From positions 64,301 to 128,300 of the forward strand of contig JAFTSA010000001.1 of NCBI GenBank assembly GCA_017461985.1: a stretch of DNA of 64,000 nt, read 5' to 3'. Positions within the stretch are counted from its first letter, which is position 1, and each line of letters starts with the position of its first letter. Of the stretch, positions 1 through 64,000 are shown piece by piece. A program made the translations under genes and the position numbers. Below the pieces are notes generated by a model, which was not told the origin of the DNA, searched no databases, and saw nothing but the letters and a program-made list of their open reading frames with translations. Source of the stretch: Clostridia bacterium. Lineage in GTDB: Bacteria; Bacillota; Clostridia; Christensenellales; CAG-917.

Positions 1-1
1 T

Positions 2-478
2 CTTGCAGACCTCACTGTCACGAGAGTGCAAGCCCACTCCTTGCCGGTTGGCTACGTTGCGCCGTCATTTGACGCTATGGTGTCCAGTGGCAGTGATTTC
101 AGGTTTGTCAACACACTGTCTGCGCCGGTGACAATCAAAATGTCCGCAGACGGCAAATACGTCAAGTGCGACGTGTACGGTGTGGCAGGGCGGAAGATTT
201 CACGGCGGTCTGAAACCATTGAGATTTTGGAGTGCGAAACAATCTATCGTGACGACGACACCCTGCTTTTTGGACAAGAAGTGGTGGAGGACAGCGGGGC
301 AAACGGGCTCCGCTCACGAGGGTATCTTCAGTATGAAGGGGGAGGAAAGGTGGTGACAAGGCTTATCCGCACCGACTTTTACGCCCCTCAACCGAAAGTT
401 GTGCTCCGTGGCACAAAGCCTATGAACCCAACTGAAAGCGCGCCCAATATGGGCGAGAACACAAATTTAGGCGGTTAG
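2..478 (+). CDS. VanW-family protein with C-terminal G5 domain (5' end outside window)
   Basis: The frame is open from the left edge, so only the C-terminal part is present. It begins inside the VanW domain (H-S-L-P-V-G-Y-V followed by S-D-F-R-F-V-N, a conserved region of that family). It then continues into a G5 domain of about 75 residues, with DTLLFGQEVVEDSG, GKVVTRL and a closing VLRGT. VanW/G5 proteins are usually membrane-anchored extracytoplasmic proteins of Gram-positive bacteria, and G5 domains are thought to bind cell-wall or N-acetylglucosamine-containing material. The last 20 residues are a low-complexity Pro/Asn/Gly tail. The GTG at 26 is internal to the VanW domain and is not a real start. 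A hairpin terminator follows. The molecular function of VanW is not established. Confidence 0.85.
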   Translation, partial: LADLTVTRVQAHSLPVGYVAPSFDAMVSSGSDFRFVNTLSAPVTIKMSADGKYVKCDVYGVAGRKISRRSETIEILECETIYRDDDTLLFGQEVVEDSGANGLRSRGYLQYEGGGKVVTRLIRTDFYAPQPKVVLRGTKPMNPTESAPNMGENTNLGG

Positions 479-532
479 AACACCGAAAACACCACAAAAA
501 GAGAAAAGAATTAATCAAAAAAGTGTTGAGTG

Positions 533-558
533 AGGACGGCAAAATTACCGTCCTTTTT
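533..558 (+). terminator. Rho-independent terminator after the VanW gene
   Basis: A 7-bp stem, AGGACGG (533-539) with CCGTCCT (548-554), closes an 8-base loop and runs into five T residues. Confidence 0.8.
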
Positions 559-583
559 CACAAATAAAATTTGTGAAAGCATA

Positions 584-612
584 TTGATTTACTGAGTGCC
601 GTATGCTAGAAT
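584..612 (+). promoter_or_regulatory. Sigma-A promoter for the acyltransferase-phosphosugar mutase operon
   Basis: TTGATT (584-589), a 17-base spacer and TAGAAT (607-612), with an extended -10 TGC directly upstream. The first gene starts at 628. Confidence 0.6.
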
Positions 613-627
613 ATTGACAGGTGAATT

Positions 628-1374
628 ATGAAAAACACAAAAGCACTTCTTGAACAATTTGACACACTGACCTCTAGCCTCACCAACAAAAATATGGTGA
701 CCGCTTTTTCACTTCTCGGTTTTGAGGGGTATGATGAGACAGATTTTGCCTCATTTAAGTTGTGGGGGGATTATCTTCCCATAGCCGATGAGCATCCCTA
801 CACCGAAACACAACACAATTTGCACGTCCTTTGGGAAGCCCTTGACCGCTCTCCACTTTCTATCAACGTGGATTTTGCAATCCCTTTGAGAGAGATGATT
901 GCAAAACGACTTTTCAAAAAATGCGGTGTTGGTTTTGTTGCCAACGAGGGTTGCAGATTCAACTATGGTCACCTCATCGAAGTAGGGGACAACGTCACTT
1001 GGAATCATTGTTGCTATATAGACGCAAAGGGCGGAGTCAGTTTTGACGACTTTTCAATGATAACCGAGTACACCAAAATCTTCAGCCACGGCCACAGCGA
1101 AAGTGACCATATGGAGCGCAGTTATGCTCCTGTCAAAATTGGCAAATACGTGAAGATTTACACCGCTTGCACGGTGCTCCCCGGTGTCACTATGGGTGAC
1201 GGCGCAGTGGCAGCAACAGGAAGCATAGTCACCAAATCCGTGCCCGAAAAAACCCTTGTGGCAGGCATACCTGCAAAGCCCGTACGCGATAGAAAAACCG
1301 AGGGCAAACAATATCACGAGCTGAACCACTACACCTTGAAAGACAAGGCGTTTCAAGTGGAAAAAGGAGAATAA
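628..1374 (+). CDS. Sugar/maltose O-acetyltransferase-like left-handed beta-helix acyltransferase
   Basis: A protein of 248 residues. The first ~90 are helical and resemble the N-terminal Mac/NodL-type region. The remainder shows hexapeptide-repeat character typical of left-handed beta-helix acetyltransferases: VGFVANEGCRFNYGHLIEVGD, then a turn with H-G-H-S (candidate catalytic His), then VKIGKYVKIYTACTVLPGV and the common ending G-A-V-A-A-T-G-S-I-V-T-K-S-V with a G-I-P-A-K-P motif. It probably transfers an acetyl group from acetyl-CoA to a sugar or cell-surface glycan; the acceptor cannot be read from sequence. An AGGTGA ribosome site precedes the ATG. The stop lies one base before the next start, so it is co-transcribed with the phosphosugar mutase. 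Confidence 0.85.
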   Translation: MKNTKALLEQFDTLTSSLTNKNMVTAFSLLGFEGYDETDFASFKLWGDYLPIADEHPYTETQHNLHVLWEALDRSPLSINVDFAIPLREMIAKRLFKKCGVGFVANEGCRFNYGHLIEVGDNVTWNHCCYIDAKGGVSFDDFSMITEYTKIFSHGHSESDHMERSYAPVKIGKYVKIYTACTVLPGVTMGDGAVAATGSIVTKSVPEKTLVAGIPAKPVRDRKTEGKQYHELNHYTLKDKAFQVEKGE

Positions 1375-1375
1375 A

Positions 1376-3115
1376 ATGAGCTATATCGACAACTACAAAG
1401 AGTGGCTTTTTTCAGACGAACTTGACCAACACGAAAAAGCAAGACTTGTTTCTCTCACCGAAAAGGAGAAGGAAGAAATGTTTTATGGACCTCTGGCCTT
1501 TGGCACGGCAGGTATGCGTGGCATACTTGACGTAGGCACAAATCGCATGAATGTGCACACCGTCAAGAGGGCAACGAAGGGTCTTGCAGACTACGTCAAT
1601 TCACTGGGCGCAGAGGCAAGAAAAAGAGGTGTTGTCATATCCTATGATACACGCAGATACAGCGGTGAGTTTGCAGTTGCAGTCAGCAAGGTGCTCAGCG
1701 CAAACGGCGTGAAAGCATGGCTCTATGAAGACGTGCGCCCCGTGCCTATGTGCTCATTTGCAGTCCGTCATCTTGGTGCAATTTGTGGTGTTATGATCAC
1801 TGCATCACACAACCCCAAGGAGTACAACGGCTACAAGGTTTATGGCGAGGACGGAGCACAGATGAATCCCGAAGCGACAGATAAAGTGGTCGAATTCATA
1901 TCATCAACTCCCTATTTTGGCATAAACGAGGCAAAAGTGTCCTTTGACAGCAACAGCATAAAGGGCAAGAACAACGTGGCTCTTGACGACTATATCACGG
2001 TCATCGGCAAGGACGTTGACGACAAATATTTTGACGCCATCGAAACTCAAGGTCTGTCCCCCGAGGCAGTGAAGGAATATGCGGACAAGGTGAAGATTGT
2101 CTACACTCCTGTCCACGGCAGTGGCTTTATGCCTGTCACCACAATCCTTGGCCGTATGGGTATCCCTGTCAGTGTTGTCAGTGAGCAAGCACTCCCCGAC
2201 ACCGAGTTTGGCACAGTCCGTGTGCCCAACCCCGAAGAGACAGACACCCTCAGTATGGGTGTTGAGTTGGCAGACAGAATTGGCAGTGACATCGTCATTG
2301 GCACTGACCCTGATGCAGACCGTATGGGCATTGCAGTCCGTGACAGAAGTGGCAAGTTTGTCCTTGTCAACGGCAACCAAATCGGCGTGCTTCTTGCAGA
2401 CTACATTATGCGCAGACGCAGTGAAAACGGCACTCTCCCCGAAAACGGCGCAATGGTGAAAACCATCGTCACAACCGAGCTTGCAAGACGTGTTGCAGAC
2501 CACTACGGCGTCACCACTTTTGACGTGCTCACTGGCTTCAAATTTATCGGTGAAAAGATGACCACTTGGGAAGCAACTGGCGAATACACCTACGTCTTCG
2601 GCTTTGAGGAAAGTTATGGCTCACTGGTGGGCAACCACGCAAGAGATAAGGACGCAGTTGTTGCGTCAATGCTCTTTGCAGAAATGACCTGCTATTACGC
2701 ATCAAAGGGCAAGACTGTGTACGACGTGTTGCAAGAGATTTTTGCAGACTATGGCTACTTCATCGAAAAGACAATCTCCATCACTTTCCCCGGCCTTGAC
2801 GGCATGGACAAGATGGCATCAATCATGAAACTGATGAGAGAAACCTCATACAGAAATATTGCAGGCAAACGTGTTGTGAGAGTTGATGACTTTGTCACTC
2901 GCACAAGCACCGATGAAAACGGCGACAAATCACCTCTCGACCTGCCTAAGACCAACGCACTGAAACTGCACCTTGACGGCGGTGATTGGATTTGTGTCCG
3001 CCCCAGTGGCACAGAGCCTAAACTGAAAATCTACGGCGCAGCCTCTGCTCTCACCCTTGATGAAGCAAAATCAAAAGTTGAGGAATATCTCGAAACCTTA
3101 AAGGCTATGTGCTAA
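1376..3115 (+). CDS. Phospho-sugar mutase (phosphoglucomutase/phosphomannomutase family)
   Basis: A 579-residue alpha-D-phosphohexomutase of the long PgcA type, interconverting hexose-1-phosphate and hexose-6-phosphate in the cytoplasm. All four domains are recognisable: the phosphoserine loop ITASHNPKEYNGYK with Ser144, the Mg2+ loop GTDPDADRMG, the sugar-specificity loop GFEESYGS and the C-terminal phosphate-binding loop RPSGTEPKLKIYG. The AFGTAGMRG motif near residue 42 is typical of this subfamily. It starts one base after the acyltransferase stop, so translation is probably coupled. Product specificity (glucose versus mannose) cannot be decided; the length favours phosphoglucomutase. Confidence 0.93.
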   Translation: MSYIDNYKEWLFSDELDQHEKARLVSLTEKEKEEMFYGPLAFGTAGMRGILDVGTNRMNVHTVKRATKGLADYVNSLGAEARKRGVVISYDTRRYSGEFAVAVSKVLSANGVKAWLYEDVRPVPMCSFAVRHLGAICGVMITASHNPKEYNGYKVYGEDGAQMNPEATDKVVEFISSTPYFGINEAKVSFDSNSIKGKNNVALDDYITVIGKDVDDKYFDAIETQGLSPEAVKEYADKVKIVYTPVHGSGFMPVTTILGRMGIPVSVVSEQALPDTEFGTVRVPNPEETDTLSMGVELADRIGSDIVIGTDPDADRMGIAVRDRSGKFVLVNGNQIGVLLADYIMRRRSENGTLPENGAMVKTIVTTELARRVADHYGVTTFDVLTGFKFIGEKMTTWEATGEYTYVFGFEESYGSLVGNHARDKDAVVASMLFAEMTCYYASKGKTVYDVLQEIFADYGYFIEKTISITFPGLDGMDKMASIMKLMRETSYRNIAGKRVVRVDDFVTRTSTDENGDKSPLDLPKTNALKLHLDGGDWICVRPSGTEPKLKIYGAASALTLDEAKSKVEEYLETLKAMC

Positions 3116-3163
3116 AACTGCACCATTTTGCGCCTGACCTTGAAGACAATCAACAGCACTATT

Positions 3164-4042
3164 ATGTTTGAAAAGATAAAAGGAAACCTATTGTTTCACC
3201 GCCTATTCAAACGCCCCGACATAAACGAGGCGTATAAAATGGTGCCCGAAACTGACTCTTGGTATGACACTATATCCACGGTGCATAGATCACTTGGCGA
3301 AATACAAAAGTTGCCCCACCAGGTTTTGGAGATAAAAAGCCACGACGGATTAAAGCTGAAGGGCATATATTATCCAAACCAAAGTGACAAAACCATGATT
3401 TACGTCCACGGCTACACCAGTCACGCCGAAAGAGAAAGTGCTTTCCCCGGATTGTTTTACTTGTCGCAAGGGTTCAACGTGCTGATTTTGTACCTTAGAG
3501 CCCACGCCCTCAGCGAGGGTAGATATATATCCTTTGGCGCACTTGAACCTTTTGACGTAATGCGTTGGGTGGACAAGGTCAACCAGATGACGCCAGACGG
3601 CAAAATCCTCATTCACGGGCTTAGTATGGGCGGCGGAATTGTGCTCAACCTTTCAAACAAGGAGATGAAAGGGGTGAAGTGCTTGGTGTCCGATGCACCC
3701 TCAACAAGTGTTGAGCCGATTTTTGACAACGTGGCAAAGGATATGTTCAAAAAGAACAGCGACAAAATCGCTTTCTATGGCAAAGAGAGATTCAAAAAAG
3801 AATTTGACTGCAACCTTGACGCCTGCGACAGCCTAAAAATTGTGGCAGATAGCAAATATCCTATCCTTTTGTCCGCAGGAAGCAACGAACATATGGAAGA
3901 GATTTGTGACGAAATCAAAAAAACCAACCCGAAAGACACCGAGATTGTCATCTTGCCCGGATGCAATCACGGAAATGGTATGTACAAACAAACCGCCCTC
4001 TATCAAGGCAAGATAAAGGAATTTGCCGAGAAATATATTTAG
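3164..4042 (+). CDS. Alpha/beta hydrolase
   Basis: A protein of 292 residues with the alpha/beta-hydrolase fold: oxyanion region MIYVHGYTSHAERE, nucleophile elbow GLSMGGG, and a late His in PGCNHGNG. The R-A-H-A-L-S-E-G strand after the second beta strand matches the FrsA/prolyl-oligopeptidase-like group annotated in Firmicutes as cell-surface or serine hydrolases. The acidic triad position reads GSNEHME, so Glu may replace the usual Asp. A paralogue sits at 18652-19593. The ATG at 3164 is preferred over an upstream TTG at 3128; neither has a clear Shine-Dalgarno site. It probably reads through from the mutase, 48 bases upstream. Substrate unknown. Confidence 0.8.
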   Translation: MFEKIKGNLLFHRLFKRPDINEAYKMVPETDSWYDTISTVHRSLGEIQKLPHQVLEIKSHDGLKLKGIYYPNQSDKTMIYVHGYTSHAERESAFPGLFYLSQGFNVLILYLRAHALSEGRYISFGALEPFDVMRWVDKVNQMTPDGKILIHGLSMGGGIVLNLSNKEMKGVKCLVSDAPSTSVEPIFDNVAKDMFKKNSDKIAFYGKERFKKEFDCNLDACDSLKIVADSKYPILLSAGSNEHMEEICDEIKKTNPKDTEIVILPGCNHGNGMYKQTALYQGKIKEFAEKYI

Positions 4043-4066
4043 CAATCAAAGCAATCATAAAAAAAT

Positions 4067-4094
4067 AAAAGGAACGGAAATCCGTTCCTTTTTT
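4067..4094. terminator. Terminator hairpin, left copy of a duplicated pair
   Basis: The stem AAAAGGAACGG with CCGTTCCTTTT encloses an AAAT loop, and A and T tracts make it bidirectional. It ends the hydrolase (+) and the lipoprotein gene (-). The same sequence recurs at 4992-5020. Confidence 0.85.
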
Positions 4095-4149
4095 AATGGT
4101 CTGTTTTGCCCAGCAAATAACTGATACTGAAAAACAAAACGAGAAAGTA

Positions 4150-4683
4150 TTATTTTTTGCTGTCTTTGAAAGCCTGCTTTGTTCCTATATAGAGAACATT
4201 TTTTGATTTGCCATAAGATAAATCATTGGTGTCGGTCAAAAGAATATCAGGATCAAAGGAGTTGTTCTTAATTAAATCAAATATACTCACAAAAATATCA
4301 TAATTGGCAGACAAGGCTTTCGCATCATCAAAATATACTATCAAAACCATATCTTCACCGTCACCGTCTTCAGAGATGCCGACCAAGCACGTGTCAATAT
4401 CTCTAGTGAGATCAGAAAAATCTTCTTCAAATGATTCGAGCAAGCTATAGCCGGCACTAATAGCTGAAGGATCATCAAAGGCACTCACGACACTTTGAAG
4501 GGCGTAATATGCAAGTTCAGCTGCTTCTTCAGAATTTGAACTTACGATAACAGAATAGCCGTTTTTGCGCAAATTTGTCCTTGCATCTTTATAGTCTGCG
4601 GGGACTTTTGAGCAAGCAGTTAAAGAGAAAATGCAAATTATCAACAGCAAAACGGAAGTTAAAATTGTCACAATTTTTTTCAT
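4150..4683 (-). CDS. Small lipoprotein of unknown function
   Basis: A protein of 177 residues with a classical type II signal peptide: MKK, a hydrophobic stretch and lipobox LTAC with Cys24. The start is fixed by an AGGAGG site directly upstream of the ATG at 4683. The mature part has no domain I recognise. It is rich in Asp/Ser, with short predicted helices and strands and a C-terminal segment ending VLYIGTKQAFKDSKK, so a small solvent-exposed alpha/beta domain is possible. It is divergent from the XRE regulator at 4774, with which it shares a dyad-rich promoter, and is probably controlled by it. The gene is more AT-rich than its neighbours, suggesting acquisition. Confidence 0.7.
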   Translation of the reverse strand: MKKIVTILTSVLLLIICIFSLTACSKVPADYKDARTNLRKNGYSVIVSSNSEEAAELAYYALQSVVSAFDDPSAISAGYSLLESFEEDFSDLTRDIDTCLVGISEDGDGEDMVLIVYFDDAKALSANYDIFVSIFDLIKNNSFDPDILLTDTNDLSYGKSKNVLYIGTKQAFKDSKK

Positions 4684-4700
4684 AGTTGGCCTCCTGTGTA

Positions 4701-4746
4701 AATATACCAAAATGGGATATTTATATTATACCGAGTTGGTATAATA
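4701..4746. promoter_or_regulatory. Divergent promoter with two tandem dyad operators
   Basis: Dyad 1 is TATTATACC (4724-4732), GAGTT, GGTATAATA (4738-4746), with perfect 9-bp arms. Dyad 2 is AATATACC, AAAAT, GGGATATT (4701-4721), with one mismatch and the same 5-base spacer. The centres are 24 bp apart. Each arm of dyad 1 contains TATAAT, giving a -10 box on either strand. They lie between the lipoprotein gene and the XRE gene, so the XRE protein is the obvious candidate binder (inference). Confidence 0.6.
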
Positions 4747-4773
4747 ATGTCAAGATATATTTTTGAGGCAGTA

Positions 4774-4974
4774 ATGGAGTTTCGTCTAAAAGAGCTTAGA
4801 AAAGAAAGGAACTTGTCGCAATTAAAACTTGCGATGGATTTAGACATGAATCAAAACTCCATCAGTCGCTATGAAACAATGGAGCGCGAGGCTGACTATG
4901 AAACATTAATTAAATTTGCAAACTATTTCAATGTATCTATTGACTACTTGTTGGGCAGAACAAATGTAAAATAG
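4774..4974 (+). CDS. XRE-family helix-turn-helix transcriptional regulator
   Basis: A 66-residue single-domain Cro/C1-type HTH protein. RLKELRKERNLSQLKLAMDL covers helices 1-2, the recognition helix is N-Q-N-S-I-S-R-Y-E, and the C-terminal signature F-N-V-S-I-D-Y-L-L-G is typical of the family. The start at 4774 follows a GAGG site; an in-frame ATG at 4747 lies inside the operator and is unlikely. Divergent to the lipoprotein gene at 4150-4683. Two ACC-N5-GGT dyads between them are probably its operators. It is bounded downstream by a duplicate of the terminator found at 4067. Cassette-like and AT-rich. Confidence 0.88.
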   Translation: MEFRLKELRKERNLSQLKLAMDLDMNQNSISRYETMEREADYETLIKFANYFNVSIDYLLGRTNVK

Positions 4975-4991
4975 ACTATGTCTTATATAAT

Positions 4992-5020
4992 AAAAAGGAA
5001 CGGAAATCCGTTCCTTTTTT
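4992..5020. terminator. Terminator hairpin, right copy of a duplicated pair
   Basis: Same stem (AAAAGGAACGG/CCGTTCCTTTT) and AAAT loop as at 4067-4094. It terminates the XRE gene and, on the other strand, ricT. Confidence 0.85.
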
Positions 5021-5036
5021 GTTGATTTATTTTGGG

Positions 5037-5894
5037 TTATTCTTCGGTGTCGGGCATATTGTCGATGTCGGCGGAGGATTGCTTTGCGCCTATCTTCATA
5101 TCTTCAAGCTTGTAGGTGCGCACGTCGTAGTCTCCGTTGGAGAGAAGGACACGGACACGTGAGGTTTGTTTGATGAGGTCGTTTTGTTCAACTGTGCCGT
5201 CACCGTCAGGAGTCTTGACCTTGCTTCCCACTTTGGGCATTTCTTTGAAAACTTCGCTGTAATAGGCGTTTTCATATTTAAGACAACACATAAGGCGACC
5301 ACAAACACCGCTTATCTTTTGAGGATTGAGGGATAGGCCTTGTATCTTTGCCATTTTGATGGACACCTTTTCAAAGTCGGGAAGGTGAGTGGTGCAACAG
5401 CAAGGACGGCCACAAGCGGCAAGTGCGCCACGCATCTTTGTGTCGTCACGCTCGTAGATTTGTCTCAGTTCAATGCGGACTTTGAAGATTGATGCCAAAA
5501 TTTTGACCAGTTCTCTGAAGTCAACTCTGCCTTCTGCGGTGAAGTAGAAGATGAGTTTTGAGCGGTCAAAGGTGTATTCGGCGTCAACCAATTTCATTTG
5601 AATGCCCATTTCCGCCACCTTTTCACGGATGACTTTGAGAGCGTGGTCCTTGTCAGCAAGGTTCTTTTCCGCCTTTTTGAAATCATCGGGGGTTGCCTTG
5701 CGGATGACAGGTTTCAAGGGTGAAACGATGTCTTTTTCGTCCACTTCTTTGTTTGTTATTGACACAGTGCCAAACTCTTGACCTCTTGCGGTTTCAACGA
5801 TTGCGCCGTCGCCCTCGTCAAAGGCTATGCCTTGGGGGTCAAAGTAGTACACTTTGTTCCCGTTTCTAAATTTAATGCCAACGATTATTGCCAT
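5037..5894 (-). CDS. ricT: RicT/YaaT, PSP1-domain regulatory iron-sulfur protein
   Basis: A protein of 285 residues whose central PSP1 domain carries the cysteine cluster of RicT: CGRPCCCTTHL and GVCGRLMCCLKYE. In Bacillus subtilis RicT forms the Fe-S Y-complex with RicA and RicF, which works with RNase Y in mRNA maturation and affects sporulation and competence. The N-terminal part (VGIKFRNGNKVYYF) is the usual beta-rich domain. The reading frame overlaps the end of holB by 10 bases, giving the conserved order tmk-holB-ricT. No ricA or ricF homologue lies in this window. The C-terminus ends in an acidic tail. Confidence 0.92.
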   Translation of the reverse strand: MAIIVGIKFRNGNKVYYFDPQGIAFDEGDGAIVETARGQEFGTVSITNKEVDEKDIVSPLKPVIRKATPDDFKKAEKNLADKDHALKVIREKVAEMGIQMKLVDAEYTFDRSKLIFYFTAEGRVDFRELVKILASIFKVRIELRQIYERDDTKMRGALAACGRPCCCTTHLPDFEKVSIKMAKIQGLSLNPQKISGVCGRLMCCLKYENAYYSEVFKEMPKVGSKVKTPDGDGTVEQNDLIKQTSRVRVLLSNGDYDVRTYKLEDMKIGAKQSSADIDNMPDTEE

Positions 5895-6856
5895 TTATAT
5901 TTTGCCTCCAAAATTGAGAAGAGAAGTGAGTCTATTGTTGCTTGAACGTTGACGTTCAAGGACAGTTTTCTTCTTGCTTGATTGATGAGAAGTATGATTT
6001 CAGATATTGCCTTCATTGAGAATCCATCTGCAAGGGTGCGGATTTGAAGACCTACGTGCCTTGACAACACAGGATTATTGCCCTTTACTGCAAGCATATC
6101 CCTGAGCACGATTGAAAGCACGTTCAAAAACTCGTCCGTTTGTTTCAATAGAACGGGGGAGTGGTCCAGCGCCACCACATCGGTGCTTCGGCTGAGTCCT
6201 TTCAAGAGAGAAAGTGCCGAGGTGTAGAGGTTGGCGTAGTCTGGGGATTTTGCAATCTTATATGCCTTGCCAAGCATACCCTCACTGCAATCCGCTGCAA
6301 GAGATGCAGTGTCCTCACCAACACCCAAATCCAACATAGCGTTTTTGACGGTGTCGTTGTCAAAGATGTCAAGATACACTGTCCTTGTCCTTGACTTGAT
6401 GGTGTCAAGCATAGCGGACTCGTTGGACACACCAAGGAAGATGACCACACCCTTAGGGGGCTCTTCAAGGGTTTTCAGCAGTTTGTTTTGGGCGGCGGTG
6501 TTCATAAGATCCGCGCGGTGGATATAGTACACCTTTGTGCCAGAGAAGGACTTGATGCCTGCATCCTCTGTGAGATCCTTGATGGCCTCAACCTTTATGT
6601 TTTCACCGATGGCGTTGACAATGGCAAGGTCAGGGTGATTGCCGTGAAGCACCTTGCCACACTCGTTGCAGTGCATACAAGCGGACTTTGTTTCGCAGAA
6701 AATCGTGGTGGCAATGAGCGTGAAAAACTCCTTCACAGTGTCGTCGTCAGGGGACACAAGCATATAGGCGTGTCCAAGTTCAAGACGGAAGTCGTTGCTG
6801 AGAAGATGATATGCGCGGGAGTTTTTTAGGGTGTCTTCAAAGACAAGTTCGCTCAC
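5885..6856 (-). CDS. holB: DNA polymerase III subunit delta prime
   Basis: A 323-residue clamp-loader subunit of the replicative polymerase. It has the zinc-module cysteines (SACMHCNECGKVLHGNHPD), the AAA+ region around NTAAQNKLLKTLEEPPKG and the R-finger-like KSRTRTVYL segment. The Walker A region is degenerate, as expected for delta prime. It starts with GTG, overlapping the TGA of tmk, and its 3' end overlaps ricT, so the three genes form one operon. The genes yaaQ and yaaR, which lie between tmk and holB in Bacillus, are absent here. Confidence 0.92.
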   Translation of the reverse strand: MSELVFEDTLKNSRAYHLLSNDFRLELGHAYMLVSPDDDTVKEFFTLIATTIFCETKSACMHCNECGKVLHGNHPDLAIVNAIGENIKVEAIKDLTEDAGIKSFSGTKVYYIHRADLMNTAAQNKLLKTLEEPPKGVVIFLGVSNESAMLDTIKSRTRTVYLDIFDNDTVKNAMLDLGVGEDTASLAADCSEGMLGKAYKIAKSPDYANLYTSALSLLKGLSRSTDVVALDHSPVLLKQTDEFLNVLSIVLRDMLAVKGNNPVLSRHVGLQIRTLADGFSMKAISEIILLINQARRKLSLNVNVQATIDSLLFSILEAKYKWQ

Positions 6857-7461
6857 TTGATTGCACCTCTTTCACGAAGGGCATCGATGATGAGCCTACG
6901 TGTTATATTTTTGTCAAAACTGGGTTTTATGGGCACGATTCGACCATTTGAAGTGGCGATTTCGGCTTTATAACCTGCATAGACCTTGTTGTGGAATTCA
7001 CGAGTTTCTTGTTCCATACGGTCTGCGCCAGGGGTGGCACGGAAGGACTCTGCGGGGCACAGGTCAAGGAAGATGGTCACGTCAGGCATACAGTGCTCAA
7101 CGGCGTATGAATTGACCTTTTTGACAAAGTCTGCACCAAGGCCACGGGCATAGCCTTGATAGGCAATTGAACTGTCAAGATAGCGATCACACACCACAAG
7201 CTTGCCTTCTCTCAATGCAGGCAAAATCACCTCGTCAATCAGTTGCACTCTGCTTGAAGCATAGAGCATAGACTCGGTGACCGATGCCATTTCTGTGTTG
7301 GCAGGATTCAAGATGACCTTGCGGATTTGCTCGCCGATAGACGTGCCGCCGGGCTCACGGACAAAGATTGCATCTTGACCGGTTTCCTTGAGGTAATCTC
7401 TCAAAAAATTCAGTTGTGTTGATTTGCCGACGCCTTCGCATCCTTCAAACGTAATAAACAT
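6853..7461 (-). CDS. tmk: Thymidylate kinase
   Basis: A protein of 202 residues, the usual length. The P-loop is EGCEGVGKST near residue 7, the DRY signature is VVCDRYLDSSIAYQGYARG, and the dTMP-binding REPGGT motif follows the second strand. It phosphorylates dTMP to dTDP in dTTP synthesis. It is the first gene of tmk-holB-ricT. Its TGA stop overlaps the GTG start of holB, a clear example of UGA used as a normal stop in this genome. The LID-region arginines typical of the bacterial enzyme are partly visible in TPGADRMEQETREF. Confidence 0.95.
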   Translation of the reverse strand: MFITFEGCEGVGKSTQLNFLRDYLKETGQDAIFVREPGGTSIGEQIRKVILNPANTEMASVTESMLYASSRVQLIDEVILPALREGKLVVCDRYLDSSIAYQGYARGLGADFVKKVNSYAVEHCMPDVTIFLDLCPAESFRATPGADRMEQETREFHNKVYAGYKAEIATSNGRIVPIKPSFDKNITRRLIIDALRERGAIK

Positions 7462-7526
7462 ATTCGCCTTCCTTTTAGGGCATTATATCACAAATCTTCC
7501 GCCCTTTCAACAAAATGGCTCTTATT

Positions 7527-8969
7527 TTACAGGTTGCCCAAAATGTAATATTTTTCGTTGTTGGGTTTCAATTCCTCGCCGGTGTAGAAACTGTCAAGAT
7601 AGGGCTTGATGCAAGAGGTGAGGTCGGTGTTTTCACAGTAGTTTGATGAGTTATGGCTTGCCCAAGCAACGGCAATATCTTCAGCACTATCAGTGAAGAA
7701 ATTGGCTTGTTTGTATTCTGCGATGTCACTGTCAAAAGCGAACAATCCCCAACTGGAATACTCAGGATATTTGCTTGCTGCGTGCTTAAAATTCCATGTG
7801 GTGAAGGACCAACCCTTTCCACAGTAAAGTTCGATGACGCCCGCCCAAGCTTCTGCTTGGGTTTGGTCGCTGGATTGGTTATATTTGGTCTTGTCGTGGT
7901 GAGTGTCGGGCCATACGTTGAATTCACCGATGATGACGGGATATTCACGCTTGGTGACAAAATCCATTGTAAAGACTTTCAAGTTGTAGAAAGTGGAGTT
8001 AAGTGTGTTTGCAGATGCCCAGTTGTAGTGGTGGAATTGATAGAGCACGTTTTCCCAACCGTAGTCCTCGGGGTCGGGCAGGTTTTGTGCTTCTCAGCAT
8101 GATTCCACTGAAATCATATGGTTGGGGTCAACTTCACGGATTGCATCGATGAGCTCATCAAAGTAGTCCCAAGTTTTCGCATTGGTCACTTGACTTTTGC
8201 CACCGCCGTTGATTGTTGCAACGCCGGGCTCGTTCATAAGGTCGTACGCTGCCACCCAAACGTTATTTTTGTATCTTTCTGCAATGCCCACCCAAAGTTC
8301 CTTGGTTTTTTCGCGGCAGGCCTCACCGATTTCATCCTCACGCCAAAGTCTTCCAACCTTTTCAGAGATGTCGCCAGTGTGGTCTTGACCAGATTGTGAG
8401 CCTACGGCTCCGTGCAGGTCAAGGATTGCGTAAAGTTCATATTTTTCGCACATTTCAAGTGCCCAGTCAAGGCGGTCGAAAGCGTCTTCACGCCAAGTGA
8501 GGTCTTTATAGTCCTTGACAACCCACTCACCAGCGCTTTCGTCATAGGTGAGAGGGTTCATAAAGTTCATATAGCTGAAGGGGATGCGGACACAGTTGAG
8601 GCCTATTGCTTTAATAGAGGCAAAGTCTTGCTCGGTGACCCAGTTGTCTTCAAACACGTCAATGAGTTCCTCCGCCTTTTCTTCACCGAAGCGGTTGTAA
8701 AGGGCGAGGTAGATGTCAAGTTGAGCAATCTCTTGTCCCGTTTCGGTGGGGCAGAGCCATTGTTCTTGCACAAGCCAACCGCCAAGGTTTGTGCCCATAA
8801 GTCCCATAGGATTTCCGTCTGGGTCGAGGACGCGTATGCCGTCCGCTTTGACAAAAGTCAAAGGCTCCATTGTATCGGGGGTGTCTTCTTTTGGACCGCA
8901 AGCCACAAAAACACCAAGGGACAAAACTATGACGAGAATTGCTGATATGAGGACGAGAGTTTTTTTCAT
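7527..8969 (-). pseudogene. GH5-like glycoside hydrolase lipoprotein interrupted by an in-frame TGA
   Basis: One continuous frame of 480 codons is broken only by TGA at 8094-8096 (codon 292). The N-terminal part has a signal peptide with lipobox VFVAC (Cys24). Next comes an exo-beta-1,3-glucanase/GH5-type barrel start (MGTNLGGWLVQEQWLCP), HGAVGSQSGQDHTG and the acid/base motif YDLMNEPG with Glu at about 247. After the TGA the frame continues with NLPDPEDYGWENVLYQFHHY and carries the likely nucleophile in IIGEFNVW. The short product would lack that Glu and be inactive. The position corresponds to a Trp commonly found in related enzymes (ESC-stop-E), so TGG to TGA is the simplest cause. The alternatives are readthrough or an assembly error. 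An AAGGGG site precedes the ATG at 8969. Confidence 0.8.
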
Positions 8970-9049
8970 AATGACCCCTTCAAAGTTGATAACAATATTT
9001 TAACCTCATAAAAGAGCGGTGTCAATAGGGGCGAAAACTCTTTTTTGTG

Positions 9050-9078
9050 TTGACTTATAGGCTATTTAGTATTAAAAT
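9050..9078 (+). promoter_or_regulatory. Promoter of leuS
   Basis: TTGACT (9050-9055), a 17-base spacer and TAAAAT (9073-9078). The ~60-base leader that follows is GC-rich with a perfect GCGTGCACGC palindrome. It shows no T-box motif, which is unusual for a Firmicutes aminoacyl-tRNA synthetase gene. Confidence 0.55.
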
Positions 9079-9146
9079 TGACTATATTATAGGTAATTTT
9101 GCGTGTTTGCCCGCGTGCACGCAGCATGCGAGCAACTTGGAGAAAT

Positions 9147-11567
9147 ATGGATCTTAAACAAATCGAAGCCAAATGGCAGAAAAAATGGGCAGAAACTGGG
9201 CTTTACAAGTTCAATCGTGACAGCGTCAAGGACAAGTATTACGTCCTTGAAATGTTCTCATACCCTTCTGGGGCAAAACTCCACGCAGGTCACTGGTACA
9301 ACTACGGCCCTAGTGACAGTTTTGCACGTTTCAAGCGTATGCAAGGCAAGGAAGTTTTCCACCCTATGGGATTTGACGCTTTCGGTCTGCCTGCAGAAAA
9401 CTATGCAATCAAGACGGGCATCCACCCCGAGGACAGCACCATCAAGAATATTGCCACAATGGAAGAGCAATTGAAAAAGATGGGCGCAACCTATGACTGG
9501 GATTACGAAATCAAGACCTGCATGCCCGACTATTATAGATGGACACAATGGATGTTCCTTCAAATGTACAAGCACGGCCTTGCATACAGAAAGGAAGCAC
9601 CCGTCAACTGGTGCCCTTCTTGCAGCACCGTCCTAGCCAACGAGCAAGCACAAGACGGCATTTGCGAAAGATGCGGAAGCACCGTTGTGAGAAAAAATCT
9701 TACACAATGGTTTTTCAAGATAACAGATTACGCAGAGGAACTTCTCGCTGGTCTTGACGGACTTGACTGGCCCGAAAAGACAAAACTTATGCAAAAGCAC
9801 TGGATAGGCAAGTCCTACGGCGGTGAAGTGGAATTCAAGGTGAAGGACAGCGACGTCACCTTCCGTGTTTTCACCACAAGAGCAGACACTCTCTTTGGTG
9901 TCACCTACGTTGTTCTTGCCCCCGAAAGTCCTCTCGTTGACCTCGTTACAACTGATGCACAAAAGGCGGCGGTTGAAAAATATAAGGAAGATGCATCAAA
10001 GGTCACCGAAATCGACCGTATGGCATCCAACCGTGAAAAGACTGGTGTCCTCACCGGCTCATACGCAATCAATCCCATCAACGGCAGAGAAGTGCCCATC
10101 TTGGTGGCAGACTACGTCATAGCATCATACGGCACCGGTGCAGTCATGGGTGTTGCAGCCCACGATGACCGCGACTTTGTCTTTGCAGGCAAACTTGGTC
10201 TTCCCGTTGAAAGAGTCATCAAAGGTGCAAGTGACGACGTCAATGACGCACTGCCTTTCACCGAATACGGCGTCCTCACCAACAGCGGTGAATTTGACGG
10301 TATGACCAGCGAAGAAGCAAAGGTCGCAATCATCAAGAAACTGGAAGAAAGCGGTCAAGGCGCTCTCAAAACCAACTATCGTTTGAGAGATTGGCTTGTC
10401 AGCCGTCAACGCTATTGGGGCGCACCTATCCCTATCATCCACTGCCCTCACTGCGGAGCAGTGCCCGTGCCCGAAAGCGACCTTCCCGTCAAACTCCCTT
10501 ACAACGTGGAGTTCAAGCCTGACGGAAAGTCACCCCTTGCAAAATGCGAAGAGTTTATGAACGTGAAGTGCCCCGTCTGTGGCGCAGACGCACGTCGTGA
10601 CCCCGACACCCTTGACACATTTGTGTGTTCAAGTTGGTATTATCTCCGCTACGCCGACAACCGCAACAGCGAAAAACCCTGTGACACAGAGTGGATTGAC
10701 AAACTCCTCCCCGTGGACAAATATATCGGTGGCGCAGAGCATGCATGTATGCACTTATTGTACGCACGTTTCTTCACAAAGGCACTGAGAGATATGGGCT
10801 ATCTCCACTTTGACGAGCCCTTCCTCTCACTGGTGCACCAAGGCCTTATCCTTGGTCCTGACGGATTCAAGATGTCAAAGAGCCGTGGCAACGTGGTTTC
10901 ACCTGACGACAGCATTGCCAAGTTTGGCGCAGACGTGTTCAGAGTGTATCTTATGTTCGGTTTCAGCTACGTTGAAGGCGGTCCTTGGAACGAAAACGGT
11001 CTTGACGGCATTGGTCGTTTCTTTGACAGAGTTGAACGCCTCGTGAAGAAGTGCTATGAAAACTTTGAAGAAAGAGAAATGGGCAAGGAAGAGAAGGAGC
11101 TGAATTTTGTCCGTCACAACACAATCAAGAGCGTGACTGGGGATATGGAAAACTTCTCCTTCAACACCGCCATTGCAAGAATAATGGAATACGTCAACGC
11201 AATATACGCCTACGACAATGCAGTGGGAAGCAAGAGCGCATTCTACAAGGAATGCATCAAGGATTTGGTGCTCCTCTTTGCACCTTTTGCACCTCACTTC
11301 TCAGAAGAACTTTGGGAGATGATGGGGGGAGAATACTCCGTGTTCAACCAAAGCTATCCCAAGTTTGACCCCGACTGTCTTGTCCGTGACGAGATTGAAC
11401 TTGGTGTCCAAATCTGCTCAAAGATGAGAGCAAAGATTATGGTGTCAAAGAACGCCACCAAGGAAGAAATCGAGGCACAAGCCCTTGAAGCAGTCAAGGA
11501 TCAACTGACTGGCGCACCCAAGAAAATCATCGTCGTGCCCGGCAGACTTGTCAATATCATCGCATAA
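9147..11567 (+). CDS. leuS: Leucyl-tRNA synthetase
   Basis: A class I synthetase of 806 residues charging tRNA-Leu. The HIGH motif appears as HAGHWYNY after YPSGAKL, the CP1 editing domain includes [20 protein letters not shown] and [16 protein letters not shown], and the KMSKS loop is [15 protein letters not shown]. Two zinc-type clusters are visible: [13 protein letters not shown] with CERCG, and CPHCGAV with CPVCGAD. The C-terminal tRNA-binding region ends in [12 protein letters not shown]. The ATG at 9147 follows a GGAG site; the upstream in-frame start at 9099 would place the leader palindrome in coding sequence and is rejected. Cytoplasmic and essential. Confidence 0.97.
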
Positions 11568-11686
11568 GGCAAACCCCCCCAAAAAGAGAGTTTATGTTGC
11601 GAAAACGTGGCGTAAAACCCATCTTTTGCAAAACAAAACCAAATCAAACAACTCAAAAATAAAATAATTTCATATAGAGGACAACA

Positions 11687-12967
11687 ATGTTAGACCTTAA
11701 CAGAATAAGAAACAACCCCCAAGAAGTTGTAGATGCACTTGCAAGAAAGGGCCACACAGTGGATTTTAGTGAAGTGCTCAAATGGGATGATGAACGCAAG
11801 GCTCTCATCACCGAAATCGAACAACTGAAAGCAAAGAGAAACAAAGTTTCAGCAGAAATCCCCAAACTGAAAAAAGAGGGCAAGCCCGTTGAACACATCT
11901 TTAAGGAAATGAGAGAAATCGGCGAGCAAATTGCAAAGGGCGATGAAAGAATCAACAAGCTTATCGCAGACGTCAACGCTTTCCTTTGCGCACTGCCCAA
12001 CACTCCCGACCCCGACCTTCTCCCCGGTGAAAAGGAAAACAACCAAGTTGTGAAGACTTGGAGTGAGAAGCCTGCATTTGACTTCAAACCCAAGAGCCAC
12101 TATGACCTCTGTGTTGACCTTGGTCTCATCGACTATGAACGTGGTGTCAAACTCAGTGGCAACGGATTCTGGTGTTATCGTGGAGTTGGCGCACGTCTTG
12201 AATGGGCTCTTCTCAACTTCTTCATTGACGAGCACCTTGCTGACGGCTATGAATTCATCTTGCCCCCCTATCAACTTGGATACAACTGTGGCTTTGGTGC
12301 AGGTCAATTCCCCAAATTCAGTGACGAAGTATACTGGCTTGACTGCGACGAGGACAGAACACGCAATCGCTTTATGCTCCCCACAGCAGAAACCGCACTT
12401 GTCAACCTGTACGCAGGCGAGATTATCCCCGAAGACAAACTGCCCATCAAGTTGTTTGCATATTCACCTTGCTTTAGAAAGGAAGCAGGCAGTGCAAGAA
12501 GTGAAGAAAGAGGCATGATAAGAGGCCATCAATTCAACAAGATTGAAATGGTGCAAATCGCAAAACCCGGTGACAGCATGAAGGCTTTTGAGGAACTTGT
12601 TGAAAAGGCATGCCGTCTTTGCGACAAACTTGGTCTCCACTTCCGCCTGAGCAAGCTTGCAGCAGGAGATTGCTCCGCAAGTATGGCAAGAACATACGAT
12701 GTGGAACTTTGGATTCCTTCAATGGAAATCTACAAGGAATGCAGTTCAGTGTCCAACGCAAACGACTATCAAGCACGCAGAAACAACACTCGTTATCGTG
12801 ATGCAGAAACAGGCAAGCCTCAATACGTCCACACCTTGAACGGCAGTGGCCTTGCAACATCCCGCCTTATCCCTGCAATCGTGGAGCAATATCAAAACGC
12901 AGATGGCTCTGTGACAGTGCCCGAAGTGCTCCGCAAGTATATGGGTGGCTTGGAAGTCATCAAATAA
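11687..12967 (+). CDS. serS: Seryl-tRNA synthetase
   Basis: A class II synthetase of 426 residues. The N-terminal long antiparallel coiled coil (about residues 30-105) binds the long variable arm of tRNA-Ser. The catalytic core has motif 2 SPCFRKEAGSARSEERG followed by GMIRGHQF, and the motif 3 region NGSGLATSRLIPAI, with CSSVSNANDYQARR in the serine pocket. The ATG at 11687 follows an AGAGG site. It lies 120 bases after leuS and may have its own promoter. No T-box leader is visible. The C-terminus is the usual length. Confidence 0.97.
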   Translation: MLDLNRIRNNPQEVVDALARKGHTVDFSEVLKWDDERKALITEIEQLKAKRNKVSAEIPKLKKEGKPVEHIFKEMREIGEQIAKGDERINKLIADVNAFLCALPNTPDPDLLPGEKENNQVVKTWSEKPAFDFKPKSHYDLCVDLGLIDYERGVKLSGNGFWCYRGVGARLEWALLNFFIDEHLADGYEFILPPYQLGYNCGFGAGQFPKFSDEVYWLDCDEDRTRNRFMLPTAETALVNLYAGEIIPEDKLPIKLFAYSPCFRKEAGSARSEERGMIRGHQFNKIEMVQIAKPGDSMKAFEELVEKACRLCDKLGLHFRLSKLAAGDCSASMARTYDVELWIPSMEIYKECSSVSNANDYQARRNNTRYRDAETGKPQYVHTLNGSGLATSRLIPAIVEQYQNADGSVTVPEVLRKYMGGLEVIK

Positions 12968-12974
12968 TGACTGA

Positions 12975-13001
12975 AGGGAAGGACTTTGTCCTTTCCTTTT
13001 T
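12975..13001 (+). terminator. Terminator after serS
   Basis: AGGGAAGGAC pairs with GTCCTTTCC around a TTT loop, with one bulge, followed by a T tract. Confidence 0.7.
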
Positions 13002-13063
13002 CATACATTGAGCATAAATTTGAACAAAAACAAAAAAATAAATATAAATTTTAGGAGAGAATT

Positions 13064-14365
13064 ATGAGAGAAGAAATCAGAAAATATGCCGACGAGGCAT
13101 TTGAAATCGTCACTCAAGCAGCAGACGAAATCGGCCCCCGTTTGCCCGGTTCTGACAACGAAAGAAAGTTCCACGAAGTGATGAAGGACAAGATGAATGG
13201 TCTTGGCCTCAAGGTGAAACAAGAGAAATTCCTCGTTGCACCTAGAGCATCAATCGGCGGAATCCCTTACGCAGGTTGGGTGGGCATTGCAGGAGCAATC
13301 ATGCTCAATTTCACACAGCTTTACTGGCTTGCAGCAATTATGCTGACAGCAATGTGGGTTTGGCTTGTGTGCAGTGTGTTCCTTTACAAAACTTGGATTG
13401 ACTGGTGCTTCCACCACGAAGTCAGCTACAACACCTATGGTGAACTGACTCCCGAAGACGGCGAATATGACTACACCATTATGCTGTCTGGCCACACCGA
13501 CACCAGTTGGAACTGGAAACACAGCGCAATCAAGAGCAAACTGAACCCCGCATTTGCCTTCATCAAAGTCGGTCTTGGTGCAGTGTGTGTCATCGTCACA
13601 ACCGCTCTTGCTTGGACCCTTGCAATCAGTCAATACGTGGACTATATCACTTGGATGTTTGTGGCAGAAGCATATCCCATTGTTTGCCCCTTCCTTGTGG
13701 CAGGCAGTTTCCTTGTCACCTTGTGGCTTGACAAAAATGAAAAGACCGCATCACCCGGCGCAATGGACAACGCAACCGGCATCGCCCTTGCATATATCGT
13801 CACCAAGTATTTCAAGGAAAACCCCGACAAAATGCCCAAACGTTGCCGCATCATCGACCTCAACTGCGGAGCAGAAGAAGCAGGTCTCCGTGGCTCTATC
13901 GCATTTGTGAGAAAGCACAAGGGAGAAGACATCCTCAAAAATTGCTACAACTTGAACCTTGACTCAATCGCAGACGAGGACTATTTTGAAGTCGTCCGCG
14001 GTGACGCATGGCAAGGCACCAAGTTTGACCCCGAACTCATCAAGATGTTTGAGGAATCAATGAAGGAAGCAGGCATCGAAAAGCCGGGCAACATCGTCAA
14101 CCCCGTTGGCGGATGTGACTCAACCCCCTTCCACAAAGCAGGCGTGCGCACAGTCACCTTTGCAGCACAAGACCCCGTCATGACCAACTATTATCACACC
14201 TTCTATGACACCCCCGACCGCTTCAGTGTTGAAACCGTCGGCACAGGCCTTGACGTCATCCTTCGCGTAATCGACAAGATTGCTGCAGTGGAAGACGGAA
14301 AGAGAACAGCTCTTGTTCCTGCAGAAGACACTGTTGAAGTGCCCGCAGAAATCGTAGAAGAATAA
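13064..14365 (+). CDS. M28-family metallopeptidase with internal membrane segments
   Basis: A protein of 433 residues with the di-zinc M28 aminopeptidase layout: the H-x-D pair in LSGHTDTSW, the bridging Asp in PGAMDNATGIAL, the Glu pair in CGAEEAGLRGS and a late His in NYYHTFYDTPDRF. Between the N-terminal part and the first ligand is a hydrophobic hairpin (about residues 70-110), and another pair of hydrophobic segments lies near residues 165-225. The catalytic domain is therefore membrane-bound, and the metal site is interrupted by transmembrane helices. Its peptide substrate is unknown. An AGGAG site precedes the ATG. It is probably a single-gene transcript between two terminators. Confidence 0.85.
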   Translation: MREEIRKYADEAFEIVTQAADEIGPRLPGSDNERKFHEVMKDKMNGLGLKVKQEKFLVAPRASIGGIPYAGWVGIAGAIMLNFTQLYWLAAIMLTAMWVWLVCSVFLYKTWIDWCFHHEVSYNTYGELTPEDGEYDYTIMLSGHTDTSWNWKHSAIKSKLNPAFAFIKVGLGAVCVIVTTALAWTLAISQYVDYITWMFVAEAYPIVCPFLVAGSFLVTLWLDKNEKTASPGAMDNATGIALAYIVTKYFKENPDKMPKRCRIIDLNCGAEEAGLRGSIAFVRKHKGEDILKNCYNLNLDSIADEDYFEVVRGDAWQGTKFDPELIKMFEESMKEAGIEKPGNIVNPVGGCDSTPFHKAGVRTVTFAAQDPVMTNYYHTFYDTPDRFSVETVGTGLDVILRVIDKIAAVEDGKRTALVPAEDTVEVPAEIVEE

Positions 14366-14381
14366 GAGTTCATCACAAAAC

Positions 14382-14412
14382 AAAAAAGGCACTCAGTTGA
14401 GTGCCTTTTTTA
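14382..14412 (+). terminator. Terminator after the M28 peptidase
   Basis: A long perfect hairpin, AAAAAGGCACTCA with TGAGTGCCTTTTT around two bases, ending in a T run. Confidence 0.85.
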
Positions 14413-14462
14413 TTTCTTGCAAAGCAATATATGCTGTGGTAAAATATATTAGGAGGTTTGTA

Positions 14463-15038
14463 ATGTATACCGATCTTAATGAAGTATTTGGAACAATAAA
14501 AAGTGTGTGTTATCGTCATTATGATTGCATGGAAACCTTTGAGTCCATAGTTAATTCTGCAAAAAAAGTGTTGATAAGCAATGAAAAGGACACTTCTATG
14601 TATGGGCTATGTTTCCCCGATGAAACCATTGTTAAATTTTTCGGGGACAAAGGAAAGGTGACTGAAGGATTGAACAGCAAAAGAGGAACATATCACTTTG
14701 TGTACTATTGTGATGAAAATGACCGTGTTGTGGCAGGGGAAAGACATGCCGAAGGCGAATTGTTGAACCACGTATTTTACTACTATTATGATAATAGAAC
14801 AGAGGTCGTTTGGTATCATGATCAAGATCGCGTAATCAGTAGTATCGGAGTAATGTATTACGAGGGAAATAAACTGGTTAGATATATAAATGGATATAAT
14901 CCAGAGGTCAGGATGCCCCTTTTTGAGGAGTATTATTTTGACAGGTTTGAGGATCAGGTAGTTAAACGATCATGTATATTATATTCGTCAAAGGTTGGCC
15001 CCATGGAAAAAATTTCCTATCGAAAGATGCCAACTTGA
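14463..15038 (+). CDS. Hypothetical protein, unrecognised family
   Basis: A protein of 191 residues. The start at 14463 follows a perfect AGGAGG, so the longer frame from 14397, which runs through the terminator, is rejected. No signal peptide or membrane segment. The composition is unusually rich in Tyr (for example VFYYYYDN and EEYYFDRFED) and acidic residues. The second half is a series of short strands that may form a beta-sheet scaffold such as those of MORN-like or immunity-type proteins, but I cannot assign a family. It is more AT-rich than the flanking M28 and synthetase genes and stands alone between terminators, which fits a recently acquired gene. Ends in tandem TGA codons. Confidence 0.6.
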   Translation: MYTDLNEVFGTIKSVCYRHYDCMETFESIVNSAKKVLISNEKDTSMYGLCFPDETIVKFFGDKGKVTEGLNSKRGTYHFVYYCDENDRVVAGERHAEGELLNHVFYYYYDNRTEVVWYHDQDRVISSIGVMYYEGNKLVRYINGYNPEVRMPLFEEYYFDRFEDQVVKRSCILYSSKVGPMEKISYRKMPT

Positions 15039-15092
15039 TGATAGTTTTAAGAGTGTTCGATGAACACTGCATCTATCACAAATAAAAAAACA

Positions 15093-15119
15093 AAATGCCC
15101 CCTAGATTAGGGGGCATTC
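15093..15119 (-). terminator. Terminator for the 15150 gene (minus strand)
   Basis: ATGCCCCCTA (15095-15104) pairs with TAGGGGGCAT. On the minus strand it is followed by a long T-rich run. Confidence 0.75.
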
Positions 15120-15149
15120 ATTTTGGATGAAATCCTGCTTGCAGGGTTA

Positions 15150-16163
15150 TTATTCGGCGGAGTAGGGGCCCATGGCGTCCTTGGCTTCCTTGCAGTTGAC
15201 ATAGGTGTCGGGGTTGGCGTCGTCGGGGTCATAACTGAAGGTCCAGTTGTAGGTGGTGTCGGTGACGAAGTTGACCATGCCCATTGCCTTTGCCTTCCAC
15301 ACTTCTTGGAAAGTGATTGCCTTGTAGTAGCCGTTGTCCCAAAGTTCGAAGGAGTAGGTGACGGTGCTGTAATATGCGTTTTTGTCCCCTGAGCCTGTGC
15401 GGATTGAGTCGATGATACGTTCAGTAAGGTAGGGGTTGGATGTGTCAAGGACCATATCCACCTTGTAGTAGTTGCCTTCTTCGCTTTCAACGTAGGTGAC
15501 GATGACGGATTCAACGGTGTCTTCAGTGATATTGTAGGGCACGACTTCAAAGATGCCTTCTTGAGTGCTGTTGTACACAGGCACTTCGCGTTCCTCTTCG
15601 GTCAAGGGATTCTTCTTTGAATCAACCCAGTCTGCGGTGGGTCTGCCGTCCTCGGTGACGATTGAGTTGGGCACTTTTTGATAGGCAAGATAATCCATAT
15701 CGGTGCAGGTGTAGTTGCGCTCTGAAATGATGATTTCAAATGCGTTGCCAAAGACACGCTTCAAGGGGCAGTCCACTTCAATACGATAGTCTGCACGGAA
15801 ATATTCAGTTTGAGTCTTGATGATGGTGGCGTCAATGTCAACGATGTTGTCAGAGCCTGCGTTCATAATCATAGAGCACAAGCAGTGGGCGGCAAGGGCC
15901 TCTGCATCTTTTGCAGTTGTACCGCCGTAGTTGAAGAGCATGACTGCGTATGCAATGAGGTCTTCTTCATCGGTGGGGATTGCGCCAAAGTCCTGAGCAG
16001 CACCTTCAGGGCGGACTTCGAGATGTTCAAAAGAGGTGATAGGCTCATTTGAAGGGCCTGTTTCGCCAAGGGCGAGGATGCCGAAGGCGGTGGTGAATAT
16101 TGCAATGAGAAGGATGGCTACAAACACACCTTCAAAGGCTTTTGTCACGTCGCTGGTGTTCAT
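15150..16163 (-). CDS. Membrane-anchored extracytoplasmic protein of unknown function
   Basis: A protein of 337 residues with one N-terminal transmembrane helix (about residues 12-34, FVAILLIAIFTTAFGILALG) and a long hydrophilic domain probably outside the cell. No family recognised. The soluble part is acidic, with many Tyr and Thr and aromatic strand-like stretches (YSFELWDNGYYKAITFQEVW), and ends acidic. Its start overlaps the stop of the multi-pass protein encoded upstream (16160-16163), so the two are translationally coupled and likely act together in the membrane. Confidence 0.65.
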   Translation of the reverse strand: MNTSDVTKAFEGVFVAILLIAIFTTAFGILALGETGPSNEPITSFEHLEVRPEGAAQDFGAIPTDEEDLIAYAVMLFNYGGTTAKDAEALAAHCLCSMIMNAGSDNIVDIDATIIKTQTEYFRADYRIEVDCPLKRVFGNAFEIIISERNYTCTDMDYLAYQKVPNSIVTEDGRPTADWVDSKKNPLTEEEREVPVYNSTQEGIFEVVPYNITEDTVESVIVTYVESEEGNYYKVDMVLDTSNPYLTERIIDSIRTGSGDKNAYYSTVTYSFELWDNGYYKAITFQEVWKAKAMGMVNFVTDTTYNWTFSYDPDDANPDTYVNCKEAKDAMGPYSAE

Positions 16164-16912
16164 TGATAGTCCTCCTTGTCAAGATAATATTCGTTTTCAA
16201 GTGAGCGGTCGTGCTTGTAAATCAGTTGATTTAGCGCGAACAACACCACGTATGAAAGGGCAAGGCACACGACCAAACACACTATGTACACGGGCAAATA
16301 TGCGCTTTTTTCGGTGAGGCCGGGGTAGTCCTTGGCAAACACGTTGTCAAAGAGAGTGCCGTTGAACATATTGACGGTGTAGATGGTTTCTTCTGCTTTC
16401 AAAGCATATTGTGCGATGAATGCCCAACCCACAAATACCACAACGCAGATGACAATCTGCCATGAGGTCTTGATTGACAGCTTGAAGTTGCCCATCATGA
16501 TGATTGAGCCGAGGAACAATGCATCGTGGACAAAGACGTTCAAAAGCAGCCACAACTCACTGGGGCGTGCCTCGATGAAGGTGTCTTGTCCTATGAAGAG
16601 CATAAGGTTGAAGATGAGTCCGGACATAAACGCCGCATAGGTGACAAAGGGGTAGGCAACTTTCTTCTTATCGCAGAACACCACAAGGGCAAAGGCCACG
16701 CAGGTGAGCGTGCTAAATTCCGCAGGAATTTTGGGTTGACCGATTGCTGCATAATATATGTACTGTATGACCTTCACCGCCAAAACAAATACACCTAGAA
16801 TCAGGAGCAATCTGTTTGCAAGACGAACTCTGCCACGAAGAAGGTGTGCACCGATTGCGATGACACAAAGGAACAAAACCGTGGCTGCGCCGATGATAAG
16901 AATGTGTTGCAT
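16160..16912 (-). CDS. Multi-pass membrane protein, possibly YwaF/TMEM164-like
   Basis: A protein of 250 residues with about seven hydrophobic segments spread evenly along the chain. The topology, the Y-Y-A-A-I-G-Q-P segment before helix 3 and the CDKKK loop resemble the YwaF (TIGR02206/TMEM164) family, of unknown function. The family assignment is tentative. The C-terminal tail is charged and cytoplasmic-looking (LENEYYLDKEDYQ). First gene of a two-gene operon with 15150-16163, with a 4-base overlap. An AGGAGT site precedes the ATG at 16912. Confidence 0.6.
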   Translation of the reverse strand: MQHILIIGAATVLFLCVIAIGAHLLRGRVRLANRLLLILGVFVLAVKVIQYIYYAAIGQPKIPAEFSTLTCVAFALVVFCDKKKVAYPFVTYAAFMSGLIFNLMLFIGQDTFIEARPSELWLLLNVFVHDALFLGSIIMMGNFKLSIKTSWQIVICVVVFVGWAFIAQYALKAEETIYTVNMFNGTLFDNVFAKDYPGLTEKSAYLPVYIVCLVVCLALSYVVLFALNQLIYKHDRSLENEYYLDKEDYQ

Positions 16913-17077
16913 GTGGACTCCTAAAACCTTTATTGCTTTATAGTATAAAGCACAACCCCTGTTTTTTCAAGAAAAAATATGAGAGAATTTTGTCGAGATT
17001 ATCAACAAATTTTCCTTGGTGTATAGTTAAATTTTTCCGTGGCTTTTTTAGGGTTGAAAACCCTGTCTTTTCACCTC

Positions 17078-17113
17078 GAAAAACAAAAAATCTCTTCCGT
17101 CTTGGAAGAGATT
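17078..17113 (-). terminator. Terminator downstream of the chromate-transporter pair
   Basis: AATCTCTTCC with GGAAGAGATT, a 10-bp stem with a 5-base loop, followed on the minus strand by a T-rich run. It lies about 120 bases beyond the stop at 17230. Confidence 0.7.
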
Positions 17114-17229
17114 GATGCGCTTGTGTCTGCGCTTATTTACGTATGTTTGTTTACGCTCACCTACGCACTCTTGCATGCACTTCTGTGCCTGCGACTTCGC
17201 GCGCATACATTACTTTCGCGCCCTTGTGC
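17114..17229. repeat. Low-complexity GCGC/GTAC-rich intergenic sequence
   Basis: No plausible ORF. The stretch is built of short alternating motifs such as GCGCTT, TACGTA, TGCATGCA and CGCGCGC, giving many small overlapping palindromes. It forms most of the untranslated end of the chromate-transporter transcript. The rest of the 16913-17229 gap holds the upstream region of the 16912 gene, a GCTTTAT-AGT-ATAAAGC dyad near 16929 and an AGGGTT-GAA-AACCCT hairpin at 17050-17064. Confidence 0.5.
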
Positions 17230-17835
17230 CTACGCGCCGGGGATAAATCCGTACATCAGCACACCCATCACTGCGGATATAAGCACGATGAATATGGGGT
17301 GCAGAGTTTTGCCCTTGATTTTTACGTTTGCCACCACCATCAGCACGCCGAAAATGATGAGGCCGATATAGTCAAAGTGACCGACGCTTTCCCACACCGA
17401 TGACATTGACAATATCACTGAGAGGAAAAGACCAAGAAATACGCTAAGGAGAAGCCCTGTCACCGATGAGCGCACCCCAGTGAAAACCTCTTGCACTGCA
17501 GGCTTTTTCATAAAGCGAGAGTGCAGTTTGACGATGAGAATGATGATGATGACCGAGGGGGCAACCACGCCAAGGGTTGCGCAAAGTGCACCAAGCAGTC
17601 CGTGCCCAAATCCACCAAGACTTTCACCAACAACCGTGCCTGTGTAGGTGGCAATGTTGACCGCAAAGGGGCCGGGAGTGCTTTCGCTTATTGCAATGAA
17701 GTCAATGAGGATTTCCTCACTTATCCAGCCTTGCGCCACCACCTCTTGCATGATGAGGGGTATCATTGCGTGTCCACCGCCTATGGTGAACAAACCTATC
17801 TTGAAAAACACCCAGAAAAGCATAAGGAATTCCAT
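17230..17835 (-). CDS. Chromate transporter family half-protein (second subunit)
   Basis: A protein of 201 residues with five to six hydrophobic helices. It has the family motifs FFKIGLFTIGGGHAMIP and AISESTPGPFAVNIATYTG, which mark one half of the CHR fold. Bacillota often encode CHR transporters as two half-size genes whose products pair in the membrane. The neighbour at 17835 is the other half, and the two genes overlap by one base. The natural substrate in a strict anaerobe is uncertain and need not be chromate. The C-terminus ends at the membrane without a soluble tail. Confidence 0.9.
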   Translation of the reverse strand: MEFLMLFWVFFKIGLFTIGGGHAMIPLIMQEVVAQGWISEEILIDFIAISESTPGPFAVNIATYTGTVVGESLGGFGHGLLGALCATLGVVAPSVIIIILIVKLHSRFMKKPAVQEVFTGVRSSVTGLLLSVFLGLFLSVILSMSSVWESVGHFDYIGLIIFGVLMVVANVKIKGKTLHPIFIVLISAVMGVLMYGFIPGA

Positions 17836-18590
17836 TATTTGTCCCCCTCCTTTTCTGCGGTTTGGTCTATGACGATTTCTCTCACGTTGTCTTCTGTTGC
17901 GGTTTCGTCCTCGGCAGGATTTTCTTCTGCAACGACTTCGTCCTCAATGGAGTTTTCATCTGTTGCGCTTTCATCATTTTGGGTGGATTCAACTGTGTTT
18001 TCAGCGGTGATTTTTCCTTTCTTTTTGGCGTAGGCGTTTTTCACAACCATAAGGATTATGCACAGCACGATCGTCACCAAAATGATGTATATGACACTGA
18101 CGTCTGTCAGGAACGCAACGAGAAAAGCCCCGATTAGAAGCACGAAATCAAACCAATCCTTGCGCATATTGCGGAAAAAGGAGATGACCGCTTTTGCAAT
18201 CAAAACAAGGACACCAGCGCGTATGCCTTTGAACACGTATCCCACCCAAAGATTGTCACGGAAGATATTTATCACGTAGGACAGTGTCATTATGATGACG
18301 ATTGAGGGGAGCATAAGACCAAAGGTTGCAAAGATGCCACCAAATATGCCTGCCTTTTTTGTGCCCACAAAGGTTGCCACGTTGACTGCAACAGCCCCCG
18401 GAGTGCTTTCGGCTATGGCAAAGACGTCCATAAGTTCGGACTTGGTGAGGTATTTATGCTTGTCCACCACCTCACGCTCTATCATTGTGAACATGGCGTA
18501 TCCGCCACCAAATGAAAACAGACCTATTTTGAAAAATAGGACGAAGAGGTGAAGCGCGATCTTAAGTTTTTCCTTGATTTCAGGTTTCAC
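17835..18590 (-). CDS. Chromate transporter family half-protein (first subunit) with acidic tail
   Basis: A protein of 251 residues. The first ~180 are the CHR half-domain, with FFKIGLFSFGGGYAMF and AIAESTPGAVAVNVATFVG. Unlike its partner it has a ~65-residue C-terminal extension that is very rich in Glu, Asp, Thr and Asn (blocks such as EDEVVAEENPAEDETATE), with no recognised fold. Such tails are not part of the family core and could be a flexible cytoplasmic interaction region. First gene of the pair. Confidence 0.9.
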   Translation of the reverse strand: MKPEIKEKLKIALHLFVLFFKIGLFSFGGGYAMFTMIEREVVDKHKYLTKSELMDVFAIAESTPGAVAVNVATFVGTKKAGIFGGIFATFGLMLPSIVIIMTLSYVINIFRDNLWVGYVFKGIRAGVLVLIAKAVISFFRNMRKDWFDFVLLIGAFLVAFLTDVSVIYIILVTIVLCIILMVVKNAYAKKKGKITAENTVESTQNDESATDENSIEDEVVAEENPAEDETATEDNVREIVIDQTAEKEGDK

Positions 18591-18616
18591 GATGCTATTT
18601 TAATATATTTTCCGTC

Positions 18617-18645
18617 TTTACACAAGTGCTTTTAGATGTTAAAAT
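18617..18645 (+). promoter_or_regulatory. Promoter predicted to give a leaderless mRNA
   Basis: TTTACA (18617-18622), a 17-base spacer and TAAAAT (18640-18645). Only six bases separate the -10 box from the ATG at 18652, so transcription should begin at or next to the start codon. Confidence 0.65.
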
Positions 18646-18651
18646 CTTATT

Positions 18652-19593
18652 ATGGAAACTTATGAAATCATCATTGTAGCAATCGTAGCCGTCGTGGTGG
18701 CACTGGTCGCCCTCTTTGCAGTGGCAGGGTATTCCTTCTTCAAGGGCATATTCAAGCGCAAGCCCTTTAGCCTTCTTGGTGAAAAGAAACACGAAACCCA
18801 GCAACGTCTCCTCATCAAAGAGGCTCGCAAAAAGGCAATAGAGCACCTTGAAACCTTGCCCGTTGAAATGCTGGACGTCACCACCTTCGACGGACTGACC
18901 TTGAAAGGAAGGCTTTATAAAACCCCCAACGACAACCCCGACAAAAGGATTGTCATCTGTGTCCACGGCTACACCTCTCACGGCAGAAGAGAGTACGCCG
19001 CCTACGTGCCTTTTTTGCACAGCCAAGGCCTTGACGTGCTCCTTGTTGACGACAGAGCCCACGGAGATAGCGAGGGCACACATACAGGCTTTTCCGTCCT
19101 TGACCGCATTGACGTGAAATACTGGGTGGAGAAGATGAAAGCGGACTACGAAAAGATTTATCTTTTCGGCATCTCAATGGGGGCAGCAACGGTGGCTATG
19201 GTAGGCGCAGATATGCCTGAAATTGCAGGTGTCGTCTTTGACTGCGGATTCACTGAGCCCATGGAAGTGTTCAAAGCAACCGTCAAACGCCACGCTCCCG
19301 TCATCTTTGCACTGCCTGTATTCTTCTTTGGCAGAATTTGGTGCAAACTTATTTTGGGCTTTGACTTCAAAAAGGTGTCCGCTCTTGAAGAAGTGAAAAA
19401 GGCAAAATGTCCTTTCCTTTTCATACACGGCACCGCAGACCCCACCGTGCCCAAATATATGTCAGACGAAATGTACGCCGCTTGTGGCAGCGAAAACAAA
19501 GTGCAAGCAATTTTTGAAGGGGCAGAGCACGTGGCTTGCTACTATCTTGAAACCGAAAGATACGAAAACCTGTTGAAAGAATTTTTCAAATAA
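18652..19593 (+). CDS. Membrane-anchored alpha/beta hydrolase
   Basis: A protein of 313 residues. An N-terminal hydrophobic segment (about residues 4-28) is followed by a basic stretch, as in a signal anchor. The hydrolase domain has IVICVHGYTSHGRRE, the D-D-R-A-H-G-D-S-E-G strand motif, nucleophile elbow GISMGAAT, acid loop IHGTADPTVP and the final His in GAEHVACYY, so the triad is complete. Paralogue of 3164-4042, but with the regular Asp. No ribosome site precedes the ATG, and the promoter spacing predicts a leaderless transcript. Substrate unknown; surface esterase or peptidase-like hydrolase are the options. Confidence 0.82.
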   Translation: METYEIIIVAIVAVVVALVALFAVAGYSFFKGIFKRKPFSLLGEKKHETQQRLLIKEARKKAIEHLETLPVEMLDVTTFDGLTLKGRLYKTPNDNPDKRIVICVHGYTSHGRREYAAYVPFLHSQGLDVLLVDDRAHGDSEGTHTGFSVLDRIDVKYWVEKMKADYEKIYLFGISMGAATVAMVGADMPEIAGVVFDCGFTEPMEVFKATVKRHAPVIFALPVFFFGRIWCKLILGFDFKKVSALEEVKKAKCPFLFIHGTADPTVPKYMSDEMYAACGSENKVQAIFEGAEHVACYYLETERYENLLKEFFK

Positions 19594-19605
19594 ATCAAAA
19601 TTGAG

Positions 19606-19634
19606 TGTACAAAACAAAATTGGTGTGCTAGAAT
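19606..19634 (+). promoter_or_regulatory. Promoter of the ferredoxin gene
   Basis: TGTACA (19606-19611), a 17-base spacer and TAGAAT (19629-19634) with an extended -10 TGC. About 50 bases upstream of the ferredoxin start. Confidence 0.45.
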
Positions 19635-19684
19635 AATATTGCGAAAGCGAAGCGACGCGGATTAAAACTATAAGGAGAATCACT

Positions 19685-19855
19685 ATGGCAAGACTTATCA
19701 ATGACGAATGCATTATGTGTGGTGCATGTGCAGACACCTGCCCCGTCAACGCAATTTCAGAAGGCGACGGCAAATTTGTTATCAACGCAGACGAATGTAT
19801 CGACTGTGGCGCATGTGAAGATGGTTGCCCCGTTGGCGCAATCGTTGAAGCATAA
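19685..19855 (+). CDS. 2[4Fe-4S] ferredoxin
   Basis: A 56-residue clostridial-type ferredoxin with two cluster motifs, CIMCGACADTCP and CIDCGACEDGCP, about 29 residues apart, each with four cysteines. The length equals the classical clostridial protein. It is a low-potential electron carrier and a natural partner of the Rnf complex encoded at 48.4-53.6 kb, as well as of hydrogenases or pyruvate:ferredoxin oxidoreductase elsewhere. AAGGAG precedes the ATG. It has its own promoter and terminator, so it is a monocistronic, probably highly expressed gene. Confidence 0.96.
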   Translation: MARLINDECIMCGACADTCPVNAISEGDGKFVINADECIDCGACEDGCPVGAIVEA

Positions 19856-19873
19856 TTAACACAACAAAAGAAC

Positions 19874-19900
19874 AAAGCGACCCTAGCGGTCGCTTTTTCT
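19874..19900 (+). terminator. Terminator of the ferredoxin gene
   Basis: AAAGCGACC with GGTCGCTTT around a five-base loop, followed by a T-rich run. Confidence 0.85.
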
Positions 19901-19903
19901 TTT

Positions 19904-19990
19904 GCAAAGCGCAAGGCTTTGCAGTTATATTTCTCGCAAGCGAGAAGTTATATTTTGCTACGCAAAGTTATATTCCCGCGAGAGAATATG
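19904..19990. repeat. Array of small hairpins separated by AGTTATAT
   Basis: Successive short stem-loops, GCAAAG/CTTTGC (19904-19922), TTCTCGC-AA-GCGAGAA (19931-19946), TTTGC-TAC-GCAAA (19954-19966) and a degenerate TTCCCGCGAGAGAA (from 19973), are each separated by the same AGTTATAT linker (19923, 19946 and 19966). The spacing is about 20 bases. No coding potential. Confidence 0.75.
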
Positions 19991-20279
19991 TCCCCCTTCC
20001 TCACGTGTTTCCCCCATTTGCCATTCGGCAAAGCCCTACGGGCAGGGCAACACTCGGCGCGCGCACATTAAGCGGCGTCGCCTCATTATGCCACTTGTCG
20101 CTTTGGTGCAAAAAAAACAGAGCGCACCAGCGACTGCGTACAAATTCTGGTGCTTGGCACTCGCTTCGGTCGTCGCCACTGCTCCTCCAATTCCGTCTTC
20201 GAATGAGCAAGTGCTTGTATAAGACGCCCTGAATAAGCAAATTGCCACAATAGCACTTGTCTTGGGTTGCAAGACAAAT
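19991..20279. other. Structured intergenic region without a gene
   Basis: I see no credible ORF here. The sequence is rich in short perfect hairpins with three- or four-base loops: TTTGCC-ATTC-GGCAAA (20017-20032), GCCC-TAC-GGGC (20033-20043) and GTGC-TTG-GCAC (20150-20160). A longer stem, TGGTGC (20104-20109) with GCACCA (20124-20129), encloses an A tract. Its style matches the hairpin array just upstream and the element beside tRNA-Pro. It could be a non-coding RNA or a decayed repeat. Confidence 0.5.
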
Positions 20280-20307
20280 AAAAAAGCACTCAATCGAGTG
20301 CTTTTTT
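20279..20307. terminator. Bidirectional terminator before degV
   Basis: AAAAAGCACTC with GAGTGCTTTTT around AATC. A and T runs on both sides let it end the minus-strand degV transcript and any rightward RNA. Confidence 0.8.
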
Positions 20308-21195
20308 TTAAAATCTAAATGGGATTTTGTCTTCGCAGAGATAGTGCAGTGTCAGTCCACCTTTTCCAAGGTGTGAGCCCACGATTGCGGATATGTCACC
20401 GACGTACACTTTGATGCCGGGGAATTTTTCCTCCACCATCTTCTTCAACACTTCTGCGTCGTCGTCTGCGTCGCAACTGCCTATGAAAGCCACTTTGTTG
20501 TCGTAGCCCTTCGTCTTTGCCACCATTTTGTCCACGAGGGTACGAAGAGCCAGCTTTCTGCCCATCATCGTGTTTGTGGGCACAAGTTTTCCTTCATCAC
20601 TGACCATAAGCACAGGCTTCATTTTGAGGGCTTGACCAACAACAGCAGTACCTTTGCTGACACGACCACCACGATAGAGGTGATTCATATCGTCAACAGT
20701 GAATACGTGTCCTATATGGTTTCTTAATTCGGTGAGATACTCTGCATTTTCATCAATGGTTGCACCCTCATCACGCTTTCTGAGAGCATAATAGGCAAGA
20801 AGACCTTCACCGCTTGCGGCGCACAAACTGTCCACCACAACAACTTTGTTGTTGGGGTAGAGAGATTCAAGTTCCTTTGCGGCGGAGATATAACTTTCGT
20901 GGCAACCACTGAGGGCAGAGGTGAATCCGACGTGTAACACGTCGTAGCCATCTCTCAAAAATTCACCGAAAAACTCCTTAGCTTCTTCAACTGTAACCAT
21001 TGAGGTTGAGGAGGTTTTGCCTTCAGCAAGAGCGGAGTAGAATTCCTTGGTGCTGAGATACGGATTTGTTTTGCCATCATAAAGCACTCCGTCCATGACG
21101 TAGGCCATATCAATGATGTGAAAATCCTTTTCAGTGTCTTTTAGGGCCGCAGGGTAGTCCGCAGTCATATCTGTTGTGATGATATATTTTTCCAT
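20308..21195 (-). CDS. DegV family fatty-acid-binding protein
   Basis: A protein of 295 residues, normal for DegV. Domain 1 has IITTDMTADYP and the lipid-head-group loop T-S-S-T-S-M. Conserved F-T-S-A-L-S-G and VVDSLCAASGEG follow, then the RGGRVSKG segment and a C-terminal GSHLGKGGLTLHY. DegV/FakB proteins bind a fatty acid and present it to the kinase FakA for phosphorylation and phospholipid synthesis. No fakA is present in the window. GAGGT precedes the ATG. Monocistronic, with a bidirectional terminator. Confidence 0.92.
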   Translation of the reverse strand: MEKYIITTDMTADYPAALKDTEKDFHIIDMAYVMDGVLYDGKTNPYLSTKEFYSALAEGKTSSTSMVTVEEAKEFFGEFLRDGYDVLHVGFTSALSGCHESYISAAKELESLYPNNKVVVVDSLCAASGEGLLAYYALRKRDEGATIDENAEYLTELRNHIGHVFTVDDMNHLYRGGRVSKGTAVVGQALKMKPVLMVSDEGKLVPTNTMMGRKLALRTLVDKMVAKTKGYDNKVAFIGSCDADDDAEVLKKMVEEKFPGIKVYVGDISAIVGSHLGKGGLTLHYLCEDKIPFRF

Positions 21196-21340
21196 ACCTC
21201 AAAAATATCACAAAACTGATAAGTTGTCAATAATGGCACACCCAACACCAAAGGATTAAAGTGTCGAATTTTAGTGTGAAAAAAGTGGTGGACAACTTGA
21301 AAGAAAAGTGTTAAGTTTATAGTACCAGTAGGAGTGAATT

Positions 21341-22204
21341 ATGTTTCAAAACAATTTGTCAGCAATAAGTGGAGAAGCCCTTATGATAATTCTTTCCCTT
21401 GTGGCAGGGGTGGCAGGCACCGGAATCGGTGGCGTCATCGGCGTTTTTTTGAAAAACAAGGGAAGCAAGGTTATGAGCAGAGTCTTGTCCTTTGCGGGCG
21501 GTGTCATGGTGGGCATCGTCGCTTTTGAAATGGTCCCCGAAGCGGTCAGTGAAACAGTGGTTGACGGCAAGGACTGGACGGGTGTCCTTATTGCGGTATC
21601 ATCGGTTGTGGTGGGCATTTTGTCCATCTACGGACTGAACAAACTTCTTGACGTCCTTGAAAACGTGAGAGAAACACACCGCAAGCCTGCAGAACTTCAT
21701 CACGAAACAGCAATCCTTGAACTCAACAGCAGTGGGGAACTTGGCAACGGCGTGTCAAAGAAAAGGATGCTGAAAGCAGGTCTTGTTATGTTGTTTGCTA
21801 TTGCACTGCACAACTTTCCCGAAGGTATGGCAATCGGCGCAAGTGGTCTTGCAGACAAGAGCGCAGGCATCTTGGTTGCGATCATGATTGCCGTCCACGA
21901 TATCCCCGAGGGTATGACCATATCAGCACCTCTTGCAGGTGGTGGTGTGGGCGCTTGGAAAGCAATAGGGCTCACCGCTCTTGCAGGTTTTGCTACAGTC
22001 ATCGGCGCAGGCATAGGCTTGCTTGTTGGCGGACTGGGAGCAATCGCCACAGGCATCTGTATGGGATTTGCAGGAGGCGCAATGCTTTACGTCACTTTTT
22101 GCGAAATACTCCCTCAAGCAACCCTTATGGAAGAGGGCAGAGTGCCCGCAGTCAGTATGCTTGTGGGCATCGTGTGCACGATGTTGTTTGTCTATCTGTT
22201 CTAA
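21341..22204 (+). CDS. ZIP family divalent metal transporter
   Basis: A protein of 287 residues with about eight membrane helices. Helix 4 carries HNFPEGMAIGASG and helix 5 carries HDIPEGMTISAP, the metal-binding pair of ZIP transporters (ZupT/GufA group). A hydrophilic loop of ~35 residues with H-H-E-T sits between helices 3 and 4, as usual. It probably imports Zn2+ or other divalent metals. AGGAG lies eight bases before the ATG at 21341. Terminated by a strong hairpin at 22249. Confidence 0.92.
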   Translation: MFQNNLSAISGEALMIILSLVAGVAGTGIGGVIGVFLKNKGSKVMSRVLSFAGGVMVGIVAFEMVPEAVSETVVDGKDWTGVLIAVSSVVVGILSIYGLNKLLDVLENVRETHRKPAELHHETAILELNSSGELGNGVSKKRMLKAGLVMLFAIALHNFPEGMAIGASGLADKSAGILVAIMIAVHDIPEGMTISAPLAGGGVGAWKAIGLTALAGFATVIGAGIGLLVGGLGAIATGICMGFAGGAMLYVTFCEILPQATLMEEGRVPAVSMLVGIVCTMLFVYLF

Positions 22205-22248
22205 AAAGGCAGAACACAAAGCCTCAACACAAAATCAAAGAAAAAAAC

Positions 22249-22277
22249 AAAAACGGACGATGATCGTCCGTTTTTTT
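22249..22277. terminator. Bidirectional terminator between the ZIP gene and DUF2804
   Basis: AAAACGGACGA with TCGTCCGTTTT around TGA, A-rich before and T-rich after. A close relative of the hairpin at 31281-31312. Confidence 0.85.
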
Positions 22278-22295
22278 GATGTTAAAGTCTGTTTT

Positions 22296-23342
22296 TTACC
22301 ACTTGTTGTGGACTTTTTCTGCAAAGCCCAGTTCGTGGTCAAGTTCAATGACTGTGCCGTCATCAAGGGTGCAAGTGCCTGTAAACCAACCAAATACTTG
22401 GTGAGGAATCATGCACATGACTTTCAGGTCAAAGGGCTCGTAGCGGTCAATGATAGGGGTGAAGGTCAAGTCCATTCTGCCGTCTTCACTCTTGAAGGTC
22501 CAGTCCTCCATATATCTAGGTTTGCCCTCGTCATCGCCGGGGATTCCAAACACAACTTTCACGGGGAGTTTGTGTGCCTTGCCGTTGTAGAAGAGCATAT
22601 CTTCAGTTGCAGCGGAGGTGTTGCCAAAGCCGTATCCCAAGTTGAAGCCAAAGGTTTTGCCGTCTTTGAGACGGGTGTGGAGACTGCCCCAATACCAAGT
22701 GTTGTCATAAGTCCAAACACCACGGCCCCAGTCAAGAGTGCCCATAGAGTCTTCCTTATTGAAAGGACATTCTCTGCCATTGAGAGAGAAAGAGCCTTCT
22801 GCACTCATGCAGTTGACTTTTGAGTTGAAATAGAAATATCCGTCACGGTCAAAGGGAGTTGCAATGACCATACATTCTTCGGGTGCGTCGGTGAGGGTGA
22901 CGTCCCATTTGACAGTTGTGCCACGTTTGTCTGCGTTGGGATATTCACCGGTGAGGCGACGAGTTGTGCCGTCGTTTTCAAACTTCATCCAAGTTTTGCC
23001 GTTTTTCCAGAAACAATCACCTTTTTCAAAGGTTGCAGGCATATTCAACTTGCCCATAGGGAAGAAGAAGATACTGCTGTTGGTGAATTGAGCGGGGGTG
23101 ACAAAGTCGATGACAGAGATTGACAGGGCACCTACGTATCCCATATCTGCCATAGTGAGGCAGAGGGCGTATTCCTTGTTGGAGATATAGTAGTAATCCC
23201 ACTCTTTCAAACGAGTGCGCTTTGCGGTGATTTTTTTGTTGTCATATTCCCAGTTGAGCCTTTTGGCGTACCCCGGCTCTGCAATATTGCCCTTGTCGTC
23301 AAGGAGCGGTTTTTTGACCAATACTTCGTGTTGTTCTTGCAT
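22296..23342 (-). CDS. DUF2804 domain-containing protein
   Basis: A protein of 348 residues matching DUF2804 throughout. The hallmarks are the N-terminal G-Y-A-K-R-L-N-W-E-Y region, the R-L-K-E-W-D-Y-Y segment, MGTLDWGRGVWTYDNTWYWG in the middle and FGFNLGYGFG. No signal peptide or membrane segment. The predicted fold is a lipocalin-like beta-sandwich, but the role of the family is unknown. GAGG precedes the ATG at 23342. It stands alone, bounded by a shared terminator on its 3' side. Confidence 0.88.
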   Translation of the reverse strand: MQEQHEVLVKKPLLDDKGNIAEPGYAKRLNWEYDNKKITAKRTRLKEWDYYYISNKEYALCLTMADMGYVGALSISVIDFVTPAQFTNSSIFFFPMGKLNMPATFEKGDCFWKNGKTWMKFENDGTTRRLTGEYPNADKRGTTVKWDVTLTDAPEECMVIATPFDRDGYFYFNSKVNCMSAEGSFSLNGRECPFNKEDSMGTLDWGRGVWTYDNTWYWGSLHTRLKDGKTFGFNLGYGFGNTSAATEDMLFYNGKAHKLPVKVVFGIPGDDEGKPRYMEDWTFKSEDGRMDLTFTPIIDRYEPFDLKVMCMIPHQVFGWFTGTCTLDDGTVIELDHELGFAEKVHNKW

Positions 23343-23451
23343 AGTGGCCTCCTAATGTTTATACAAACATTTTATAACAAAAAAAATCCGCAGTCAATAC
23401 GGATTTTTGCAGTTTTACACTATTAAAACACCTTTTTGGGCGGTTAAAGTG

Positions 23452-23787
23452 CTATTTTATCTCGTGCTCACACCAACAGCGGTTGCCACAATGAGGGCAG
23501 TCCACAAGTCGCTTGGAGGGTGAGTGCATGCTGACGAGCACTTGGAAGGGTCTGCCTTTGAACTCCATATTGCAGCAACTGCACTTGAAATAGGAGTGTG
23601 TCATCATGACGGCCATAGCCACCGAAACAAACAATAAAAACGCCCCTGCAAACACGGCGGTGACAATGGTGTTGGTGTGGTTGTCCCCCACCTTTTCAAC
23701 AATGAGCAGAGCAAAGACAATCGTCACAATCAGTGACAATATTGAAAGGCTGATAAAAATTTCAAATGCGCGTTTTGCTTTTGACAT
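23452..23787 (-). CDS. Small two-helix membrane protein with C-terminal zinc ribbon
   Basis: A protein of 111 residues. Two hydrophobic helices (about 10-32 and 41-62) are followed by a cytoplasmic-looking tail with two Cys pairs, C-S-C-C and C-P-H-C, plus a last C-W-C. That spacing suggests a zinc-ribbon module. This architecture is common in uncharacterised Firmicutes proteins; I cannot assign a function. It lies between DUF2804 (same strand, 110 bases away) and the tRNA-Gln gene on the other strand. Confidence 0.7.
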   Translation of the reverse strand: MSKAKRAFEIFISLSILSLIVTIVFALLIVEKVGDNHTNTIVTAVFAGAFLLFVSVAMAVMMTHSYFKCSCCNMEFKGRPFQVLVSMHSPSKRLVDCPHCGNRCWCEHEIK

Positions 23788-23861
23788 AATTCACCGATAA
23801 AATTATATCCCACCTTTGGTGGAAAGTCAACGAGCAAAACTTTCAAAATGCTTTCGTTTGC

Positions 23862-23890
23862 TTGTGTTTCAACTGAAAAAGGAATATAAT
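23862..23890 (+). promoter_or_regulatory. Promoter of tRNA-Gln
   Basis: TTGTGT (23862-23867), a 17-base spacer and a perfect TATAAT (23885-23890), placing the start site a few bases before the tRNA 5' end at 23902. Confidence 0.65.
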
Positions 23891-23901
23891 GTCCACATCG
23901 G

Positions 23902-23975
23902 TGGGGCTTGGTGTAGTGGTAGCACACGGGCCTCTGACTCCCTTAGTGTAGGTTCGATTCCTATAGCCCCTGCCA
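23902..23975 (+). tRNA. tRNA-Gln (anticodon CUG), anticodon stem imperfect
   Basis: A 74-base cloverleaf with encoded CCA. The anticodon loop CTCTGAC gives CUG with U33 and A37. The D-loop A14, G18 and G19 and the T-loop TTCGATT are canonical, and discriminator G73 fits Gln. The anticodon stem has only three pairs (GGG/CCC), flanked by C-U mismatches at 27-43 and 31-39, and 1-72 is U-U. The gene has a good promoter and terminator, so it appears expressed. Confidence 0.75.
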
Positions 23976-23976
23976 A

Positions 23977-24007
23977 AACGCAAGCAAAACACTGCTTGCG
24001 TTCTTTT
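23977..24007 (+). terminator. Terminator of tRNA-Gln
   Basis: AACGCAAGCA with TGCTTGCGTT around a six-base loop, starting two bases after CCA and ending in a T run. Confidence 0.85.
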
Positions 24008-24033
24008 TATAGCCATTTGCGTGAACAAAAGGT

Positions 24034-24062
24034 TTGACACAAGTGTCAAAAGCCCATATAAT
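24034..24062 (+). promoter_or_regulatory. Consensus promoter of proS with a dyad over the -35 box
   Basis: Perfect TTGACA (24034-24039), a 17-base spacer and perfect TATAAT (24057-24062). The -35 box is the left arm of the perfect dyad TTGACACAAGTGTCAA (24034-24049). Confidence 0.85.
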
Positions 24063-24102
24063 ATATATTCGATAAATTAGTCAACCGAAATCGGAGGCAA
24101 TT

Positions 24103-25821
24103 ATGAAACTTGAAAAACTCGTCGGCGAAAGATTTAAAGAAAGACCTTCTGACTGTGTGGTGGATAGCCATGCTCTTATGGTCCGTGGCGGTTATATGAA
24201 ATACGTGGCAAACGGCATCTTTTCATCATACATGCCCTTGAAGCGTATCACTCGCAAAATTGAGAATATTCTCCGCGAAGAAATGGACGCAATTGATGGT
24301 CAAGAAGTGTCATTCCCCGTGGTTATGCCCGCATCAATCTGGCAAGAATCAGGCAGATATGACAGCATCGGCAAGGAACTTGTCCGTTTCAACGACAGAA
24401 GCGGCAGCCCTGTTGTCCTTGGTATGACTCACGAAGAAGCCGCAGTGCAACTTGTCCGTGAATATGGTCAAACATACATGAAGTACCCCTTCATGATTTA
24501 CCAAATCCAAACCAAATTCCGTGACGAAGCACGTCCTAGATCAGGTCTTATCCGTGTCCGCGAATTCACAATGAAGGACGCATATTCCTTCCATACATCA
24601 CAAGAGGATCTTGAACAATACTACGCAAAGTGCCACAAGGCGTATGAACGTATCTTTGCAAGAGCAGGCATCCCCGAAGTCATCTCAATCGCATCAGACT
24701 CAGGCATGATGGGCGGAAGCATATCTCACGAATTTATGCTCCTCACCGACATCGGCGAAGACTCCATCGTCATCTGCAACCAGTGTGACTATCGTGCAAA
24801 TATGGAGGCAACCCCCAACGTTGTTGACTACGTCCGCACCGCAGAATCAAAGGCACTTGAAAAGGTGGCAACACCCGGCAAGCAAACAATTGAAGAAGTC
24901 AGCGCATTCCTCGGCGTTGAAGCAAAAGACACCTGCAAAGCAGTGGTCTATCAACAAAACAAGGACGACAAATACGTGGTGCTTTTCCTCCGCGGTGACT
25001 ACGACGTCAACGAAACAAAACTGACCAACTATCTTGGTTGTGACGTGCACCCTGCAACAATCACTGATGATTGCGGTCTTGTGGCAGGATTCATCGGCCC
25101 CGTGGGAATCACCGACAACTGCACAGTGCTTTATGACAATACGCTTAAGGGAGTCAACAACCTTGTCTGTGGCGCAAACGAAAATGAATATCACATGACA
25201 GGCCTTGACTTTGACCGCGACCTTCCCAGTGCAGAATTCCACGACTTTGCAAAGGTCAAAGAGGGAAGCATCTGCCCCAAGTGTGGCAAGCACGCTCTCA
25301 CAGTGTCAAGAGGCATCGAAGTGGGCAACATTTTCCAACTTGGCACAAAATACACCAAGTCAATGAATATGACCTATACCGACAGCGAAGGCAACATCCT
25401 CAATCCTATCATGGGTTGCTACGGCATCGGCGTTGGCAGACTGGCAGCATCAATCTGCGAAGCACACCACGATGATTACGGCCCTATCTGGCCCATCGCA
25501 ATCGCACCTTGGCAAGTGCATATCTGTGCAGTCCGCGCAGACGACAGCGAGGTTAAGGCTTATGCAGACAACCTCTACAACACCTTGACCGAAAAGGGCA
25601 TTGAAGTCATCTACGATGACAGAAACGTCAGCGCAGGGGTTATGTTCTCGGATGCAGACCTTCTCGGCGTGCCTTTCAGAGTGGTTGTCAGCCCCAGAAA
25701 TATGAAGGGTGGCATCGTTGAAATAGCATCAAGAGACAAGTCACTGAAGACCTCAGCAACCCTCGACACAGCAGTGGACGAAATAACCGCTCTCGTCAAA
25801 AACGCATTTCAACAAAACTAA
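24103..25821 (+). CDS. proS: Prolyl-tRNA synthetase, bacterial type with editing domain
   Basis: A class II synthetase of 572 residues. Motif 2 is TKFRDEARPRSGLIRVREF with the G-M-T-H-E-E loop before it, and motif 3 is GCYGIGVGRLAASICE. The YbaK-like INS editing domain is inserted between motifs 2 and 3 (about residues 235-400), with K-A-V-V-Y and the conserved GFIGPVG stretch. The anticodon-binding domain is C-terminal (PWQVHICAVRAD). GGAGG precedes the ATG at 24103. The promoter is a full sigma-A consensus. No T-box leader is present. Confidence 0.97.
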   Translation: MKLEKLVGERFKERPSDCVVDSHALMVRGGYMKYVANGIFSSYMPLKRITRKIENILREEMDAIDGQEVSFPVVMPASIWQESGRYDSIGKELVRFNDRSGSPVVLGMTHEEAAVQLVREYGQTYMKYPFMIYQIQTKFRDEARPRSGLIRVREFTMKDAYSFHTSQEDLEQYYAKCHKAYERIFARAGIPEVISIASDSGMMGGSISHEFMLLTDIGEDSIVICNQCDYRANMEATPNVVDYVRTAESKALEKVATPGKQTIEEVSAFLGVEAKDTCKAVVYQQNKDDKYVVLFLRGDYDVNETKLTNYLGCDVHPATITDDCGLVAGFIGPVGITDNCTVLYDNTLKGVNNLVCGANENEYHMTGLDFDRDLPSAEFHDFAKVKEGSICPKCGKHALTVSRGIEVGNIFQLGTKYTKSMNMTYTDSEGNILNPIMGCYGIGVGRLAASICEAHHDDYGPIWPIAIAPWQVHICAVRADDSEVKAYADNLYNTLTEKGIEVIYDDRNVSAGVMFSDADLLGVPFRVVVSPRNMKGGIVEIASRDKSLKTSATLDTAVDEITALVKNAFQQN

Positions 25822-25847
25822 TTGCATTTGCAACAAATAATTAAATT

Positions 25848-25876
25848 AAGCATCACCATAAGGTGGTGCTTTTTTG
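25848..25876 (+). terminator. Terminator of proS
   Basis: AAGCATCACC with GGTGGTGCTT around ATAA, one U-G pair, then six T residues. Confidence 0.8.
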
Positions 25877-25922
25877 ATGGATTATAGAGATGATTTCGTG
25901 GTAGTGGCAATGAAAATATGTG

Positions 25923-25951
25923 TTGAACAAAGCGTGTTTAAGTGCTACAAT
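25923..25951 (+). promoter_or_regulatory. Promoter of the DUF262 gene
   Basis: TTGAAC (25923-25928), a 17-base spacer and TACAAT (25946-25951) with an extended -10 TGC. 38 bases upstream of the ATG. Confidence 0.6.
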
Positions 25952-25988
25952 AATAATGTATCGCATTGTTTTATCAAGGAGACAACTT

Positions 25989-28079
25989 ATGAGAATTAAT
26001 TCCGGTAGAATTATGAACAACTTTATAGAACCAAATAAAAGGCAGTTCTCAATTCCAGTTTATCAAAGGAATTATGAATGGTCTAAGGACCAGTGCGTCA
26101 AACTGTTTAATGACATAATTGTTGCCTCAAAGAGAAATGAGCCTCATTTTTGTGGATCTGTTGTGTATTCCATGGTCCAATATAAGGATGGAATCAACTA
26201 TTTTATCATTATTGATGGACAACAAAGAATGACAACTGTTTACCTAATGCTCAAGGCATTGATGGACGTGGCTCCAAATGAAATCGATAAAGAACGAATC
26301 AAAAATGTTCTTATGAACAATGACCCTTTTCAGCCTTATACAATAGACGATTCAAGCAAATTAAAGCTTAAACCCATAAAAAGTGACAACAATCAATTAA
26401 TGTTGCTTATAGAGGGCAAATATGATGAGATTGATAGGGGAAGTGGAATATGGCACAATTATGAGATATTCTGTGATCTTATCAAAAAAGAGTTAGATAA
26501 TGGCGTGCAAATCAGCCAAATATATCGTGGAATACAACAATTAACTTGCGTTGATATAATTCTTGATGACAATGACAATGCTCAAGAAATATTTGAACGT
26601 ATCAATTCAACAGGTGTTCCTCTTAGCCTTGCCGACAAAATAAGAAACTTTGTTTTGATGACAAACATTGATCAAGAAGCACTCTATGAAAACTATTGGT
26701 TGCAAATAGAGAAACTTGTCAAAAAAGACGCTATGTCTTCATTTTTCCTCGACTATTTGAACATGAAGATAGATGGATTTACAAGGGAAAGTGAAGCATA
26801 TGACGCCTTCAAAACGCATTATGAAAGGGGCGGATATACAAATGAAACCATCCTTAAAGAGTTGCACCATTATGCTGAATTTTATCATGCTTTCTTGTAT
26901 GGAGATGATTCGCGATATGGCACAGCCATAAATGCCATATTGCGCGACATACAACGATTGAAGCAATCAACAGTATTTTTGTTTTTGTTCCGTGTGTTTG
27001 ATGATTTCCACAACGGTGTAGGCAACTTGGACGAAAATGAGCTGGCAAAAGTGCTGAAATTATTGTTGAATTACAGCATAAGACGTTTGGTTTGTGAAAT
27101 CGGATCAAACTCTTTGCGTGGATTGTACAAGACGCTGTATTCAAGAATTTTTGCAAATGAAAGCAATAAGCAAACCTACTATGATTCTATAGTTTCATTT
27201 TTGTTGCAATTAACATCGAAAGACGCTTTGCCTAGCGACGAGAATTTTGCTCTTGCTCTCAAAGAAAAAAATCTCTACAGAAAGAATGCGCTTTGTAAAT
27301 ATTTGTTGGTTGAACTAGAAAATCAAGGGAAGGAGAAAATTATTGTTGACAATCTTTCAATAGAGCATATTATGCCACAAAACAGCAATATTTCCGAAGA
27401 TTGGCAAAAAATGCTTGGAAGCAATTGGATGACTGTAAAAGAAAAATATTTGCACACTCTTGGCAATTTGACATTGACTGGCTATAACAGTGAATTGGGC
27501 GATAAATCCTTTGACAAAAAAAAGCAGATGCTTGATGATGCTGATAGTAAAGTCGTTTGGCTTAATAAAGACGTTATGTCTTGCGAAGAATGGAACGAAA
27601 GCACAATAGTTTCAAGAGCAAATCGATTGGCATCGGCAATCTGCAGCATCTATGCGATTGAGGCCCCTCAAAAATATATTTCTTTTATGGAGCCACTTGG
27701 ATATTCAGAGCATACATGTGAGGATCCTGAGCAAGCAAAAGGAACTAAGCCGAATTATTTCATCTTGCAAGGGGAACGTGTTTTGTGCGCTTATTATGCA
27801 GATATGGTAAGATTTGTTATAGACAGGTTGTACGAAATCGACAAGCGCATAATAACCAATATGTGTGAGAATAAAGAAAAATTATTTAAAAATTCTAGCG
27901 GAGCATTTTTCTCTTTCAATCCTGCTGAATTATCGTTCCCAGACCAAGTTGCAGATTCAAATATTTATCATGAAAATGGTTATAGTGCACCCATGTGTAT
28001 TTGGATAATAAAAGCACTTTTGGATAAATATGAAATTGACCAAGCAGAATTCACTTACAGTGCAAAACAAAACAAATAG
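25989..28079 (+). CDS. DUF262/DUF1524 (GmrSD-like) putative defence nuclease
   Basis: A protein of 696 residues. The N-terminal DUF262 module has FSIPVYQRNYEW, the conserved IIDGQQRMTTVYLML (nucleotide-binding D-G-Q-Q-R) and IFERINSTGVPLS. The DUF1524 region has SIEHIMPQNS and LHTLGNLTLTGYNSELG, an HNH-type nuclease signature. A further ~130-residue C-terminal domain ends the chain. Fused GmrS and GmrD halves act in type IV restriction of modified (glucosylated) phage DNA. The start at 25989 follows AAGGAG. The gene is distinctly AT-rich, has its own promoter and sits between proS and tRNA-Pro, which suggests horizontal acquisition. The exact target is inference. Confidence 0.9.
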   Translation: MRINSGRIMNNFIEPNKRQFSIPVYQRNYEWSKDQCVKLFNDIIVASKRNEPHFCGSVVYSMVQYKDGINYFIIIDGQQRMTTVYLMLKALMDVAPNEIDKERIKNVLMNNDPFQPYTIDDSSKLKLKPIKSDNNQLMLLIEGKYDEIDRGSGIWHNYEIFCDLIKKELDNGVQISQIYRGIQQLTCVDIILDDNDNAQEIFERINSTGVPLSLADKIRNFVLMTNIDQEALYENYWLQIEKLVKKDAMSSFFLDYLNMKIDGFTRESEAYDAFKTHYERGGYTNETILKELHHYAEFYHAFLYGDDSRYGTAINAILRDIQRLKQSTVFLFLFRVFDDFHNGVGNLDENELAKVLKLLLNYSIRRLVCEIGSNSLRGLYKTLYSRIFANESNKQTYYDSIVSFLLQLTSKDALPSDENFALALKEKNLYRKNALCKYLLVELENQGKEKIIVDNLSIEHIMPQNSNISEDWQKMLGSNWMTVKEKYLHTLGNLTLTGYNSELGDKSFDKKKQMLDDADSKVVWLNKDVMSCEEWNESTIVSRANRLASAICSIYAIEAPQKYISFMEPLGYSEHTCEDPEQAKGTKPNYFILQGERVLCAYYADMVRFVIDRLYEIDKRIITNMCENKEKLFKNSSGAFFSFNPAELSFPDQVADSNIYHENGYSAPMCIWIIKALLDKYEIDQAEFTYSAKQNK

Positions 28080-28130
28080 TGTCCAACAAAATAGAGAATA
28101 ACATCTAAGCGTCGCAAATAGCGATTTGTA

Positions 28131-28171
28131 GAAAAAAAGTCCGCGCAAGTGCATGAGCGGACTTTTGTTTT
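28131..28171. terminator. Bidirectional terminator between DUF262 and tRNA-Pro
   Basis: AAAAGTCCGC (28135-28144) with GCGGACTTTT (28157-28166) around a 12-base loop, with A and T runs on both sides. Confidence 0.8.
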
Positions 28172-28180
28172 GGTCTTTCA

Positions 28181-28238
28181 CTGCCATTATCCGCTTCGCG
28201 GAACAACTACGTTGTGGCACTCTGTGCCTAAATGGCAG
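28181..28238. other. Three-armed cloverleaf-like element in the tRNA-Pro trailer
   Basis: A perfect 8-bp closing stem, CTGCCATT (28181-28188) with AATGGCAG (28231-28238), encloses three perfect triloop hairpins. They are TCCGC-TTC-GCGGA (28190-28202), CAAC-TAC-GTTG (28204-28214) and GGCAC-TCT-GTGCC (28216-28228). It lies between the tRNA-Pro 3' end and the terminator, so it would be transcribed from the tRNA promoter. No ORF. Confidence 0.7.
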
Positions 28239-28296
28239 TTCAGTCCACTGCGTTCGCCCACCCCAAATGCCGTGGCGCTTGGGTGTGCTTCACTTG

Positions 28297-28373
28297 TGGT
28301 CGGAGTGGCGAGACTTGAACTCGCGGCCTCTTGGTCCCGAACCAAGCGCGCTACCAAACTGCGCTACACCCCG
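28297..28373 (-). tRNA. tRNA-Pro (anticodon CGG)
   Basis: A 77-base tRNA including encoded CCA. The acceptor stem is 5' CGGGGTG, the D arm contains A14 and G18-G19, and the anticodon arm CTTGG-TTCGGGA-CCAAG gives CGG with U33 and G37. The T arm has GAGTTCAAGTC and the discriminator is A73. All stems are well paired. A promoter lies directly upstream. Confidence 0.95.
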
Positions 28374-28385
28374 ACAACGAAGTTG

Positions 28386-28414
28386 ATTATACTTTGTTTG
28401 CTTGGTTTTGGCAA
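28386..28414 (-). promoter_or_regulatory. Promoter of tRNA-Pro
   Basis: On the minus strand, TTGCCA (28414-28409), a 17-base spacer and perfect TATAAT (28391-28386), about 13 bases before the mature 5' end. Confidence 0.75.
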
Positions 28415-28448
28415 GTGTTTTCAATGAATAGGTGATTGTATTGCAAAA

Positions 28449-28479
28449 AGAAAAACGGCGATGAAAATCGCCGTTTTTT
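28449..28479. terminator. Terminator of pckA
   Basis: AAAAACGGCGAT with ATCGCCGTTTTT around GAAA, symmetric A and T runs. It ends pckA on the minus strand. Confidence 0.85.
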
Positions 28480-28497
28480 GTGTTCTAATAGTTTGGA

Positions 28498-30102
28498 TTA
28501 TGCTTCGGGGCCTGCTTTCACAAGGGCTTTGCCTGCATCGTTGCTGGTGTATTTGACAAAGTTTTTGACAAAACGTCCTGCAAGGTCTTTTGCCTTTGCA
28601 TCCCAATCGCCAACGTTTTGGTAGGTGTCACGAGGATCAAGGATTCCTGAGTCAACGCCGGGGAGTGCGGTGGGAACTTCAAGGTTGAAGTAGGGGATTG
28701 TCTTTGTGTCTGCTTTCAGGATTGAGCCGTCAAGGATTGCATCGATGATGCCACGGGTGTCCTTGATTGAGATACGCTTGCCAGTGCCGTTCCAACCGGT
28801 GTTGACAAGGTATGCCTTTGCGCCAGATTTTTCCATCTTCTTTACAAGTTCTTCTGCGTACTTTGTGGGGTGCAGTTCAAGGAATGCTTGACCGAAGCAT
28901 GCTGAGAAGGTGGGGGTAGGTTCGGTGATGCCACGTTCAGTGCCTGCAAGCTTTGAGGTGAAGCCTGAGAGGAAATAGTATTGTGCTTGTTCAGGTGTCA
29001 AGATTGAGACGGGAGGAAGCACGCCAAATGCATCTGCTGAAAGGAAGATGACGTTCTTTGCATCAGGTGCTGCTGACACGGGGCGGACGATCTTTTCAAT
29101 GTGGTTGATAGGATATGAAACACGGGTGTTTTCAGTCACTGAGCTATCTGCAAAGTCGCAAACACCGTTTTCGTCAACGGTGACGTTTTCAAGGAGTGCG
29201 TTGCGCTTGATTGCATTGTAGATGTCGGGTTCTGAATCCTTGTCAAGGTTGATGACCTTTGCGTAGCAACCGCCTTCAAAGTTGAAGACGCCGTTGTCAT
29301 CCCAGCCGTGTTCGTCGTCGCCGATGAGGAGACGCTTAGGATCTGTTGAAAGGGTGGTTTTGCCTGTGCCTGAAAGACCGAAGAAGAGGGCAGTATTCTT
29401 GCAATCCATATCGGTGTTGGCAGAGCAGTGCATTGATGCCATACCTTTCAGGGGGAGATAGTAGTTCATCATTGAGAACATACCTTTCTTCATTTCACCG
29501 CCGTACCAAGTGTTGATGATGACTTGTTCACGTGAAGTGATGTTGAAGACGGCTGCGGTTTCTGAGTTGAGGCCAAGTTCCTTGAAGTTTTCAACCTTTG
29601 CCTTTGATGCGTTGTAGCTGACGAAGTCGGGGGTGAAGTTTTCAAGTTCTTCCTTGGTGGGTGCGATGAACATATTTTTGACAAAGTGTGCTTGCCATGC
29701 CACTTCCATGATGAAGCGGATTGCCATACGTGAGTCGGCATTTGTGCCACAGAAGACGTCCATGACGTAGAGTTTCTTGTTGGAAAGTTCGTCAAGAGCA
29801 ATGTCCTTCACTGCCTTCCAAGTGTCTTCACTGCAAGGATGGTTGTCGTTTTTGAACTCGTCAGAGGTCCACCAAACGGTGTTCTTTGAGTTTTCATCCA
29901 TGACGATGAATTTGTCCTTGGGTGAACGACCGGTGTATATGCCTGTCATGACGTTGACTGCACCGAGTTCGGTTGTTTGACCTTTTTCATAGCCGGTGAG
30001 AGAAGGATCGGTTTCTGCAAGGTACAAATCTTCATAGGAAGGATTGTGTACGATTTCTGTTACGCCGGTGATACCGTAAATGCTCAAATCCAGTTTTTTC
30101 AT
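28498..30102 (-). CDS. pckA: ATP-dependent phosphoenolpyruvate carboxykinase
   Basis: A protein of 534 residues, typical of the ATP-type enzyme. It interconverts oxaloacetate + ATP and PEP + CO2 + ADP, in gluconeogenesis or, in many gut anaerobes, in the PEP-carboxylating direction that conserves ATP. The P-loop is [17 protein letters not shown], and the Mg2+/Mn2+ motif [20 protein letters not shown] follows. The substrate loop [11 protein letters not shown] is near the N-terminus, and VSYPINHIE and [16 protein letters not shown] are conserved. GGAG precedes the ATG. The upstream region contains a -35/-10 pair and three GTTCA-type palindromes, one of which recurs in front of the rnf operon. 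Confidence 0.97.
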
Positions 30103-30203
30103 TTTTTATTCTCCAAAAAATTGTTTATCCTATTTTACTCGGCGGAGCGGATATAAGTTCATTTGAAAAATGAAACCCACATCGCCGAAACTTTGCATCG
30201 TAT

Positions 30204-30232
30204 ATTTTAGCACAAAAAAAAATTGAATACAA
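30204..30232 (-). promoter_or_regulatory. Promoter of pckA
   Basis: On the minus strand, TTGTAT (30232-30227), a 17-base spacer containing nine T residues and TAAAAT (30209-30204) with an extended -10 TGC. The homopolymer lies within the spacer, so length changes would alter promoter spacing. Confidence 0.5.
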
Positions 30233-30240
30233 GAGATATC

Positions 30241-30274
30241 GTTCAAATGAACAAACACGAACATTGTTCATATT
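30241..30274. promoter_or_regulatory. Tandem GTTCA/TGAAC palindromes upstream of pckA
   Basis: GTTCA-AA-TGAAC (30241-30252) and GAACA-T-TGTTC (30259-30269, continuing CATA) lie just upstream of the pckA -35 box. A related TTCATTT-GAA-AATGAA dyad is at about 30153-30170, within the predicted leader. The second palindrome matches 14 bases of the one at 48337-48353 before rnfC. This fills most of the 300-base gap between pckA and the HAD gene. Confidence 0.55.
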
Positions 30275-30332
30275 TTTCCCATCAATTTCTCTGGTTTTTC
30301 AGGCGGTTTGATTGCGGAAATTGAAAGAGTGG

Positions 30333-30361
30333 TTGACAATATTTTGTTCAATAGTTAATAT
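30333..30361 (+). promoter_or_regulatory. Promoter of the HAD phosphatase gene
   Basis: Perfect TTGACA (30333-30338), a 17-base spacer and TAATAT (30356-30361), about 40 bases before the ATG. Confidence 0.7.
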
Positions 30362-30402
30362 ATAGATATAACCTGAAACCAATATTAAAGGTAGGAAAAC
30401 AT

Positions 30403-31248
30403 ATGGCAAAACAACACATTGTGGCATTGCTTTACGATTTTGACAAAACTCTTTGCACCCGTGATATGCAGGAATACACCTTCATCCCCAGCCTTGGCAT
30501 GGAAGCAGACGACTTTTGGGCAGAGGCAGAAAAGGTGGCATCAAAAGAGAAGATGGACAGCGTCCTTGCATATATGTACTGCATGATTGACCAAGCCGCC
30601 AAGGCAGGCGTCCCCCTCACTCGTGACGTCCTTGTGGAGTGCGGAAAGCATATTGAATATCACCCCGGCGTCCTTGAATGGTTTGAGCGTATCAACCGCT
30701 ACGGCGAAGAGGCAGGGCTGAAAGTGGAGCACTACATCCTCTCATCTGGCCTCAAAGAAATCATTGACGGCACGGTGGTGGCAAAGCATTTCAAAAAGAT
30801 ATTTGCCAGTGAGTTTATGTACAACGAGGAAGGCAATGCAATGTGGGCAAAGATGGCGGTCAACTACACCAACAAAACCCAATTTGTCTATCGAATAAAC
30901 AAAGGCGTCCTTGACATCAACAACAACGTTGACCTGAACAAGTCACAACCCGAGGACATAAGACGCGTCTTCTTCCGCAATATGATTTATATCGGTGACG
31001 GACTCACTGACGTGCCTTGTATGAAACTGGTGAAGCAAAGTGGCGGACACTCAATCGCACTCTACCACAACGATGAAAAGGAAAAGGTGCAACCCCTCTT
31101 GAAACACGAAAGAGTGGACTGGATTTTTGATGCAGATTTCAGTGAAGGCAGTGACCTTGACAACGCAATGCATCTTCTCATCACCCAACTTGGATGTGAC
31201 AATCGTCTTGAGGACGTCACTTATCATCAAAAGAGAGAAATCAAATAA
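30403..31248 (+). CDS. HAD-superfamily hydrolase
   Basis: A protein of 281 residues with the haloacid-dehalogenase motifs in order: motif I YDFDKTLC (nucleophile Asp), motif II LSSGLKE (Ser), a conserved Lys in the middle part and motif IV IYIGDGLTDVPC. A large helical cap (about residues 25-95) follows motif I. Probably a phosphatase acting on a small phosphorylated metabolite, of the group with phosphoserine phosphatase-like caps; the substrate is unknown. AAAGGTAGG lies upstream of the ATG. Divergent from pckA, with which it shares a 300-base regulatory region, and it has its own consensus-like promoter. Confidence 0.88.
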   Translation: MAKQHIVALLYDFDKTLCTRDMQEYTFIPSLGMEADDFWAEAEKVASKEKMDSVLAYMYCMIDQAAKAGVPLTRDVLVECGKHIEYHPGVLEWFERINRYGEEAGLKVEHYILSSGLKEIIDGTVVAKHFKKIFASEFMYNEEGNAMWAKMAVNYTNKTQFVYRINKGVLDINNNVDLNKSQPEDIRRVFFRNMIYIGDGLTDVPCMKLVKQSGGHSIALYHNDEKEKVQPLLKHERVDWIFDADFSEGSDLDNAMHLLITQLGCDNRLEDVTYHQKREIK

Positions 31249-31280
31249 CAAAAGAAAATATTAAAGCACAAAAGAAAAAT

Positions 31281-31312
31281 AAAAACGGACGAGATTTCGT
31301 CCGTTTTTTTTG
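31281..31312. terminator. Bidirectional terminator between the HAD gene and the repeat lipoprotein
   Basis: AAAACGGACGA with TCGTCCGTTTT around GATT, with A and T runs on both sides. Same core as the hairpin at 22249. Confidence 0.85.
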
Positions 31313-31329
31313 TTTAGTTTGAGTGTTGG

Positions 31330-33747
31330 TTATGCGGTGAAGGCGAGAGTAGGATATGCGCCGTCTGCCACAATCCAAATGGGGTTTGATGATGAGGCGG
31401 TTGAGTTCAGTTTCAAGTTGCCGTTGACCCAAGATGCGTTTTGGATTGTTTCAAAACCGGGGGTGACGTCCATGACGTCTGTGCGAGTTGTCACTTCAAA
31501 GGCAGGTTCTTCCTTGTTGTAGGCTGTGCCGTTGAGTGAGATGACTGCGTTTGATGACACGTACACGTTGGAGCACACGGTCTTGGTGTCATAGACACCA
31601 AATGCACTGCCAAGTTTGGCTGTGCCTGCAGACACAACTGCCACGTCGCATTCTGCATACACTCTAGTCACAGCGCCGTTTGATGAGCTTGCACCTGCAT
31701 TTTGCAGACCTGCAATTCCACCTGCGTATGCCTTGCCGTCACCCTTTGCGGTGACAGATGACGCCTTCACAATTGAGAATTGAATTTGACCTCTATTTCC
31801 GCTTTCGCAGTAGTTTGAGCCCACCATGCCGCCTGTGACAGCCACTTTTGTGCCTTCTGCCACAACGGTTGCGCCGTCAACGAGGACGTGACGGAGAGTG
31901 CTTCCGCCTTCACCCACTGCACCGCCTGCGTAGGCATTGTTGCCCTTTGCGGAAATGGTGATTGCGCTGAGAGAAATTTTTTCAATGGTGTTGTTGATGA
32001 TTCTTCCTGCAACACCACCTGCATACACGCTGTTTGAGGCTGTTGCTTCAATATTCACTGAGGTTGCAGAGCACTCAGTGTATTCACCTGAGTTGATTCT
32101 GCCGGCAAATGCACCTGCGTACACGCCGTCACCGCTTGCGGTGATATCTGAAGATTTGCCTGTGCCGTAAAGGGTGAAGCCCTTGACAAAACCACGATTG
32201 TTCAGGCCGACCACGCCACCTGCATACACTTCGGTGCCCTCCACGTCAATGATGACGTTGGTTGCCTTTGATCCACTGATTTCACTGTCGTTGTTGTAGC
32301 CGACAACACTGCCCACGTGTATGGTTGTGTCTGCCTTGACCGTAGCATTGAAATAGCGGACGTCAACTGCTGATATTGTGCCTGTTGACACACCTGCAAC
32401 CCCTGACGCGTAATATTTTTCAATGCCGTCACCAAGTTCAGTCATATCGACAGTCACATCGACGACTGCACTGATGAGCAACTCTTTGATTGTGCCGTCG
32501 TTGACACCGAAAAGGGAGAGATAGGGGCTTTTACCATTTGAGATTTTGAAAGTGATTGTATGTCCGTTGCCGTCAAAGACACCCTTGAAGGAGTTGTTTT
32601 CATCAAACTTTGCACTCCACTCGCCAAGGTTGACGTCTGCCATAAGATAGATGTTTGCGTTTTGCACCATTTCGTCGGTGTCATCAAGGGAATCGAAGTC
32701 GCTTGCGGAGTTGATTTCAATACGCTTTGTCCAGTTGCCGTACAGGTTGAAGACGCCTTCTGTTGTCAAGTCCAAAGTGACAGCAACGCCTTGTGATGAT
32801 GCGTCAACGTAGAAACTCATATCAACCACTCTTTCTTCTTCATCATCTTTGATGATGTATGTCCACTTGTCAAAGTCGTATCCGCTGATTGAGGGTTTTT
32901 CGGGGGCGGGAATATAGTCACCAACTTTCACCACCATATCGGGGGTGTCGATTGTTTCGTTTTCAAGACCTGAGTTGAACTTGACGGTGACGTTTTCAAG
33001 TGCGCTATACCACATTGCATAGAGGGTGCGTGCGCCGTCATATTTGTATCCGCGGAGGAGTTCGATTGTGGTTGCGGTTGAGCCCTTTGCAAGGGTTTTG
33101 CTCAGTTGCACGATTTCATCACCTTCGTAGTAATACCAATACATAAATCTGTCGCCATCTCTTGTGGTGGTAGGGACGGGAAGGGATTGACCTGATGAGG
33201 TTGTTGACTCGTATGAAAGGGCAAAGGTCAAGGTTTTCACGGTGACGCCCTCCACAACCGTGTCACGGAGGTTGTATTTTTCGCCGTCAGTGACTGTCAC
33301 GTCCCCGCCGTAGTAGTCGGCAACACTTCCGCTTGAAAGGTCAAGAATGTTGCCACTGACTTTTTCATCGGTGAGGTAGGCGGTGAGGTCGTATGATTTT
33401 GCTTTCCAACTGGCGTAGAAGGTGACGTTTGAGTACACTGTGTAGGTGTTGAAGTCCACCTTGTCACCATTTGACAAAGTCCAGCAATCAAATTCGTATC
33501 CTTCTTTTGTAGGATTGGTGACGGGTGCTGCCACTTGTTGACCAAATTCCACGTCCTTGTATCCCTCAATGCCTGTGCCGCCCTTTGAGTCAAAAGTGAC
33601 TGTGAAAGTGACAGGAGCAGGGGTATCACCAGAGGGGGTGTCGTCTACGGGAGGGTCAATGGGGGCAGGCTCGTTGCAAGCAACAAGGGAGAGCATAAGC
33701 ACTGCAAGCACCACAATAAGCAAAAGTTTCAAGTTGATTTTTTTCAT
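31330..33747 (-). CDS. Surface lipoprotein with InlB-type B-repeats and GLUG-like beta-helix repeats
   Basis: A protein of 805 residues. Signal peptide with lipobox SLVAC (Cys24), then a Pro/Asp linker. Next come InlB B-repeat/Flg_new modules: VTFDSKGGTGIEGYKD with EGYEFDCWTLSNGD and VTFYASW, then a second with GYDFDKWTYI. From about residue 360 a long series of GLUG-like units follows (VGSVVGYNNDS, AGGVVGLNNRG, AGAFAGRINSG, AGGVAGRIINN, AGGAVGEGGS), which should form a right-handed beta-helix. The start at 33747 has an AGGAAA site; the longer frame upstream lacks a signal peptide. Probably an adhesin or glycan-binding surface protein. It lies downstream of an anti-sigma/ECF sigma pair. Confidence 0.85.
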   Translation of the reverse strand: MKKINLKLLLIVVLAVLMLSLVACNEPAPIDPPVDDTPSGDTPAPVTFTVTFDSKGGTGIEGYKDVEFGQQVAAPVTNPTKEGYEFDCWTLSNGDKVDFNTYTVYSNVTFYASWKAKSYDLTAYLTDEKVSGNILDLSSGSVADYYGGDVTVTDGEKYNLRDTVVEGVTVKTLTFALSYESTTSSGQSLPVPTTTRDGDRFMYWYYYEGDEIVQLSKTLAKGSTATTIELLRGYKYDGARTLYAMWYSALENVTVKFNSGLENETIDTPDMVVKVGDYIPAPEKPSISGYDFDKWTYIIKDDEEERVVDMSFYVDASSQGVAVTLDLTTEGVFNLYGNWTKRIEINSASDFDSLDDTDEMVQNANIYLMADVNLGEWSAKFDENNSFKGVFDGNGHTITFKISNGKSPYLSLFGVNDGTIKELLISAVVDVTVDMTELGDGIEKYYASGVAGVSTGTISAVDVRYFNATVKADTTIHVGSVVGYNNDSEISGSKATNVIIDVEGTEVYAGGVVGLNNRGFVKGFTLYGTGKSSDITASGDGVYAGAFAGRINSGEYTECSATSVNIEATASNSVYAGGVAGRIINNTIEKISLSAITISAKGNNAYAGGAVGEGGSTLRHVLVDGATVVAEGTKVAVTGGMVGSNYCESGNRGQIQFSIVKASSVTAKGDGKAYAGGIAGLQNAGASSSNGAVTRVYAECDVAVVSAGTAKLGSAFGVYDTKTVCSNVYVSSNAVISLNGTAYNKEEPAFEVTTRTDVMDVTPGFETIQNASWVNGNLKLNSTASSSNPIWIVADGAYPTLAFTA

Positions 33748-33761
33748 ATTTTTCCTATGTT

Positions 33762-33778
33762 CGTGGGCATAGCCCACG
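33762..33778. promoter_or_regulatory. Perfect hairpin in the leader of the repeat lipoprotein
   Basis: CGTGGGC-ATA-GCCCACG, a 7-bp stem with a triloop, sits 15 bases upstream of the start codon at 33747 and could influence ribosome access or mRNA stability. Confidence 0.5.
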
Positions 33779-33887
33779 TAGAGTAGTATGTTCGTAATTA
33801 TTCCACAAAATCCGCTCTTTTCACCCACAATTTGCAAAGGGAGTGAAAGGGGATTATGTTTATTGCAAAAATTGTTGTTTTTTGACT

Positions 33888-34586
33888 TTATGAGGAGAAT
33901 TCCACGTAAAGTGCGCAAAGGTCGTTGACTGATTCCGCTTCAACAAACCTGTCGTGGTCAAAACCTTTGAGAGAGTTGATTGACGCCCCCATCATAAATC
34001 TTGAAAGGCTGTCACCGATATGGTAGCTGACGGTGATCTCACCAAAAACTCCGCTATCAGCGATTGCGGTCTTCAACTCGTTGTAGCAGTTGCGTTGAAA
34101 CGCAGGTCTGTCACTGGTTGCCATGACGTAGACTGCAGTTGCGCCATCATCATTGAGGAGGCTGACTACGTTGCCGATATACCCAGGAGAGGGCAGGACT
34201 GTGCCTGCGGTTTCATTGTAGGCAAACACCACTTGACCAAAGCCATCCACAACAAAACTGACTATAGTGCTGTCAGTTGATGACAACCCGTCACTTAGGT
34301 CGGTGTCCTCACTGCCTCTATTAATCCACACAGACACAAAGGTGTAGTTTTCCTCTGCGGTGTCAGGCTTTTGAGTCATATAGGCGTAGATTGACACGGA
34401 CAGGATTATGACGATTGCTGCAAGAATCAAAAGAATGAGAGAGGCCACTGTTTGCTTGAAAACTCTCATAGCCTTTTCATTTTGACGGAGGCGGTTTATG
34501 GGCGAAATTTTCACGCGGTCAAGGACGTCGGGTGTCATATCGCCAGACTCTTGTTTCAATTGTTTCTTTATGTCCTTGATTTTCAT
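33888..34586 (-). CDS. Putative membrane-bound anti-sigma factor
   Basis: A protein of 232 residues. A short cytoplasmic N-terminal part (about 45 residues, basic) is followed by one membrane helix (about 48-70) and an extracytoplasmic domain of ~160 residues with strand-rich segments such as VVSFVVDGFGQVVFAYN. No zinc-type HxxxCxxC anti-sigma motif is present, so the assignment rests on topology and on the 4-base overlap with the ECF sigma gene just upstream, a standard sigma/anti-sigma arrangement. The lipoprotein gene 140 bases downstream may be part of the same unit. No family match that I recognise. Confidence 0.65.
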   Translation of the reverse strand: MKIKDIKKQLKQESGDMTPDVLDRVKISPINRLRQNEKAMRVFKQTVASLILLILAAIVIILSVSIYAYMTQKPDTAEENYTFVSVWINRGSEDTDLSDGLSSTDSTIVSFVVDGFGQVVFAYNETAGTVLPSPGYIGNVVSLLNDDGATAVYVMATSDRPAFQRNCYNELKTAIADSGVFGEITVSYHIGDSLSRFMMGASINSLKGFDHDRFVEAESVNDLCALYVEFSS

Positions 34587-35119
34587 AGGTCCTCCTCCGA
34601 GTAGTTGTTTTTGATTTTGTTGAGAGCATTTTTATACGTCCATAGCACAGTGCCTAAGGGCTTGTCCAGCATCTCCGCTATCTCTCTATGCTTGAATCCC
34701 GATATGAGGTGCAGGCTGATTATTTGTGCCTCGCTTTCGTTCAGCACCTTCTTCATCACATTGAGTAGGGGGCTTGACACCTTGTCATCTATTGTGTATT
34801 GCCCACCTATCTTTGCACCCTTATCGTCAAAGTCAATGGACATCTCATGCTTTTGTTTGTTCAGTTCATTGAGAGTCAAGTTCTTTGCAATAGTGTATAT
34901 CCACGCAAGAGTGTTTGACCCCGCCTTGTACATATTTGCAGACAGACGGATGCGGATGTATGTGTTTTGCATCACGTCTTCCGCAAGGTGATGATTGTTG
35001 CAAATGGACAAAATGAAAGAGTACAAGCCTGACTTGGTCTGGTTGTAGAGTTCTTCAAAGGCGACTTCATCACCCCTAGCGATGTGGAGCATCAAGTTGT
35101 CAAGGGTTATTCTGTCCAT
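34583..35119 (-). CDS. ECF-type RNA polymerase sigma factor
   Basis: A protein of 178 residues with region 2 (FEELYNQTKSGLYSFILSIC, HLAEDVMQNTYIRIR, then N-T-L-A-W-I-Y-T-I-A-K-N) and region 4 (SEAQIISLHLISGFKHREIA with E-M-L-D-K-P-L-G-T-V). It recruits RNA polymerase to stress or cell-surface genes. The ATG at 35119 is chosen over an in-frame TTG at 35155, which lies within the -35 box. It has no Shine-Dalgarno site. The -10 box TATAAT ends seven bases before the ATG, and the ATG is inside one arm of a palindrome, so the mRNA is probably leaderless and autoregulated. Co-transcribed with the putative anti-sigma gene. Confidence 0.88.
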   Translation of the reverse strand: MDRITLDNLMLHIARGDEVAFEELYNQTKSGLYSFILSICNNHHLAEDVMQNTYIRIRLSANMYKAGSNTLAWIYTIAKNLTLNELNKQKHEMSIDFDDKGAKIGGQYTIDDKVSSPLLNVMKKVLNESEAQIISLHLISGFKHREIAEMLDKPLGTVLWTYKNALNKIKNNYSEEDL

Positions 35120-35155
35120 ACAGGATATTATATCACTGTATGGAAGATTTTTCAA
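35115..35155. promoter_or_regulatory. ECF sigma promoter and dyad with a start codon in each arm
   Basis: Minus strand: TTGAAA (35155-35150), a 17-base spacer and TATAAT (35132-35127). A dyad TCCATACAG (35115-35123), 12 bases, CTGTATGGA (35136-35144) is centred on the -10 region. The minus-strand ATG of the sigma gene (35119) and the plus-strand ATG of the small ORF (35140) both sit in the arms, as TGTATGGA. Confidence 0.65.
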
Positions 35156-35316
35156 CTGTCAATATTTGTCTGGCAAAAGAGAAAAAATCCGCTTGCAAAT
35201 ATATGGCTATTCGTGAGGGCAAAACCTATGGACAAATGTGCAAATTGACATATTTTTATATGTGCCGAAATGGTGAGAGAAAATATCTAGGAAGGTTGGA
35301 ACGTATGCACAAATGA
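35140..35316 (+). CDS. Candidate 58-residue cysteine-containing small protein
   Basis: A 58-codon frame divergent from the ECF sigma gene. It begins MEDFSTVNIC, has a central ACKYMAIREGKTYGQMC, then Y-F-Y-M-C-R-N-G-E-R-K-Y-L and a basic end. It contains four Cys, is strongly basic and has no signal or membrane segment. Its ATG lies in the right arm of the dyad at 35115-35144 and its TGA is followed immediately by a hairpin terminator, which supports a real gene. No ribosome site is visible, so translation from a leaderless mRNA would be needed, and the plus-strand -35 box is weak. No family recognised; a small zinc-binding regulator is one possibility. Confidence 0.45.
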   Translation: MEDFSTVNICLAKEKKSACKYMAIREGKTYGQMCKLTYFYMCRNGERKYLGRLERMHK

Positions 35317-35348
35317 GAAAATCCCACCAGGTTTGACGTGGGATTTTC
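35317..35348 (+). terminator. Hairpin directly after the small ORF
   Basis: GAAAATCCCAC (35317-35327) with GTGGGATTTTC (35338-35348), a perfect 11-bp stem with a ten-base loop. The T run is short (TTTT within the stem). The rest of the gap to 35458 shows only a weak CGATG/CATCG stem near 35417-35453. Confidence 0.6.
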
Positions 35349-35458
35349 AAGGGGGAGATTATGTTTGTCCTATGTGTTTAGGTGATAGGGCAGGTTTTTA
35401 GATTTTGCTTGAAACGATGGTTTAAGTCGTTGTTCTGCGAGATAAACATCGTGTTTTG

Positions 35459-36160
35459 TCACTTTTCATTGAGGATGATGACGCTGAGAGGGTCGATGTC
35501 AACTCCGTCTTTGCTCATCTCAAAGTGCAGGTGATTGCCGTCCAAGGACTCTTTTGCCATGGTGGTGGACATAGTGCCGATGACGTCTCCTTCAGCCACT
35601 GTGTCACCTGCTTTCAGGGTGACGCCGTCACCAAGAGAGAAGTAGCGTGATTCATATCCGTCCTTGTGGGTGATGATGACGTAGTTGCCGTCAAGAGCAT
35701 CGTAGCCAACTTCTTTCACTGTGCCTCCTGCCACTGCCAGCACTCGCAAATCCTCTGCAACAAAGTCCACTGCAAGGTGGGTGGAATATTGACCGAGGGT
35801 GGAGTTCCACACAAGCACTGTGTCAGAGTAGTTCACTGTCACTGTGCCCATGCAAGGTGCGGTGAAGGTGAGAGGGGTGTCTACAGGGGTGTCGCCCACA
35901 GGGGGATCAGGTTTGACGCTAGGCTTGTCGCTAGGATTGTCGCTAGGCTTGTCGTCAGGGTCACCAACGGTGGGGATATCCGTGTTGTCGTTGTTGTTTT
36001 GTTCACCATCGATGTCGATGGATTGTTCTCCAAAGTTGCCGGTGGCAGCCAGGGCAATCACCGTTGCCACAGATGCGATACACAGCAAAATAAGAAGATA
36101 CATTGCGTTTCTTTTCATAAAGCCACTAAATCTTTTGGTGGCAACTGCTATTTTACTCAT
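35459..36160 (-). CDS. SpoIIQ-like M23 family peptidase
   Basis: A protein of 233 residues. An N-terminal membrane helix (about 19-40) is followed by a linker of Asp/Pro/Lys/Ser repeats (D-D-K-P-S-D-N-P-S-D-K-P) and a LytM/M23 domain. The zinc ligands are visible as THLAVDF (His, Asp) and N-H-L-H-F-E (second His of HxH), so the enzyme may be active. The sequence T-L-G-Q-Y-S-T-H before the first ligand resembles SpoIIQ, the forespore membrane protein that links to SpoIIIAH across the septum. It may therefore be a sporulation factor or a general cell-wall endopeptidase. Divergent from the acyl-CoA synthetase-like gene. GAGG precedes the start. Confidence 0.8.
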   Translation of the reverse strand: MSKIAVATKRFSGFMKRNAMYLLILLCIASVATVIALAATGNFGEQSIDIDGEQNNNDNTDIPTVGDPDDKPSDNPSDKPSVKPDPPVGDTPVDTPLTFTAPCMGTVTVNYSDTVLVWNSTLGQYSTHLAVDFVAEDLRVLAVAGGTVKEVGYDALDGNYVIITHKDGYESRYFSLGDGVTLKAGDTVAEGDVIGTMSTTMAKESLDGNHLHFEMSKDGVDIDPLSVIILNEK

Positions 36161-36260
36161 TGTTTTACCTCCGTGACTGAATTATTGACGGAGTGAAAAA
36201 CTTTATACCTGCCATTTTAAAAATTGTTTTTTGGGCGGAAATAGTATTTTCCAAAATCCG

Positions 36261-36290
36261 TTGACGGCAGGAATTGAAAAAAGGTATAAT
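36261..36290 (+). promoter_or_regulatory. Promoter predicted to give a leaderless mRNA
   Basis: TTGACG (36261-36266), an 18-base spacer and perfect TATAAT (36285-36290). Six bases separate the -10 box from the ATG at 36297. Confidence 0.7.
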
Positions 36291-36296
36291 AAAAAT

Positions 36297-37793
36297 ATGG
36301 ATTACAACAAGACTATGTACAACTTTATGAGGGACTATCACGTGAAGGAGAATCTTCACGCGGTCACTCGTGGAAAAGTGCATCTGTCTTTTGACCGCCT
36401 TGACAGAGAAGTGCGCCGTGTTGCAGGCGGTCTTTGGAAACTTGGCGTAAGACAAGGTGACGTGGTTATGTCCGCCCTCCCCAACCTTGAGCAAGCGGTG
36501 TCTTTGTTGTATGCAACAACCCTTATCGGTGCAATCTTTGCACCCGTCCACCCCCTGTTGTCCGAAAGGGAATTTGTGAAAGAGGTCAAACTCCAAAACC
36601 CCAAGGTCCTTGCAATCTCAGACATCAATTTTTCTAGGTTTGCAAAGCACAAAGAGGGCGCAAAACTGGTGTATTGCCCCTATATGCTTCACGCATTTTT
36701 CGGGTTGCCTCTTGCAAAGCACTTTGAGGAATACAAGGGTGACGGCAATATTCCCGCCCTTCATATGCACTCGGGTGGCACTTCTGGTGTGCCAAAAACC
36801 GTTGTTTTGTCCCACTACGGCGCAAACGCACTGGTTGACAATCTGCTCACATCAATCCCCTACGACTTTGACAAAAAGGACTCAATGCTGGTCACACTCC
36901 CCATGTTCCACGGATTTGGACTTATCGTCGGTGTCCATGCATCTCTGTCCACAGATATGACAGCAGTGCTTATCCCTCGTTTCAGTGGAAAGATTGCCCT
37001 TGACGCCATAAGAAAAAACGGCGTCACCACCGTCATTGCAATCCCTAGAATGTTGACAAAATTCCTTGAAACAAAAGGATTTGAAGGACCAGACGTGTCA
37101 ACTCTTGCCAACGTCTTTGTGGGCGGAGATATTCTCACCAAAAAACTTGCTCTTGACTTCAATGAAAGGATGGAAAGGGCAGGGGCAACCGCCGTTGCAC
37201 AACAAGGCTACGGACTTACTGAAATCGGCAGTGTCTGCGTTTTGTCACCAAAGGACGGAGAAGTGGGTTCAATCGGCAGAACAATCAACAACGTCGTGCC
37301 TCTTATCATTGACGACAATGACAATATCCTTCCTGACGGCGAAAAGGGTGAGTTGGTCCTTGAAAGCAATCAAACAATGCTTGGATACATTGGCAGTGAC
37401 GAGGAGGCTTTTGTCACCATTGATGGCGTCAAATATCTCCGCACCGGTGATATATTCTCAAAAGAGGGCAATGACCTCACTTTCTACGGCAGAAAAAAAC
37501 GCCTCATCAAAATCTCTGGTATGAACGTTTTCCCCAGCGAAATTGAGAGGGTTGCAAGAGAACTTGATTTTGTGGGCACTTGCGCCGCCTTTGAAAAAAT
37601 TGTCAACGGCAAAACCCAAATCAAACTTGTCATTGAAGGCACTCTCACCGAAAAACAAAGAGAAGAGGTGAGAAAATATATAGGCAAAAACCTTTCCCAC
37701 TGGCATATCCCCGGCATTGTCACCACTGTAGACAAAATGCCATATACCGCAATAGGAAAGATTGATTACGTCAAGTTGCAGAATATTGATTAA
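36297..37793 (+). CDS. AMP-binding enzyme, acyl-CoA synthetase-like
   Basis: A protein of 498 residues of the ANL superfamily. The ATP loop is HSGGTSGVPKTVVLSH, then P-M-F-H-G-F-G, the adenylate motif QQGYGLTEIGSV, the hinge YLRTGDIF and the C-terminal lysine region PYTAIGKIDYVKL. It activates a carboxylate as acyl-AMP and probably forms an acyl-CoA or acyl-thioester; the substrate is unknown (a medium-chain or aromatic acid is possible). The start at 36297 is supported by the promoter geometry; an in-frame start at 36231 would lie upstream of the promoter. No ribosome site, so a leaderless mRNA is likely. Single-gene transcript. Confidence 0.88.
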   Translation: MDYNKTMYNFMRDYHVKENLHAVTRGKVHLSFDRLDREVRRVAGGLWKLGVRQGDVVMSALPNLEQAVSLLYATTLIGAIFAPVHPLLSEREFVKEVKLQNPKVLAISDINFSRFAKHKEGAKLVYCPYMLHAFFGLPLAKHFEEYKGDGNIPALHMHSGGTSGVPKTVVLSHYGANALVDNLLTSIPYDFDKKDSMLVTLPMFHGFGLIVGVHASLSTDMTAVLIPRFSGKIALDAIRKNGVTTVIAIPRMLTKFLETKGFEGPDVSTLANVFVGGDILTKKLALDFNERMERAGATAVAQQGYGLTEIGSVCVLSPKDGEVGSIGRTINNVVPLIIDDNDNILPDGEKGELVLESNQTMLGYIGSDEEAFVTIDGVKYLRTGDIFSKEGNDLTFYGRKKRLIKISGMNVFPSEIERVARELDFVGTCAAFEKIVNGKTQIKLVIEGTLTEKQREEVRKYIGKNLSHWHIPGIVTTVDKMPYTAIGKIDYVKLQNID

Positions 37794-37845
37794 AACCGTA
37801 GAACGCCGAAATCGGCACAAAGCAGGAAAATAATTTGGTTTTAAG

Positions 37846-37876
37846 ATGCGTCACCCATTATGGGTGGCGTTTTTTA
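37846..37876 (+). terminator. Terminator of the AMP-binding gene
   Basis: GCGTCACCCAT with ATGGGTGGCGT, essentially without a loop, then six T residues. It overlaps the 3' end of spoVG on the other strand. A GCCGA-AA-TCGGC hairpin lies upstream at 37805-37816. Confidence 0.75.
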
Positions 37877-38146
37877 CTCTTCTTCAGTGAGAGCCTTGTG
37901 ATAGGCTGAGATAACGTTGGATTTGATCAGCTCTCTTGTTTCAGTGTTGATAGGATGAGCAATATCCTTGAATTCGCCGTCGGGAGTTTTTCTTGAAGGC
38001 ATTGCGATGAAGACTTCGTCATTTCCTTCGATGACCTTGATGTCGTGAATCACAAAACAATCATCTACGATGATTGATGCGATTGCCTTAAGTTTTGAGT
38101 CGTCCTTTTTTACGATGCGGACTTTTGTGTCTGTGATATTAAGCAT
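37874..38146 (-). CDS. spoVG: SpoVG family regulator
   Basis: A protein of 90 residues covering the complete SpoVG domain: [36 protein letters not shown] and [12 protein letters not shown], nearly identical in pattern to Bacillus and Staphylococcus SpoVG. This DNA/RNA-binding protein affects septation during sporulation and, in other species, capsule, virulence and cell-wall genes. The start at 38146 follows AAGGTG; the longer frame from 38173 has no support. It lies between an acyl-CoA synthetase-like gene and murC; the usual purR-yabJ context is absent. Confidence 0.95.
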
Positions 38147-38274
38147 AATACACCTTCTTTTACGCGTATGCATATAATAAACATATATTAAACGATTTTT
38201 GCCTAAATATCAATAGAAAATTATAAAAATCCTATTTTCTTAAAAATATCGGGTGAAAATTTCAAGGTTTTAGT

Positions 38275-39828
38275 ATGAAAATACATAACAATGACAAAAT
38301 TCATTTTATAGGGGTTGGAGGGGCAAGCCTCAGCGCCCTTGCAAAGCTGATGTATATGCGTGGAAAAACCGTGACGGGCAGTGACCGAGAGCGGAGCGCC
38401 GTCACCCATGAACTGACAAAACTTTTCCCAGTGTATATCGGTGAAAATCCCGCCCTTGTCTTAGGGTGCGATTTGGTTGTTTTTTCCTCTGCGGTGAAAG
38501 AGGACAATCTTGAACTCAAAGAGGCAAGACGGCAGGGCATACCCACCCTTGAAAGGCATCAATTTTTAGGTAAAATTGCGGGGGAATTTGAAAGGACTGT
38601 GGCAGTTGGTGGCACTCACGGGAAAACCACAGTCACCGCACTTTTGACTCACGCGCTTATGAAACTTGACGCTCCTTTCACCGCCCACGTTGGTGGCGAA
38701 ACTGAATACGGCAATTTGGTCACAAAAGGCGGTGATATTTTTGTCACCGAGGCCTGCGAATATCGGCGCAGTCTTTTGAGCCTAAATCCTCATATATCCG
38801 TCGTCCTCAATGCAGAGTGCGACCACCCCGACTGCTATCAGGATTTGAAATCCGTTTTGGCAGTCTTTTTGACCTTCCTCAGTCAAGGGGAAATTCAGGT
38901 GTTTTCAACGGACTTTGTTGGCGTATGCTCAAATGGGCATATGACCACAGATGACAATGAGAAATGGGATATGCTGGTCAAATGCAAAACCCTGTGTCAA
39001 AAAATGGGCGAAAAGGGTGAAAGTGGTGTGATTGTGTCCTCAAATGGAAAGGTGGACATATTGACATATAAGAATTTTAGGACACCCAAAATGAATAGCC
39101 CTGCAGATGAGAAAACTTGTTGCGGTGAAAATAACAGGTGCATATCAAAGGCAGATAATGACAAAGCCCTAACCGATGAAAACGAAAAATCAGCATTTGA
39201 AAACAATGCACCAGCAGATACGGGCAAAGTCCTAGTCTATGAAAATGGAGTGTACGTCACTGCGGTGAAACCCTATGATGACAATCTGTCCACTCCTGAA
39301 AATATTCTCTTTGCACTTGCGGTTTTGAAGGTGTTGGGGTATGACTATGATGAGGGTGGAAAAGCCCTTGAAAGTTTCGGCGGAGTTAAAAGACGAAATG
39401 AGTTTGTAGGGGAAATTGATGGTGCAAGAGTGGTCTTTGACTACGCCCATCATCCTACCCAAATAAGAGGGATTTTATCCTCTCAAAAAGGGAAGACTAT
39501 GGTTGTTTTTCAGCCCCATACATATTCGCGCACCAAGGCGTATTTTGATGAGTTTTGCTCGTCCCTTGCTGACGCCCACACCCTTGTCATTATGGACACT
39601 TATGGTGCAAGAGAGAGTGCAAGTGACGGCGTTGACAGTGACGCGCTTGTCAGCGCAATTTCGACAAAATTTGTAAAACAAGAGGTTTATGGTGTGCTTT
39701 CATTTGACAAAACCCTTGATTTTGTCATATCAAGGGCAAAAGACCACGACAATGTTTTGTTCCTTGGTGCAGGGGATATATATCTGTTGAAGGATATGAT
39801 CACACCATTTTTGGACAAGCCTAGATGA
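38275..39828 (+). CDS. murC: UDP-N-acetylmuramate--L-alanine ligase (MurC-like) with an insertion
   Basis: A protein of 517 residues. MurC hallmarks: N-terminal HFIGVGGASLSALAKL, the ATP loop AVGGTHGKTTVTAL, VTEACEYRRSLLSLNP, LNAECDHPDCY and the C-terminal FDYAHHPTQIRG and QPHTYSRTKA. It adds the first L-Ala of the peptidoglycan stem peptide. It is about 55 residues longer than usual, because of a hydrophilic low-complexity stretch (about residues 255-325) rich in Asn, Asp, Glu, Lys and Ala with a Cys-Cys pair, in the middle domain. Several motif residues are atypical (H-H-P-T-Q-I for the usual H-H-P-T-E-I). AAGG lies before the ATG. A MurC paralogue or Mpl-type ligase is the alternative. Confidence 0.85.
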   Translation: MKIHNNDKIHFIGVGGASLSALAKLMYMRGKTVTGSDRERSAVTHELTKLFPVYIGENPALVLGCDLVVFSSAVKEDNLELKEARRQGIPTLERHQFLGKIAGEFERTVAVGGTHGKTTVTALLTHALMKLDAPFTAHVGGETEYGNLVTKGGDIFVTEACEYRRSLLSLNPHISVVLNAECDHPDCYQDLKSVLAVFLTFLSQGEIQVFSTDFVGVCSNGHMTTDDNEKWDMLVKCKTLCQKMGEKGESGVIVSSNGKVDILTYKNFRTPKMNSPADEKTCCGENNRCISKADNDKALTDENEKSAFENNAPADTGKVLVYENGVYVTAVKPYDDNLSTPENILFALAVLKVLGYDYDEGGKALESFGGVKRRNEFVGEIDGARVVFDYAHHPTQIRGILSSQKGKTMVVFQPHTYSRTKAYFDEFCSSLADAHTLVIMDTYGARESASDGVDSDALVSAISTKFVKQEVYGVLSFDKTLDFVISRAKDHDNVLFLGAGDIYLLKDMITPFLDKPR

Positions 39829-40198
39829 CGTCCTCAAAGTTGAAGTCCAAGATTTGGTGCAGGTTTTTTGACATGGCAATGAGGGACTGACATTTGCTCA
39901 TTGCATTTTTAAAGTCACCGCATTCAAGGGAGCCTTCTTGCTCGGCAAGAGCCACTGAAAATGCACGTATGTCGGGGGAGAAAGTGAAAAGTTCCATACA
40001 CTTTCTTTTCTCGTTCCACCACTTTGTCAAATCCTGTGTCAAGGGGAGAGCGTTGTCATCTCCTCGGTGCAAGGCGTCTTCAATTTCATACAATTTTTGG
40101 TCTAGGGTGTCAAAGGTCTTTTCAATGTAGAAATGCTCCACAACCCCTGTGGACACAATAATCCCCAATATCAAAAGTGCAATGACCACTTTCTTCAT
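39821..40198 (-). CDS. DUF4363 family protein
   Basis: A protein of 125 residues with an N-terminal membrane helix (about 3-23) and a helical extracytoplasmic part containing LTKWWNEKRKCMELF, typical of DUF4363. This family regularly follows DUF421 genes in Clostridia, as here, where the start overlaps the end of the DUF421 gene. Function unknown; the pair may form a membrane complex. Its 3' end overlaps the convergent murC by eight bases. Confidence 0.85.
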   Translation of the reverse strand: MKKVVIALLILGIIVSTGVVEHFYIEKTFDTLDQKLYEIEDALHRGDDNALPLTQDLTKWWNEKRKCMELFTFSPDIRAFSVALAEQEGSLECGDFKNAMSKCQSLIAMSKNLHQILDFNFEDVI

Positions 40199-40905
40199 AG
40201 GCTTTCCTCACTATCCAAAGTGACGGTGAGGCTGTCACCTTTGTAGGGTTGCACAAACACTTCACTGCCTTGCAATAGGAGCAGCAGCACGTCCTTGCTG
40301 TCCATATTGATTTTGTCAAGGAGGCGCATGATTCCTTGCTTTGTGACCCCGTCTGTCACTGCCAAATTGTTGCCAAGAAAGTTGCCTTCAAGGATAAGGG
40401 TGACTGGCATATACGCCCTTTCAACGGTGAGGTCAACATCATCGGGGCATAAAGGTCTAGTGCTTGATTTTGGCAGGACTGTCATTGAACCGTTGGTTTC
40501 AATTATGGCGTATTCAACGTCGGCGGGGTTGAATATATCCTTGCCTCGCAGTGCTTCCATAAGGTCGTCTGTGTCCATATTCAGTTCTTTCATCACTTCG
40601 GGGAGAATGTTGCCTTTTTCTATGATGACAACGGGCTTGCCGTTGAGCACCTTGCGGAAACGCACGCTTTTTGAAGCCAGTTTTGTTATGATGATATGCA
40701 CTATGAAAAGGGTGAAGACAGGGATTATCCCATAGATTATGGGGATTGTGGGGTCGCTCATAGGTATGCAAGCCAGCTCGCTTGCCACAAGAGTTATGGC
40801 AAACTCAAAGGGTTGCAATTCACCTAGTTGCCGTTTTCCCATAAGGCGCATTGCCACCAGCAGGAAAAAATATATGATTATACTGCGTACAAAAATATTA
40901 AGCAT
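40195..40905 (-). CDS. DUF421 (YetF-like) membrane protein
   Basis: A protein of 236 residues with three N-terminal membrane helices (about 5-80), containing AMRLMGKRQLGELQPFEFAI and SDPTIPIIYG. A soluble domain follows with LNGKPVVIIEKG and the conserved E-L-N-M-D-T-D-D-L-M-E-A-L-R. This is the standard DUF421/YetF layout, linked in spore formers to the SpoVA-associated YetF proteins of the germination machinery. Coupled to the DUF4363 gene by a 4-base overlap. A C-terminal extension of ~60 residues follows the usual domain. Confidence 0.9.
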   Translation of the reverse strand: MLNIFVRSIIIYFFLLVAMRLMGKRQLGELQPFEFAITLVASELACIPMSDPTIPIIYGIIPVFTLFIVHIIITKLASKSVRFRKVLNGKPVVIIEKGNILPEVMKELNMDTDDLMEALRGKDIFNPADVEYAIIETNGSMTVLPKSSTRPLCPDDVDLTVERAYMPVTLILEGNFLGNNLAVTDGVTKQGIMRLLDKINMDSKDVLLLLLQGSEVFVQPYKGDSLTVTLDSEESL

Positions 40906-40986
40906 AGACCTATTTTGTGCCTATGCTTATTTTTTATGAGTTTTGATTCGGTATAGATTGATTGGTTTTGGGTTGTCTTATTTATT

Positions 40987-42594
40987 TTAAGAGGGATTAT
41001 TTCTGAGTTGCGGACGGAATTTTGGTTTTTGAGGGCTTGAAAGGTTTTTTGAGCGACGCTTGAAAGGAAGACGACAAAGTCTTTGCCCGTCGCCTTTCCC
41101 TTTCGTAGAAAGGGACACGGCAGGCGTGAATAGACGGAGATAGCCTTTGACGTCAACAATGTTGAATGCAGACACCCCGATCACGAAGAAGAATATGACG
41201 TAGAAGGCGGTGACCACCATTGAAAACCAGTATCCCAAAAAGTTGACAAGTATTCCGTTGAGGAAATATGCAGTGACGCCTAGGGGCAGACTTATGCCGA
41301 CAGCGGTCAATCCTTTGCCAACACCGCTTAAATCCCCCAGTTTCTTTTTGAGGGAAACAAGGCTTAAGACTGCGGACACGGTGAAGGCAACACCCATGCC
41401 CACCGCCACAGAATACACCCCTATGAATTTTGGCAAAACAAGTATGCAAGGGAGCATAAGCACCGCCCCAACGATATAGTTGATGAAGGTGCGTTTTTCA
41501 AGACCTAGTGAGTTGAGGATAGGGGTTGTGGCGTGATTTAGTGCAAGTGGAAACACCATAGGAGCGCAGTAAGATATAAACTCGCCGGCGTGCTCGTCGC
41601 CAAAGAATAGTTTGCCAAGGTGCTTGCCAAAAGGCAGATACAACATAAAGAAAAATCCCGAAACCAAGGCGGAGAAAACAAGCAGGGCTTTCAGTTTGGT
41701 TTTGACACTTTCGTAGTCCTTCTTCTCTGCAAGAGAAGCCACGTCTGGGATAAGCACCACTGCAAGGGCAGAAATCACCGTTGCAGGTGCCATAATGAGA
41801 GGGAAAGCCATGCCTGCAATACGGCCGTATTCCGCTGTGGCAAAGGACAAACTCATTCCACTTGCAACAAGCCTTTCGGGGATTATGAGTGCGGTTGCTG
41901 TGGCGGATAATGAGGTCAAAATCCGCATTGTGGAAAGGGGCAGAGTTGAGCGGATAATCTCTTTTGTGCCTGCGGGACGACAAATCCGTCCACCCTTGAC
42001 AAAAAACATAACCCCTAAAACAAGGACACAAACAAGGTCGCTGACCGTAAAGGCTATGGCAACTGCCACACCACCGTCTAGGGCAACCACACCCCCTGCA
42101 AGGCATGTGGCAAGGACAATCTTCACCACCTCTTCAAGAAACTCTGTTGATGAAAATGCAAGGAATTTCTTCCTCCCCCAAAACCAACTGCGCAAGGATT
42201 GATACAAGGTTGAAGTGAGAAGGGTGGGGAGCATGATAAGAAACAACTTCACGCACCTGTCGTCAGCAAAAAGTCTGTCAAGATGGCTGTGACAAGAGTA
42301 TAGCACGACAAGCAACACGACTCCCACCACAAGGCCGATGATTAGGGTTGCACTGACAAAGGCGTTTTGTTTGTGTTTGTCTCCCTCCGCTCCTGCCACC
42401 TTCCTTGACAGCACCGTAGGTGCTCCTGCAGTCAAGGAGAAGAGAAGAAGTATTATGCTGAGGGCGATTTGATATAGTCCAACGGTTTCTGCACCAAGGC
42501 TTCTTGACATCCACATTTTGAAGAAAAATGACGTGAGCCTTGTTGCCACCGAAAACCCAGTGACGGTCATAAAAGATTTGATAGTCTTGTTCAT
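40987..42594 (-). CDS. Polysaccharide/lipid flippase of the MOP superfamily (SpoVB-like)
   Basis: A protein of 535 residues with about 14 membrane helices. The sequence near the N-terminus (TVTGFSVATRLTSFFFKMW, then L-G-A-E-T-V-G-L-Y-Q) and APATVISALAVVLIPDVA in the middle match the SpoVB/YtgP group of polysaccharide exporters. These include lipid II flippase-like proteins and SpoVB, needed for spore cortex synthesis. The C-terminal ~40 residues are basic and Pro-rich (K-P-K-F-R-P-Q-L-R) and extend beyond the family. The start is uncertain: ATG at 42594 fits the family, while 42630 lies in the preceding terminator. No ribosome site is visible. Confidence 0.88.
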   Translation of the reverse strand: MNKTIKSFMTVTGFSVATRLTSFFFKMWMSRSLGAETVGLYQIALSIILLLFSLTAGAPTVLSRKVAGAEGDKHKQNAFVSATLIIGLVVGVVLLVVLYSCHSHLDRLFADDRCVKLFLIMLPTLLTSTLYQSLRSWFWGRKKFLAFSSTEFLEEVVKIVLATCLAGGVVALDGGVAVAIAFTVSDLVCVLVLGVMFFVKGGRICRPAGTKEIIRSTLPLSTMRILTSLSATATALIIPERLVASGMSLSFATAEYGRIAGMAFPLIMAPATVISALAVVLIPDVASLAEKKDYESVKTKLKALLVFSALVSGFFFMLYLPFGKHLGKLFFGDEHAGEFISYCAPMVFPLALNHATTPILNSLGLEKRTFINYIVGAVLMLPCILVLPKFIGVYSVAVGMGVAFTVSAVLSLVSLKKKLGDLSGVGKGLTAVGISLPLGVTAYFLNGILVNFLGYWFSMVVTAFYVIFFFVIGVSAFNIVDVKGYLRLFTPAVSLSTKGKGDGQRLCRLPFKRRSKNLSSPQKPKFRPQLRNNPS

Positions 42595-42630
42595 ACAATA
42601 AAGTATGAAAGGCAAAACCCATAAATACAT

Positions 42631-42663
42631 AAAAAAAAGACAGGCGGTCTGCCTGTCTTTTTA
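42631..42663 (-). terminator. Terminator of the giant repeat lipoprotein
   Basis: AAAGACAGGC with GCCTGTCTTT around a five-base loop, followed on the minus strand by eight T residues. Confidence 0.8.
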
Positions 42664-42679
42664 ATTTTATAATTTTTGC

Positions 42680-45600
42680 TTATTCGTTGAAGTCTTCGTA
42701 CTTATTACGTTTTTCAACCATTGCTTCAGTGGTTGTTGTGGCTGCCTTTGCCTTTGCGGGCTTCTTCAACTTCTTGTAGATGAGGACAACAACAACGATG
42801 ACGATGATCACTGCGATGATGATTGTGGGGATCATCCATGAAAGTTGTTCAAGGTTGAAGTTGTTTTCGGGCTCGGTTGTTTCATCTCCGCCGTCAACTG
42901 CACCTTGTTGTGCATCCTTTGCCACTGTGCGGACTGCCACAAAGTCGCCTGCCACTGCGCTGTCAAATTCTGCTTCGTCGACGATTTCAAATTCAATTGC
43001 GTCGAACATTGCATAACCTGTTGCAAGGGTTGACTTGTCGTCTGCATCATATTCACCAAGTGAGAGTTTGATGTTGGCTGCGGTCACGTTTTCGTCGAGG
43101 GTCTTGACGTAGAAGACATACTTGGTCCATGCGGTTGTGCCGTTTTGACCTTCTGCTGTGCCGATACCGCTGAAGATAAGGGGATTTTCCTTTTCGTTTG
43201 CACTGCCGAGATAGAACTCAATGCTTGCGCCCTTGCCAGTGACGTTGTAGGTGCGTGCCCAGACGCTGATACGGTAGCAGGTTTCTGCATTGAGGCCGTA
43301 GTTGCTGCTGGTGTAGGTGTATGCGCTTGCTGCGGTGTTGTTGATGACGAGGAAGTTGTTGCCGAGGATTGAAGAGATGTTGTTGCCGTCCTTGTCAAGA
43401 GAAGAGAGCAGTTCATATGAAGAGATATAGTTTGCCTTCATATCATTGTACATCTTTGTCTTTTGGAGGATGACCTTGATTTCTTCATCGGTCTTGCCTG
43501 CATATTGTGAGCGGACTTCGTCGATTTCTGTTTGGAGAATTTCGTAGTCTGCTGCTTTGTAGGTCTTGCCAAACAGTGAAACTGTTTGTCCCATTTCTGC
43601 GATTATTGCTGAGAAGTTGGGATCGGCTGCGTCTGCTGAATCGATTTCGTGGAATGGAAGCACTGTTGCGTCTGCATAGACAACACCGCCCTTGGTGTTT
43701 TCTGCCGTTTGGTCAGTGCCAACTGCGCCTTTCCAGCCAGAGGGTGAGGTGAGTTGGGTGTGTGCATCGATTGATTCAGAGGGGATATCAAAGCCGTCTT
43801 GGAGATAGCTGAGTTTTCTTTCTGTTTCAAGGATTGTATCTTTGGTGATTGCGTCGAATTCTTCGGTGGTTGTTGTGCTTGTGAGGGTCACGTTGTCGAA
43901 GAGAACAATGCCTGATGAGAATTCGTTGTGATCTGCAAGGTCACCTGAGATGCTCTTGTCATAGCCGAGGCCGAGGCTGAGGCGGAGTGATGAGATGCTG
44001 GTGAGACCAACTTCAACGTAGAAGGTGTAGCAGGTCCAATCTGTTGTGCCATCTGTTGTGACAACAAAGTTTGCATCTTGACCGAAGTAGGTGTTTGCAC
44101 TTGAGCCACCGGTGAGGTAGATGCTGAATGTTGTTTCACCGGTTGCTACACCAATGGTCTTCACCCAAACCTTCAATTCATAGTTGTTGCCTGATGAGAG
44201 TGAGAAGGTGTCGCTGGTGAATCTACGGCTGTACTTGTGTTCGTCGTCAAGACCTGCAAGAGCAAGGACGTAAGGTGCGCCAAGTCTGCCTTCGTTGTTG
44301 AAGTATGTGTCGTAGTTTTCTTCACCATAGAGGGTGTCGAATTCGGTTGCGATGGTTGAGCCGAAGATGTTTTCGATTTGTTTTGAGTGGTTGTAGAAGT
44401 TGCTGTTGTCTGCTTCTTGTGCCAGCTTCAAGATGCCTGCCACGAAATTGTTGTCGTCGTTGTATGTCTTCTTGGTGTCAACTGTGTTGTCATTGTTGTC
44501 ACCGTTGGGCTTGTAGGTCTTGTCAGAGAGTGTCCAGTCTGTGGGGAGACCTGCCTTGGTGTTGTTTTCAAGGATGCCGTCTGCATCTTCAAGACCTTCT
44601 GTTTCTGCCACGTCGTATGAGTTGAATCCGCCGTTGTCAAATGAGAAGCTGGGAGTCTTTGTTTCAACAAGTGACACTGACTTTACGGTGTTGCCAGTCT
44701 TTGCGCTGGTGTAGTCGCTGTAGTCGATTGCGGTCATGCTCATATTTGCGATGAATGCTGCACCGTCTGCAAGGGTTGATGAAGTCCACTTGTCGCCTGA
44801 GCCGAAAGCGAAGCGGAGGCTGAGAGCCTTGTCTTCAGTTTCGTGTCCAAGAATGTAGAAGGTGTATTCTGTCCAAGTGCTGGTGGTTTCATCATCTTCC
44901 TTGACGGTTGTGTTGATCTTTGCAAATGATGAGAGAGTTTCGTCTTCGCTGTCAAGGAGATAGACGTGGAGACCAGCGGTTTCTTTGACGTCGACTGTCT
45001 TGACCCACACTGAAACACGGTAGGCTGCGTTCTTTGCCACTGCAAAGCTGTCGGTGTCATAGTAGAAATAGGTGTCTGAGTTTGCCTTGATCATGAGGGC
45101 ATAGTCAGAGTTGATGTTGTAGGGTTTGCCGGGGTTTTCAATGCCAAGTGCAGTGAAGTATTCATCGTCTGCGAGTGAAACACCACCAGAGGTCACGTCG
45201 ATGACGGGGAGGGTGTTGTCATCTGCAACCTTGTCAAGAAGGCCTTGTGCTGAGAAACCTGCGGGAGTGCCGAGGGTTGCGTCATCATAGGTGTTGCCGT
45301 CTTGAGCAAATGAAGTGTGGTCCTCGAAAGCGAAAGCAAAGAGGTTTTCGGTGTGGAGAGAAACCTTTGCGTAGTTGTTGAAGTTGACGTCTGCTGCATC
45401 CACTTCATAGTCGGTTTCGGTACCTGCATCAACATAATCTGCGTGGCTGATTTCTTCAAGGTTGACTTCGTCAAAGAATGCCCAACCGGTTGAGAAAGTG
45501 CCGTTGCCGAGATAGGTTGTGTATTCCTTGTTGCTCTTCTTTGAACTGCTTTCCCAGTTTTCGTAGGTGTATGCGTTGTTGTCATACTTTCCACCAGTGC

Positions 45601-47122
45601 CAAGCCACAAGGTCATTGTGTAGGAGTAGTCCTTGTAGTCGTTGCCTTCAATGTAGAAGGTGTAGGTGGTCCAACCGCCGTTTGTGCCGTTGTTGAGGTC
45701 AAAGTCGGGGAGACCTGCGTTGTATTCTGTTGAGGTGGGGTTTGAGCTGATGCCCTTGATTGAGATGTCTTTGCCTTCACCTGAAAGGGTGAGGGTGACG
45801 CCTGCGCCGTGGACGTCATAGGTGTACACTGACACTGAGATTGCGTAGTGCTTGCCCTTTTCAATGACGATGGGTTTTGATGCTTGGAGGCCTTGTGCGG
45901 TCATTCTTTGTTGTGACAGCATAAAGACGTTTGTTCCAAGACGGTTGTCGCCGAAGTTGCCGATGACGCTTGCTGCACCACCTTCAACGGTGAGGCGGGT
46001 TGCAGGGTAGGTCAGTTCTGCACTGACGCCGTCTGCTGACACGTAGTAGGTTGAAGCATAGCTTGAAGCGTTCTTTGCAAAGTTTGCGACGTCGATGACA
46101 CCATTTTTGCCAAGACCTGTGGGTGCATCTGTGCCGGTGACAACTTTCCAGTTGCTTGCTGCTGCAGATGTGCCAACCTTTGTTGTGCCAAAGTCAAAAC
46201 GACCATTGTTGACCTTGAGGGTGTGGGTTTGGTTGTTCTTGCGATATTCTTCTGCGGTGATTTCGCCTTTGCCGTTTTCGCAAGCGTCTTTTTCTGCTGC
46301 GTAAACTTCGCCGTCGATTTCTTCAAGGAGAAGGTTGTCGAAGAATGCGTAACCTGATGTCAAACCGACAGTGTATTCAGAGTTGTACTTGCCAAGACCA
46401 AGTTGGACGGTGAGGGCGGTGTTTGCTGCCACTGCACTTTCAAAATAGAAAGTGTAGGTTGCCCATTCGCCGTTGGTGTTGATGGTTGCGTACTCTGCAT
46501 ATGCTGCTGATGAAACGTAAATTCTTGCACCGGGTTCTGATGTTTCCTTTTGGTTGCCTTCTTCGTCAAGAGTGCCCTTGATGTCATAGGTCAAAACGTC
46601 AACTGACAGTTTGTAATACTTGTTTGATTCAAGGTTGAAACTGGTTGAGGTATAGCCGTATGCGGTGGGGCCGTAGTCTTGTTTGTCAGCATCTTCGATT
46701 TCTGCTTCAGTAGGCATATAGATCATAAGGGCATTGTTGACTGCATCTTCGTCTTCTGAATAGTGTGACTTCAATGCATTGTAAATTGTGCCGTTATCTT
46801 TCCAAGTGCTCATATTGGCAGTGTAGAGTGCTTCTTCAAGGCTGATGACGCCTGCGATGACTCCCTTGGGGTAAGATCCGCTTGAATACATGGCTGCTCC
46901 AGTCCAACCGTCTGCGGTCAAGGGATAGGTTGTATCGCTTGACTTTGTGACCTTGAAGTCGCCGTTGGAAATGAGGAGGCCTTCAGTGGGATCGATCTTG
47001 ACGTCTGTGCTATCGCTGATGTTGTCTGTGACTTCTTTGTCACAAGCGACCAGCATGACGATTGAAAGCACCATCATAAGTGCCATCATAAGTGCTAATA
47101 CTGTAAGTCTTTTCTTATTCAT
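42680..47122 (-). CDS. Giant repeat lipoprotein with a C-terminal membrane anchor
   Basis: A protein of 1480 residues. Signal peptide with lipobox MLVAC (Cys27). About five repeats of ~200-280 residues follow, each with a carbohydrate-binding-like beta-sandwich pattern: a start like F-D-N-G-G-F, then Y-R-V-S-V-W-V-K-T, then T-W-T-E-Y-T-F-Y-I, then L-R-L-S-L-G-L-G and a closing G-x-A-F-F-D-N-V/E-L-E-E-I. The chain ends in one membrane helix (SWMIPTIIIAVIIVIVVVVLIY), a Lys-rich stop and a ~35-residue cytoplasmic tail. Both a lipid and a transmembrane anchor are thus predicted, an unusual combination. Probably a glycan-binding surface protein. ATG 47122 follows AAGGTGAG. The gene uses a narrow, repetitive codon set. 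Confidence 0.8.
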   Translation of the reverse strand: MNKKRLTVLALMMALMMVLSIVMLVACDKEVTDNISDSTDVKIDPTEGLLISNGDFKVTKSSDTTYPLTADGWTGAAMYSSGSYPKGVIAGVISLEEALYTANMSTWKDNGTIYNALKSHYSEDEDAVNNALMIYMPTEAEIEDADKQDYGPTAYGYTSTSFNLESNKYYKLSVDVLTYDIKGTLDEEGNQKETSEPGARIYVSSAAYAEYATINTNGEWATYTFYFESAVAANTALTVQLGLGKYNSEYTVGLTSGYAFFDNLLLEEIDGEVYAAEKDACENGKGEITAEEYRKNNQTHTLKVNNGRFDFGTTKVGTSAAASNWKVVTGTDAPTGLGKNGVIDVANFAKNASSYASTYYVSADGVSAELTYPATRLTVEGGAASVIGNFGDNRLGTNVFMLSQQRMTAQGLQASKPIVIEKGKHYAISVSVYTYDVHGAGVTLTLSGEGKDISIKGISSNPTSTEYNAGLPDFDLNNGTNGGWTTYTFYIEGNDYKDYSYTMTLWLGTGGKYDNNAYTYENWESSSKKSNKEYTTYLGNGTFSTGWAFFDEVNLEEISHADYVDAGTETDYEVDAADVNFNNYAKVSLHTENLFAFAFEDHTSFAQDGNTYDDATLGTPAGFSAQGLLDKVADDNTLPVIDVTSGGVSLADDEYFTALGIENPGKPYNINSDYALMIKANSDTYFYYDTDSFAVAKNAAYRVSVWVKTVDVKETAGLHVYLLDSEDETLSSFAKINTTVKEDDETTSTWTEYTFYILGHETEDKALSLRFAFGSGDKWTSSTLADGAAFIANMSMTAIDYSDYTSAKTGNTVKSVSLVETKTPSFSFDNGGFNSYDVAETEGLEDADGILENNTKAGLPTDWTLSDKTYKPNGDNNDNTVDTKKTYNDDNNFVAGILKLAQEADNSNFYNHSKQIENIFGSTIATEFDTLYGEENYDTYFNNEGRLGAPYVLALAGLDDEHKYSRRFTSDTFSLSSGNNYELKVWVKTIGVATGETTFSIYLTGGSSANTYFGQDANFVVTTDGTTDWTCYTFYVEVGLTSISSLRLSLGLGYDKSISGDLADHNEFSSGIVLFDNVTLTSTTTTEEFDAITKDTILETERKLSYLQDGFDIPSESIDAHTQLTSPSGWKGAVGTDQTAENTKGGVVYADATVLPFHEIDSADAADPNFSAIIAEMGQTVSLFGKTYKAADYEILQTEIDEVRSQYAGKTDEEIKVILQKTKMYNDMKANYISSYELLSSLDKDGNNISSILGNNFLVINNTAASAYTYTSSNYGLNAETCYRISVWARTYNVTGKGASIEFYLGSANEKENPLIFSGIGTAEGQNGTTAWTKYVFYVKTLDENVTAANIKLSLGEYDADDKSTLATGYAMFDAIEFEIVDEAEFDSAVAGDFVAVRTVAKDAQQGAVDGGDETTEPENNFNLEQLSWMIPTIIIAVIIVIVVVVLIYKKLKKPAKAKAATTTTEAMVEKRNKYEDFNE

Positions 47123-47170
47123 ACTCACCTTTTTCGTCTAAACGAGTGTTATTTATGATGTTGATACTGT

Positions 47171-47200
47171 TGCGCGGGGTCATATATATGATGCCCGTGC
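47171..47200. promoter_or_regulatory. Long hairpin in the leader of the giant lipoprotein
   Basis: The palindrome TCATATATATGA (47180-47191) forms the core, extended by GCGCGGGG with TGCCCGTGC (one bulge and U-G pairs). It lies 50-80 bases before the start codon. An operator or an mRNA structure. Confidence 0.5.
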
Positions 47201-47299
47201 GTGCATTGTATTAAACAATATGCTTAAGTATCTTACACTAAAAACATTATTTTGGCAAACGCTTTTCATACTTTCTCACAAATTTATCAAAATAAAAAT

Positions 47300-47731
47300 A
47301 TGGATGCGGTTTTACATGAAAGAGTAAAGGGGCTTATCTCCCAAAAGAAATTTGAAAAGGAAACACCCAAAAAGAGCAAGGTGGTGAAGGGTGTGTCCGT
47401 GCTCCTAGGAGTGCTCATCGGCTTCGTCAACGGACTGTTTGGGGCAGGGGGAGGAATGCTTGTCGTGCCTGTGCTCACCTTTCTTTTGGGGCTAAATACA
47501 AAGCGCGCTCACGCCACCGCAATCCTTATTATTCTGCCTCTTTGTGCTGTCAGCGGTGTAGTTTATCTAACCCGTGGCATAGGAGGCGGAGGTATGTTTC
47601 TTCCCACGGTGGGAGGTGTCGTGCTGGGTGGAATCGTTGGGGCATTTGCCCTCAAAAAATGCAGTGGGGTGGCACTTCAATTTGTCTTTTACGGCATAAT
47701 GCTTCTTGCGGGGCTGAAAATGATATTTTGA
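47300..47731 (+). CDS. TauE/SafE family half-size transporter (N-type half)
   Basis: A protein of 143 residues. A short charged N-terminus is followed by four hydrophobic helices with the TauE/SafE motif GLFGAGGGMLVVPVLTFLLG and N-T-K-R-A-H-A-T. Full-length family members have about 250 residues and two such repeats. Here the second half is a separate gene at 47914, a split arrangement seen in Clostridia. Putative exporter of sulfonates, sulfite or other anions; the substrate is unknown. The start is uncertain: ATG at 47300 keeps the family core and an upstream frame reaches 47252; neither has a clear ribosome site. Confidence 0.82.
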   Translation: MDAVLHERVKGLISQKKFEKETPKKSKVVKGVSVLLGVLIGFVNGLFGAGGGMLVVPVLTFLLGLNTKRAHATAILIILPLCAVSGVVYLTRGIGGGGMFLPTVGGVVLGGIVGAFALKKCSGVALQFVFYGIMLLAGLKMIF

Positions 47732-47913
47732 CAAAATAAGCAGTTAAACACACAAAATATGACAATAAAACCTATTTTAGTGCAAAATATCAATCTATGC
47801 ACATATGTTCAAAGCGATCATATTAGAGCGGTTGGAAGGGAAACGATAGGACTTAAAGTCAAGTCAAAATCCCCTTGATTTTGTCCCAGTTTTAGAGGGG
47901 TGCGCCTACATAT

Positions 47914-48279
47914 ATGAAGTGGATTTTTTACGTTTTAGTTGGAATGGCAGGAGGAGTTTTGGCAGGTATGGGAATGGGCGGTGGCACGCTGACGATACCC
48001 CTTCTTGTGTTGCTTTTGGGGGTGGAACAGACGATGGCACAGACCGTGAATCTTGTGGCGTTTTTGCCTACAGGTGCAGTTGCCCTCGGGGTGCATATAA
48101 AGAACAAATTGGTGGTGCTTGACAAAGTGCTTTTTCTTCTTGTGCCCGCATTTTGCGCCTCGGTTTTGTCCTCAATTTTTGCTACGGATTTAGGGGGAGA
48201 AGTGCTTTCAAAACTCTTTGGAGGCTTTCTTATACTCACCTCAATCGTGTCCTTTTCACTCAGCACTTTCAAAAAATAG
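47914..48279 (+). CDS. TauE/SafE family half-size transporter (second half)
   Basis: A protein of 121 residues with four hydrophobic helices. The motif is GVLAGMGMGGGTLTIPLLVLLLG, followed by Q-T-M-A-Q-T-V-N-L-V and the family's PTGAVAL segment. It is homologous to the protein encoded just upstream and likely forms a heterodimer with it. The 183-base gap between the two holds small stem-loops (for example CAAAATC-CCCTT-GATTTTG near 47867) and no ORF. The ribosome site (GAGGGG) is distant from the ATG. It ends 120 bases before rnfC, but a promoter intervenes, so it is probably separate from the rnf operon. Confidence 0.82.
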   Translation: MKWIFYVLVGMAGGVLAGMGMGGGTLTIPLLVLLLGVEQTMAQTVNLVAFLPTGAVALGVHIKNKLVVLDKVLFLLVPAFCASVLSSIFATDLGGEVLSKLFGGFLILTSIVSFSLSTFKK

Positions 48280-48292
48280 AAAAAATAGGGTA

Positions 48293-48353
48293 TTTACAAA
48301 TACAATTTATTGTATTATAATAAGTTTGTTATCAAATATGAACATTGTTCATA
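48293..48353 (+). promoter_or_regulatory. rnf promoter with two dyad operators
   Basis: TTTACA (48293-48298), a 17-base spacer and perfect TATAAT (48316-48321). The spacer is filled by the dyad AATACAA-TTTA-TTGTATT (48299-48316). Downstream of the expected start site lies the perfect 17-base palindrome TATGAACATTGTTCATA (48337-48353), 14 bases of which recur upstream of pckA. Confidence 0.75.
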
Positions 48354-48398
48354 ACCTTCAAGCCGTTGAAAACGGCTAAATACAAAATCGAGGTATTT

Positions 48399-49697
48399 AT
48401 GGCAAAAACATTTCGCAGGGGAACTCATCCGCCCACTCATAAGCGTTATCAGGATTTCCCCTTGAATGATTTCAAAGTGCCTGACAAACTTTACGTGTCC
48501 TTGTCGCAACACATCGGTGCACCTGCAAAAGCGGTGGTGTCGGTTGGCGACAGCGTAAAGGAAGGTCAACTCATCGGTGAGGCGGCAGGCTTTGTGTCTG
48601 CCAATATCTTTGCCCCTGTGTCTGGCACTGTCAGTGCAATTGTCAAACTGCCCACCGCAAACGGAGGAGAGGCGGACCATATCGTCATTGACAACGATTT
48701 CCGCTATGAAAAGTCCTTCCTGCCCATTCTTTCAGACCCTACAAAGGAGCAAATCGTTGAAAGAATCCGTGAGGCAGGCATTGTGGGTATGGGTGGTGCT
48801 TGTTTCCCCACTCACGTCAAATTTTCTCCCAACAAACCTGTTGACACCCTCATCGTCAACGGAGCAGAGTGCGAGCCCTACATCACTTGTGACTGTCGTC
48901 TTCTCCTTGAATGCGCAGGGGAATTTCTCCGTGGCGTCAAGTATGAGATGAAGGCTCTGGGTGTTGAAAAAGCCTTTATCGGCATCGAGTCTAACAAGCG
49001 TCCCGTCATTGACCTTCTCAAAAAGATGTGTCCTAGCGGAATCTCTGTTGTCAGCCTCATCACCAAATATCCTCAAGGGGCAGAAAAACAACTGATTTAT
49101 TCTGTCACACGCCGTATCGTCCCTGCAGGCGGACTTCCCGCAGACGTAGGTTGTGTGGTCAGCAACGTGCACACAGCATACGCCGTTGCAAGAGCAATCG
49201 AGGTTGGCGAGCCTCTCTACAAGCGTGCTATGACCATTGCAGGCAAGGGCGTTATGAAACGAGGAAACTTCTGGATGAGGACGGGTGTGAAACACTCATT
49301 CATATATGATGAATGTCGTGGCTCTGTGCCTGAGGAGGCCACACGCAAGGTCATCAGTGGCGGTCCTATGATGGGCTTTGCACAAGCAACTCTTGACGCA
49401 ACCACAACAAAAGGCTCGTCAGCACTTATGTTCTTTGACAAAAAGCAAACTGACGTCAGTGAGCCCACTCAATGCATCAGTTGCGGAAGATGCATTCAAT
49501 GTTGCCCTATGAATCTGCTCCCCAAAGACGTGGACAGATTTATCCTCCGTGGCAACTACGACGAAATTGAAAAACTTGGCGTAATGAATTGTATCGAATG
49601 TGGCGTTTGCTCTTACACTTGTCCTGCAAAACGTCCTCTCGTCCAATCAATGCGCCTTGCCAAAAAGGAAATCAAAGCTAGGGGGGCTAAGAAATGA
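48399..49697 (+). CDS. rnfC: Rnf complex subunit C
   Basis: A protein of 432 residues, the peripheral NADH-side subunit of the Rnf ferredoxin:NAD+ oxidoreductase. Motifs: KTFRRGTHPPTHKR, the NAD/FMN-type GMGGACFPTHVKF, NGAECEPYITCD, and two [4Fe-4S] sites, CISCGRCIQCCPMNL and CIECGVCSYTCPAKRPL. The start at 48399 follows GAGGT; the longer frame from 48345 runs through the operator region and is rejected. First gene of rnfCDGEAB. Its stop overlaps the start of rnfD by four bases. Confidence 0.97.
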   Translation: MAKTFRRGTHPPTHKRYQDFPLNDFKVPDKLYVSLSQHIGAPAKAVVSVGDSVKEGQLIGEAAGFVSANIFAPVSGTVSAIVKLPTANGGEADHIVIDNDFRYEKSFLPILSDPTKEQIVERIREAGIVGMGGACFPTHVKFSPNKPVDTLIVNGAECEPYITCDCRLLLECAGEFLRGVKYEMKALGVEKAFIGIESNKRPVIDLLKKMCPSGISVVSLITKYPQGAEKQLIYSVTRRIVPAGGLPADVGCVVSNVHTAYAVARAIEVGEPLYKRAMTIAGKGVMKRGNFWMRTGVKHSFIYDECRGSVPEEATRKVISGGPMMGFAQATLDATTTKGSSALMFFDKKQTDVSEPTQCISCGRCIQCCPMNLLPKDVDRFILRGNYDEIEKLGVMNCIECGVCSYTCPAKRPLVQSMRLAKKEIKARGAKK

Positions 49698-50788
49698 GCA
49701 AATACATAGTGTCGTCATCACCCCATATTTCGTCAAAGTCAACCACACAAAAGTTGATGCTTGACGTGATCATCGCTTTGGTGCCCACAGTCATCGCATC
49801 CGTAGTCCTCTACGGATTTTATCCTTTGTTTCTGCTGATTTTGAGCGTAGGCACGGCGGTTTTCAGTGAATGGTCTTTCAACACCATCACAAAACGCCCC
49901 AACAGCACAAGGGATTTGTCCGCAATCGTCACAGGTATGATTTTTGCACTGTGCTTGCCTCCCGTTGTGCCTTTCTACGTGGCAATCGTTGGTGCAGCCT
50001 TTGCAATCATCATCGTCAAGATGCTCTTTGGTGGCATAGGCAGAAACTTTGCAAACCCTGCGGTGACGGCAAGAATTTTCGTTATGCTTTGCTGGGCAGG
50101 GGTTATGACAAAATTTGTCGCCCCCATTGACCTCAGTGACGGAGCAAACCTTTTCAGTTATTTTACCCACGCAGTCAACATCAATCTCCCTGACGCAATC
50201 ACCACGGCAACACCTCTTGCGGTGATAAAGGGGGCAACGGGCAACCCCGTCGAGGGCTTGTCCGCTCTTGATATGTTCCTTGGTCGCATAGGGGGCAGTG
50301 CAGGGGAGGTCAGCACCCTTGCCGTGCTCATAGGCGGACTATATCTTACAATCCGCAGAGTCATCGACGTGCGTATCCCTCTCCTCTACATCGGCTCAAC
50401 AGTGGTGTTCACCGCAATCTTCTACGCCAACACCGACTTTGTCGGTGAATACGTCTGGTCAGGTCTTCTTGGCGGCGGTCTTGTCTTTGGTGCTTTCTTT
50501 ATGGCAACCGACTATGCAACCTCACCCAAGTCAACGGTGGCGGTCATCATCTACGGATTGCTGCTTGGATTCATCACAGTCATCATAAGAAAGTTTGGCT
50601 CATATCCAGAGGGTGTGTCCTTTGCAATCCTCATTATGAACATCGTCACTCCTCTCCTTGAAAAGATCAAGCCCAGAGTGTTCGGTCAACCCAAGAAGGA
50701 CTTTGTCCTCATTATAAAAAACAAACAAGCGGAAAGAGAAGCAAAAAAGGCTTTGAAGGCCGCTGAAGGGGGTGTCGCAAATGAGTGA
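49694..50788 (+). CDS. rnfD: Rnf complex subunit D
   Basis: A protein of 364 residues, integral with about nine to ten helices. The conserved SSPHISSKSTTQKLMLDVI begins the protein, and GGIGRNFANPAVTARIF is typical. The flavinylation segment DAITTATPLAVI carries the Thr to which FMN is covalently linked in RnfD. GSYPEGVSFAILIMNIVTPL is also conserved. It forms part of the ion-translocating path. Overlaps rnfC and rnfG by a few bases, so the cluster is translationally coupled. Confidence 0.97.
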   Translation: MSKYIVSSSPHISSKSTTQKLMLDVIIALVPTVIASVVLYGFYPLFLLILSVGTAVFSEWSFNTITKRPNSTRDLSAIVTGMIFALCLPPVVPFYVAIVGAAFAIIIVKMLFGGIGRNFANPAVTARIFVMLCWAGVMTKFVAPIDLSDGANLFSYFTHAVNINLPDAITTATPLAVIKGATGNPVEGLSALDMFLGRIGGSAGEVSTLAVLIGGLYLTIRRVIDVRIPLLYIGSTVVFTAIFYANTDFVGEYVWSGLLGGGLVFGAFFMATDYATSPKSTVAVIIYGLLLGFITVIIRKFGSYPEGVSFAILIMNIVTPLLEKIKPRVFGQPKKDFVLIIKNKQAEREAKKALKAAEGGVANE

Positions 50789-51413
50789 TCATCAACTTGT
50801 CAAAACCCCCATAGTCAAAAAGGCAAAAGTGAAGAAAACTCCCTTCTTCACAAAAGACCTTGTCAAATGCGTCGTCGTCCTTGCGTCAATAGCGCTGGTG
50901 GCAAGCCTACTCCTTGGCGTTATGAACTGGCTCACCTACGTTGATCCTGATGAAACCATAATGAAGGAAGTTGCAGGCTATTTCGGCACAGACTTGTCCG
51001 CCGTATCAAAGGACGAAAGTATGGCAGGTGAAAACGTCAATGCTTGCTTCGTCGCAAAAGACGGCGACACAGTGCTTGGATATTGTTTCTATGCAGTGGG
51101 CACCGGTGCAAAAGACGGCACTATGGAACTGCTTGTCTACATCAACGGCGACGGCGTCATCACTGAAATCACTTGCTATTCTCAAGGTGAAACCGCAGGA
51201 TATTTCGACAAAGTCGAAAAGGCAAACAAATCAAAGTATATCGGCATTGACGTGGACGACGTGGATGGGCTCACCCTCATCGGCTCAAAGGATACTCCTT
51301 CGGGCGCAGGTCAAATCAATGCAATAAGCGGGGCAACCTACACCTCAAAGGGCTATCACAACGCTGTGGCGGCGGCTGTCAACGCATACAAACAAAATAA
51401 GGGGGTGGCATAA
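50781..51413 (+). CDS. rnfG: Rnf complex subunit G
   Basis: A protein of 210 residues: one N-terminal membrane helix (about 33-53) and a periplasmic-type FMN-binding domain with the covalent flavin motif N-A-I-S-G-A-T-Y-T-S (Thr about residue 186). Its role is electron transfer between RnfD and the rest of the complex. ATG at 50781 overlaps the rnfD stop as ATGAGTGA; a GTG at 50772 is an alternative. Its stop overlaps the rnfE start by one base. Confidence 0.96.
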   Translation: MSDHQLVKTPIVKKAKVKKTPFFTKDLVKCVVVLASIALVASLLLGVMNWLTYVDPDETIMKEVAGYFGTDLSAVSKDESMAGENVNACFVAKDGDTVLGYCFYAVGTGAKDGTMELLVYINGDGVITEITCYSQGETAGYFDKVEKANKSKYIGIDVDDVDGLTLIGSKDTPSGAGQINAISGATYTSKGYHNAVAAAVNAYKQNKGVA

Positions 51414-52165
51414 TGAAGCCGTCAAAATCAAAGATTTTCACAAACGGCATTATCACGTCAAACCCCGTGTTTAGACTTGTCCTTGGCACTTGTCCTACAC
51501 TTGCAGTCACCACAAGCGCCTTCAATGGCTTGGGTATGGGGCTTGCAGCAACCTTGGTCCTCGTGTGCTCAAACGCACTGGTATCTTTGCTTCGCAAAGT
51601 CATACCCGACAAGGTGCGTATCCCTTGCTTCGTGCTTATCATTGCAACCTTCGTCACGTTGGTTGAAATGTTGCTGAAGAGGTTTGTGCCTGCACTGTAT
51701 AGTGCCCTAGGCATATATCTCCCCCTCATTGTGGTCAACTGTATCATCTTGGCAAGAGCGGAGGCCTTTGCAAGCACCAACACTGTTGGTGACAGCATCC
51801 TTGACGGACTTGGTATGGGTCTTGGCTTCACCCTGTCGCTGATGACGATGGGCTTCATAAGAGAATTCCTCGGCGCAGGTACGATCTTCGTAGGCTCACT
51901 TGGTGAGATTGAATTTGGTGCAACCCTCGGTGCAATGCCTGACTACGCTATGTCAGTGTTCGTTATGCCGGCAGGGGGCTTCTTGGTGTTTGGACTTATG
52001 ATGGCTCTCATCAACTGGGCTATGGACAAATACGAGCAGAAGCGAAAAGCAAAACTGGAAGCAGAGGCTTTGCATATTGAAGAAAGTAAACGTTATCTTG
52101 ACGAAATCGCAGAAAGCGAAGAAGTCAAGGTTGAAAACCTTGAAGGACAGGAGGTGGAAGCATGA
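51413..52165 (+). CDS. rnfE: Rnf complex subunit E
   Basis: A protein of 250 residues with six helices, related to RnfA and NqrD. Motifs: NPVFRLVLGTCPTLAVTTSA, the P-A-L-Y-S-A-L-G-I-Y-L-P-L motif shared with RnfA, and GMGLGFTLSLMTMGFIREFLG. The cysteine in LGTCP probably takes part in the intramembrane Fe-S cluster found at the RnfA/RnfE interface. It carries an extra acidic C-terminal tail of ~35 residues. Overlaps rnfA by four bases. Confidence 0.97.
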   Translation: MKPSKSKIFTNGIITSNPVFRLVLGTCPTLAVTTSAFNGLGMGLAATLVLVCSNALVSLLRKVIPDKVRIPCFVLIIATFVTLVEMLLKRFVPALYSALGIYLPLIVVNCIILARAEAFASTNTVGDSILDGLGMGLGFTLSLMTMGFIREFLGAGTIFVGSLGEIEFGATLGAMPDYAMSVFVMPAGGFLVFGLMMALINWAMDKYEQKRKAKLEAEALHIEESKRYLDEIAESEEVKVENLEGQEVEA

Positions 52166-52749
52166 CGTATTTCCTTCTCATCATAGGCGCAGTGTTCGTC
52201 AACAACTTTGTCCTTTGTCAATTCCTTGGCATTTGTCCCTTCCTTGGGGTGTCCAAAAAGACGGATACCGCCCTTGGTATGGGGCTTGCAGTCATATTCG
52301 TTATGGGCATCGCTTCGGTGTTCACTTGGCTCATACAAAAACTGCTCGTCTTGGCAGGAATTGAATATCTGCAAACAATAGCATTCATCCTTGTCATCGC
52401 AGCACTTGTCCAACTGGTTGAAATGGTGCTGAAGAGATTTATGCCCGCACTTTACAGTGCTCTCGGCGTCTATCTCCCCCTCATCACCACCAACTGCGCA
52501 GTGCTGGGCGTTGCAATCCTCAACATCCAAATCTACGGTGTGGCATCTGGCGAAAGCCTCCTTCAAGCATTCCTCAACGGCGTGTTTAGTGGTGTAGGCT
52601 TTACCATTGCAATATTGCTTCTTGCAGGCATCCGCGAAAAGATGGACGTGGATATGGTGCCCAAACCCTTTAGAGGTTTCCCCATCACCCTTATTGCAGC
52701 CTCAATCATGGCAATGGCATTTGCCGCCTTTGGCGGAATGATAAGTTAG
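52162..52749 (+). CDS. rnfA: Rnf complex subunit A
   Basis: A protein of 195 residues with six helices. Motifs: NNFVLCQFLGICPFLGVSKK with the cluster-ligand Cys residues, MVLKRFMPALYSALGVYLPL and LAGIREKMDVDMVPKPFRG, and a conserved GFPI segment before the final helix. Together with RnfE it forms the membrane core containing a [2Fe-2S] centre. It lies between rnfE and rnfB. Confidence 0.97.
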   Translation: MTYFLLIIGAVFVNNFVLCQFLGICPFLGVSKKTDTALGMGLAVIFVMGIASVFTWLIQKLLVLAGIEYLQTIAFILVIAALVQLVEMVLKRFMPALYSALGVYLPLITTNCAVLGVAILNIQIYGVASGESLLQAFLNGVFSGVGFTIAILLLAGIREKMDVDMVPKPFRGFPITLIAASIMAMAFAAFGGMIS

Positions 52750-52758
52750 GAGGACGAT

Positions 52759-53580
52759 ATGAGCATATTGATTTCAGCAACGGTCAACCCTATGACCATA
52801 CTTTATTCAGTGTTGGTGCTTTTCGTCCTTGCACTCATCCTCGGCGTGGCTCTTGCCGTCTGTGGTAAGAAATTCGCCGTCAAAGAGGATGAAAGAATAT
52901 CACAAGTGAGAGAGCACCTTTCTGGAGCAAACTGCGGTGCTTGCGGATATGCAGGCTGTGACGCATTTGCAAAAGCTCTTGTAGAAGAGGGTGCAGACAT
53001 AAACAGTTGCTCTGCAACTGCAGTTGAACACAAGCAAGAGATTGCAAAGATACTCGGCACTTCAGTCAGCGGTGAAGAAACCATAGTCGTAGTGGCTTGC
53101 AGAGGCGGCCACGACGCTCTTGACAAATATGAATATATGGGCTACGGCAACTGCCGTAGTATGGAACTTCTCGGTGGCGGACGAAAAATCTGCAAGTGGG
53201 GTTGTCTTGGCATGGGCAGTTGCGCAGACAGTTGCCCTGAGCACGCAGTGAAGGTCAACGATGGCGGTTACGCAGAGGTTGACCAATCCAAGTGTATCGC
53301 TTGCGGAAAGTGCATCAACGCTTGTCCTAAGCGCCTTATCAAGCGTATCCCCAAGAGCGCCAAAATCTACGTGGCTTGCTCAAACTGCATGAAAGGTGTC
53401 AAAGACACCAAGGCAATCTGCAAAAACGCTTGTCTTGCTTGTGGACTTTGCGCGCGCGTTTGTCCTAACCACGCAATCGAGATGGTGAACAACCTTCCTG
53501 TTATCGATTACGACAAGTGCACGGGTTGCGGACTTTGCAAGGAAAAATGCCCTGCAAAGTGCATCGTCAGCGTGGAATAA
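52759..53580 (+). CDS. rnfB: Rnf complex subunit B
   Basis: A protein of 273 residues. One N-terminal membrane helix (about 10-32) is followed by the [4Fe-4S] binding domain LSGANCGACGYAGCDAFAKA. Ferredoxin-type cluster motifs follow: CKWGCLGMGSCADSCP, CIACGKCINACPKR, CLACGLCARVCPNHA and CTGCGLCKEKCPAKC. It is the entry point for electrons from reduced ferredoxin, probably the small ferredoxin at 19685. GGAGG precedes the ATG, nine bases after rnfA. Last gene of the operon. Confidence 0.97.
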   Translation: MSILISATVNPMTILYSVLVLFVLALILGVALAVCGKKFAVKEDERISQVREHLSGANCGACGYAGCDAFAKALVEEGADINSCSATAVEHKQEIAKILGTSVSGEETIVVVACRGGHDALDKYEYMGYGNCRSMELLGGGRKICKWGCLGMGSCADSCPEHAVKVNDGGYAEVDQSKCIACGKCINACPKRLIKRIPKSAKIYVACSNCMKGVKDTKAICKNACLACGLCARVCPNHAIEMVNNLPVIDYDKCTGCGLCKEKCPAKCIVSVE

Positions 53581-53669
53581 ATTGAAAAATTTATGGCGCA
53601 TAATCCCGTCATCTAATTGGGTTAATTGAAACAAAAAAGCAATCTAAGCAAAAAAAATCAAATTCGGTC

Positions 53670-53784
53670 TTGAATATCTAAAAAAAATATTATAAAATAT
53701 ATGCACAATGGGGAGTTTCGGCAGACGATGCGCCCTAGGAATCAATATTTATCAGTGGGCAATAGCCCAAGGAGAATGGCATTA
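53670..53784 (+). promoter_or_regulatory. Promoter and short structured leader of ppx
   Basis: TTGAAT (53670-53675), a 17-base spacer and TAAAAT (53693-53698). The following ~80-base leader has a GGGC-AATA-GCCC stem just before the ribosome site and a GGGG...CCC pairing upstream. I do not recognise a known riboswitch. Confidence 0.5.
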
Positions 53785-55302
53785 ATGGAAAAAATCGCAA
53801 TAATTGACCTTGGCTCAAATTCAGCAAGACTTGTTTTGGTCAACATACTCGAAGGGGGACACTTTGTAGTTTTTGATGAGCTTAAAGAATCTGTGCGACT
53901 TGGACAGGATATGGACTGGGACGGCTTCATCAAGCCCCAACGTATCGCACAGACCATCAAGACTCTCACCATGTTCCGCCGTCTTTGCGACGCAAACCAT
54001 GTGGACAAAATCTTTGCATACGCAACAGCAGCAGTCCGTCGCGCAAAAAACCAAAAGTCCTTCCTTGACGAAGTGGCAATGACTTGTGGCATCAAAATCA
54101 AGGTGCTCACCGTTGAAGAACAAGCAATGCTTGTCTATCAAGGTGTCATCAACTCAATGGACGTCCCCAAGGGCCTCATCATGGAAATGGGCGGTGGTTC
54201 AACCAACCTTATTTATTACAATCGTCGCAACCTCATCCACTACGACACTTTGCCTTTCGGCGCAGTCACCCTCACCGACCTTTTCAAAAACGACAGCAGT
54301 GAGCCCGAAGAAAGAGCAAGAAAGATTGAGGAGTTCATCGGCGAACAACTTGACAAAATTCCTTGGCTCAGCCAAGTTGACCCCGACACCAGTTTTGTTG
54401 GCGTAGGCGGTTCATTTAGAAACCTTGGACGCATCAGCCGTCTTGTGAGAAAATATCCCTTCAACATGACACACAACTATGAAGTGCCCATGTCTGAATA
54501 TGAAACGATCTACGCAACCATAAGAAAACTTGACCTTGACAGCACAATGAAAATCAAGGGCCTTTCAAGTGGCAGAGCAGACATATTCCCCAGTGCACTG
54601 GCAGTGATGAAGGCAGTATTCTCACGCTTCAACTTTGACAAAATCACCATCAGCGGTTGCGGACTTCGTGAAGGTGCAATGTTCCGCTATGCAGTGCCCG
54701 GCGTCAATGAAAGACCTATAAGCGACGTCCTCGGTCACTCACTGCACACGTTGATGAAATACTTTGACATCAATGAAAACCACGCAGAGCAAGTGTACAA
54801 CTTGTCAATCCAACTCTTCAAGCAACTCAAAGTGCTTCACAAGTTGCCCAGAGCATACGTGAGAGTCTTGAAGGTGGCAGCGCTTCTTCACGACAGTGGT
54901 ATGCGCATCAAATATTACAACCACCACTTGCACTCAAGTTATATCATCCTCAACAGCAACCTTTACGGCGTGCCTCACAAGGACCTTATCCTTGCAGCAC
55001 TGGTTGCCAGCGGACATCGTAAATCCAGCGAAATCCCCAAGGAAGACCTGCAAAGATTTGCCAGTGTCCTCACTCCTGAAGACGTGGATGCAGTGCGCAA
55101 ACTTAGTGTCATTTTGCAAATTGCAGAAAGCTTTGACCGTAGCCAAAGCAGTGTTGTCACCGGCATTGACTGCGACGTCCTCGGCGACAGCGTAATCGTC
55201 AAGACACAGGCAGAAGGCGACTGCTCACTGGAAATCAAGGATGCACTGAACGCATCAGCCGAGTTCAAAGCGGCATACGGAAAGAACCTTGAAATCCTCT
55301 AA
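53785..55302 (+). CDS. ppx: Ppx/GppA phosphatase with C-terminal HD domain
   Basis: A protein of 505 residues. N-terminal ASKHA fold: IAIIDLGSNSARLVLV (phosphate 1), then AVRRAKNQ and EEQAMLVYQGV, and MEMGGGSTNLIYY (phosphate 2). The C-terminal part is the HD-type domain with LLHDSGMRIKYYNHHLHSSY. It hydrolyses polyphosphate and/or pppGpp, linking to the stringent response. The start at 53785 has AGGAG at proper spacing; the earlier in-frame Met residues lie in the leader. It is followed by maf with a 14-base overlap. Confidence 0.93.
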   Translation: MEKIAIIDLGSNSARLVLVNILEGGHFVVFDELKESVRLGQDMDWDGFIKPQRIAQTIKTLTMFRRLCDANHVDKIFAYATAAVRRAKNQKSFLDEVAMTCGIKIKVLTVEEQAMLVYQGVINSMDVPKGLIMEMGGGSTNLIYYNRRNLIHYDTLPFGAVTLTDLFKNDSSEPEERARKIEEFIGEQLDKIPWLSQVDPDTSFVGVGGSFRNLGRISRLVRKYPFNMTHNYEVPMSEYETIYATIRKLDLDSTMKIKGLSSGRADIFPSALAVMKAVFSRFNFDKITISGCGLREGAMFRYAVPGVNERPISDVLGHSLHTLMKYFDINENHAEQVYNLSIQLFKQLKVLHKLPRAYVRVLKVAALLHDSGMRIKYYNHHLHSSYIILNSNLYGVPHKDLILAALVASGHRKSSEIPKEDLQRFASVLTPEDVDAVRKLSVILQIAESFDRSQSSVVTGIDCDVLGDSVIVKTQAEGDCSLEIKDALNASAEFKAAYGKNLEIL

Positions 55303-55861
55303 GATTATCCTAGCATCAGGCTCACCTAGGCGGAAAAGCCTGATGGCAGAGATGGGTTTCGACACAGAAATCAAAGTCCCTGAAGTGGACGAAAAGAGCG
55401 TTTTGGACCACAATCCAAAACGCCTTGTTATTAAGGAAGCATTGCTGAAAAACCGTGAAGCACGCCGTCAATTCGATTGCGGTGAAAATACGGTGATTTC
55501 AGCAGATACCATAGTTTATCGTCGAAAAGAGTTCACAAAACCCCGTGATTTGTCAACTGCGGTGGAAATTCTCACCGAACTTTGTGGCAAGTGGCACAGT
55601 GTTTATACTGGGGTTGTGGTCTATCACGGCGGAAGAGAAAAATGCTTTGCAGTGCGCTCTCTTGTTCGCCTTAAAAAGTTGACCACTGACGAGATTGTGG
55701 ACTACGTCACCACCTTCAAACCCCTTGACAAAGCAGGGGCGTACGCCATCCAAGAAAACACGGTGGTGGACAGATGGATAGGCAGTTATACAAACATCGT
55801 GGGTTTGCCCACAGAGAAACTTTCAAAAGTATTAAGTTTATTAGGAGTGACCAATGGCTAA
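55289..55861 (+). CDS. maf: Maf family nucleotide pyrophosphatase
   Basis: A protein of 190 residues. Hallmarks: IILASGSPRRKSLMAEMG, the VISADTIV motif, and K-P-L-D-K-A-G-A-Y-A-I-Q near the C-terminus. Maf proteins hydrolyse non-canonical or modified nucleoside triphosphates to monophosphates and may arrest septation during competence. It starts with TTG overlapping the ppx stop, and its end overlaps mreB by eight bases. The maf-mreB-min context is the same as in Bacillus. The nucleotide specificity is not clear. Confidence 0.92.
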   Translation: MKSSKIILASGSPRRKSLMAEMGFDTEIKVPEVDEKSVLDHNPKRLVIKEALLKNREARRQFDCGENTVISADTIVYRRKEFTKPRDLSTAVEILTELCGKWHSVYTGVVVYHGGREKCFAVRSLVRLKKLTTDEIVDYVTTFKPLDKAGAYAIQENTVVDRWIGSYTNIVGLPTEKLSKVLSLLGVTNG

Positions 55862-56852
55862 CATTCAACTTTCGGTTGACCTTGGCAGCAAGTTTATCAC
55901 CATCTGCCAAAAAGGTGTAGGACTCGTACTCCGCGAGCCCTGCATTGCTATTGCACAAAAAACAAAAGATCGTCTTGAAATCCGTGAGGCAGGTTTTAGA
56001 GCAGAAAGCATAATTTCCACCTCTCTTGGTGGTGCAAAAGTTGTTGCGCCCGTCCACGAAGGATTCATCGTTGATGAGGAAATGTTCACCCTTCTTCTCA
56101 AACATTTCTTGAAGAAGATTTTGCCCTCAACCTTTATCCCTCCCAGAGTGAAAGCCATCGTCAGCATCACATGCGCAATGACCAACAGTGACAGACGTGC
56201 CGTTGAAAAGTGCTTTGTGGGTGCAGGCATCAAAGAGGTCATTTTGGTGGAATCACCTCTTTCACTTCTTGCTTACACAGGAAGCATCGGCGGTATGTTT
56301 GTTGACATCGGCGCAGGAAAAACTGAAATCGCATCCGTCACAAATCGTGGCATTGCAACAGGCGTTGCAGTGAATATCGCAGGTGACGCTTTCAACAACG
56401 GCATCATTGACAGCCTTCAAAAGCACTACGGCGTGAAAATCGGTGAATACACCGTTGAAAAGATGAAAAAGAACGTGCTTTCCTTCTATATCAACGATGA
56501 AGGCACCTATACAGTCAGTGGCAGTGGCAATGACGGAGGCCCTAGAAACCTTAGCGTATCCGCAGAAGATATGCGTGATGCAGTGCTCCCCTTGGTGGAT
56601 GACGTCATCGAGGTCATTATGTCCGTCCTCGGTCAAACCCCTCCCGAACTCAGCGCAGAAATCCTCCGCAAAGGCATTTTCATCTCTGGTGGCTCAACCC
56701 ATATCCCCGGCCTTGTGGACTATATCGAGCAAGCCCTTGAACTGCCTGTCACAGTGGTGGCGGACGTTGAAAACGCAGTGGCCCTTGGTGGTGTAAAATT
56801 CTTTGACGATATGCACTATCTTGGCAATCTCTTGGGCATAAGACTGGACTAA
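55854..56852 (+). CDS. mreB: MreB-like rod-shape protein
   Basis: A protein of 332 residues of the actin-like fold. N-terminal LSVDLGSKFITI replaces the more common D-L-G-T-A-N, then G-G-M-F-V-D-I-G-A-G-K-T-E-I-A (phosphate 2) and the adenosine motif FISGGSTHIPGL. It forms membrane-associated filaments that guide lateral wall synthesis. It is more divergent than a typical MreB, so Mbl-like or MreBH-like roles are possible. No mreC or mreD follows; the next gene is minD after a terminator, while maf-mreB-mreC-mreD-minC-minD is usual. AGGAG precedes the start. Confidence 0.88.
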   Translation: MANIQLSVDLGSKFITICQKGVGLVLREPCIAIAQKTKDRLEIREAGFRAESIISTSLGGAKVVAPVHEGFIVDEEMFTLLLKHFLKKILPSTFIPPRVKAIVSITCAMTNSDRRAVEKCFVGAGIKEVILVESPLSLLAYTGSIGGMFVDIGAGKTEIASVTNRGIATGVAVNIAGDAFNNGIIDSLQKHYGVKIGEYTVEKMKKNVLSFYINDEGTYTVSGSGNDGGPRNLSVSAEDMRDAVLPLVDDVIEVIMSVLGQTPPELSAEILRKGIFISGGSTHIPGLVDYIEQALELPVTVVADVENAVALGGVKFFDDMHYLGNLLGIRLD

Positions 56853-56882
56853 AAGACAAAACAAGTTTTCTTACGACACAAC

Positions 56883-56909
56883 AAGACACCAATTGCGGTG
56901 TCTTTTTGT
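56883..56909 (+). terminator. Terminator of ppx-maf-mreB
   Basis: AAGACACC with GGTGTCTT around AATTGC, followed by T residues. The minD start codon is only 12 bases further on. Confidence 0.75.
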
Positions 56910-56921
56910 TATGCTTTTTTT

Positions 56922-57668
56922 ATGAGAAAAATTGTGATTACATCAGGAAAAGGAGGTGTGGGCAAGACAACCGTCACTGCACTTCTTGGCAGAAAACTGG
57001 CAGAAAGAGGGGCAAGGGTGGTCCTTGTGGACGGAGACGTTGGGCTCAACAACCTTGACGTGGTTATGGGTGTTGAAAACAAAGTTGTGTATGACGTCAG
57101 CGACGTCCTAGACGGCAGATGTCGGCTATCTCAAGCCCTAGTCATAGATAATGAAAGCGGTGTGGCGGTGCTCCCGTCCTCTTCAAGGAAGTTTGACGTC
57201 AGTGCGCAAGCGTTTAGGGGAGTGATAGAGTCAATTCGAGGGGCGGATTTTGTGCTCATAGACTGTCCCGCAGGGATAGAAGAGGGTTTTCATAGGGCAG
57301 TGTCGTCAGCCGACGAGTGCATCGTTGTCACAACTCCATCAGCCTCAGCCATACGTGACGCGGACAAGGTGGTTGCACTTTTGTCCTCATATCGGCTAAA
57401 TGACGTAGGGCTTGTGGTCAACCGCGTGCGCTACGATATGATTGCAAGGGGAGATATGCTGTCCGCAAAAGAGATAGGCAACCTTCTGCACTTGGGGGTT
57501 GTGGGGGTTATCCCCGAGGACGACCACGTGACGGTGTATCAACAACTGGGCAGAGTGCCCGACTTTGCAGTCAGTGAAAAGTGCGCGGAGTATCTTGCGG
57601 ACAACGTGGAAAAGGGAACGAAACAACTGGTTGAGCCCTATATGAAAAGGAGGTGGAGGTTAAGATGA
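56922..57668 (+). CDS. minD: Septum-site-determining ATPase MinD
   Basis: A protein of 248 residues. Deviant Walker A VITSGKGGVGKTTVTA with the signature Lys, VLVDGDVGLNNLDVVMG, and DFVLIDCPAGIEEG as Walker B. It ends in a C-terminal basic amphipathic segment (K-R-R-W-R-L-R) similar to the MinD membrane-targeting helix. The start at 56922 is favoured by homology; no ribosome site is seen. The six bases upstream are all T and the hexamer before them is TATGCT, so a leaderless start is possible. It overlaps minE by four bases. No minC is present nearby. Confidence 0.92.
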   Translation: MRKIVITSGKGGVGKTTVTALLGRKLAERGARVVLVDGDVGLNNLDVVMGVENKVVYDVSDVLDGRCRLSQALVIDNESGVAVLPSSSRKFDVSAQAFRGVIESIRGADFVLIDCPAGIEEGFHRAVSSADECIVVTTPSASAIRDADKVVALLSSYRLNDVGLVVNRVRYDMIARGDMLSAKEIGNLLHLGVVGVIPEDDHVTVYQQLGRVPDFAVSEKCAEYLADNVEKGTKQLVEPYMKRRWRLR

Positions 57669-57922
57669 AACCGTCAAAAATGACCTATGAGCGTATGAAA
57701 AATATGCTTGTCCGTGACAAACTTGGCGTCAGTGACGGCTTTATGCAGGTATACAAAACTGAACTCAGCAGGTTGACTGCCGACTATTTCAACCTAGACG
57801 GCAACCTGGATATGAAAATTGAACTCCTTGACGACGGGGAGTACAAGGTGCAGATTGAGTTTGTAGCCACTGAAACAAAAGGTTTTTCGGTGACAAGCGA
57901 TATGAAAAGAGCGGGGTGGTGA
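57665..57922 (+). CDS. minE: Cell-division topological specificity factor MinE
   Basis: A protein of 85 residues with the N-terminal MinD-contact region and central R-D-K-L-G-V-S-D-G-F, followed by the C-terminal topological domain with the pattern D-M-K-I-E-L-L-D-D-G. MinE stimulates MinD ATPase to drive oscillation or gradients at the membrane. Its ATG overlaps the minD stop (ATGA) and follows a GGAGG-rich site. The family match is convincing by context and pattern, though the sequence is divergent. Confidence 0.85.
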   Translation: MKPSKMTYERMKNMLVRDKLGVSDGFMQVYKTELSRLTADYFNLDGNLDMKIELLDDGEYKVQIEFVATETKGFSVTSDMKRAGW

Positions 57923-57981
57923 CCTCGCTTTTTCTTTGCATAAATGTGCCGAACTAGGCATAGCATATTGCGAGGTGAAAT

Positions 57982-58209
57982 ATGGAACAAACTGAAAGAA
58001 TTGAAGCAATCGTCACTGAAAATGAATTTGTTGAAAACCGCGTCCAAGAAAAGAAAAAGAGATCCCTTAAAGACAAGGGCATTGACCTTCTTGACATAGC
58101 CATCGTGCCTGTTGCAGTTGGTGTGTTTGTATCCCTTGGATTTTTGTTTGCAGGGCTGTTTGGAGCAATGGGTGGAAACGTGGTTTCTGCCATTGGAAGT
58201 ATGGTTTAA
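57982..58209 (+). CDS. Small membrane protein between minE and spoIVFB
   Basis: A protein of 75 residues. A charged N-terminal half (E-T-E-R-I-E-A-I-V-T-E-N, then K-K-K-R-S-L-K-D-K) is followed by one long hydrophobic segment (about residues 40-70, VPVAVGVFVSLGFLFAGLFG) probably crossing the membrane. It stands where spoIVFA is found in Bacillus, but it is far smaller than SpoIVFA and lacks a LytM domain; no family recognised. A GAGGT site precedes the ATG. Fifteen bases from spoIVFB, so it may act with that protease (inference from position). Confidence 0.65.
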   Translation: MEQTERIEAIVTENEFVENRVQEKKKRSLKDKGIDLLDIAIVPVAVGVFVSLGFLFAGLFGAMGGNVVSAIGSMV

Positions 58210-58224
58210 CCGAGCATCTAACCT

Positions 58225-59049
58225 ATGAAAATCAAAATTCACCCACTTTTTTGGGTGCTGGTTGCCATCACCATAATTTTTGGTGACGGCATAAGTTTAT
58301 TGTGGACTTTTCTTGCTGTTTTTTGTCACGAAACAGGGCACATTTTGGTGGCTCGCACAAGGGGCTATCTTATGAAGAGCATGGTGCTTATGCCTTACGG
58401 CGCAGTGATGAGCGGGAGGGAGAGTTTTGACGACACGTCAAGTGTGCTTATAGGCTTGGCAGGGCCAGTCACCAACTTGATTTTGGCACTTGTCACCCTT
58501 GGTGTATGGTGGATTTTCCCCTCTTGTTATCTAGTCACAAGACCATTTTTTCACGCCAACTTATCCTTGGCGTTTTTCAACTTGCTTCCTGCATCTCCCT
58601 TGGACGGCGCAAGGGTGATGATGGGGCTTTCAAAAAACAAACTTAGGGCACTTAGAGGACTGAAAATCGTGGGGATTGTCATAAGCATTTTGTTTTTGTG
58701 CTTGTTTATTTTGTCCTGTTTTTATGGTGTGAATTTCTCACTGGTGACAGTCAGCATTTTTCTATTTTACGGCGCGGTCATGGACAACTCCGCCGAGCAC
58801 TACGTCAGTGTGTTTTCACCCGTGTCAAAGGATTATGATTTGGGGGTGGAAAGACGGCACGTTGTGGTGTCAAAGGATATGCCTCTTCAACGGCTTTTGC
58901 GCTTTACTGGGCGGAATAATCTTGTCACTTTTGAGGTCTTGGACACGGACGTACGCTTTGACGAAGGGGAGTTGAAGGATATGGCACTCACCCACAAATT
59001 GTCCACTCCCGTGGGGGAAATACTCTTTCAAAAGGACAAGAGAAAATGA
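58225..59049 (+). CDS. spoIVFB: SpoIVFB-like M50 intramembrane metalloprotease
   Basis: A protein of 274 residues. Zinc motif H-E-T-G-H in the second helix (FLAVFCHETGHILVAR) and the second motif NLLPASPLDGARV with Asp as the third ligand. About six helices, then a C-terminal cytosolic CBS-like domain (about 195-270). In Bacillus SpoIVFB cleaves pro-sigma-K during sporulation. No membrane partner SpoIVFA or BofA is recognised here. Preceded by the small membrane protein and followed by the ROK kinase gene after a 105-base gap. Confidence 0.93.
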   Translation: MKIKIHPLFWVLVAITIIFGDGISLLWTFLAVFCHETGHILVARTRGYLMKSMVLMPYGAVMSGRESFDDTSSVLIGLAGPVTNLILALVTLGVWWIFPSCYLVTRPFFHANLSLAFFNLLPASPLDGARVMMGLSKNKLRALRGLKIVGIVISILFLCLFILSCFYGVNFSLVTVSIFLFYGAVMDNSAEHYVSVFSPVSKDYDLGVERRHVVVSKDMPLQRLLRFTGRNNLVTFEVLDTDVRFDEGELKDMALTHKLSTPVGEILFQKDKRK

Positions 59050-59154
59050 GAGAAGTTATAAAGCAGTGCCTGCTTTATAAATAAAATATAGAAAACATTG
59101 CATTTTCACCGATTGTATGCTAAAATTTAAAAAAACTCAAAGCACGGAGGAGTT

Positions 59155-60102
59155 ATGTATTACGTAGGAATAGACGTCGGCGGAATGAGTATAAAGGCCG
59201 GCATCATTGACGAAAACGGCAACATTTTGAGACAACAATTCATCGTCACAGTCCCCGACAAACCATCCGATGAAATAGTGGAAGAGATTGCAGTGCTCAT
59301 TGAAGACATAGTCAAAGAGCACGGACTTACACTTGGTGACCTTAGCGGTATCGGTATGGGTTTCCCCGGCTCAGTGTGGGACCAAAAGGGTGAAATCGTG
59401 TATTGTTGCAACATCAACCTTGTCAAAGTGCCTGTGGTGAAAATGCTCACTGCACGCCTTGGCGTGAAGAATATCAAAATCAGCAACGACGCAAATTGCG
59501 CCGCCCTTGCAGAAACCAGATTTGGTGCAGGTATGGGTGCAGAAAACAGCGTCATGATAACCCTTGGCACAGGCCTTGGCACAGGCATTGTTGTGGATGG
59601 CAAATTGCTCACCGGCAATCGAAGTGCAGGTGCAGAAGGCGGACACATGCAAATCAACTTTGGTGGCCCTACATGTGGCTGTGGAAAGAAAGGCCACTAC
59701 GAAGCATACGCATCAGCAACCGCCCTCATTGAGCAAACAAAACAAGCCATGGCAAAGCACCCCGAAAGCCTTCTTCACGAAGTGGCAAAAATTTACGGAA
59801 TCAACGGAAAAACGGTGTTTATCGCTGCAAAACAAGGTGATAAAGTGGCAGTTGCGACACTCAACAGATATATCAAGTATATCGGCATAGGTCTTGTCAA
59901 CTTTGCAAATCTCTTCTATCCTGAGGTCATCATCATCGGTGGTGGCGTGTCAAGACAAGGTGACGTTTTGGTCAAACCCTTGCAACGCTACGTGTCAAGA
60001 AACGTGTACGGATCAAAGTATAATCCCAAGATTAAAGTGGTGGCTGCAACCCTCGGCAATGAGGCTGGAATCATCGGTGCAGCCTGCCTTGCAATGAACT
60101 GA
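59155..60102 (+). CDS. ROK-family glucokinase-like sugar kinase
   Basis: A protein of 315 residues. N-terminal phosphate loop VGIDVGGMSIKAGII, then LGTGLGTGIVVDGKLL, the ROK signature with G-A-E-G-G-H-M-Q-I, and a zinc site GPTCGCGKKGHYEAYAS with the CxCGxxGH pattern. It is probably glucokinase or a related hexose kinase feeding glycolysis. CGGAGGAG precedes the ATG. An upstream AT-rich region could hold its own promoter. Its TGA overlaps by one base the start region of the radical SAM gene. Confidence 0.92.
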   Translation: MYYVGIDVGGMSIKAGIIDENGNILRQQFIVTVPDKPSDEIVEEIAVLIEDIVKEHGLTLGDLSGIGMGFPGSVWDQKGEIVYCCNINLVKVPVVKMLTARLGVKNIKISNDANCAALAETRFGAGMGAENSVMITLGTGLGTGIVVDGKLLTGNRSAGAEGGHMQINFGGPTCGCGKKGHYEAYASATALIEQTKQAMAKHPESLLHEVAKIYGINGKTVFIAAKQGDKVAVATLNRYIKYIGIGLVNFANLFYPEVIIIGGGVSRQGDVLVKPLQRYVSRNVYGSKYNPKIKVVAATLGNEAGIIGAACLAMN

Positions 60103-60103
60103 T

Positions 60104-61870
60104 ATGAATGAATACAAAAAGAAAATTGACGAGATTTTGCTCTCGGTGGAGAAGCCTGCAAGATACGTAGGCGGTGAGTGGAACACTCCCGATATGACAA
60201 AGCCCCACCGAGCAAAATTCTGTTTTTGCTTCCCTGACGTCTATGAGATTGGCATGAGCAATCTTGGCCTGCAAATCCTCTACGACGTCATCAATTCTCA
60301 CCCCGATTTCATCGCAGAGAGATGCTATGCACCCTGGCCTGATATGGGGGCAAAACTGAGAGAAAACAACCTGCCTCTCTTATCCCTTGAAACAGCCACG
60401 CCCTTGAAAGACTTTGACGTGGTTGGTTTTTCAGTGCAGTTTGAACTTTTGTACTCAAACTTCCTCTATATGTTGGATTTGGCAAACATACCTTTCTATG
60501 CAAAGGACAGAGGGGAGGAATATCCCATCATCTGTGCAGGCGGACCTTGTGCAGTCAACCCCGAGCCTTTTGCACCTTTCTGCGACTGTGTGCTCATTGG
60601 TGAAGGCGAAGAAATGGACCTTGCACTTTTAAAACTGGTTGCAGACGGAAAAGAGAAGGGTTGGACTAAAGCACAAATCCTTGAAAAGGCAAAAGAGATT
60701 GAGGGCGTCTACGTCCCCTCAATGCTTGGTGAAGGTGAAAAGGTTGTGAAGGCCGTTGTCAAGGACTTTGAAAACGCACCCTATCCCACAAAACCTCTTG
60801 TGCCCAACATTGAAATCGTCCACGACAGAGCCACCCTTGAACTGTATCGTGGTTGTGCCAGTGGTTGCAGATTTTGTCAAGCAGGATATTATTATCGTCC
60901 TATCCGTGAGCGTAGCCCTGAAAAGTGCGCAGAGTACGGCAAAAAGATGATTGACTCAACTGGCTTTGGCGAAATTTCGCTTTGCTCACTTTCAACCAGT
61001 GACTACACAGGTCTTATGGACCTTGAAAAAGAGCTTCGTCCTTTCATTGAAGAGAAGAAGATAACTTTCGCCCTTCCTAGCCTTAGACTTTCAAGTTTTA
61101 CAAAGGAAATGGCTCAGTCTTCAAGAAAGAGCTCATTGACCTTTGCTCCTGAAGCAGGCACACAACGTCTACGCAATGTCATCAACAAAAACGTGACAGA
61201 CGAAGAGATTGACAATATCGGCAGAGCCTTTGAGGCAGGATATGACAGTGTCAAACTCTACTTTATGCTTGGTCTTCCCACCGAAACCGATGAGGATATA
61301 CTTGGCATTGCAGAAATTTGCAGAAGACTGAAAAAGTTGTATTTTGAAATCCGTCACAAGAAGAATTTGAATATATCCGTGTCCTGTGCGGTGTTTATCC
61401 CCAAACCCAGCACTCCCTTCCAATGGGAAGAGCAAATTTCCCTTGACGAAATGCTCCGCAGACAATCCTTGCTCCGCAAAGCACTTCGTGAAATCAAGGG
61501 CGTGTCCTTCAGTTGGCACGGCGCAGAAACATCTGTCCTTGAAGTGGCGCTTGCAAGAGGTGACAAACGTCTTGCTCCCGTCATCGTCCGTGCATACGAA
61601 CTGGGCGCAATGTTTGACAGTTGGACTGAATATTTCAACTGGGATATTTGGGTGCAAGCCTTTAAGGATTGCGGAGTTGATATGCAAGACTACGTGGGAG
61701 AAATCTCTGAGGACAAGGTTTTGCCTTGGGATTTCATCGACATCGGCGTCAGCAAAAAATATCTCCTTGGCCAAAGACATTTGGCATATCAAGGAATCAC
61801 CACAAAAAATTGCAGAGAAGGTTGCAACGGCTGTGGCGCAAATAAACTTGGCAGGTGCACGATTACATGA
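60104..61870 (+). CDS. TIGR03960-type B12-binding-like radical SAM protein
   Basis: A protein of 588 residues. The N-terminal half resembles a cobalamin-binding domain, with F-P-D-V-Y-E-I-G-M-S-N-L. The radical SAM cluster is YRGCASGCRFCQAGYY (CxxxCxxC), followed by a TIM-barrel part with VKLYFMLGLPTETDED. The C-terminal end has the CREGCNGCGANKLG cysteines. This family is regularly paired with a TIGR03936/DUF2344 gene and the rng-rplU genes in Clostridia, as here. The function is unproven; a tRNA/rRNA-linked modification is suspected from context. Two bases separate it from the ROK gene. Confidence 0.93.
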   Translation: MNEYKKKIDEILLSVEKPARYVGGEWNTPDMTKPHRAKFCFCFPDVYEIGMSNLGLQILYDVINSHPDFIAERCYAPWPDMGAKLRENNLPLLSLETATPLKDFDVVGFSVQFELLYSNFLYMLDLANIPFYAKDRGEEYPIICAGGPCAVNPEPFAPFCDCVLIGEGEEMDLALLKLVADGKEKGWTKAQILEKAKEIEGVYVPSMLGEGEKVVKAVVKDFENAPYPTKPLVPNIEIVHDRATLELYRGCASGCRFCQAGYYYRPIRERSPEKCAEYGKKMIDSTGFGEISLCSLSTSDYTGLMDLEKELRPFIEEKKITFALPSLRLSSFTKEMAQSSRKSSLTFAPEAGTQRLRNVINKNVTDEEIDNIGRAFEAGYDSVKLYFMLGLPTETDEDILGIAEICRRLKKLYFEIRHKKNLNISVSCAVFIPKPSTPFQWEEQISLDEMLRRQSLLRKALREIKGVSFSWHGAETSVLEVALARGDKRLAPVIVRAYELGAMFDSWTEYFNWDIWVQAFKDCGVDMQDYVGEISEDKVLPWDFIDIGVSKKYLLGQRHLAYQGITTKNCREGCNGCGANKLGRCTIT

Positions 61871-62502
61871 TAGTGCTGAAATACGTAAAAACTTTGGATG
61901 CAAGATTCATCTCACATATCGACCTTCTCAAACATATGTCGAGGATTTTGCGTAGAGCGGTTGTGCCCGTCAAACACTCACAAGGATTCAACCCCCATGC
62001 ACTTATTTTCTTTTCACCTCCTACCGTCCTTGGTGTCAACTCCTATGCAGAGTACGTTGCCATTGACACGGATATGAAAGGGGAGGAGGTTTTCACCCGC
62101 TACAACAACTCTGTGCCCGAAGGACTGAAAGCAATAGAGTGGTTTGAGTGCGCCAAAAATCCCAACATACAAGGAAAGAGCGTGTCCGCAGACTACGTCT
62201 TTGACGTGGACTATTTTGACGTTGATTTAAGTGATGGTCTCACCGTCACCTACAAGAAGAAAGAGGACTTTGTGACTGAGGACATAAGTGGCAAGATTTG
62301 TGGCACTTTCAACGCGGACGGCCGTCTTGGTGTACGCCTTGCATCAGGCAACAACAACCTTAGAGCAGATAGACTTGCCACCGCCCTCAACGAGAAGTAT
62401 GGCAAGGACATCAAAGTGACAACCATAGCAAAACTGTGTCAATACGTTTTGGTGGACGGAGTGGAAAAATCCGTTGATGAATATTTGAGGGAAACCCCAT
62501 GA
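61867..62502 (+). CDS. TIGR03936 family (DUF2344) radical-SAM-linked protein
   Basis: A protein of 211 residues, cytosolic. Family pattern: FISHIDLLKHMSRILRRAVV and P-V-K-H-S-Q-G-F-N-P-H at the N-terminus, and a C-terminal ALNEKYGKDIKVTTIAK segment. The start at 61867 overlaps the radical SAM stop as ATGA; the longer GTG frame is rejected. It is thought to work with the radical SAM partner, with which it is fused in other genomes. Its stop overlaps the start of rng. Confidence 0.92.
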   Translation: MIVLKYVKTLDARFISHIDLLKHMSRILRRAVVPVKHSQGFNPHALIFFSPPTVLGVNSYAEYVAIDTDMKGEEVFTRYNNSVPEGLKAIEWFECAKNPNIQGKSVSADYVFDVDYFDVDLSDGLTVTYKKKEDFVTEDISGKICGTFNADGRLGVRLASGNNNLRADRLATALNEKYGKDIKVTTIAKLCQYVLVDGVEKSVDEYLRETP

Positions 62503-63965
62503 AAAAACTCTTGATTGACTATACGCCGGGCATTGTGCGCGTTGCTCTCGTTGACGGAAAAAACCTTGAGGAATTTTCTGTTGAATATCCGTCAAGAATG
62601 GATATTGTAGGCAACGTCTACAAAGGCAAGGTGGAAAATGTCCTTTCAGGAATGAAAGCCGCTTTTGTCAATATTGGTCTTGACAGAAACGGCTTTTTGC
62701 ACGTAGGAGAATCCTTGGTCGATGCAGGCAGACTGAATGAAAATCGCGAGCCTGCACCCTTCAACGTAAGCCCCGGTGACGTCATCATGTGTCAAGTGGT
62801 GAAGGACCAATTTGGCACAAAAGGCCCTCGTCTTACCACCGAGATTTCTTTGCCCGGCTACTTCCTCGTTTTGCTCCCGGGCACCAACTTCGTCGGGGTG
62901 TCAAGAAAGATTTCAAAGGGTGAAAGACGAGATTATCTTGAAGCCCTTGCAAAATCGGTTTGTCCACCGAATACGGGGTTTATCATACGTTCTGCAGCAG
63001 ATAAAGCCTCTGATGATGAAATTAAAGAGGAAATGAAGTCCTTGGTGGAACTGTGGGAAAAGGTGCTGAAAACATATCGCGCATCATCTCCTCAAACCCT
63101 TGTTTTCCAAGAGGCGGAACTTCTTGAAAGAGCAATCCGTGATACACTTTCTGACGGCATTGACAAAATCATAGTCAACGAGCCCGCCCTTGTGAAATTC
63201 CTTGAAAACAAGGTGGGAGATGCCAAAGTTGAGGTGTACGAGGGGGACAGAAATATCTTCCGCAACTACGGTGTTGACGGACAAATCAACAAACTGTTTG
63301 AAAGAAAGGTCAACCTGAAAAGCGGTGGCTATCTCATCATTGACAAGACAGAAGCCCTCACCGTCATTGACGTCAACACAGGCAAGTTTGTAGGGGGCAA
63401 GGACCTTGAAGACACGGTGTATCAAACCAACCTTGAAGGGGCAGAGGAAATTGCAAGGCAACTGCGATTGAGAAACATCGGTGGCATTGTGGTCATCGAC
63501 TTCATAGACATGACTGACAAGGCCCACAGCAAGGAAGTGGTTGAGGCCCTCAAAGAGCATTTGAAGAAGGACCACAAGCGCACCTCCTCAGTTGAAATGA
63601 CCTCTCTTGGACTTGTGGAGTTGACCAGAAAAAAGACCTCGTTGCCCATTGAGGAATTTATGCTTGACAGATGCACTCACTGCCTTGACGGCCACGACGT
63701 ATCCAGCGTGCAAGCCCTTTTGATGATGAGGGGTGACCTCATTGAAACAGTGGTGAGAAACAAGTGGGACAAGGTGCAAGTGCGCCTCAATCCCGACCTT
63801 GTTGAAGCTTTCCACGACGTGGACGTTTTGTCAAAGGACAAGGCTGGCGTGCTGAAAGACAAAAAGGTGTATTTATTGGCGGACAATTCTACTCATAGAA
63901 TTGACTACGAAATTGAAAAGATAGAAGATGAAAAGCAGGTGAGCAAAAAGGCAATTTTGCTATAA
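62499..63965 (+). CDS. rng: Ribonuclease E/G family protein
   Basis: A protein of 488 residues. N-terminal S1 domain (NVYKGKVENVLSGMKAAFVN, G-F-L-H-V-G-E), RNase-H-like and DNase-I-like parts with the Mg2+ Asp residues in LTVIDVNTGKF and VVIDFIDMTD, and the zinc-link CTHCLDGHD, a variant of the usual CPxCxGxG. RNase G-like endonuclease for rRNA and mRNA maturation. Its stop is 38 bases before the window end; rplU probably follows (known gene order). Start overlaps the previous stop. Confidence 0.94.
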   Translation: MKKLLIDYTPGIVRVALVDGKNLEEFSVEYPSRMDIVGNVYKGKVENVLSGMKAAFVNIGLDRNGFLHVGESLVDAGRLNENREPAPFNVSPGDVIMCQVVKDQFGTKGPRLTTEISLPGYFLVLLPGTNFVGVSRKISKGERRDYLEALAKSVCPPNTGFIIRSAADKASDDEIKEEMKSLVELWEKVLKTYRASSPQTLVFQEAELLERAIRDTLSDGIDKIIVNEPALVKFLENKVGDAKVEVYEGDRNIFRNYGVDGQINKLFERKVNLKSGGYLIIDKTEALTVIDVNTGKFVGGKDLEDTVYQTNLEGAEEIARQLRLRNIGGIVVIDFIDMTDKAHSKEVVEALKEHLKKDHKRTSSVEMTSLGLVELTRKKTSLPIEEFMLDRCTHCLDGHDVSSVQALLMMRGDLIETVVRNKWDKVQVRLNPDLVEAFHDVDVLSKDKAGVLKDKKVYLLADNSTHRIDYEIEKIEDEKQVSKKAILL

Positions 63966-64000
63966 GCTGAAAATAGGGGCTAAAAAATAAAAACTATTGC

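Follow-up and report, generated by a model that had tools for sequence, protein, structure and literature searches.

A predicted leaderless ECF sigma factor gene with a candidate palindromic operator over its start codon in gut Clostridia

Results and discussion

In the reading that we hold to be fairly probable, the ECF sigma factor gene of this locus is expressed from an extended −10 promoter as a predicted leaderless mRNA, and a genus-specific palindrome lying over this promoter is a candidate operator for a dimeric repressor, while the small open frame on the opposite strand arises by chance. The reading is drawn from comparative analysis of the sequence, in which the leaderless promoter can be followed across a family and the palindrome in two species.

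Organization of the locus and identity of the sigma factor

The features of the locus are collected in Table 1; ‘the window’ denotes the whole 64 kb stretch of DNA that was analysed. The minus strand carries, in this order, the M23 peptidase gene, a hairpin, the promoter, the ECF sigma gene, the anti-sigma-like gene and the gene of a List_Bact_rpt surface protein. For comparison we used a sister species, G002 (JAFVYE010000119, a Clostridia MAG from sheep colon), in which the order AMP-ligase, M23, sigma, anti-sigma-like gene is identical. In the third member of the genus (G001) the contig ends within the M23 gene, and the comparison of the palindrome rests on two species.

Table 1. Coordinates of the features of the sigma locus in the window
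Feature	Position	Strand	Remarks
ECF-type sigma factor gene	34583..35119	-	ATG at 35119; predicted leaderless
Sigma promoter, TTGAAA-17-TATAAT, extended TGn	35127..35155	-	Promoter scan; kept in the sister species
Palindrome TCCATACAG-N12-CTGTATGGA, candidate operator	35115..35144	.	Extends over sigma promoter and start codon
Gene of an anti-sigma-like single-TM protein	33888..34586	-	Sequence, and synteny in G002
58-codon open frame	35140..35316	+	Most likely not a conserved gene
11-bp hairpin, arms 35317-35327/35338-35348	35317..35348	-	Most likely the M23 gene terminator
M23 peptidase gene	35459..36160	-	Pfam PF01551, 1.7e-21; same strand as sigma, upstream

The sigma protein matches Pfam Sigma70_r2 (3e-10) and Sigma70_r4 (1e-5), as well as TIGR02937 (sigma70-ECF) above its cut-off. 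With sigma-70 regions 2 and 4 only, in about 180 amino acids, it is, as judged from its sequence, a stress-type ECF sigma factor of gut Clostridia. Orthologs are present in 20 of the 43 family genomes, and the G002 counterpart is 83% identical. The ATG of the anti-sigma-like gene overlaps the sigma stop codon (ATGA); the membrane protein that it encodes, syntenic in G002, has no match to an anti-sigma family in Pfam or NCBIfam. Distant ECF paralogs from other genera (L040, L041 and L043) have in common an upstream TTGGCAAAA ... TTGTTATA-like motif, placed before an SD-led start, which is perhaps an autoregulated ECF promoter.

A leaderless context kept in the family

The sigma promoter obtains a score of 11/12 in the promoter scan, the best of the region, and is conserved in the sister species. 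Its −10 box occupies positions 35132-35127, and as only 7 nt separate the end of this box from the ATG, transcription is expected to start at, or adjoining, the A of the start codon. The initial annotation had described the gene as leaderless, and the context predicted for such a gene recurs in five genera: a −10-like hexamer ending 6–10 nt 5′ of the ATG, with no clear Shine–Dalgarno (SD) sequence, precedes 17/19 family orthologs with readable upstream sequence, in 13 cases with a TGn. These 17 orthologs (genera g1, g3, g4, g6 and g10) are related, and hence do not represent 17 independent cases. In one of the two exceptions, L019, a GGAGG stands at a greater distance from the start, and a leader is possible there; the loose 4-base SD flags raised for L026 and L129 looked on inspection unlike real SDs. 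The sigma gene thus shows the placement of the −10 box, the lack of an SD and the retention in orthologs that characterize a leaderless gene. That it is leaderless, and that this is conserved across the family, is a well supported prediction.

This context is uncommon in the window, where 34 of the 57 long ORFs have an SD-like start and only 3/57 a strong leaderless context, a share that is estimated from the window alone and not genome-wide. The neighbouring AMP-ligase gene (plus strand), one of these three, looks leaderless too: in the region 36270-36300 a TATAAT ends 6 nt 5′ of its ATG at 36300. The TATAAT-6-ATG arrangement is apparently kept in all three genus members, as read back for the other two genomes from translated frames, with the last bases inferred from residues.

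A palindrome over the promoter, conserved in two species

The palindrome (arms 35115-35123 and 35136-35144, 9 bp each, with a 12-base spacer) lies where the initial annotation had placed it, overlapping the sigma −10 box, and both arms are exact in G002. A perfect 9-bp inverted repeat with a spacer of 3–20 nt is found by chance in a 601-nt stretch in about 4% of shuffles. In the whole 64 kb we counted 24 such repeats, compared with 6–7 in shuffled sequence (about four times as many), an excess that is probably due in part to terminators. Taken alone, the palindrome is therefore only mildly unusual, and it is its conservation that makes it credible.

Between the two species, the left arm, which lies inside the promoter spacer, is identical at 9/9 positions, compared with 1/5 for the remainder of this spacer; the right arm is also identical at 9/9. 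Four-fold sites are 48% identical (24/50), the spacer between the M23 gene and the hairpin 49%, and the DNA of the small-ORF body 42%. One explanation would be that the palindrome is functionless, a chance repeat that has not yet drifted between the two species. Only two species can be compared, the start codon and the encoded Met-Asp constrain part of the right arm, and perfect repeats of this length are as frequent in the window as stated above. The left arm, however, belongs neither to the promoter hexamers nor to the sigma coding sequence, and its complete identity where neutral sites are 42–48% identical corresponds to roughly one chance in a thousand. We therefore consider a functionless palindrome to be unlikely: the conservation of the left arm points, within the limits of two species, to selection on the palindrome. 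What we observe in both is a conserved palindrome overlapping a promoter.

The genome under study and G002 have one copy of the palindrome each, and the remaining 41 family genomes have none. A search allowing three mismatches returned no second site in the genome under study and one chance-like site in G002, which rules out an operator recurring through the genome. Beyond the genus, the palindrome was not found among the family orthologs; the nearest genus (L017) has just ATAC/GTAT remnants, with a spacing that differs by 1 bp. Exact matches in viral contigs stand in unrelated sequence context, and some are terminator-like. A single site per genome fits either a dedicated regulator or none at all, and no regulator gene that could provide the binding protein was found in the immediate neighbourhood of the locus.

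The hairpin between the M23 and sigma genes

The initial annotation had noted a hairpin directly after the stop codon of the small ORF. The hairpin is indeed there, but it reads better on the other strand. Read on the minus strand, it comes after the M23 gene, and its GC-rich counterpart in G002 is followed on that strand by TTTTT, whereas the plus-strand sequence after the hairpin (AAGGGGGAG) contains no T run; most likely, therefore, it serves to terminate M23 transcription. In the window the T run is weak, and the hairpin was not called by the scanner, its loop of 10 exceeding the limit of 8. A role as terminator of the small ORF is ruled out, the T run being on the wrong strand.

This terminator-like hairpin, which separates the M23 gene from the palindrome in both species, also weighs on the possibility that the palindrome acts in RNA, with transcripts reading through from M23 folding so as to hide the sigma start codon and only the leaderless transcript being translated. 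The minus-strand fold is indeed stable (−16.9 kcal/mol, z −4.0 in the window; −14.3, z −2.3 in G002) and the AUG lies inside an arm. Only read-through RNA would form this structure, though, the leaderless mRNA being devoid of the 5′ arm, and the arms, identical in both species, offer no compensatory change to test. We regard an action in RNA as quite unlikely. Of the earlier proposal that a single site could block both transcription and translation, the first half is retained, since a DNA site could block transcription; a block of translation is not supported, because the leaderless mRNA contains just the ATGGA of one arm.

The small plus-strand frame

The plus-strand frame does have the 58 codons, four cysteines and basic character (many Lys/Arg) attributed to it, and each arm of the palindrome does contain a start codon. 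The two start codons are nevertheless one coincidence, as an inverted repeat mirrors any ATG that it covers, and the ATG of the small ORF exists because the palindrome mirrors that of sigma. Judged by shuffling, the probability that a frame this long opens at the mirrored ATG is 2%; in G002 the mirrored ATG opens an unrelated frame of 53 codons (probability 7%). The local alignment of the two peptides is no better than that of shuffled sequences (p 0.39), and the global alignment is slightly above (p 0.033), helped by ME..ST, most of the shared residues lying in the initial part, over the promoter. The homology search suggested with the initial annotation, run on 39 other genomes, yielded no relative with an E-value below 0.01, and the peptide has no Pfam or NCBIfam match. 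Synonymous-biased change in a conserved frame, also looked for, was not observed. Ranked against segments of real genes, the codon score stands at the 7th percentile, yet it exceeds that of 90% of other short ORFs; composition alone does not exclude coding. The different G002 peptide, the lack of relatives and the weak coding signal together argue against a conserved gene, and the small ORF has most likely arisen by chance. The role of sigma-system regulator once proposed for its product fails by the refuting condition set with the initial annotation: G002 keeps the palindrome, the sigma gene, the anti-sigma-like gene and M23 but does not conserve the ORF, so that of the expected pairing of palindrome and ORF with sigma only that of the palindrome is seen in this relative.

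Could the palindrome instead be a bidirectional promoter, serving sigma on one side and, on the other, a small, basic, fast-evolving protein that regulates the sigma system, with both mRNAs leaderless? In the −10 region the minus strand has TATAAT and the plus strand TATTAT, the predicted starts are about 18–20 bp apart, near the 18 bp described as typical of bidirectional promoters in PMC10268837, and a frame of 53–58 codons is open from the mirrored ATG in both species. Against this, the plus strand has neither a −35 element nor a TGn and the scan reports no plus-strand promoter at the palindrome. The peptides, without family match, are unalignable beyond chance and the body DNA diverges to the extent given above, compared with 83% identity for the sigma protein. 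We find such a promoter very unlikely, and most improbable the fuller version in which two mirrored promoters and start codons form at once a bidirectional leaderless promoter and an operator, with the fast-evolving basic protein feeding back on the ECF sigma factor.

A model for the operator and comparison with known systems

In simple repression, a dimeric helix-turn-helix repressor binds a palindrome placed over a promoter. In the model that we favour, the housekeeping RNA polymerase would transcribe the sigma gene from the extended −10 promoter into a leaderless mRNA, whose start point would fall on or adjoin the A of the ATG. The half-sites are 21 bp apart, that is two helical turns, which would place the arms on the same face of the helix and would fit a dimeric DNA-binding protein. 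As the −10 box, the start point, the start codon and some of the promoter spacer all lie under the palindrome, exclusion of RNA polymerase would be the simplest mechanism of repression, and the genus-specific palindrome is probably the operator of a dimeric repressor acting in this way. The plus-strand frame, which begins at the mirrored sigma ATG, would be open for 58 codons by chance, and the near-symmetric −10 box, acting weakly in the divergent direction, would account for any plus-strand RNA.

According to Zheng et al. (2011, PMC3160421), leaderless genes carry a TANNNT box some 12 bp upstream of the start codon, and the −10 box of our sigma gene is likewise placed for a start at the ATG, with no SD. 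Leaderless ECF sigma genes have precedents in sigJ of Streptomyces coelicolor (PMC3160421) and in one promoter of M. tuberculosis sigE (PMC10027907). In Firmicutes, leaderless genes were found mainly in Lactobacillales and Mycoplasma (PMC3160421), unlike the present gene, predicted to be leaderless in a family of gut Clostridia. Symmetry of the −10 element gives rise to bidirectional bacterial promoters (Warman et al. 2021, as described in PMC10268837); the sigma promoter resembles those of that description in its near-symmetric −10 box and in possible divergent starts separated by about 18 bp, and differs in its weak plus-strand elements and in starts that are predicted from sequence. An example of simple repression is found in Corynebacterium glutamicum, where the MarR-type CrtR is encoded divergently from the crt operon and its crtR transcript is leaderless (PMC5401885). 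The sigma locus shares with this system a candidate operator within the promoter region and one gene that is leaderless, here by prediction, but it has no adjacent regulator gene and its opposite-strand ORF is probably no gene.

The locus as a whole is mostly ordinary. It illustrates how a palindrome over a start codon can create a spurious divergent ‘gene’. The palindrome provides one well defined operator candidate in a Clostridia ECF sigma system. Finally, few leaderless genes have been reported so far in Clostridia, and our results suggest that one family of this class has conserved the leaderless expression of an ECF sigma factor.
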